Below are positions 1 through 25,185 of a stretch of 25,185 bases of DNA, piece after piece. The notes under the pieces are model-generated. The model saw only the letters and a program-made list of their open reading frames with translations. It was not told where the DNA came from and did no database searches. Both the position numbers and the translations under genes were made by a program. Source of the DNA: a virus; the IMG/VR virus record IMGVR_UViG_3300013137_000093, positions 1-25,185 of that record. One strand, given 5' to 3'. How positions within the stretch are numbered: position 1 is the first letter of the stretch; every line of letters begins with the position of its first letter.

Positions 1-168
1 AAATACGTTCATCTGGGTGCACTGGCGAACATGGCACTTGGGTTGATAGTCGCCGTATATACGGCATCTGAACCAGGTATGGCGTTCACTGCGGGTATAA
101 CTGCAGTTTTCTTTGCGGAGAAATTGCTTGAGAGAACTCCCCCCCTCCCAATCCCACTCACAAAATGA
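1..168 (+). CDS. C-terminal part of a small membrane protein (start off the left edge)
   Basis: Frame 1 is open from the first base to a TGA at 166-168, giving 55 residues without a start. The visible part has two hydrophobic segments, about residues 7-24 (LGALANMALGLIVAVYTA) and 29-43, separated by a short SEPGM loop, then a charged and proline-rich tail. This is the shape of a two-helix small membrane protein. Its stop is 11 bases before the next ATG, so it belongs to the same structural operon. I do not recognise a family. A holin or a virion membrane protein are possible but not shown. It does not read as the missing C-terminus of the capsid protein cut off at the right edge. Confidence 0.6.
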   Translation, partial: KYVHLGALANMALGLIVAVYTASEPGMAFTAGITAVFFAEKLLERTPPLPIPLTK

Positions 169-179
169 GGTAAATATAA

Positions 180-542
180 ATGTCTGTCTCGGTTGCGGAT
201 ATAAGAACAACTCTGCTGGATGCGGTATATTCCACATCTGATATAACTGATGCATCCATTACAGGATATCTCACACTTATCGGAGATGAAGTGGATGATG
301 CAGCGAACAGACATTTGCTTATATCCGGTGCAGCGCTCAGTACCAAGGTCAAAGATACCGCCGTGAAACACGGAGTATGCGCCATGGTGTTGTCGCAGTT
401 GAGAAATAAAGGCGCATCTCAGGGATTACAGGCACAGCGGATAATCGTTTCTTCTGATACGGTTCAGGCATTCTATATAAAGTATCATGACATGCTTAAT
501 AACATCAGAAAAGGAACAGTGTACGGAACAAATCTAACTTAA
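180..542 (+). CDS. Head-tail connector (adaptor) protein, gp6/gp15-like
   Basis: 120 residues, mostly predicted helical: an N-terminal helix (SVADIRTTLLDAVY), a second helix after an ITDASITGYL turn, and a third around residues 60-78. This pattern, with the 'threshold of helix plus ITDxxI' opening, is that of the small adaptor proteins that dock on the portal ring in HK97- and SPP1-like viruses. The Shine-Dalgarno GAGGT at 167-171 sits 8 bases before the ATG. Its place directly before the tail tube gene agrees with a connector role. No separate head-closure or tail-terminator gene is visible, so this protein or the missing left part may cover those roles. The assignment rests on length, fold pattern and position, not on a sequence motif. 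Confidence 0.55.
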   Translation: MSVSVADIRTTLLDAVYSTSDITDASITGYLTLIGDEVDDAANRHLLISGAALSTKVKDTAVKHGVCAMVLSQLRNKGASQGLQAQRIIVSSDTVQAFYIKYHDMLNNIRKGTVYGTNLT

Positions 543-582
543 TAAAATAAAATCAGACTAAATTAAATCAAGGTGACTGGAA

Positions 583-1614
583 ATGGCAATCGGGAATCTC
601 GGAACTGGAAAGAAAAGTGTAGTAAAGTTAATGGAAGAGTACAGTTATGCGACATTAGGAACATCTAATGCGGTCTGGCTCAGACGACTATCTCATAACT
701 TTGACCGCAATCCTGTCTTTGTAGATACTGGTCATGCAGCATTGACAGAACTGGGATTAACAAAAGAAACCGTGCATGATGTGGGTGGCTCGCTTGACTG
801 TGAACTTGATGCAGTCTCAATAGGCTGGATGCTCAAATGGATCATGAACGCCACGGTAACATCGGCGCAACAGGGAATCGGTACAAGTGAATACAAACAT
901 ACTTTCCGGTTTGGCAATGCTCCCCGCACAGTTAAGGTTTTCGAGAATAAAGGCGGGCTTTCAACACCTTACTACGAGAACTATCTCGGTATGTTCTTGA
1001 GTTCATTATCTGTAAATATGGATATTGCCGGCACGCTCAGGGGCGGGCTTGATTTCATCGGGAAGACCAGCGAAGCGGGAAGCGATCCAGGTACTCCTTC
1101 TTTTGCTGCAGAAAATCTGACGTTTGCATTTGGGGACGTGTCATATCTTACCGGAACGGCAGGAGAAACGGTGATAGGAAATCTATCAGCATGGACGGAT
1201 CCGTTTGATTTTGAACTCAACCTCCTCAGAATTGGCGCAGACAACAAGAACTATAACAGTGACGGCACAGGCGCACCCATCGGAATATACGAAGGTCAGC
1301 CAGGCGCAGCGCTCAGATTGGCAGCTGAACTCACCACAAACCATAAACTTGCCACCTTCAGGGCAGGAACAGAAATAGCATTCGGTATGAAATGGGATAC
1401 CAAAGTAGCGATCCCCTCCGGGAACGGCAGCAATTATAAAGTTGAACTTGTGTTCCCAAGAGTAAGACTTGAAAGATACCAGGTAAGAGCGACAGGCCCG
1501 GGAAAGATAGTAGCGGTAATACCGATAAAGATCATGAAAGATCCTACTGCAGGGTATTCCACAGATATCAATCTGTACAATACCACCACATCATATCCTG
1601 ATGCAACAGCATAA
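583..1614 (+). CDS. Major tail tube protein
   Basis: 343 residues, rich in beta-forming segments, Gly and Thr, with no membrane segment. The opening (MAIGNLGTGKKSVVKLMEE) followed by a discussion of target values, the repeated 'GTLRGGLDFIGK' and 'GEIAFGMKWDT' style strands, and the C-terminal VELVFPRVRLERYQV strand match the layout of long-tailed virus tube proteins of the phage_TTP group, in which subunits stack as hexamer rings. Shine-Dalgarno AAGGTGA (570-576) is 6 bases before ATG. It lies between the adaptor and the long internal protein, the normal place for this gene. No sheath gene adjoins it, which suggests a non-contractile tail. The family call is by recognition of overall pattern. 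Confidence 0.7.
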   Translation: MAIGNLGTGKKSVVKLMEEYSYATLGTSNAVWLRRLSHNFDRNPVFVDTGHAALTELGLTKETVHDVGGSLDCELDAVSIGWMLKWIMNATVTSAQQGIGTSEYKHTFRFGNAPRTVKVFENKGGLSTPYYENYLGMFLSSLSVNMDIAGTLRGGLDFIGKTSEAGSDPGTPSFAAENLTFAFGDVSYLTGTAGETVIGNLSAWTDPFDFELNLLRIGADNKNYNSDGTGAPIGIYEGQPGAALRLAAELTTNHKLATFRAGTEIAFGMKWDTKVAIPSGNGSNYKVELVFPRVRLERYQVRATGPGKIVAVIPIKIMKDPTAGYSTDINLYNTTTSYPDATA

Positions 1615-1625
1615 AAGGGGTATGA

Positions 1626-4340
1626 ATGGCTGATGGAAACGATGCCAAACCAGGCAGAAAACCGTTAGACTACTCGGTTTACGATCCGGATATAATTCCT
1701 CCACCTGAACTTGTACCCAGGGCCACCGGTTTTAACTATACTCTTGAGCAGCGGATCCAGATGCATAAGTTGCAGGAAGAAATACAGGCGCGGGATTGGC
1801 AGATACAGCAAGCCGCTCTTCCTCCGGAAGAAAGGACTTTACCCCCTCCAGATTTCAACTGGTTATCTCTTGAGGCTCTCCTTGCAGGTCAATACTGGAG
1901 CGGTGCAAGGATGGCTGAAATACAGGAAGCCCTCAAGACCGGCCAGTATAAACCAATCTCAAAAGAGATTAAGGAAAGAATAAGTCCAGGGGATATACTC
2001 TTCCCTGAAATCCCGACAAAAACGGAATATCAGACCGAATGGGATAAACGTGTTGAACAAATGCAGAAAGAAGGGAAACTTCCGCAGATACCGGAACAAA
2101 AAGATTATACAGGTGTCTGGAGGTTTGCAGCAAATGTCATTTTCGATCCTGTAACATGGGTAACAGGAGGTGCAGGAAAAGCAGTATCTTTTGTTACTTC
2201 TACAGGCAAGAAGATCCATCTTACTGATGAAGGCGTAAAAGCGTTAGCTAAATCAGGATTCGTCTCGAAGGTGACTAATACCCTGGGCGAGACGAAATAT
2301 TTCATCAATCCTGAATCGAAGCATACATTCTCTAAACTCCTGAGAGATCCTGCATTAGCGAAGAGATACGTTGCTCCCGAAGGTCTCAAATTTCTGGGAA
2401 AAGAGATCGTGCCGAAACAATATCTCCCGTGGACTTTTATTGTTCCAAAAGCTGCAGAGTCCATGAAAGGTATAAAACAGGGAATTGACCCGACAATATC
2501 TGCTATAAAACGAGTATTCCGCAATTCATTCAATAAACCTCCGCAGGTATATGCGCCTGAATATACTGCCTTAAAACTTGCTTATGAAGGCAATCTGGCA
2601 GTCGCTAAGAAGACGATCGAGAGGAACATAGACGAATTGATCGTGGATGCAGAAAAAACACTTAAAGGCTTTCCTAATGCGAGAAAGATACTTACGGAGT
2701 ATATTGAGAACCCCGCCATAAGAGACCATTTCCCTCAACTCGAAGGTCTTGCCGTGAGATTCGAAGAACTGCACAAACAAAGGGCAGCACTCGAACAGGC
2801 TTATGGGATTCTCACGAGCACACGGGTAAACTATATCCGGCATTATCTGACCGTCCAGGCTAAATATATGCTGGGTAAACTCGGGAAGTATAAACCAACA
2901 ACAATGCCGGCGCCGTTCTCGATGCAGAGGACCATCAAAGGCACTATCCACCAGATCAATAAAGAAGCAGCAGAGAAATACGGGGTTAAATTCTTCAATG
3001 ATGATGCCTTTTTCCTTCTACAGAAACGGGTTTTTGAATCAGAAACAGCAATCCAGACAGCAGAATTCGTAGCGAAAATAAAACTGCAGTTCGGCAAATC
3101 CGCCAAGGATGCTGCCAGATTTCCTGGGTATGTGAAATCCACTATTCCACAACTTAAAGATGTTTACCTCCCGAAAGAAATAGAGTTGGCATTGAAAACA
3201 GACAAAGATGTACAGTTTCTCCTTAGATCCATGGGGAAACAGAGCACAAAAGAAATCGCATCAAAGGTTATACTTGCTCCTCTGAAATTTGGATACGATG
3301 CGAATAAAACCGTCACCGGTATTTTTCAAAGAATTGTTACACGGTATTTCCCCGCGTTCTATGCTCTGAACTATTACGGTGGGAAATTCATGGCTTATGT
3401 ATTTGGTGAAGCCGGTGGGATAGAAGCAGAGAAAGCCACTATTAATATAATGCGCGGCAAAAAAGTAATTGTCACAAGCAAGACAGGATTAAAATATACT
3501 GCTGACGATATAAAGAAGATCGCACAGGATGGGGGGATATACAAACAGATCCCGCAAGGTGTGGAATCGGCGCAAATGGAAGAAAAACTTACCCAACTCG
3601 GCAGACTTGAAGAAGTAAACATTCGCATGTCTATGCTGATCAGTCGGTTAAAAGAAGGAGATATGCCCGCTGATGCTCTTAAATATGTGAACAAATACCA
3701 GTTCGATTACACCAAAGAGTTAGGGAATTTTGAACAGTTCATGGCGTCGGTAATTCCTTTCTGGAGATGGCAATCTAATATTATTCCATTAATGGCGCAG
3801 ATGATGGTTGAGCAACCGGGAAAGATAGCTGCATGGACTAAACTAATGCAACTAACCTGGCAATCACCAGAGGCGCAGGTCGCCTTACCGTTTATGCCTG
3901 CATGGGCGTCTGCAAAGTACCTCTATTATATTGGAGGAAACCGGAGCGAAGTAATGAGTATTCAGACCCCTATCGAATCTGCAACCACTGCTTTAACGAG
4001 ATTGAATAGTCCACTCAATATGACGCAGTTCCTTGCTCCACAGCTTCAGGCGCCAATAGAGTTGGCGCGAGGTCGGGAGACATGGAGCGGAAAGAATATT
4101 ACAGATATCCCTTCTTATCTTGCCAATAGATTTTTTTCAAGACATATTCAATTCTGGCAGAAGGCCACAGATCCTAATATACCCTGGTGGGAGAAGACAG
4201 CAGAATTGGGATTGGGAGTGAACATTTATCAGGCAACGGATTGGATAGCATATTCCAATCTTCTTAAACAGAACTCAGAGAGGACAATCAATAATACAAT
4301 ACGAAGATTAGGAGGTACTTATCATGGCTGTGGATTTTGA
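1626..4340 (+). CDS. Large internal virion or tape-measure-position protein
   Basis: 904 residues. N-terminal 130 residues are charged and proline-rich. Around residue 180 there is an IFDPVTWVTGGAGKAVSF segment, a glycine-rich hydrophobic stretch of the type found in large polyvalent and ejected virion proteins. The middle (about 320-400) is helical. Around 570-600 an aromatic block (YFPAFYALNYYGGKFMAYVF) may insert in a membrane. Near residue 700-740, FEQFMASVIPFWRWQSNIIPL resembles the 'IPFYTWxRxNIPLQ' signature I associate with LPD38-like large polyvalent proteins of phages. It occupies the slot where a tape-measure gene is expected, and the tail-tube gene ends 11 bases before it. The ATG at 1626 follows GGGG at 1616-1619; an ATG at 1622 is closed at once by TGA. 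It overlaps the next gene by 17 bases. Confidence 0.55.
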   Translation: MADGNDAKPGRKPLDYSVYDPDIIPPPELVPRATGFNYTLEQRIQMHKLQEEIQARDWQIQQAALPPEERTLPPPDFNWLSLEALLAGQYWSGARMAEIQEALKTGQYKPISKEIKERISPGDILFPEIPTKTEYQTEWDKRVEQMQKEGKLPQIPEQKDYTGVWRFAANVIFDPVTWVTGGAGKAVSFVTSTGKKIHLTDEGVKALAKSGFVSKVTNTLGETKYFINPESKHTFSKLLRDPALAKRYVAPEGLKFLGKEIVPKQYLPWTFIVPKAAESMKGIKQGIDPTISAIKRVFRNSFNKPPQVYAPEYTALKLAYEGNLAVAKKTIERNIDELIVDAEKTLKGFPNARKILTEYIENPAIRDHFPQLEGLAVRFEELHKQRAALEQAYGILTSTRVNYIRHYLTVQAKYMLGKLGKYKPTTMPAPFSMQRTIKGTIHQINKEAAEKYGVKFFNDDAFFLLQKRVFESETAIQTAEFVAKIKLQFGKSAKDAARFPGYVKSTIPQLKDVYLPKEIELALKTDKDVQFLLRSMGKQSTKEIASKVILAPLKFGYDANKTVTGIFQRIVTRYFPAFYALNYYGGKFMAYVFGEAGGIEAEKATINIMRGKKVIVTSKTGLKYTADDIKKIAQDGGIYKQIPQGVESAQMEEKLTQLGRLEEVNIRMSMLISRLKEGDMPADALKYVNKYQFDYTKELGNFEQFMASVIPFWRWQSNIIPLMAQMMVEQPGKIAAWTKLMQLTWQSPEAQVALPFMPAWASAKYLYYIGGNRSEVMSIQTPIESATTALTRLNSPLNMTQFLAPQLQAPIELARGRETWSGKNITDIPSYLANRFFSRHIQFWQKATDPNIPWWEKTAELGLGVNIYQATDWIAYSNLLKQNSERTINNTIRRLGGTYHGCGF

Positions 4341-6360
4341 TTTAAAATGTTATTTTACCCCGAATTTCACCCCGGGATTTCCCAATCCCGTAGTTGCAGA
4401 CTGGTACCGTCCCTGGCAACTTGCATATCTCAATATTGCGGGTGGGGGAGATACCACACCAGAGATATATCAATATATACCCGGACAGAGATTTGAGAAT
4501 GGATTGCGGTTAGAAGTTGATACAATCGAACTGGTAAGGACACTTGACCAGGGTTCCTGGGCCCATATAGATTATACTACTGTTTCTGATCGAGATGTTT
4601 TTGAAGTAGTGGATAACGAAGGAAGTGGGCATATGCTCCCACGCATGAAGTTCCCGTATCGTGCATGGGAAATAAATCTAAAGGCTAAAGCGGATTCCAG
4701 TTTTCCGTCTCCTGCACTTTTTCGAGGTATGCTCACACAGGCAGCCATTCAGACAAAGAGCGATCTCAAAATAGCGGGGCAGCAGGATGGAGTATTCACT
4801 GTAAAACTTGATTTTGAATCATACGATTCTTTCAACCTGCGCAAAGATATCGGTGCTCCTTTATGGTATCATCGCGAAAACTCCACGACAGATGGATATC
4901 ACTGGGGTTTATTCGCTTTCGATAGTATTAACATAGACACCATAATTACTAAAATAGTCTCATGGATGAACAAAGGAAGACCTACATCTGATTTTCCACA
5001 GACGTTCAGTTATACCCCGAAAGGGGTCTCGCCGTATACTCTGAATATTTTCGATCCTGTCCCAAAATCTATGACGGGGACTGCTACGTTCACGAACGGA
5101 AGTTCAGCAGTAACAGGAACGGGTACTTTATTCACTGCGGAACTTGCACCAGGGCAATTGATAGCCCCCGATGCAAATATTACTGGAGCGGATAGACTTA
5201 TTTATGCTAACTGGGGTAAAATATCCTCTATAACTGATGATACCCACCTCACTCTTACAGCCAATTACCAGGGTACTACAGGAACCAATACCGCCAGTTC
5301 TGGAAATGTAAATACTGCTGCTATTTCTGAGTGTAAAGATAAAGGAACCTGGGAGATCCTGAGAGACGTTCTCAATTATATGGGCGCGCTGGAAGGTCTC
5401 GGCAAAAAGTACATACCGTCATGCGATATTTCAGGTGTTCTTGACGTAACTCATGGAGGATATGATAAGACCGCTTCTCCATATACTGATTTCAGAACTT
5501 CTCAGGTGATGGAAAAAAATACCAGTACCGATATGACCTCAAGATTCAACCTCGTCCAGGTCACTTTTACGGGAACGAACGATGCCGAATACTGGATCAA
5601 GTTCACATTATATCGGAAGAACGGGGCGGAATGGGATACGGTTCTGAACGTCCCTGCGAATGGATATGAATATGTCCCTTACGATGAATATAATACACAT
5701 GGTCAGAAATTCTATTCATTCGTTACCCAGGAAATTATTCCGGAGGATACTTATAAATGGGATGCCGATCTTGTTACCGCAGGAGGTTTTCGCATCGCTG
5801 CAACAGGCAGTCTTGCTTTTTCTCCAGCATCTTACAATTTCCTTAATTCCCCGACAAAAATAAGATATGATAGGCTCAGGACGTTCATCATGACGCAGGG
5901 AAAATGTTCGCAGCTCGGGATATACCACAGTTCTACAAATGCAATAGGCTGCGTGGATGGAGGGACGGTAGCAGGCGGAGGTAACAACAAATGTCCGGAT
6001 CAACATGGATGTTACCCTGATTATTTGGCTTCGCCCTCCGAACCTGTGAACGCTAAATACGGTATCATGGGACTGGCTGCCTCCTTCTCTAATAAGAGCA
6101 ACCAGAATAATTGGAATACTCTATGCCGGCTGAATAGCAAACGGATTTATGAATGTTCGCTAAATACTGATTCAAGCATACGAGAACCTTTCGAGGTCGA
6201 AATAGAATTTAAAGACGGATATACCGGTGAACTTGTAGGACGATATCTTGACATATACAGTCCAGAACTTGACGATGTGATTATGGTGCGGTGTACTGAA
6301 CAGTCGCATTTTCTCCAGGGCAAAAGACTGAAGACAACTATAAAGGGGTTCAGGGTATGA
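4324..6360 (+). CDS. Tail hub or baseplate-like structural protein
   Basis: 678 residues, predominantly beta. The gene follows the tape-measure-position gene and precedes the fibre genes, the place of distal tail/hub (Dit/Tal) proteins. Residues about 249-325 (GTATFTNGSSAVTGTG ... LTANYQGTTG) form a compact Thr/Gly-rich beta-sandwich insert of a type found scattered in virus structural proteins; it reads as a separable module. A cysteine-rich stretch near residues 525-565 (KCSQLG, IGCVDGG, NKCPDQHGCYPD) could form disulfides or bind metal. The C-terminal 60 residues resemble a hub edge (EVEIEFKDGYTGELVGRYLDI). The ATG overlaps the end of the preceding gene. The exact role (hub, tail-associated lysin-less Tal, or adhesin carrier) is inferred from position. 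Confidence 0.55.
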   Translation: MAVDFDLKCYFTPNFTPGFPNPVVADWYRPWQLAYLNIAGGGDTTPEIYQYIPGQRFENGLRLEVDTIELVRTLDQGSWAHIDYTTVSDRDVFEVVDNEGSGHMLPRMKFPYRAWEINLKAKADSSFPSPALFRGMLTQAAIQTKSDLKIAGQQDGVFTVKLDFESYDSFNLRKDIGAPLWYHRENSTTDGYHWGLFAFDSINIDTIITKIVSWMNKGRPTSDFPQTFSYTPKGVSPYTLNIFDPVPKSMTGTATFTNGSSAVTGTGTLFTAELAPGQLIAPDANITGADRLIYANWGKISSITDDTHLTLTANYQGTTGTNTASSGNVNTAAISECKDKGTWEILRDVLNYMGALEGLGKKYIPSCDISGVLDVTHGGYDKTASPYTDFRTSQVMEKNTSTDMTSRFNLVQVTFTGTNDAEYWIKFTLYRKNGAEWDTVLNVPANGYEYVPYDEYNTHGQKFYSFVTQEIIPEDTYKWDADLVTAGGFRIAATGSLAFSPASYNFLNSPTKIRYDRLRTFIMTQGKCSQLGIYHSSTNAIGCVDGGTVAGGGNNKCPDQHGCYPDYLASPSEPVNAKYGIMGLAASFSNKSNQNNWNTLCRLNSKRIYECSLNTDSSIREPFEVEIEFKDGYTGELVGRYLDIYSPELDDVIMVRCTEQSHFLQGKRLKTTIKGFRV

Positions 6361-8003
6361 GTTTTGAAGACGATCTATCAAGGCTTGTAAAGGCTGCAGT
6401 CAAGTCTGAAGTTGAGAATACGATGAGAACACGGTCAAGTGAATTTATCGGCAGGGGAGGGGATGTAACAATAGGGGGAATGGGCAATATCTTTCTTACC
6501 CCAGGTTTGGATAAAAAAGCATTCTACAAAGGAAACGAGATAATCACCGGTGCGGGGGCCAGTGGCACAGGGATCACAGGATCAGGAACGGCGAATTATC
6601 TACCCCGATTTTCCAGTGCATACGTTATTGGGAACTCACATCTGACCGATGATGGAATCAGCATCAGTTCTTCTATAGATTTAGAACTGGATGCATGCGC
6701 TTTGATATGCAATTCCGATATTAAAACTGCTGAATTGGAATCGAAAAAATATACTTATGAAACGGTTGATTATTACGGAATTCAAATGACTCCTTATGGA
6801 TATCACGGCAGTAATCCAGGTAATCTTTATATTGGTGATTATTTCGCCGCTCCCGCCGGGGATGGAATAAAGATAACAGATGATGGGATCTATCTTTATC
6901 CTTCAGGATCACATGATGTAAAGATCAATAACTCTATTGCATTCCAGGGAACGGAAGGTGGATATCTTGGGAGGGCGAAAATAGAGAATCTGGCAGTTCC
7001 TCCATCGATAGGGAAAGGAGGAATATATTACGATACTGATGTTGATAAAGTATATGTGAATAAGGGGACTTATGCATCCCCCAGCTGGCAGGAAATCGGG
7101 GGAAGTGCTGTCTGGGGTAGTATCACAGGCACTTTGTCGAATCAGACAGATTTACAGAACGCTCTGAATGCCAAACTCAGCCTTACAGGCGGGACAATGG
7201 CTGGCGCCATTGCAATGGGGTCAAATAAGGTAACTGGATTAGCTGCTGCCACAGCAAACGGTGATGCTCTAAGATATGAACATATTGCTGCTGACGACCA
7301 CACTCAGTACTATAATTCTACCAGACATACAAAAGCCGTTCATGATGCGCTGGATATCGATGCAGATACACTTGATGGGTATAACTCGTCAGATTTTGTT
7401 CGCCCTTCCCAGAGTTATTACTGGACAGCATATCAGATTTATTCTAACGCTCATCTGTATATTCGCAATGCTGGAGGAACGCCATCAGCATATCCTTCAT
7501 TGTTTATGAAGAATAGTACATATGGAACTAATGAGTATCCTGCTGTTTCTGTTGATGATTCGGGATATGTGTGTCTGGGTTCTGACGGGTTCCCAAACGG
7601 AACGAAGTTATATTATCCTGTTAGCGTTGGAAATTTAAGACCGTCGGCAACAACAACTTATACTCTGGGGGCATCGTCTTACTATTGGAATTATGCATAT
7701 CTTCAGAATATCTATATGAATGGCGGGGTACTTGACTTCAGAACAGATAGTGTTCATAAAATATATTATGGTGGCGCAACTCCAAATGATTTAGTATATT
7801 CCACATATCAAAAGCATAGATTCTATACAACAGTAGATACCACAACAGATTTTGAGATTGGTTATGATGGTATAAGATGCTATGATAATTTCTATTTGAG
7901 ACAGGGATTTGCAAATGATACATGTTATATCAAGAACGACGCCAGCGGAACGATGGAATTGCACGTACCCAGCGGGCAGAAAGTGAAAGTGGTGGTGGGA
8001 TAG
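6357..8003 (+). CDS. Tail fibre / receptor-binding protein
   Basis: 548 residues. The ATG overlaps the preceding stop (ATGA). The N-terminal 30 residues are a helix that may attach to the tail. The remainder is fibre-like: a glycine-rich junction near residue 65 (GAGASGTGITGSGTANY), a LTGGTMAGAIAMGSNKVTGL repeat typical of trimeric tail fibres (about residues 276-295), a DADTLDGYNSSDF motif near 340, and LGASSYYWNYAYLQN strands near 435-450. There is no C-terminal S74 chaperone domain. It ends with TAG at 8001-8003, and the next ATG follows at once in the same frame, so readthrough would give one 774-residue fibre. Expected to bind the host surface. Confidence 0.75.
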   Translation: MSFEDDLSRLVKAAVKSEVENTMRTRSSEFIGRGGDVTIGGMGNIFLTPGLDKKAFYKGNEIITGAGASGTGITGSGTANYLPRFSSAYVIGNSHLTDDGISISSSIDLELDACALICNSDIKTAELESKKYTYETVDYYGIQMTPYGYHGSNPGNLYIGDYFAAPAGDGIKITDDGIYLYPSGSHDVKINNSIAFQGTEGGYLGRAKIENLAVPPSIGKGGIYYDTDVDKVYVNKGTYASPSWQEIGGSAVWGSITGTLSNQTDLQNALNAKLSLTGGTMAGAIAMGSNKVTGLAAATANGDALRYEHIAADDHTQYYNSTRHTKAVHDALDIDADTLDGYNSSDFVRPSQSYYWTAYQIYSNAHLYIRNAGGTPSAYPSLFMKNSTYGTNEYPAVSVDDSGYVCLGSDGFPNGTKLYYPVSVGNLRPSATTTYTLGASSYYWNYAYLQNIYMNGGVLDFRTDSVHKIYYGGATPNDLVYSTYQKHRFYTTVDTTTDFEIGYDGIRCYDNFYLRQGFANDTCYIKNDASGTMELHVPSGQKVKVVVG

Positions 8004-8681
8004 ATGGCAACTTTCGGTAACAGTTGTACGGAAAGACTTCCGGGTATTTGGACAGAAGATGTTACAGTAATGGATATTTACAATCCCGCTTCAAGTGTGG
8101 GAACTTTAACACAAGCATGTGTTCATTTGAAATATGCGGCGGGAACAGGTAAAATCAAGGTTTTCAGAATAAATGGCTCTAATTATGACCTCATTGGATC
8201 AAGCAGTGCACAATCATTAGTGGTTGGAGAAAATACATTTACTGGTTTAAGTATACCTATCAATCCGGGCGACTTTATAGGATTTTATGGCAGTACATAT
8301 GGAATTGCTCTTAGTTCCAGTGATTCATATCCAAATCATTATCTGAAATCTCATTCTGGTGAGGTTATTGGTAGCACTGCCATCTCATCATGGTTTGAGG
8401 AATTTAATTTAGGTAGTATCTTAGCAACATATACAATCATCGAATATTCAGATACTTATGTTAATTCTTCCACAGGCAATGACGCTAATGCTGGTGATTC
8501 TTGTGTTTCTGGGCATCCAGTTAAAACATTCCAGAAGGCATATGATTTGTTGGCGTCCAATGGAACAATCCACGTCTGTAACTCTGGTGCGGATTTTTCA
8601 GGTGAAACAGTGACATTCACAAAAGGTTTTTCGATTACGGTGGATGGTGATGGAAATTGTTTTCTTCCAAAACTGAGTTGA
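8004..8681 (+). CDS. Tail fibre-associated protein with truncated beta-helix start
   Basis: 225 residues. The ATG directly follows the TAG of the tail fibre gene, in the same frame, with a purine-rich GGTGGTGGGA before it that can serve as ribosome site. Residues 1-148 look like one jelly-roll domain. Residues 149-215 open with YVNSSTGNDANAGDS and HPVKTFQKAYDLLASNGTIHV, the start signature of DUF1565/pectin-lyase-like beta-helices; only one or two rungs are present before the stop at 8679-8681. Such helices normally continue for 150 residues or more, so the gene may be a 3' deletion. It overlaps the next ORF by 25 bases in another frame. Likely an accessory adhesin or glycan-binding subunit. 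Confidence 0.6.
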   Translation: MATFGNSCTERLPGIWTEDVTVMDIYNPASSVGTLTQACVHLKYAAGTGKIKVFRINGSNYDLIGSSSAQSLVVGENTFTGLSIPINPGDFIGFYGSTYGIALSSSDSYPNHYLKSHSGEVIGSTAISSWFEEFNLGSILATYTIIEYSDTYVNSSTGNDANAGDSCVSGHPVKTFQKAYDLLASNGTIHVCNSGADFSGETVTFTKGFSITVDGDGNCFLPKLS

Positions 8682-8908
8682 TAATATTAGACCTGATACT
8701 TGCGGTGGGGCTGGCATCTTTGTCAATAACATTCCTGATAATATTTTTTAAGGCACTGATTATAAATAAAAATGGAATTGTTTTTCTGGATGTTAATAAT
8801 TTTAATGAAGGATGGATTGAGGTTTTAGTACTCATTGGATTATTGACCGGTGCTACCTATAAATTTAAATTGATTCACGATCAATTAAATGAAAAAAAGG
8901 TGAAATAA
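8657..8908 (+). CDS. Small two-helix membrane protein (NEGWIE family, copy 1)
   Basis: 83 residues from a TTG at 8657 preceded by GGTGA (8646-8650); a second TTG at 8678 overlapping the upstream TGA is an alternative. Two membrane helices: about residues 9-32 (LDLILAVGLASLSITFLIIF) and 55-70, joined by a loop with NNFNEGWIE. The second helix is followed by a lysine-rich tail. The same layout and the NEGWIE core recur at 10645-10866, so the two are paralogues. Function unknown. Small membrane proteins with this shape in viruses include holins, but nothing here proves that. It lies at the end of the structural operon. Confidence 0.55.
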   Translation: MFSSKTELIILDLILAVGLASLSITFLIIFFKALIINKNGIVFLDVNNFNEGWIEVLVLIGLLTGATYKFKLIHDQLNEKKVK

Positions 8909-8909
8909 A

Positions 8910-9080
8910 ATGAACACACAAATACAGGACGAGATCGTAAGACTGAAAGCCAGGCTGTTCGAACTGTCTGAGCTTGAGAAAGAGCGGGATGCTGTGCGCA
9001 GCAGGCTTATTCAACTGCTGGGCAAAGCAGAAGCCTACGCTGAGATGGACAGGAAAGAAACTATAAAAGTGCCAGTTTAA
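8910..9080 (+). CDS. Small coiled-coil protein
   Basis: 56 residues from ATG 8910 to TAA 9078-9080, with GGTG at 8899-8902 as ribosome site and one base after the preceding stop. The sequence is almost wholly helical and charged (DEIVRLKARLFELSELEKERD), with leucines at heptad spacing, so a parallel coiled coil is likely. Function unknown. It is the last plus-strand gene before the inverted cassette, and its stop is followed by a near-palindrome that probably ends transcription. Confidence 0.6.
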   Translation: MNTQIQDEIVRLKARLFELSELEKERDAVRSRLIQLLGKAEAYAEMDRKETIKVPV

Positions 9081-9086
9081 GATTCG

Positions 9087-9106
9087 ATTATTTCCCGGAA
9101 AATAAT
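9087..9106. terminator. Near-palindrome between converging genes
   Basis: A 20-base inverted repeat with one mismatched pair (arms ATTATTT and AAATAAT around CCCGGA). It lies between the plus-strand gene ending at 9080 and the minus-strand gene whose stop is at 9088-9090. A T-rich run follows on the plus side (9112-9119). Position and symmetry suit a bidirectional terminator; the arms are AT-rich, so this is only probable. Confidence 0.45.
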
Positions 9107-9279
9107 TTTAATCCTTTTTGGTATAGTTCTATCCATGCTTCCCTAATAGCCTGTCTTCTTTCAATCACTACGCCGTATTCTCCCAGGATAGGGGCCACCA
9201 TATTGAGACCGGACAGATGATTATATACACGAGGCATATCACTTCGGTCATGCGCTCGCTTCTGCGTACCCATTGACAT
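9088..9279 (-). CDS. Small unknown protein of the inverted cassette
   Basis: 63 residues from ATG at 9279 (an internal ATG at 9273 is as likely). No clear ribosome site. The first part is basic (GTQKRAHDRSDMPRVYNH); the second is a helical segment, VVIERRQAIREAWIELYQKG. I do not recognise it. It overlaps the 3' end of the methyltransferase-like gene by 32 bases in another frame, so the two were probably cotranscribed on the minus strand, against the direction of everything else in the window. That orientation marks the cassette as a later insertion. Confidence 0.4.
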   Translation of the reverse strand: MSMGTQKRAHDRSDMPRVYNHLSGLNMVAPILGEYGVVIERRQAIREAWIELYQKGLKLFSGK

Positions 9280-9754
9280 AATCGCCTATTTGACCATTGA
9301 TTTTAGATAACACGCTGGCTATTTTATAGTATGGATTATTTTCACCAACTCGCCATAAAGATGTTGAAATTGGTTTTAAACACACCGATTTAGGAACCCA
9401 CGGAGCAATAAATATTATCTTGCCTTTTGGTCTGCAGATTCTAACCAACTCATCAATTAATACAGGATTGGTAAAATCGTATTTATACGGAGGGTCACAT
9501 AGAACTGTTCCAGCGATTCCATCTTTAAAAGGCAGATTGTGAAAATCTCCCATAATATTACACGGTGATCTATTTCCACCACCACATTTTTTAATATCTA
9601 TGCTATTAATATAACTTCTATCAAGTCACTCTCCAATCGAAGATACTCCGCTGCAGATGTGTACCAATGGTTTTTCAGTGCCTTCTATTAGCTTCAACAC
9701 ATCTTTGACATTTTGAACAGTCCAGAACCAGCGTGGATTAAAGTTACAAGCCAT
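9248..9754 (-). pseudogene. Class I SAM-dependent methyltransferase-like gene with in-frame TGA
   Basis: Starting at ATG 9754, after AGAGGT (plus-strand 9758-9763), the frame reads 42 codons to GVSSIGE, then TGA (9626-9628), then continues in the same frame to the end at 9248, 168 codons in all. Both halves belong together: residues 31-36 (VHICSG) look like the SAM-binding loop and residues 87-90 (DPPY) are the catalytic motif of amino-methyltransferases, followed by DFTNPVLIDELVRICRPKGKIIFIAPW, typical of these enzymes. A CGA-to-TGA change would explain the stop. A restart at ATG 9553 gives a 101-residue protein without the SAM loop. Most TGA codons nearby end genes normally, so a decayed gene is more likely than recoding. 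Target unknown (DNA or other). Confidence 0.65.
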
Positions 9755-9784
9755 TATAACCTCTAAATGCTAATATGTGCGCCC

Positions 9785-9880
9785 ACCTTATCAGGTTAAC
9801 CCATGCCCCGCTTTTCAAAGCGGGGACGATGACTTCCCTGACGCCAGCCGGCATATTCGCAATGCTGAGCATAGCTCAGG
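9785..9880. mobile_element. Possible relic of an IS200/IS605-type right end
   Basis: A perfect 9-bp hairpin with a 2-base loop (CCCCGCTTT / AAAGCGGGG at about 9803-9822) is followed by GACGATGACTTCC and a second short hairpin (CTGAGC ata GCTCAG at about 9862-9876). Read in one frame, the DNA after the hairpin gives ASRHIRNAEHSSGLHTLLY, a string I have seen as the spurious translation of archaeal TnpB-related 3' tails. No tnpA or tnpB is present. It could equally be a plain hairpin or the 3' tail of a small RNA. Confidence 0.35.
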
Positions 9881-9943
9881 ACTTCACACACTTCTGTATT
9901 TCTGCCGTGCCTGAAACTATATGTACTAACTATAATGCCGACA

Positions 9944-9956
9944 ACTATATATATGA
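9944..9956 (+). promoter_or_regulatory. TATA-type promoter of the early operon
   Basis: An alternating TA tract (CTATATATATG) lies about 30 bases before the ATG at 9977, the distance expected for a leaderless archaeal mRNA. No Shine-Dalgarno precedes the ATG. GTACTA at 9923-9928 and its inverse TAGTAC at 9966-9971 flank the box and may be operator half-sites. Confidence 0.5.
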
Positions 9957-9976
9957 TTACATCTATAGTACAAATT

Positions 9977-10141
9977 ATGGGTGAAACAACTTTATTACGA
10001 AAATTCGGGAATTCGCTGGGTGTATGGTTCGATAAGGGTGTCCTTGAGAAAGTGTATGGTCTCAAGGAAGGGGATGAAATCCGGATAGAATATAATATCA
10101 ATCGAATAATTCTTATACCAAAGGCGGAGGCGCAGGTATGA
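9977..10141 (+). CDS. AbrB/SpoVT-type DNA-binding protein (MazE/VapB-like)
   Basis: 54 residues. MGETTLLRKFGNSLGVWF followed by LKEGDEIRIEY and RIILIPK is the complete swapped-hairpin AbrB fold used by MazE/VapB antitoxins and by small regulators. It normally dimerises and binds palindromic DNA near its own promoter. The ATG 9977 is chosen because the domain begins there and a TATA box lies 30 bases upstream; longer in-frame readings lack family support. It is the first gene of the long operon, and no toxin (PIN or MazF) follows: the next genes are unknown mini-genes. So it is more likely an early-operon regulator than an antitoxin. Confidence 0.7.
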   Translation: MGETTLLRKFGNSLGVWFDKGVLEKVYGLKEGDEIRIEYNINRIILIPKAEAQV

Positions 10142-10257
10142 GAGTACGCCGCAATTTTGGCACTATGCACCACAACTGGCACCAGGGCGGGATGATCACG
10201 CTTCCGCTTGAAACGATAAGGGAACATGGTGGAATCCAGAAGGCAAGAGCAATATGA
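10138..10257 (+). CDS. Mini-gene, unknown (39 residues)
   Basis: ATG at 10138 overlaps the AbrB stop (ATGA), and its own stop overlaps the next ATG in the same way. The product is small and basic with several histidines (MHHNWHQGG), then ITLPLETIREHGG. No family recognised. Support comes from the double start-stop overlap and the GCAGGT upstream. Confidence 0.45.
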   Translation: MRVRRNFGTMHHNWHQGGMITLPLETIREHGGIQKARAI

Positions 10258-10409
10258 GTCTGGCGTACCATTTCAGTACGGATTACGGTGTTTTGCATGT
10301 TGTCTGGGAACATGCAAATATTCCTCCGGAAGCCGTTTTTGCAATTGCTATTTTTGTGACGATTATAATTGGCTGGGCGATCTGGACTAAGGCGGAGTTC
10401 CAAACATGA
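10254..10409 (+). CDS. Mini-gene, single-helix membrane protein (51 residues)
   Basis: ATG at 10254 overlaps the previous stop. The second half, AVFAIAIFVTIIIGWAIW, is one clear membrane helix of about 18-20 residues; the N-terminal half (HFSTDYGVLHVVWEH) is soluble. Stop TGA at 10407-10409 overlaps the next start. Function unknown; with the two NEGWIE proteins it adds to the set of small viral membrane proteins. Confidence 0.5.
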   Translation: MSLAYHFSTDYGVLHVVWEHANIPPEAVFAIAIFVTIIIGWAIWTKAEFQT

Positions 10410-10645
10410 GTTCCGGGAGATGTCCGCGCCGTGACGGTAAGTCGCAGTGGGAAGCGTATGAAAGGCAGCTGAACAAAGACAGGACATCGTGTGCGGTGAT
10501 GCGCGACGGTTCGGTCGTTCAGATCGAGAGCCTGGCACAACAAGTCGATCTCGCACAGAGCGGGAACGTGGTGCGGTTTGCCTGGATGGATAACGAAGAG
10601 AAGAGATTCGACGAAGAAATGGATGATGGAGAGGGAGGATTTTAA
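10406..10645 (+). CDS. Unknown small acidic protein
   Basis: 79 residues, ATG overlapping the previous stop (ATGA). The N-terminal half is basic (RCPRRDGKSQWEAYERQLNK); the C-terminal end is strongly acidic (DEEMDDGEGG). The stretch MRDGSVVQIESLAQQVDL and NVVRFAWMDNEE suggests a small beta-alpha fold. Not recognised. Its last bases carry the GGAGG (10635-10639) that starts the next gene. Confidence 0.5.
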   Translation: MSSGRCPRRDGKSQWEAYERQLNKDRTSCAVMRDGSVVQIESLAQQVDLAQSGNVVRFAWMDNEEKRFDEEMDDGEGGF

Positions 10646-10866
10646 TGGCAATCATCCAAATATTGAACTCAGCAGTCAGTTCAGGGTTTGCTATAGTGTT
10701 TGCCATTACTATGTTATTCTATGGAGGACGGGCAAATATCAATTATTATAATGAAGGGTGGATTGAATGTGTTTTTTTATTTATTATTGGAATTTTGGGA
10801 TTTTATAATGTTTGGAGAAATAGATGGCCGGTTAATGTGGAAAGACAGAGCCAGGGGAGGAAGTGA
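10645..10866 (+). CDS. Small two-helix membrane protein (NEGWIE family, copy 2)
   Basis: 73 residues. ATG shares one base with the previous stop (TAATG) and follows a strong GGAGG. Two membrane helices, about residues 9-27 (AVSSGFAIVFAITMLFYGG) and 42-57, with NYYNEGWIE between them, then a basic tail. The helix-loop-NEGWIE-helix layout matches 8657-8908, so these are paralogues placed in a late and an early transcription unit. Function unknown. Confidence 0.55.
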   Translation: MAIIQILNSAVSSGFAIVFAITMLFYGGRANINYYNEGWIECVFLFIIGILGFYNVWRNRWPVNVERQSQGRK

Positions 10867-10997
10867 TGAATGTTAATGTCGAACTTAAACCAGATGGGTC
10901 GAAATGCGATGTCTGTAATGATTGTGTTTTCCTACACTGCATGGCATTCATGCGCTGGGGACGCAACCAGATAATACCGATCGTGGGGTTGAATTGA
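10866..10997 (+). CDS. Mini zinc-binding-like protein (43 residues)
   Basis: ATG 10866 overlaps the previous stop (TGATG). Four cysteines in CDVC-NDC and LHC spacing (residues 14, 17, 20, 25) suggest a metal site of treble-clef or rubredoxin-like type. It has FMRWGRNQIIPIVG at the end. Its stop overlaps the next ATG (TGATG). Function unknown. Confidence 0.5.
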   Translation: MNVNVELKPDGSKCDVCNDCVFLHCMAFMRWGRNQIIPIVGLN

Positions 10998-11113
10998 TGT
11001 CACGGCTTCATGATATTCTTTCGGGCAGGAAAAAGAAGCATTCTATCACAGGCGATCCCAAGACGCACAAACAAAAATTCGGCAGGAATCAACCGCATCG
11101 GAGGGTATGGTAA
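10997..11113 (+). CDS. Mini basic protein (38 residues)
   Basis: ATG 10997 shares a base with the preceding stop. The product is very basic (SGRKKKHSITGDPKTHKQKFGRNQPHRR), with a predicted charge that would favour nucleic acid binding. The frame is open further upstream, but the start overlapping the previous stop fits the coupling pattern of this operon. No family recognised. Confidence 0.45.
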   Translation: MSRLHDILSGRKKKHSITGDPKTHKQKFGRNQPHRRVW

Positions 11114-11114
11114 T

Positions 11115-11720
11115 ATGGCATGTGAATCCTGCCCCGCCACATTCTCGCGGAAGAAATGCCTGCATCAGAATTATCCTTCACATCAGGCAGAACTTGCGGC
11201 ATTCCGGAGGGAAATAGATAATCATATTCAAGCGATGGCAGCAGAAGTGTGGCATTCAAAGACAAAAGTACCTGAGTATTCAAAAGTCCCTGCGGGAGCG
11301 ATTCCACAGGTTTATGCTTATCAAAAAGTGTCCATAGGTCAATTGGTAGACCACCAGCATTGCAAGCAGGAAGTTGAGGGTTTGAGTCCCTCTGGATACA
11401 TTCCGGCAGAACCACATCTGCCGGGCAATGGTGCAGGAAGAAATCCGTTTTTTCATTGCCCCTTCAATCCCGTTTCCTGCACCGATTATAATTACTTTGT
11501 TGCACAGGCATTTTCCCACCTCCTGGGGTTTCCACCTGTGCTATTTTTTGATGATATGTTTTACGGTCAAATTGTAAAGAATTCCAGTCATGACTCGAAA
11601 GGGTTTGACACGAGATTCTTGGATGATGACGACTGTCGTCTTACAAACATCCAGGATCGGACTCTCGTTGAAAGTCCGAATATAAACGAGATGAGTAAAG
11701 ATGAGAAAACAAGTATATGA
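11115..11720 (+). CDS. Unknown Cys-rich ORF that contains a tRNA gene
   Basis: From ATG 11115, one base after the previous stop, the frame is open for 201 residues. The first 70 residues look like a gene: CESCPATF and KKCLHQNYP give a metal-site-like start, then a helix (AELAAFRREIDNHIQAMAAE). From 11328 the same DNA folds as a complete tRNA-Ala and then a series of stem-loops, and the translated part there is compositionally odd (FFHCPFNPVSC, VLFFDDMFYG). Either the ORF is real up to about 11320 and the rest is fortuitous, or an RNA gene was inserted in or beside it. No RBS of strength precedes it. Overlaps the next CDS by 20 bases. Confidence 0.4.
   Translation: MACESCPATFSRKKCLHQNYPSHQAELAAFRREIDNHIQAMAAEVWHSKTKVPEYSKVPAGAIPQVYAYQKVSIGQLVDHQHCKQEVEGLSPSGYIPAEPHLPGNGAGRNPFFHCPFNPVSCTDYNYFVAQAFSHLLGFPPVLFFDDMFYGQIVKNSSHDSKGFDTRFLDDDDCRLTNIQDRTLVESPNINEMSKDEKTSI
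11328..11400 (+). tRNA. tRNA-Ala(TGC)
   Basis: Acceptor arms GTGTCCA (11328-11334) and TGGATAC (11393-11399) pair over 7 bp with G3:U70, the alanine identity pair, and A73 follows at 11400. D arm GGTC/GACC (11337-11340 / 11349-11352) with GG in the loop. Anticodon stem CCAGC/GCAGG (11354-11358 / 11366-11370) has one A.A mismatch at the middle pair; loop ATTGCAA gives anticodon TGC at 11361-11363. T arm GAGGG/CCCTC (11376-11380 / 11388-11392) is perfect; the loop has T in place of the usual C56. CCA is not encoded, as in many archaeal tRNAs. It supplies or mimics host alanine tRNA; the two deviations leave its activity open. Confidence 0.8.
11403..11700 (+). ncRNA. Structured segment after the tRNA (stem-loops, interleaved stems)
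   Basis: Clear inverted repeats: CCGGCAGA/TCTGCCGG (11403-11410 / 11417-11424); GGGCAATG/CATTGCCC (11423-11430 / 11454-11461) interleaved with GTGCAGGAA/TTCCTGCAC (11431-11439 / 11474-11482); GCACAGG/CCTGTGC (11502-11508 / 11535-11541) followed by six T; a hairpin at 11618-11655 with inner GACGA/TCGTC; TCGGACT/AGTCCGA (11657-11663 / 11673-11679) interleaved with CTCGTT/AACGAG (11664-11669 / 11685-11690). The density and the interleaving suggest a functional RNA processed with the tRNA, or a leader controlling the gene at 11701. The interleaved pairs could be pseudoknots or alternative folds; the zero-length gap between their 5' arms makes alternatives plausible. No known RNA family recognised. 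Confidence 0.45.
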
Positions 11721-11913
11721 ACTGAGACAAAATCGCAGGGTGCAGGCAATTGGAAAGAGCGCCGCACCCGATGAAGTATCGTCATTGCAAGAAAATATAT
11801 CTTTCGAACATGGAAAAAACTGCCCTGAATGCAGATATTGTGGGGCAATGCTACCGAGAGATGTGAAGTTTCAGGAGATGCATATGCTGCAGAACCATGG
11901 GCTGGTGGTGTAA
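11701..11913 (+). CDS. Small zinc-finger-like protein
   Basis: 70 residues. ATG 11701; ribosome site is weak (GATGAG ten bases before), which fits control by the paired AACGAG element just upstream. The C-terminal half, CPECRYCGAMLPRD...MHMLQNHG, has CxxCxxC plus two histidines and looks like a small C2H2 or zinc-knuckle unit. N-terminus is basic (LRQNRRVQAIGK). Likely nucleic acid binding. Stop is one base before the next start. It overlaps the preceding open frame by 20 bases. Confidence 0.55.
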   Translation: MRKQVYELRQNRRVQAIGKSAAPDEVSSLQENISFEHGKNCPECRYCGAMLPRDVKFQEMHMLQNHGLVV

Positions 11914-11914
11914 T

Positions 11915-12373
11915 ATGGGCGAAGAAGAAAAAACCGGCTCTGAAATAATATACACGCCCAGACAGGTTCAGCAGCTGCTCCGGGAAGCATTCGATGAGGG
12001 CAAAGCGGAGGCATGTAATGATATTCGAGATCAACTTCTTGGATTGCCGGAATCTATCAAATCGCAGTCGCTGTATCTCAACGAGCAGACCATTCTCATT
12101 GAAACGTTGCGACGGAGTATTGAGAACAGCAAGAACCAGGCGCTTGAACTGGTCCTGAACGCAACCGAAGAAGGAAGATCAAAATACACTAACGACAAGG
12201 CACGCAACATTGCTGTTCAGCAAATATTGCGGGATGATAAGAAGTACCTTGAGAACCTCGATGAACTCGGCAGGAAAGAGGTACAGTTGAGGAGGGATCA
12301 AATACAGTATGAGTATCTTCAAAATATGTTCTACGCATACCGGGCTATTGCTGGCATGCAGGGGGTGAGATAA
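11915..12373 (+). CDS. Coiled-coil protein next to the annealing protein
   Basis: 152 residues from ATG 11915 (GGTGGTG before it; an upstream in-frame start at 11897 overlaps the previous gene and is less likely). After IIYTPRQVQQLLREAF the protein is helical and charged, and the C-terminal third (YLENLDELGRKEVQLRRDQIQYEYLQNMFYAYRAIAG) resembles small helical proteins that accompany recT-type genes in other phages, in length, acidity and ending. Its stop overlaps the start of the Bet-like gene (TAATG), so it is likely a partner in single-strand annealing or DNA end metabolism. This role is inferred from position and pattern. Confidence 0.5.
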   Translation: MGEEEKTGSEIIYTPRQVQQLLREAFDEGKAEACNDIRDQLLGLPESIKSQSLYLNEQTILIETLRRSIENSKNQALELVLNATEEGRSKYTNDKARNIAVQQILRDDKKYLENLDELGRKEVQLRRDQIQYEYLQNMFYAYRAIAGMQGVR

Positions 12374-13770
12374 TGAACACCTGTTCATTTTGCGGCACGA
12401 AAATTACGCCGAAGCAAGAAGAAACAACTATAGCCCTGTTTGGTAAGTCTGTTTGCTCGAAGAACGAATGCGAGAAAAAAGCGCAGGCTGAAGCTAACAA
12501 GGAGACCGATGCGCTTATGACTGCTCGCAGTAAGGTTCTTGCATTACTCGCCCGGCGTGGGTTCGAGGAACAGAGTGTACCGGGATTTTATCTTCTCGAT
12601 AACGGCTCGACAAAAATAGCCGTTGACCTGAATCATCAAATCGCTTTCCCAGGCATTCCTGTGATTGGAGTGCTGCAAGTCAATGGCGACATCCTGGAAC
12701 AAGGGCACGGCATTAACAAGATCGATGATCTCAGGCGGGAAATTGAAGGTATTATGAAGAGCAGGGGTGCTGGCAATGGTAAAACATCATGCCCGCCATG
12801 TCCAACTGCAAATATTCCCGACCCACAAAAGAAGGAGACGCCCGCACCGGCTGAGGAAAAGCAAGAAGAAAAACATCAGGAAGCAGAAGCGGGAAGACCT
12901 GAAGTAATTGTCCCTGGAAATGTGCTTGCAATTCTGGAAAAGTATGGGTGGAAGATTGGTGGCAATACAGCCACAAAAACTATTGACACTCATGATATCC
13001 TGATTGACTTATCAAAACTCGACCAGCGCGGGAAAGCTGTAGAGGTTGCAGGATATTCATATGAGTTCGGGCAGAACAATGTCATCGATGCAGAACTCAA
13101 AAGCCTGTTCGGAGAGATTGCGAAACCGGCAACCACGGAACGCAAACCTGCTAAAAAACAAGAGGTCCCTGATGCGCATGAGACTGCACTTGCAAGGATC
13201 CGCAATGTCGAACTGACTCCGGAATCCATCATCAAATATCTCTGTCCGGATGCAACTTTCGAAGAGGCTGTACTATTCCTGCAGGTATGCAAGTACCGTA
13301 ACCTGAATCCGTTCATCCCTGGAGAAGTGTTTCTGGTCAAATACGACAAGACACAACCTGCCGTTACTGTGGTCGGGAAATATGCGTTCACGAAAAAAGC
13401 GGACGCACATCCGGATTTCAGAGGCTATCAGGCAGGCATAATCGTGTTGAACACCGAAGGCAAGATCGAGGAGAGGGAGGGTACATTCTATTTGCCGAAG
13501 GGCAGGGACGCAAAGAAGGATGATGTTTTCGAGATGCTGCTCGGGGGCTGGGCACGGGTCAAGCGGCATGGCAGAGAGGATTTCATTGAGAAGGTGGCTT
13601 TGCAGGAATGTATTAGGTATAAGAAAGATGGACAACCTATGCGATCTTGGGCAGAGCAGCCGGCGGCAATGATCCGCAAAAACGCTTTGGTACGGGCGTT
13701 ACGTGAGGCTTTTCCTGCTGAACTCGGGGGGTTGTATGACCAGAGTGAAATAGTGGAGGTGAATTCATGA
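12373..13770 (+). CDS. bet: Single-strand annealing protein, Bet/RecT type, with zinc ribbon and duplicated N-terminal domain
   Basis: 465 residues. The C-terminal part, about residues 280-460, is the Bet/RedB-type annealing domain: EEAVLFLQVCKYRNLNPFIPGEVFLVKY, PAVTVVGKYAFTKKADAHPDFRG, LLGGWARVKRHG and the PMRSWAEQPAAMIRKNALVRALREAFP block before the end are characteristic. It anneals complementary single strands in phage recombination and replication. Such proteins are usually near 260-300 residues; here about 270 are added. Residues 4, 7, 28 and 33 are cysteines (CxxC, Cx4C) of a likely zinc ribbon. Residues about 55-128 and 184-250 look like two copies of one domain (VLALLARRGF / VLAILEKYGW; IAVDLN / ILIDLS; NKIDD / NVIDA), separated by a charged linker. 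ATG shares a base with the previous stop. Confidence 0.8.
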   Translation: MNTCSFCGTKITPKQEETTIALFGKSVCSKNECEKKAQAEANKETDALMTARSKVLALLARRGFEEQSVPGFYLLDNGSTKIAVDLNHQIAFPGIPVIGVLQVNGDILEQGHGINKIDDLRREIEGIMKSRGAGNGKTSCPPCPTANIPDPQKKETPAPAEEKQEEKHQEAEAGRPEVIVPGNVLAILEKYGWKIGGNTATKTIDTHDILIDLSKLDQRGKAVEVAGYSYEFGQNNVIDAELKSLFGEIAKPATTERKPAKKQEVPDAHETALARIRNVELTPESIIKYLCPDATFEEAVLFLQVCKYRNLNPFIPGEVFLVKYDKTQPAVTVVGKYAFTKKADAHPDFRGYQAGIIVLNTEGKIEEREGTFYLPKGRDAKKDDVFEMLLGGWARVKRHGREDFIEKVALQECIRYKKDGQPMRSWAEQPAAMIRKNALVRALREAFPAELGGLYDQSEIVEVNS

Positions 13771-14228
13771 AACTCACCCTTTCCGGTCGCCCCATCGGCA
13801 TGAAGATCGATAAAGATGATAAGACGTTCGTCGCTCTTGAGATCCCGTGCGATAACATCAATCTGCAGGAGGTCCTGCCGTTCGTGAAATTAGAGTGTGC
13901 CCTGCATATACAGAGTTCTAAACGTGACCTGAACACAAAGGGATATATCGAGGAGCTGGCGCTAAAGACAAAGCTGAAACTCAAAATTCGCTGCACCGAA
14001 GATGTGGATCTGAATATCGTCAATCAACTCATCGCCGATCCCGAAGTGACGAGCATTGTTTTCAATGACGAGCAATCATCGCTGACCGATTTTGAGACTG
14101 CGGTAAAGGCCGAATACCACGGCAAGAATAAAGTCCTTAAAACCGCCGTCGCTATGATCAACGAGTTCGGACTGGAAGGCGCAAAGAATGTGTGTGAAGC
14201 CGCAGTCGAAGCGAAAACTACGAGGTGA
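13767..14228 (+). CDS. Unknown protein after the annealing gene
   Basis: 153 residues; ATG overlaps the preceding stop (ATGA) and GGAGGT (13754-13759) precedes it. The first half is beta-rich (MKLTLSGRPIGMKIDKDDKTFVALEIP, LKLKIRCTE); the second half is helical (DFETAVKAEYHG, LKTAVAMINEFGLEGAKNVCEAA). No family recognised. Position between the annealing protein and ParB suggests a DNA metabolism partner such as a single-strand binding or exonuclease-helper protein; there is no motif to confirm this. Confidence 0.5.
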   Translation: MKLTLSGRPIGMKIDKDDKTFVALEIPCDNINLQEVLPFVKLECALHIQSSKRDLNTKGYIEELALKTKLKLKIRCTEDVDLNIVNQLIADPEVTSIVFNDEQSSLTDFETAVKAEYHGKNKVLKTAVAMINEFGLEGAKNVCEAAVEAKTTR

Positions 14229-14233
14229 TTTTC

Positions 14234-15667
14234 ATGGCTACCGAGATAGGAGTATTGCAAATCATCTTATCTGGCTGGAATCCGCGCAAATCGTTTGAAC
14301 CTGAAGCGTTCGAGGAACTGAAGAAGAGCATCCAGGAATATGGAATCCTGGAGCCATTGATAGTCCGCCCTGTTCCTGAGGAGGGATATGAACTTGTTGC
14401 CGGTGAACGCAGGCTCAGGGCAGCCCAAGAACTCGGACTTGAACAGGTCCCTGTCGTGGTCAAGAATCTCTCTGACCGTGCGGTGCGCGAGATCATGCTG
14501 ATCGAGAACTTGCAGAGGTCCCAGCTGGAACCACTTGAGGAAGCTGAAGCACTTCGGGTACTGCTGCAGGATGATGCCATTACCCAGGAGGCCCTCGGTA
14601 AAAAGCTCGGGAAGAGCCAGGCATGGATAGCCAACCGTCTCAGACTGCTCAAAGCGCCGGATGAACTAAAAGAGTTGATTATTTCCCGGCAAATAACGCC
14701 GAAGCATGCTGTTGCTCTGTTGCAATATACCGAATATCCTGTCTTCAAAGAAATTATCCTGCCTGATTTGAAAAGGGATTTGCAGAAAGGAGAACAGGTT
14801 TCTGTCAATCAACTTGAGAATGATATCAGGGTACATATACGATATCATGCCGATGAGCAGGTTCTACCGCTGCATGACTTCCCTTATGATGTCGATCAAT
14901 ACCGGGACTTTTTTGACTTCTCGAAGTGCGAAGGCTGCAAGGATATCTATGCACTTCCTGTAGAAGAGGAAGAGATTGAGAAAGACGATCCAGACTATGA
15001 CCCGGCTGATAGGCAGGAACCTGAACGTTTCTGCCTGAACCGGCATTGTTGGTCCGACAAACTCGATGTTGCAAAACAAAAATATGAAAAGGCGCGCGCT
15101 GAGAGAGTCAAAACGATGGGTAGTGACGATACTGTCGATCTCGATACCCTGAAGTACAACGAGTATGAACGTATTGGGAAATGGAGCGCCTGGGACAAGA
15201 CCGAATGTCAGACATGCAAGAGCAAAAAGACCCACCTGGAGTCGGAAACTTGCGAAGGGACTGCTTTCATCTGTCTTGACCCCGAATGCGCTAAACAGAA
15301 GGACGCCGCATATCAGAAAGAGAAAGCAAAGAAAGATAAGGAAAATGTACAGCAGGCATTCGAAACCCTGGATGCATACATTGATAAAATCCAGGTTCTC
15401 AATATTACCGAGACCAGAGGGGTTGCAAAAATTCTTGTGTATCATCTATGGGGTGGGTCAATCAAAACCGCGTTGAAACCCTGGATCAAGAACGCTCGTG
15501 GGGATTCCACTGAGATTGACAGGATCCCAGATGAAGATATTTTGAAGGCGCTTCTGAGGCTTGTATTCGTGCAGCATCTTACAGCGCATAATCAGGGTGT
15601 CGATGTAAAAACAGTTGAAAAAGCAATTGCTTTGTTCGAGGGCAAACCTGCGCCGAAGGAGGGATGA
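14234..15667 (+). CDS. ParB/Spo0J-like DNA-binding protein with paired zinc knuckles
   Basis: 477 residues from ATG 14234, chosen because GAGGTG (14223-14228) lies 6 bases before it; a GTG at 14225 overlapping the previous stop is the alternative. Residues about 1-95 are a ParB/Srx N-domain (NPRKSFEPEAFEELKKSI, LEPLIVRP, LVAGERRLRAAQELG, VMLIENLQR-type helix), followed by the helix-turn-helix ITQEALGKKLGKSQAWIANRLRLL. The C-terminal part has two similar cysteine sets: CEGC (232, 235) with CLNRHC, and CQTC with CLDPEC, like the zinc knuckles of plasmid ParB-type proteins. Normally binds parS-like sites for segregation or regulates transcription. No ParA is in the window. Confidence 0.75.
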   Translation: MATEIGVLQIILSGWNPRKSFEPEAFEELKKSIQEYGILEPLIVRPVPEEGYELVAGERRLRAAQELGLEQVPVVVKNLSDRAVREIMLIENLQRSQLEPLEEAEALRVLLQDDAITQEALGKKLGKSQAWIANRLRLLKAPDELKELIISRQITPKHAVALLQYTEYPVFKEIILPDLKRDLQKGEQVSVNQLENDIRVHIRYHADEQVLPLHDFPYDVDQYRDFFDFSKCEGCKDIYALPVEEEEIEKDDPDYDPADRQEPERFCLNRHCWSDKLDVAKQKYEKARAERVKTMGSDDTVDLDTLKYNEYERIGKWSAWDKTECQTCKSKKTHLESETCEGTAFICLDPECAKQKDAAYQKEKAKKDKENVQQAFETLDAYIDKIQVLNITETRGVAKILVYHLWGGSIKTALKPWIKNARGDSTEIDRIPDEDILKALLRLVFVQHLTAHNQGVDVKTVEKAIALFEGKPAPKEG

Positions 15668-15669
15668 TC

Positions 15670-16332
15670 TTGCCGCTCCGTATAACCATAGAACAACTGG
15701 ATGAAGGGTATCTCCTTACACTAAGTGACGGAAAAAAAATAGCAGTTACCAATATCGACACTGCCATCATAAAAATAAAAGCTTTTTTCGGAAAGACAGA
15801 TAAAAAGCAGACAGATAAAAAGCAGACAGATAAGATGGAGATGCAACCTACTGACATCATGATCGAACATCCCACTGTTGCGCCTGCGGTAGAGGGAAAG
15901 CAAGTTCTTCCTTCTATATCGGCGCATACTCAAATTATCTCTCCCTCCGATTTGAAATTGCCAAAATTTGAATGTGAATTTGCCATGATGAAACCATATA
16001 AAAATATATTTTTCCTCGAGATGCCGGATGGGAAAGTATGTCTGGAATATGCAGGTTCGCATTATTATACAACGAAAGACCTGGTCTTGAAAATTCCCTA
16101 CCCATTCCCAAAGAAATATTTCAGAAATGAAAACGGATGGTCATCAACTGTTGAAGTTGCATTCAAGAAATATCGACAGTATCTGGCCGAACTGCCACAG
16201 CGACAGCAGGTCGAAAAAGAAAAACCTGCTCCTGAAAGTACTGACGATTGGAAATACAAATCATTTGGATTAAACAATACTCGTATAGAGCGAGAAAATT
16301 ATACAAAAATTGAGGGAACGCTGGAGGCCTGA
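15670..16332 (+). CDS. Unknown protein with a short tandem repeat
   Basis: 220 residues from TTG 15670, preferred because AAGGAGGG (15656-15663) lies 6-7 bases before it; the ATG at 15664 touches the Shine-Dalgarno but overlaps the ParB stop. N-terminal beta segment (LRITIEQLDEGYLLTLSDGKKIAV), then a lysine-rich linker made by a 15-base repeat (TDKKQ twice), and a C-terminal domain with ECEFAMMKPYKNIFFLEM and KIPYPFPKKYF that is followed by FKKYRQYLAELPQ. No family recognised. Operon position suggests DNA metabolism or regulation. Confidence 0.5.
   Translation: MPLRITIEQLDEGYLLTLSDGKKIAVTNIDTAIIKIKAFFGKTDKKQTDKKQTDKMEMQPTDIMIEHPTVAPAVEGKQVLPSISAHTQIISPSDLKLPKFECEFAMMKPYKNIFFLEMPDGKVCLEYAGSHYYTTKDLVLKIPYPFPKKYFRNENGWSSTVEVAFKKYRQYLAELPQRQQVEKEKPAPESTDDWKYKSFGLNNTRIERENYTKIEGTLEA
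15796..15833 (+). repeat. 15-base tandem repeat inside the preceding gene
   Basis: The unit ACAGATAAAAAGCAG occurs twice in full (15796-15810, 15811-15825) and once in part. It encodes TDKKQ units of a hydrophilic linker. A slippage-prone repeat of this type changes linker length without breaking frame. Confidence 0.8.
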
Positions 16333-16333
16333 A

Positions 16334-16441
16334 ATGAGATTTACTTCATATAGATATTGCTGTCCTGAATTAGGTATAATGTATCTCGATAGATGTATAA
16401 TATTCGGATTGTGGCGTTATACCTGGGTGATCGCATGGTAG
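16334..16441 (+). CDS. Possible mini-gene (35 residues)
   Basis: ATG 16334 has a strong GGAGG (16323-16327) at 6 bases. The reading frame is 36 codons and ends in TAG, overlapping the RusA start by 7 bases. Product is aromatic and basic (YRYCCPELG, IIFGLWRYTWVIAW), maybe membrane associated. It fills the otherwise empty 100 bases between two genes. Not recognised; could be a translational leader for the resolvase. Confidence 0.4.
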   Translation: MRFTSYRYCCPELGIMYLDRCIIFGLWRYTWVIAW

Positions 16442-16839
16442 AGTTTTTTGTACGCGGGATTCCGCAGGCACAGGGCAGCACGAAAGCCTTCGTAATGAAT
16501 GGAAAGCCTGTGATTACCAGCACAAACAAGAATCTCAAAGACTGGCGCACCGTGGCACTTGAAGCTCAGAATCATACGTCTGACCCTGTGTTCTCAAAAG
16601 CTGTAAATGTAAGTCTTACTTTCATCCTGCCCAGACCGAAACGTCTGCCGAAAAAATACTGGCGCCATGTCAAGCGCCCTGACCTAGATAAGCTCATTCG
16701 TGCTGTTTGTGATTCCCTGACTGGCATATTCTACAGGGATGATTCACAGATATTCAGTATACAGGCTGCGAAATTCTATGAGGATGCTAAGTATCCTGTT
16801 GGAGTGAAAATCGAAGTGTGTGGTGTTGGAGATGATTGA
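16435..16839 (+). CDS. rusA: RusA-like Holliday junction resolvase
   Basis: 134 residues from ATG 16435 (GGTGA at 16425-16429), the normal length of this family. FFVRGIPQAQGSTKAF is the conserved N-terminal GxPxxxGS region; KRPDLDKLIRAVCDSLTGIFYRDDSQI carries the acidic residues (RPDxD and DD) that bind metal in the active site. RusA dimers cut four-way junctions, resolving recombination or replication intermediates before packaging. It lies in the operon with the annealing protein, which suits a recombination-dependent replication mode. A longer in-frame reading from 16393 is not needed. Confidence 0.85.
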   Translation: MVEFFVRGIPQAQGSTKAFVMNGKPVITSTNKNLKDWRTVALEAQNHTSDPVFSKAVNVSLTFILPRPKRLPKKYWRHVKRPDLDKLIRAVCDSLTGIFYRDDSQIFSIQAAKFYEDAKYPVGVKIEVCGVGDD

Positions 16840-16840
16840 A

Positions 16841-17539
16841 ATGGAAGATGAAGTTATAGGTGTAGAGTATAAAATGGGTGAGAAAAACTCGCAAAAAGAA
16901 ACTATAATCCAACCTGCAAATTCCGGACTTCGTGATGCTTATTTCGCGATCCTGAAAGAGATGTATGCAGTACAGCAGGATAATTTCTGGATGCAGGATA
17001 TTGTTGACATCATTTCCCTTGATTGTGGTATTTCTGTTGATACCGCAAAAGATAAGTTCAAACAGCTTGCCAGGTTCAAGCTTTTGAAATACATATATTC
17101 TTCATTATCAGGACACCGATACATAGTTCTTGTTTTTTCAAAGAACGATGAAAATGAAAATAAGGATGTGCCTGCTTACATTGATAGCTGGTTCAAATTC
17201 AACCGGCTTATCGAAAATCAGTTCCCTGCTCTGGTCGAAGACGATCTTGTCAGGGTCCGCAGGTCGATGAATACCCCGGGACAACACCAGACACCTGGGT
17301 TACGAGATCAAAAAATGGAGTTGGAACTGGAATCGGAATTAGAACAGTGGATAATTTTACCTGGTAAAGATATTTTGAAGAGCGAATTTAAAACGCTTGA
17401 AAAAATTTCAGAGCGAGATGTCGTCCAAGAATTTGAAGAAAATAGAAAAATTAAAATTCAAATTCAAAAGGAAAACGAAAGTGATTTTGATTCCAGTTCA
17501 ACTATTAAAACTTTGAATTCGTCCGGTGGGTTAGAGTAG
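16841..17539 (+). CDS. Winged-helix protein, possible replication initiator or regulator
   Basis: 232 residues from ATG 16841, one base after the RusA stop, with GGAG (16828-16831); a GTG at 16820 is the alternative. Residues about 35-110 (LRDAYFAILKEMY ... VDTAKDKFKQLARFKLLKYIYSSLSGHRYIVLVFS) form a helical bundle ending in a beta-wing pair, the pattern of a winged helix as in DnaD-like and Rep-type proteins. The C-terminal third is acidic and low in complexity (MELELESELEQW, KIKIQIQKENE). It is the last gene of the operon and is followed by a T9 tract and the palindromic region, so it may act there. Function is inferred. Confidence 0.5.
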   Translation: MEDEVIGVEYKMGEKNSQKETIIQPANSGLRDAYFAILKEMYAVQQDNFWMQDIVDIISLDCGISVDTAKDKFKQLARFKLLKYIYSSLSGHRYIVLVFSKNDENENKDVPAYIDSWFKFNRLIENQFPALVEDDLVRVRRSMNTPGQHQTPGLRDQKMELELESELEQWIILPGKDILKSEFKTLEKISERDVVQEFEENRKIKIQIQKENESDFDSSSTIKTLNSSGGLE

Positions 17540-17548
17540 TTTTTTTTT
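17540..17548 (+). terminator. Oligo-T terminator after the early operon
   Basis: Nine T begin immediately after the TAG stop at 17537-17539. Runs of T on the coding strand are the usual archaeal termination signal. A GC-rich palindrome follows. Confidence 0.6.
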
Positions 17549-17700
17549 GCGCTGTGCGCACGTGCGCATAGACGCGCATGAAAAAACCCCCTATAACCCC
17601 CACGCATAACGCATGCTGTGACGTAAAGCATGCACAAGAATAGTGTAACGTGTTTTGTGTAAACACGTTATGCGCACTGTATGCGCGCGCATGCTTTCCG
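17549..17700. other. Palindrome-rich intergenic region, candidate origin, centromere or operator
   Basis: Perfect palindromes and inverted repeats are concentrated here: TGCGCAC GTGCGCA (17555-17568, 14 bp), GCATGCT/AGCATGC (17611-17617 / 17627-17633), TAACGTGTTT/AAACACGTTA (17646-17655 / 17661-17670, 10 bp, 5-base loop) and ATGCGCGCGCAT (17681-17692). The hexamer GCGCAT or its inverse ATGCGC recurs at least four times, and a C-rich direct repeat (ATAACCCCC-like) lies at 17586-17602. It sits between a winged-helix gene and a ribbon-helix-helix gene and there is no ORF. Which function applies is not decided by sequence. Confidence 0.55.
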
Positions 17701-17745
17701 AAAAAAAAACAGGTATATCCTGGTTGAAAAGGAGAAAAAATTAAC

Positions 17746-18219
17746 GTGAAATCAAAAGAATCCTTGAATACAACGGTAGATAAAGAACTCAAACAATTGT
17801 TTGAACAAACAAAAACAATTCATAATATGAGTTTTGGGGATCTTCTTGAAAAAGCTATACGTGAACTTTTGATTAATCTCAACCAGGTAACTTTTATTGA
17901 GCAGGAAATATCACGGAAAAATATTGAAATTAATAAACTGGCGCAGGAACAAACTGAATTAACCGCACTAAAAGAGAAAATACAGAAATTAAGATTAACT
18001 CAACTTCAAACCGAAGAGGAAAATAACGACAGTTCACCGGAGGTCATAATTTTGAGAGAATCACTATTTGAAAAATCAAAAGATAGCATCGTAAAATTAT
18101 GGAATCGTAATGATATAAACTGGGATTCTGTAGTTCCGAAATACAAATTCAAAGATAAAAGAGAAGCTCAGGAATGGTTCAGGCAGAAGATCGAAAATCG
18201 AGCAGGAGGATTAAAATAA
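17746..18219 (+). CDS. Ribbon-helix-helix protein with coiled coil
   Basis: 157 residues from GTG 17746 with AAAAGGAG at 17727-17734. Residues 6-46 (SLNTTVDKELKQLFEQTKTIHNMSFGDLLEKAIRELL) fit the beta-helix-helix of CopG/ParR-type DNA-binding proteins. A coiled coil of about 50 residues follows (EQEISRKNIEINKLAQEQ), then a basic C-terminal helix (YKFKDKREAQEWFRQKIENR). It lies directly downstream of the palindromic region, which it may bind, either to control its own promoter or as a partition adaptor. Its mixed AT-rich code differs from the flanking genes. The next start overlaps its stop. Confidence 0.6.
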   Translation: MKSKESLNTTVDKELKQLFEQTKTIHNMSFGDLLEKAIRELLINLNQVTFIEQEISRKNIEINKLAQEQTELTALKEKIQKLRLTQLQTEEENNDSSPEVIILRESLFEKSKDSIVKLWNRNDINWDSVVPKYKFKDKREAQEWFRQKIENRAGGLK

Positions 18220-18392
18220 TGAATCAGGAAGATCTATTGAGATACATACAAGATAACCCTGGAATCACACAGGTAGAAATAAGAAAGCATTATAATCGGA
18301 GTGACGTCTCTGAAAAACTGGGAAAATTGCGTTTGAAAAAACAAATCACACGCGAATCGTATAAAGGGACGTGGAGATTGTATCCAGCATGA
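18219..18392 (+). CDS. Small winged-helix protein, copy 1
   Basis: 57 residues from ATG 18219, sharing a base with the previous stop, with AGGAGG (18204-18209). MNQEDLLRYIQDNPGITQVEIRKHYNRSDVSEKLGKLR is a compact winged helix: helix, turn, recognition helix, then a two-strand wing ending TWRLYPA. DNA-binding regulator is likely. Its stop overlaps the next start, and the next gene is a paralogue. Confidence 0.6.
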   Translation: MNQEDLLRYIQDNPGITQVEIRKHYNRSDVSEKLGKLRLKKQITRESYKGTWRLYPA

Positions 18393-18559
18393 GCCAGGAT
18401 CAATTGCTTGAGAAGATAAGGAACAACCCTGGTATAGAGCAGTGCCGGATAGTCAATCCGAAGACATCATGTAATTCTCGGCAATTGAAAACTTTGTTGA
18501 GAAAAGGATTAATAAGGCGCGAATATTTCAATAAGAGATATCATTTATATCTTATATAA
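18389..18559 (+). CDS. Small winged-helix protein, copy 2
   Basis: 56 residues from ATG 18389 (ATGA overlap). SQDQLLEKIRNNPGIEQCRI and KTLLRKGLIRREYFNKRYHLYLI align in layout with the previous protein, ending in the same YLY/LYP wing, so it is a tandem paralogue. The gene ends at TAA 18557-18559, inside the TATA box and the first 12-base repeat of the terminase promoter. The pair may form a heterodimer or bind two adjacent sites. A longer upstream GTG frame is possible. Confidence 0.6.
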   Translation: MSQDQLLEKIRNNPGIEQCRIVNPKTSCNSRQLKTLLRKGLIRREYFNKRYHLYLI

Positions 18560-18560
18560 A
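18552..18560 (+). promoter_or_regulatory. TATA box of the terminase operon
   Basis: TTATATAAA with ATATCT just before (compare TGATATCTTTATAA at the two other late promoters). Start codon follows 43 bases later. Repeats lie between box and gene. Confidence 0.55.
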
Positions 18561-18579
18561 GACGTCAATAAAGACGTCA
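18556..18579 (+). repeat. Two 12-base direct repeats with GACGTC palindromes
   Basis: ATAAAGACGTCA occurs twice in a row without gap (18556-18567, 18568-18579). Each copy holds the palindrome GACGTC, one helical turn apart. It overlaps or lies just downstream of the TATA box, so a repressor bound here would block transcription of the terminase. The tandem winged-helix proteins encoded immediately upstream are the natural candidates to bind it. Confidence 0.6.
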
Positions 18580-18594
18580 GGAACTGGCAGAAAT

Positions 18595-18996
18595 ATGGCT
18601 AAATTTGTCATGGATGAACTAAAATTGAAGTTGGCTGAAGCTGTTGCTAAAGGCGACCGCCCCTTGTCTGAGGTACTGACAAAACTTGACATAACGGAAA
18701 GAACTTTTTATCGCTGGAAATTGCATCCTGAATTTCAGCGCAAAATCGATGAAATCATTGCAGACATCGACATCGCCCAGAAATCCGAGCGCATCAAGAT
18801 TGCAAAGAAGGAGATCAAGCGCATCCTGAAACGACTTGAATTGAATGAAGACAAACCAGGGAGCAGAGACCTGGTATCACTTCTAAAATACGTGGGTGAA
18901 GAAATAGGGGATTATACCGAAGCGGGAAAGACAATTAAAATAATCTGGGATGATCCGGAAAAGGAAGAACATAATGACTCAGGAACAAATTCTTAA
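18595..18996 (+). CDS. Terminase small subunit
   Basis: 133 residues. N-terminal helix-turn-helix (LSEVLTKLDITERTFYRWKLHPEFQRKIDE) with the FYRWK recognition helix common in small terminases, then a long charged helix (QKSERIKIAKKEIKRILKRLE) for oligomerisation and an acidic C-terminus. It recognises viral DNA and stimulates the large subunit, whose gene overlaps it by 23 bases. The ATG at 18595 is preceded by AGGAACTGGCAG and lies after the operator repeats. Confidence 0.75.
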   Translation: MAKFVMDELKLKLAEAVAKGDRPLSEVLTKLDITERTFYRWKLHPEFQRKIDEIIADIDIAQKSERIKIAKKEIKRILKRLELNEDKPGSRDLVSLLKYVGEEIGDYTEAGKTIKIIWDDPEKEEHNDSGTNS

Positions 18997-20206
18997 AATC
19001 CCTTACGCGCCGCATAACGCCCAGAGAGAATTCCACAACTCTAAAGCCCGTTTCCGTATCCTTGCAGCTGGGCGCAGGTTCGGGAAGTCACAGGCTGCAG
19101 TTAATGAAGCGATTAAGTTCGCGCTCACTCACAACAAAAAAGTTGTATGGATAGTGGCACCTGTATACTCTCAAGCAATGATTGACTGGCGCATGTTCAA
19201 ACATTTCCTCCCACGCGAAGTGGTCAAACAACTCTTTCTTACAGAAAAATACATGGAGCTCATAAACGGTTCAACTATCTGGATTAAGAGTGGTGATAAT
19301 CCAGATACACTCCGAGGGGAAGGTATAGACTTCCTTGTAATCGATGAAGCCGCTATGATCAAACAAGAAGTCTGGGAAGAAGCACTGAGGCCTGCGCTCT
19401 CAGACAAACAGGGCAAAGCAGTCATGATCAGCAGTCCGAAAGGTCACAACTGGTTTTTCGAGTTATGGACGCGCGGGCAAGATCCACATTTCCAAGAATA
19501 CCAAAGTTGGCGTTTTCCCACGCAACAGAACCCGTATATCCTGCAAGCTGAGATATCGGAAGCAAAGGAAACATTACCTGAGATGGTATTCAGGCAGGAA
19601 TTCGGTGCTGAGTTCCTTGATGATATCGGCGCAGTATTCCGGGGTGTTGAGAGGTGCATAAAGGGCCCGTTCAGCGAGCCGAACCCGGGCGAGACGTATA
19701 TCATGGGTGTAGACCTTGCCAAGTACACAGACTACACTGTATTGAGTATCCTGGATAGTCGCGGGCATCTTGTGGCTTTTGACAGATTCAACCAGATCGA
19801 CTGGGCTTTCCAGAAGCAGCGCATAATTACATTAGCACAAAAATATAAATCAAAGATAATAATAGACAGCACAGGAGTAGGTGATCCGATCTTTGAGGAT
19901 CTACAACGTGCCGGCTTGCAGATAGAAGGCTACAAATTCACAAACGAAAGCAAGAAGCAGCTTATAGAAGGGTTGAGCATTGCCATTGAGCAGCAGAAAA
20001 TAATATATCCTGATATACCTGAATTGATCAACGAACTGAGGATATTCGGATACAAAATAGGCAAAACAGGCACAATAACTTACAACGCGCCGCAGGGATA
20101 TCATGATGATTGTGTTATATCCATTGCTTTAGCAAATTATGGTGTACAAGAACGGAACGATCCGAACAGGTTCAGGACTGTAGCATCTGCGAAGGTGAGA
20201 TTTTGA
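18974..20206 (+). CDS. terL: Terminase large subunit
   Basis: 410 residues from ATG 18974 (AAGGAAG 7 bases upstream; a longer frame from 18950 is less likely). ATPase domain: Walker A AGRRFGKS (residues 32-39), Walker B LVIDE (121-125), coupling motif SSPKG (153-157). RNase H-like nuclease domain: MGVDLAKYTDYT (D247), KIIIDSTGVGD (D298) and YHDDCVIS (D378, D379) supply the acidic residues. The motor packages DNA into the procapsid through the portal and cuts it. All key residues are present. Its TGA overlaps the TTG of the next gene. Confidence 0.95.
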   Translation: MTQEQILKIPYAPHNAQREFHNSKARFRILAAGRRFGKSQAAVNEAIKFALTHNKKVVWIVAPVYSQAMIDWRMFKHFLPREVVKQLFLTEKYMELINGSTIWIKSGDNPDTLRGEGIDFLVIDEAAMIKQEVWEEALRPALSDKQGKAVMISSPKGHNWFFELWTRGQDPHFQEYQSWRFPTQQNPYILQAEISEAKETLPEMVFRQEFGAEFLDDIGAVFRGVERCIKGPFSEPNPGETYIMGVDLAKYTDYTVLSILDSRGHLVAFDRFNQIDWAFQKQRIITLAQKYKSKIIIDSTGVGDPIFEDLQRAGLQIEGYKFTNESKKQLIEGLSIAIEQQKIIYPDIPELINELRIFGYKIGKTGTITYNAPQGYHDDCVISIALANYGVQERNDPNRFRTVASAKVRF

Positions 20207-20388
20207 CATTCATAGTGCGGGGAAAAACCAAAGACGAAGTAGTAAAAAAGCTTGATGAAGTTATGAACACACTTACATCTCATGGGAACTATGACGAACA
20301 CCGTGCGATAATCCAGTCCGGAGACGATGAATGGAAAGGTATAGGTGTGCCTGTATTTCATAAGGATAAGTTAAACTGTAGACGGTGA
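20203..20388 (+). CDS. Small protein between terminase and portal
   Basis: 61 residues from TTG 20203, which overlaps the terminase stop (TTGA) and has GGTGAG (20194-20199). Product: MTFIVRGKTKDEVVKKLDEVMNTL, then a beta segment with RAIIQSGDDEWKGIGVPVFHKD. Not recognised. The strong Shine-Dalgarno and overlap support it as real. It may be a packaging or head cofactor. A non-coding 51-base gap with a promoter follows. Confidence 0.55.
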   Translation: MTFIVRGKTKDEVVKKLDEVMNTLTSHGNYDEHRAIIQSGDDEWKGIGVPVFHKDKLNCRR

Positions 20389-20402
20389 ACCAATTATTTT
20401 TA

Positions 20403-20416
20403 TGATATCTTTATAA
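20403..20416 (+). promoter_or_regulatory. Late promoter of the portal gene (TATA)
   Basis: TGATATCTTTATAA lies 24-37 bases before the portal ATG; the TTTATAA part starts 30 bases before it, so the transcript is expected to start at or next to the ATG. No Shine-Dalgarno is present in the 25 bases before the gene. The same 14 bases recur before the protease gene (22467-22480). Confidence 0.65.
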
Positions 20417-20439
20417 ACTTCTGATATAATTTCTATAAT

Positions 20440-21612
20440 ATGTTCGAAACTATCAAACGATTCCTCCAGAAACAACCCAAAGAGCCAGCCCCGAGGACAT
20501 GGATAAGTGCAGGCGGAAGTAAAAAAACGTTTTTTGAAACGAAAGGAAGAACGAAAGACCAGCTCACCAAATATCGCAATATATACGAACAGGGTGGGAT
20601 ATTCTCAGAGGCTATTGATACTTACGCGCTATTCACCTTCGCTAACGGCTGGAGGCTTGAATCGGAAAACAAGAACCTCGCCGATGATGTCTGGCAGTGG
20701 CTGGAACATTTCGATATAGATTATGTCATGGAACAGGGTCTTGTGGATGCGCTTGTTTATGGGGATGGATTCCAGGAGAATATTTTCAATCGAGGGAAAA
20801 AGATAGACCGGGTAGTAGCGAGAGAATCATGGAGTTTCGACATAAATCATGACGATCACGGTATAATCCAGGGATATATGCAAACCATAGGAGGACTGGG
20901 AAGCGAAAGAACTATCACGCTTGACCCGGCGCAGATAACCCACATCCAACTGAAAGCGCTGGGCGGCTCTGTCTATGGAGTTTCCCTTATTGGCAGGGCG
21001 ATGGATGAGATAATGCGGGATACAAAGACGGCAGAATCAAGCGCCACAGCAATAGAAAGGCACGGATTCAAGAAATATCATATTCGTGTGGGGAGAGAGG
21101 GTGAAATTGTTCCGCAAGATGTAATCTACGATATTTCAAAATTATTCCAGACGCTTGAAACAAAGAATGAATTTACCACTGTCAAAGACGTGGAGATTAA
21201 AAACATAGACGAGGGCGGACTTGAGAAAATTGACACATATAATGATATAAGCATCATGCGCGCATGCGCCGCTCTGGGCGTACCTGAAGAACTTTTAGGG
21301 CTCAGGAGAGGGAGCACGGATGCAACTGCGCAGAAGAGAATAGAAGCGTTCTATAAGAAAATATCAAGGATACAGAAGCGACTTGAACGCGTTTATTCGC
21401 ACAGCGTGATAGACCAGTACACCGGGCAACCAGGAGCAGTACGGCTGGTACTTAATGACGTCAGTCCGGACGATGAAGTGCAGACATCCAGGTTCATAAA
21501 TAATATTGTAAGATGCACTCCTGCGGATCCATTCGCGATCCTGCCGAAACGGTATATCCTTGACAGGTTGAACATTGACGAAGGGTATCTGGAAGAACCT
21601 GCGCCGAAATAG
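20440..21612 (+). CDS. Portal protein
   Basis: 390 residues, a usual length. Middle and C-terminal parts carry portal features: VMEQGLVDALVYGDGFQENIFNRGKK (wing), ITHIQLKALGGSVYGVSLIGRAMDEIM, and the DATAQKRIEAFYKKISRIQKRLERVYSHSVIDQ stem-helix stretch. Portals form a dodecameric ring at one capsid vertex and serve as the DNA entry point for the terminase encoded upstream and the exit for the tail. It has no Shine-Dalgarno and relies on its leaderless promoter. It ends in TAG. Confidence 0.85.
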   Translation: MFETIKRFLQKQPKEPAPRTWISAGGSKKTFFETKGRTKDQLTKYRNIYEQGGIFSEAIDTYALFTFANGWRLESENKNLADDVWQWLEHFDIDYVMEQGLVDALVYGDGFQENIFNRGKKIDRVVARESWSFDINHDDHGIIQGYMQTIGGLGSERTITLDPAQITHIQLKALGGSVYGVSLIGRAMDEIMRDTKTAESSATAIERHGFKKYHIRVGREGEIVPQDVIYDISKLFQTLETKNEFTTVKDVEIKNIDEGGLEKIDTYNDISIMRACAALGVPEELLGLRRGSTDATAQKRIEAFYKKISRIQKRLERVYSHSVIDQYTGQPGAVRLVLNDVSPDDEVQTSRFINNIVRCTPADPFAILPKRYILDRLNIDEGYLEEPAPK

Positions 21613-21614
21613 AA

Positions 21615-21761
21615 AAAATATATAGTATATAATACTGTAACCATCTTAGCCTCATCTGGAAAGGTCTTTTTCATGCCTTCGAGATGGTGGTAAAAAGTCC
21701 ACTCTGGAATTCCGTAAGGGATCCACTTGACAGGTAAACCAGTAGTAGTAAAAAGAGATAA
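21615..21761 (-). other. Protein-like minus-strand fragment, no start
   Basis: On the minus strand, one frame reads TTGLPVKWIPYGIPEWTFYHH, LEGMKKTFPDEAKM and further without a start at its left end; upstream it runs into a TAG. The residue mix looks like a real protein piece. It could be a decayed gene or chance. Plus-strand frames here are short. Confidence 0.2.
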
Positions 21762-21769
21762 ATATATAT

Positions 21770-21777
21770 CCTATAAA
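21770..21777 (+). promoter_or_regulatory. TATA box before the leader ORF
   Basis: CTATAAAC-type box (TATAAA at 21772-21777) lies about 30 bases before ATG 21801, the same geometry as the portal promoter. It would give a transcript starting at or near the ATG of the 18-codon ORF. Confidence 0.45.
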
Positions 21778-21800
21778 CACGTAGTGGATATTATAAGGAA

Positions 21801-21857
21801 ATGAGTATAACCTCTGCGATGTGGCAACATCCAGAGGCGCGGCTCATTCCTGGATAG
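21801..21857 (+). CDS. Possible leader peptide (18 residues) covering a hairpin
   Basis: ATG to TAG gives MSITSAMWQHPEARLIPG. It lacks a real Shine-Dalgarno but fits the leaderless promoter. Its TAG overlaps the Shine-Dalgarno (GGAGG, 21857-21861) of the next gene, and a hairpin of 11 bp with GGCA loop lies within it. Real translation is not shown. It would be a leader for the downstream gene. Confidence 0.3.
   Translation: MSITSAMWQHPEARLIPG
21811..21837 (+). promoter_or_regulatory. Hairpin in the leader
   Basis: CCTCTG / CAGAGG plus GATGT / ACATC with one bulged C and a GGCA tetraloop, 11 pairs. A second short stem, ATTCC/GGAAT (21846-21850 / 21860-21864), covers the Shine-Dalgarno at 21857-21861. 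Confidence 0.5.
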
Positions 21858-21871
21858 GAGGAATAAGCAAT

Positions 21872-22021
21872 ATGGTAAACGATAGAAAGGTAAATAAATA
21901 TATCGAAGTTGAGAGATTCCAGAGACTAAAGAGCGACCTCAATATCGCTGATGACCGTGCGAGGCATGATATCGCTGGCATTGTGCTGCAGAACACTGAG
22001 GAAATGGATATCGGGGTGTGA
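21872..22021 (+). CDS. Unknown small protein downstream of structured leader
   Basis: 49 residues from ATG 21872 with GGAGG 10 bases before it. The product is charged and probably helical (VNDRKVNKYIEVERFQRLKSDLNIADDRARHDIAGIV). Not recognised. Its position in a late region between portal and protease, and the structured leader before it, suggest translational control. Stop is two bases before the next ATG. Confidence 0.5.
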   Translation: MVNDRKVNKYIEVERFQRLKSDLNIADDRARHDIAGIVLQNTEEMDIGV

Positions 22022-22023
22022 CT

Positions 22024-22146
22024 ATGTTTCAATGCAATGACTGCCTGGCTGCTTTCTGGACAGAAGAAGGAATCGGGGCACATCCTTGTGTATGCGCGGA
22101 TTGCCCCGAAAGACAGACCGATGAATGGCGGAGGGAGCACCAATGA
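22024..22146 (+). CDS. Mini zinc-finger-like protein
   Basis: 40 residues. CNDC at 4-7, HPCVCADC at 20-27, then WRREHQ. Six cysteines and histidines in this spacing indicate a metal-binding knuckle. ATG 22024 lies two bases after the previous stop. Its stop overlaps the next start. Function unknown. Confidence 0.5.
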   Translation: MFQCNDCLAAFWTEEGIGAHPCVCADCPERQTDEWRREHQ

Positions 22147-22289
22147 GACAACTTTCTTTTTCTCAGCGAATGCGCGCCGGCTGGAGCAAGGAACAGCTTA
22201 TGAAATATTACGTGATCTCCGAACAGCAGTATGAGCGGGTGCAAGTATGTTTGAATAGACTCCAGGGTCGTGAGGCGAGAGGATTATGA
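22143..22289 (+). CDS. Unknown small protein
   Basis: 48 residues from ATG 22143 (overlaps the previous stop; GGAGG 22130-22134 upstream). Basic and helical (QLSFSQRMRAGWSKEQLMKYYVISEQQYERV). Not recognised. Stop overlaps the next ATG. Confidence 0.45.
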   Translation: MRQLSFSQRMRAGWSKEQLMKYYVISEQQYERVQVCLNRLQGREARGL

Positions 22290-22426
22290 AATCTAAGAAA
22301 TTCACTCTTGAGGGATATGACTACAAAGAGAAAGTAGTTGCACCCTTTTCAGGCACTTCAGCGAAAGTTTACCTCCCTAAATCCTGGGAAGGCAAACGAA
22401 TAGCCATAATTCTGTTAGAAGAATGA
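22286..22426 (+). CDS. DUF2080-type small protein
   Basis: 46 residues. KKFTLEGYDYKEKVVAPFSGTSAKVYLPKSWEGKRIAIILL matches the archaeal DUF2080 family by recognition: the 'V.P...SAKVYLPK.W.GK' core is an AbrB-related fold often noted next to transposase genes. No transposase is present here, so it may be a stand-alone DNA-binding protein. Starts in ATGA overlap with the previous gene. It ends just before a T-rich terminator. Confidence 0.65.
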   Translation: MKSKKFTLEGYDYKEKVVAPFSGTSAKVYLPKSWEGKRIAIILLEE

Positions 22427-22449
22427 CCTTCTTAGCGCGAAATAACAAC

Positions 22450-22467
22450 TTTTTTTTTCTATTTTTT
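22450..22467 (+). terminator. T-rich terminator
   Basis: Nine T (22450-22458) and six T (22462-22467) occur in the gap between the last mini-gene and the protease promoter, typical of archaeal termination before the next unit. Confidence 0.5.
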
Positions 22468-22480
22468 GATATCTTTATAA
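22467..22480 (+). promoter_or_regulatory. Late promoter of the protease-capsid operon
   Basis: The same TGATATCTTTATAA as before the portal gene; TTTATAA starts 34 bases before the ATG at 22508, so the mRNA leader is at most a few bases. There is no Shine-Dalgarno. Confidence 0.65.
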
Positions 22481-22507
22481 GTTTACACTAAAATATTAAT
22501 ATAGTGT

Positions 22508-23836
22508 ATGCCGTTTGCAGGATTCGAGAATTTTAACGCATGTCTCACAGACGAAGATATGAAAAAGCGTTATCCGGACGAAGAGACACGCAAGAAAGTA
22601 TGCGGTGCATTGCAGGCAAAAACTGAAAAAGAACATTCTGAAATTCTGCAAATGAGAGAACTCAGGGCAAAAATATTTTCCGGGAAATACTCAGAACTGG
22701 ACGGCGGACTTCTTATCAAAGATGTTAAGTTGCTGGCGACCGGGACGTGGATAGATTCACATATCGGTACACCTCTTTTTTATCCTGAAAAAATCCTTGA
22801 AAAATATGCTGGTAACTGGATTGATAATTCGCTCTGGAGCAGGCATTCAGGAGGTATGCCTCGTAGTATCACGGATAAAATCGGAGAAATTCGCGATCCT
22901 CGATATAATGACCGCGCAGTAATCGGCGACCTCTGGCTGCACCAGAAAACGCAGACAAGCAGAGATACGGCAGAACTCATCAAAAGCGGTCTTGTTGATT
23001 ATGTCAGTGTGGAGCACGGAGGTAAAGAGAGATGGAATGCGCAGGAAAAAAGGTATGATGCGGAGGAGATCGTATTCGGCGGTGTGGCTGTTGTGAACAG
23101 AGGGGCGTGCAAGGTTTGTACCATTCATAATGAAGAGAAGGAGATTGAGAATTTGAATGAACTGGAAGCGTTAGATATCGAGATGCGTGTACTTGCTGCC
23201 GGCTGCAGAGATCCAGACCTTCCGGCTTCAGCATATGCATGGGTCGAAGATCCTGAGAAAAAGACTACGTGGCATATGCCTTACAAAGGCATGGACGGAC
23301 AGATAAAATGCCAATGTGTGAGAGCAGCGATAGCAGCGATCGGAGGGGCGAGGACAGGAGAACCCATGTCTGGAGTTCCTGATAGCGCAAAAGCGAAATT
23401 GCGAACTGCTGCAAAAAGCTGTGAGATAGAAACCGAATTTGAATCGGTATTACATTCATTGTTTTCGGAGGAAAACATGACATCGAAGGATACTGAAACT
23501 AAAGGCAAAGAACTTGAAAATGGTTCAGATATAACAGCTCTTGAAGTCCAGCTGAAAGAGGCAGAACTGGCGAAAGCCAAGAAGGCCCTCTCAGAACTTG
23601 AGATGGCAAGAGGAAAGATAACTGAACTGGAACAGATCATTAAGGAACAGGACAAGAAACTTGCATCGATTGAGCATGATACCAGGGTAAAAGAACTACA
23701 GGCAAAGATCGCAGAGCTCTCAAAAGAACCTGTATATCATACGAAGATGGCGGCAGGTTCAGACATAACTGTGAGAGAACTCGAACTTGACAACGAGGAA
23801 TTCCCTGCATACACAGCCAGGGATTTTGGAGAGTGA
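22508..23836 (+). CDS. Prohead protease fused to scaffold
   Basis: 442 residues. Opening FENFNACLTDEDMKKRYPDEETRKKVCGALQAK is a small motif seen at the start of archaeal/bacterial virus head proteins. Residues about 65-205 form the HK97-type serine protease: H113 in WSRHSGG and S167 in DYVSVEHGG are the likely catalytic residues. Residues about 228-320 (LPASAYAWVEDPEKKTTWHMPYKG ... AKLRTAAKSCEIE) are an inserted domain. Residues about 340-410 form a coiled coil (LKEAELAKAKKALSELEMARGK), the scaffold that shapes the procapsid. The ATG has no Shine-Dalgarno. Followed closely by decoration and capsid genes. Confidence 0.75.
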   Translation: MPFAGFENFNACLTDEDMKKRYPDEETRKKVCGALQAKTEKEHSEILQMRELRAKIFSGKYSELDGGLLIKDVKLLATGTWIDSHIGTPLFYPEKILEKYAGNWIDNSLWSRHSGGMPRSITDKIGEIRDPRYNDRAVIGDLWLHQKTQTSRDTAELIKSGLVDYVSVEHGGKERWNAQEKRYDAEEIVFGGVAVVNRGACKVCTIHNEEKEIENLNELEALDIEMRVLAAGCRDPDLPASAYAWVEDPEKKTTWHMPYKGMDGQIKCQCVRAAIAAIGGARTGEPMSGVPDSAKAKLRTAAKSCEIETEFESVLHSLFSEENMTSKDTETKGKELENGSDITALEVQLKEAELAKAKKALSELEMARGKITELEQIIKEQDKKLASIEHDTRVKELQAKIAELSKEPVYHTKMAAGSDITVRELELDNEEFPAYTARDFGE

Positions 23837-23842
23837 TAAAAG

Positions 23843-24304
23843 ATGGCGGATATCGCAGCATTTCCTACTGTGAGAGAGGTTCTCATATCAGGGAATAATA
23901 TCAATACCTATATCGCCGGCGCAGATATAAAAGCCGGTCAGGTAGTAGGATTTCACGGGACCGGTGTTTCCATGACCGTCCATCCTTTCGTTACAGGTAC
24001 TCATGTCGCTGTTGTGGGCGTGGCATTGTATGGAGTATCAAGCGGCGGGATAGTAGCAGTTGCAGGACCTGGATGCATAGTGAATGTAGTAAACGGGATC
24101 CAGGCAACTGACATTGATGCCGGGCACTACGTTGAAGCATACGGCACAACTTCGCCAGGGACTGTGCAAGAACTGGTTGTGACTGGCGGCGTAGCGGTGA
24201 ACAGTAAAGTTGTCGGATTGATGCTTGAAGATAATACAGCTACAGTAGCAGGTACATCTTCCAAATGTCTGATCACACTTGGAGTAGTAACACCAGGAGC
24301 CTAA
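23843..24304 (+). CDS. Capsid decoration (DUF2190-like) protein
   Basis: 153 residues, beta-rich, glycine-rich (AGADIKAGQVVGFHG, VVGVALYGVSSGGIVAVAGPG). Length and place directly before the capsid gene match DUF2190-type cement proteins that bind the HK97-type shell. ATG 23843 lies six bases after the protease stop. Confidence 0.6.
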   Translation: MADIAAFPTVREVLISGNNINTYIAGADIKAGQVVGFHGTGVSMTVHPFVTGTHVAVVGVALYGVSSGGIVAVAGPGCIVNVVNGIQATDIDAGHYVEAYGTTSPGTVQELVVTGGVAVNSKVVGLMLEDNTATVAGTSSKCLITLGVVTPGA

Positions 24305-24307
24305 ACC

Positions 24308-25185
24308 ATGTCAGAGAAAACAATTTTCATTGAACCGATGATGAATAGACCGATCGATGCTCGCAAAGACCAGCACGCAAGATTGCTTGCCAGTGTACTG
24401 GAAATTGCGCGGCTGGATAATATTGGGGACAGGATAGGAAACCAGCAGAGACGTAAACTCGTCATGGCACTCCCTCAGAAGATGGGCGCTTTTAAGATAG
24501 ACGATTTCATGCAGGACGACCCGACAGCGAGGAGATACTCGGCAAGAGAACTGCTTCTCACTGAAGCAATCGAATCCACGAGTATCATCCAGGAGGAAGT
24601 ATTGAGGACTGTCATTGCAGGCGCGGAGAAATTCAAAGTGATCCGTGATGCCGGCGTGGCATGGTACAATACGAAATCTAACGCTCTGCGTGTCCCTCTC
24701 GGTGAAGCGCAGCGCAATGCCGATGTGGTGGCAGAAGGTGCAGAGATAACGGACAGAACGCAGGATTACAGCAAACGGGATTTCACGATTGAGAAATACG
24801 GTGTCAAACCGCGCATCTCTTTCGAGATGATCGAGGATGGACTTGTCGATGTCGTGGCTGAAGAGGTTTTCTATGCCGGTGCAGCAGTCGAGAACAAACT
24901 CAACTACGATGCACTCACGGCACTTGCCACGAATGCAGGCAACACCACGAAAGCTGGACAGGTTGGTTCAGGCACGGCAGGAACGGGTTTATCCATTCTG
25001 AAATACGCTAAGAAGATGCTCAAACAGGATGGGTTCTTTGCAGATACCGTTATCATGAACTCTGATTTTGAAGCTGATCTGCTTGCGAACACTATCCTGA
25101 GCACTCCGTATTTCGCAGGCGGACCTGGAGCAGGATATGCCGTGCAGGGCGTCCTTCCGACACCACTTCTCGGCATGAAATGGTT
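24308..25185 (+). CDS. Major capsid protein (HK97 type), truncated at window end
   Basis: ATG 24308 is followed by 292 full codons with no stop before the window ends. ALRVPLGEAQRNADVVAEGAEI, the DFTIEKYGVKPRISFEMIEDG E-loop/backbone region, and VIMNSDFEADLLANTILSTPYF with GVLPTPLLGMKW near the end are characteristic of HK97-fold subunits. Some 30-60 residues are missing. It follows the decoration gene by three bases. Confidence 0.85.
   Translation, partial: MSEKTIFIEPMMNRPIDARKDQHARLLASVLEIARLDNIGDRIGNQQRRKLVMALPQKMGAFKIDDFMQDDPTARRYSARELLLTEAIESTSIIQEEVLRTVIAGAEKFKVIRDAGVAWYNTKSNALRVPLGEAQRNADVVAEGAEITDRTQDYSKRDFTIEKYGVKPRISFEMIEDGLVDVVAEEVFYAGAAVENKLNYDALTALATNAGNTTKAGQVGSGTAGTGLSILKYAKKMLKQDGFFADTVIMNSDFEADLLANTILSTPYFAGGPGAGYAVQGVLPTPLLGMKW

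Follow-up and report, generated by a model that had tools for sequence, protein, structure and literature searches.

A conserved, folded leader RNA with a predicted pseudoknot ahead of a viral recombination gene run

In the phages T4 and RB69, the operator of gene 32 combines repeated sequence elements with a pseudoknot that precedes the ribosome-binding site; it regulates the single-stranded DNA-binding protein itself, and its pseudoknot lies apart from the Shine-Dalgarno sequence (PMC535899). In the preQ1 riboswitches, a pseudoknot stem sequesters the Shine-Dalgarno sequence more or less completely (PMC11625349). The leader of E. coli rpsO (S15) carries a pseudoknot at the ribosome-binding site, which is recognized by protein and serves autoregulation (PMC3858243).

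Very little has been mapped of how viruses of uncultivated bacteria and archaea regulate their genes at the RNA level. The window, i.e., the whole stretch of DNA analysed (25,185 nt, 25-kb), is the IMG/VR virus record IMGVR_UViG_3300013137_000093 and encodes tail-tube, TerL, portal, RecT, ParB, and RusA proteins. An initial annotation had proposed a single strongly structured RNA at 11403-11700, directly behind a tRNA-Ala. A folded RNA does exist there, but what is conserved of it covers less sequence than proposed and has another position, namely 11581-11703. It is a genuine, uncatalogued, conserved leader RNA directly 5′ of a 70-aa gene. The structured region sits in a gap between small ORFs upstream and a gene run from 11701 downstream, in the order 70-aa, 158-aa, RecT, 153-aa, ParB, and, further on, RusA. 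The larger features are as follows:

11328-11400, + strand: tRNA-Ala(UGC) (TGC), genuine by ARAGORN and Rfam (60.1 bits)
11402-11541, + strand: non-conserved hairpins including a 5′ pseudoknot; arms verified, no alignable counterpart in the relative L121
11581-11703, + strand: conserved leader RNA that runs up to the 70-aa gene and takes in its start codon; matched by blastn to L121 3125-3348 (72%, E 1e-20)
11701-11913, + strand: 70-aa gene of a likely zinc finger, first gene behind the leader; homologue at L121 3259-3456
12373-13770: RecT, third gene of the run
14225-15667: ParB, in the run behind the leader

The relative L121 is part of the 49-kb contig IMG/VR 3300006224_000002 and was found by its TerL (76% identity). 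It encodes homologues of the 70-aa, 158-aa, and RecT proteins in the same order as the window. At the DNA level, L121 matches 11581-11784 of the window with 72% identity over 225 columns (blastn); this match takes in both the 120 bases ahead of the start codon and the first part of the gene. On the 5′ side of the leader, the two viruses give no convincing alignment. As only the 3′ 120 nt align between them, a reading of 11403-11700 as one RNA is not supported.

The conserved stretch does not behave like a coding sequence. The ORF 11010-11720, which runs through the tRNA and the leader, was rejected as a gene; in its conserved part, the codon differences were 9 non-synonymous to 1 synonymous. 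L121 has an open frame that ends at 3183, codon usage gave no coding signal in L121 2895-3165, and a blastp comparison of the two frames was not significant (E 0.11). A homologue that keeps a coding signal across the region would have spoken against an RNA, and L121 has no such signal. The suggestion of a regulatory leader is thus supported for 11581-11703, which covaries with the relative and lacks a coding pattern.

Within the leader, the following elements are distinguished:

11587-11609, + strand: hairpin H1 (11587-11590/11606-11609 and 11592-11596/11601-11605) with a GNRA tetraloop
11610-11616, + strand: linker ACGAGAU between H1 and P2, unpaired in the ground state; exact repeat of 11686-11692
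11617-11656, + strand: hairpin P2 (stem 11617-11625/11648-11656) with a variable apical part
11657-11679, + strand: pseudoknot stem S1 (11657-11663/11673-11679)
11664-11690, + strand: predicted pseudoknot stem S2, 11664-11669 (CUCGUU) with 11685-11690 (AACGAG)
11688-11694, + strand: GAGATGA, resembling a Shine-Dalgarno sequence, with 6 nt between it and the ATG at 11701; L121 has the same letters at the same place

The helices H1, P2, and S1 were obtained with RNAalifold on the two-genome alignment. H1 keeps 9/9 pairs in L121 with one two-sided and three one-sided (G-U) changes, and its tetraloop is GAAA in the window and GCAA in L121. P2 likewise keeps 9/9 pairs, with two two-sided and two one-sided changes; its apical part is 10 nt longer in L121. 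All seven pairs of S1 are kept, and two adjacent ones are changed on both sides (G-C to A-U and A-U to C-G). Hence, the 25 nested pairs are all standard in both genomes despite substitutions at 15 of their 50 positions; five pairs are changed on both sides, five on one side, and none is broken. With the same number of random substitutions, 16.3 pairs survive on average (maximum 24 in 200,000 trials), and five two-sided changes arise in 17/200,000 trials. The consensus fold has a z of −8.25, which was reached by 0/1000 column-shuffled alignments. All these figures are somewhat overstated, as the structure was taken from the same two sequences as the test; sliding the partner strands by 1-3 columns destroys the pairing. 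A pair-count shuffle test, which has little power with two rows, gave the excess at 16/500. Folded alone, the leader has a z of −1.8 in the window, which is only moderately unusual, and of −3.3 in L121. All five one-sided changes give G-U on the + strand, equivalent to an A-C mismatch on the other strand; therefore, selection has acted on the + strand RNA and not on the DNA. The covariation that the initial annotation had asked for in a homologue is present in L121 across 11581-11703, and the comparison of the two sequences shows a + strand RNA that folds in both genomes into H1, P2, and S1.

The statistics of the single sequence point elsewhere. All repeat arms named before are present at their positions. 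At maximal length, the 5′ pseudoknot consists of 11423-11430/11454-11461 with 11430-11439/11474-11483, and the 3′ one of 11657-11663/11673-11679 with 11663-11669/11685-11691. If perfect arms of at least 6 bp with loops up to 60 nt are counted, 11401-11700 has 10 inverted repeats, whereas its dinucleotide shuffles have 3.7 ± 1.9 (5/1000 reach 10); for arms of at least 8 bp, 3 were observed and 0.25 expected (2/1000 shuffles). The region folds with a z of −4.2, and 0/200 dinucleotide shuffles were as stable. That interleaving is uncommon by chance is correct for the 5′ pair, whose 17 bp are matched in 0.3% of shuffles, but not for the 3′ pair, as an interleaved pair totalling at least 13 bp occurs in 21%. 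These statistics therefore favour the 5′ pseudoknot, whereas the comparison with the relative favours the 3′ one: its first stem covaries, and the 5′ pseudoknot (11423-11483) was not found in L121. The 5′ strand of this 17-bp interleaved repeat also overlaps a hairpin at 11403-11424.

In the place of the window's 5′ half, L121 has its own long hairpins with large loops at ~2935-3115 (stems 11-12 bp, loops 32-34 nt), and its stretch 2920-3258 folds with a z of −4.65. The long hairpins of both viruses are far more stable than shuffles and cannot be aligned with each other. The 5′ half may belong to the same leader and evolve fast, or it may be unrelated. The loops of these hairpins, just upstream of the leader in both viruses, are large and G-poor. 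A 10-mer, AATCCGTTTT, is common to window 11402-11541 and L121 2935-3115, and the upstream hairpins of both carry an anti-Shine-Dalgarno-like ACCTCCT (window 11518-11524, one of two + strand copies in the window; L121 ~3048-3054). A scan of the region gave no intrinsic terminator, yet the hairpin 11502-11541 is followed by TATTTTTT.

The tRNA-Ala is present where it had been reported, ahead of the structured region. It has the G3-U70 identity pair and does not encode CCA; its anticodon stem contains an A-A mismatch, and position 56 is U rather than C. No tRNA was found beside the leader copy of L121. By sequence comparison, the tRNA is outside the conserved unit, and the idea of a new viral RNA processed with it is not upheld, as L121 keeps the leader and the gene behind it without a tRNA there.

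Searches for a third copy of the leader, by scans of viral contigs and of genome contigs and by tblastn and blastn in a phage collection, found none, nor did a covariance model over ~1 Mb of related loci and ~400 genomes. The TerL searches gave ~90 loci, with the leader in L121 only. With RecT as the sole query, the viral contigs yielded no relative; an alignment of the 158-aa protein found L121 only, and nothing in the genomes. A DNA pattern of the leader matched the contig of L121 only, and distant blastn of the leader against phages gave short chance matches. From the 5′ pseudoknot, a 14-base DNA pattern gave chance matches only, and a stem pattern matched 28 loci that are otherwise not similar to the region.

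Two candidate copies were rejected. The covariance model, run over the loci and over 398 genomes from the phylum to which a Bathyarchaeota hit belongs, gave one match with E = 4e-4, in locus L258; it has neither P2 nor S1, depends on an A/T-rich stretch around a start codon, and was dismissed as chance. The other is at 2088-2140 of locus L254 (AAACGAGATGA), within an ORF, and likewise has no P2 or S1 helix. At L254 1990-2853 (contig 3300006224_000002, ~41990-42853), a 287-aa ORF contains several W-N-K-G-K-like motifs and carries YHHIHP in its C-terminal part; by eye, it resembles an HNH-type homing endonuclease.

Among the covariance models of Rfam 15, only tRNA reaches its gathering threshold in the window, and the leader of either genome gave nothing above chance even at E up to 5-10. 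The statement that no known RNA family is recognized thus holds for the leader in both viruses.

As to the virus itself, the closest RecT in the phage collection is that of a Methanosarcinales virus (45%), and the TerL relatives are spread over bacteria and one bathyarchaeon. Judging from these relatives, the host may be a bacterium or an archaeon. Elsewhere in the window, a minus-strand ORF at 9248-9553, in a stretch without long plus-strand genes, has a DPPYKYDF motif and may be what remains of a DNA methyltransferase, or the end of one.

The 70-aa protein has the motif C-X2-C-X12-H-X4-H, and its C-terminal 30 residues are modelled as short strands and a helix (pLDDT 81-85). The best fold matches in the PDB are mostly C2H2 zinc fingers, none of them significant. 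From the model, the protein is likely a nucleic-acid-binding finger.

The arrangement of S2 suggests how the leader could act on this gene. CUCGUU lies in the loop of S1, and the 3′ strand AACGAG enters the Shine-Dalgarno region, where S2 covers the first bases only of GAGATGA. The latter has one mismatch to GAGGTGA; other genes of the window have sites of the GAGGT/GGAGGTGA type. The loop lengths L1/L2/L3 are 0/3/5 in the window and 0/3/9 in L121, and with a first loop of 0 nt, one pair of S1 must open. The linker is 7/7 identical in L121, compared with 34/66 for the other unpaired positions. It can form an alternative helix, P-alt, between 11610-11615 and UCUCGU at 11663-11668, to which both ACGAGA copies are exactly complementary. 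S2 and P-alt can both form in both genomes with identical letters; as they are invariant in the two sequences, covariation neither supports nor refutes them. In prefix folding of both genomes, P-alt, stacked on P2, is present until the 3′ strand of S1 has been made, and then S1 takes over. In the full leader, P-alt lies 3.5-4.1 and S2 without S1 0.7-1.0 kcal/mol above the minimum. From this modelling, we infer a pattern that would fit a translational switch with mutually exclusive pairings.

We see about an even chance that the leader 11581-11703 is cis-acting and controls translation of the 70-aa gene through an S2/P-alt switch. With S1 formed, the loop CUCGUU would pair with AACGAG at the ribosome-binding site (S2), and the resulting H-type pseudoknot would block initiation (OFF). 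With S1 incomplete or destabilized, the linker ACGAGA, a copy of the ribosome-binding site, would capture the CUCGUU strand instead, and P-alt, stacked on P2, would leave the ribosome-binding site free (ON). Control of the 70-aa gene could extend to entry into the run behind it (158 aa, RecT, 153 aa, ParB, RusA). What tips the balance might be a factor that binds the leader, such as a small molecule or, in autoregulation, a viral protein from the gene run, or else the speed of transcription and ribosome loading. More tentatively, and with some doubt on our side, this may be a new class of viral leader in which a decoy ACGAGAU and the real site compete for one pseudoknot anti-sequence and which times when a recombination gene run is expressed in the course of infection.

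The same elements can be read without a conformational switch. In a putative protein-binding operator, the zinc-finger protein or RecT would block ribosomes on H1, P2, and the pseudoknot in a gp32-like manner, and ACGAGAU would be a repeated binding site. RecT indeed belongs to the gene run headed by the leader, the first gene encodes a likely nucleic-acid-binding finger, the ACGAGAU repeat lies in positions left unpaired by the nested fold, and the T4 gp32 operator, too, has repeated elements and a pseudoknot ahead of the ribosome-binding site (PMC535899). However, pairing better explains why both ACGAGA copies are exactly complementary to UCUCGU, and the first gene is not a single-stranded DNA-binding protein; we hold the operator to be somewhat unlikely.

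It is rather less probable that the leader senses a ligand as a riboswitch, or metal or temperature as some other kind of sensor, through a pocket in H1, P2, and S1. The compact multi-helix fold with near-isoenergetic alternatives would suit it, as would the invariant unpaired stretches (AUUCCA, ACGAGAU, and most of the S1 loop) and the precedent of preQ1-type pseudoknots, which hide the Shine-Dalgarno sequence in their second stem (PMC11625349). Against it, there is no Rfam riboswitch match at any threshold used, no metabolic gene behind the leader, and an occurrence in two viruses only. A separate non-coding RNA, an mRNA stabilizer, or a ribosome standby site, none of which would repress the adjacent gene, appears very unlikely. 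The strong upstream hairpins in both genomes (z −4.2 in the window, −4.65 in L121) make a longer structured transcript possible, but the conserved sequence takes in the ribosome-binding site and the start of the gene, whose spacing is fixed, and the scan shows no terminator-like site after the leader.

Among the described systems, the leader resembles the T4/RB69 gene 32 operator in being a phage leader upstream of a DNA-recombination gene, with repeated elements and, in the predicted fold, a pseudoknot ahead of the ribosome-binding site. Of the two stems of this predicted pseudoknot, S1 covaries and S2 is invariant. A single-stranded DNA-binding repressor as the regulated gene, a trait of that operator, is absent here, as the first gene encodes a zinc finger and RecT is third. 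Unlike in the gene 32 operator, the predicted S2 reaches into the Shine-Dalgarno sequence, and two extra hairpins precede the pseudoknot. As in preQ1 class I and SAM-II riboswitches, the second H-type stem would use bases of the ribosome-binding site, and alternative folds would set access to it (PMC11625349). The leader differs from these by the two extra hairpins and by a second copy of the ribosome-binding site, further upstream, that would compete with the first, and a preQ1 or SAM-II aptamer core was not found in it by Rfam sequence or covariance-model matches. The predicted pseudoknot at the ribosome-binding site is shared with the rpsO leader, from which it is set apart by a different gene and the lack of an Rfam match. 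What the locus adds is an uncatalogued fold of ~120 nt that has covariation support, is tied to a recombination gene run, and makes a clear mechanistic prediction. By analogy, the leader would work like the known pseudoknot translational regulators while being a member of none by sequence, and it is best called a two-member leader, ordinary in kind and new in form.
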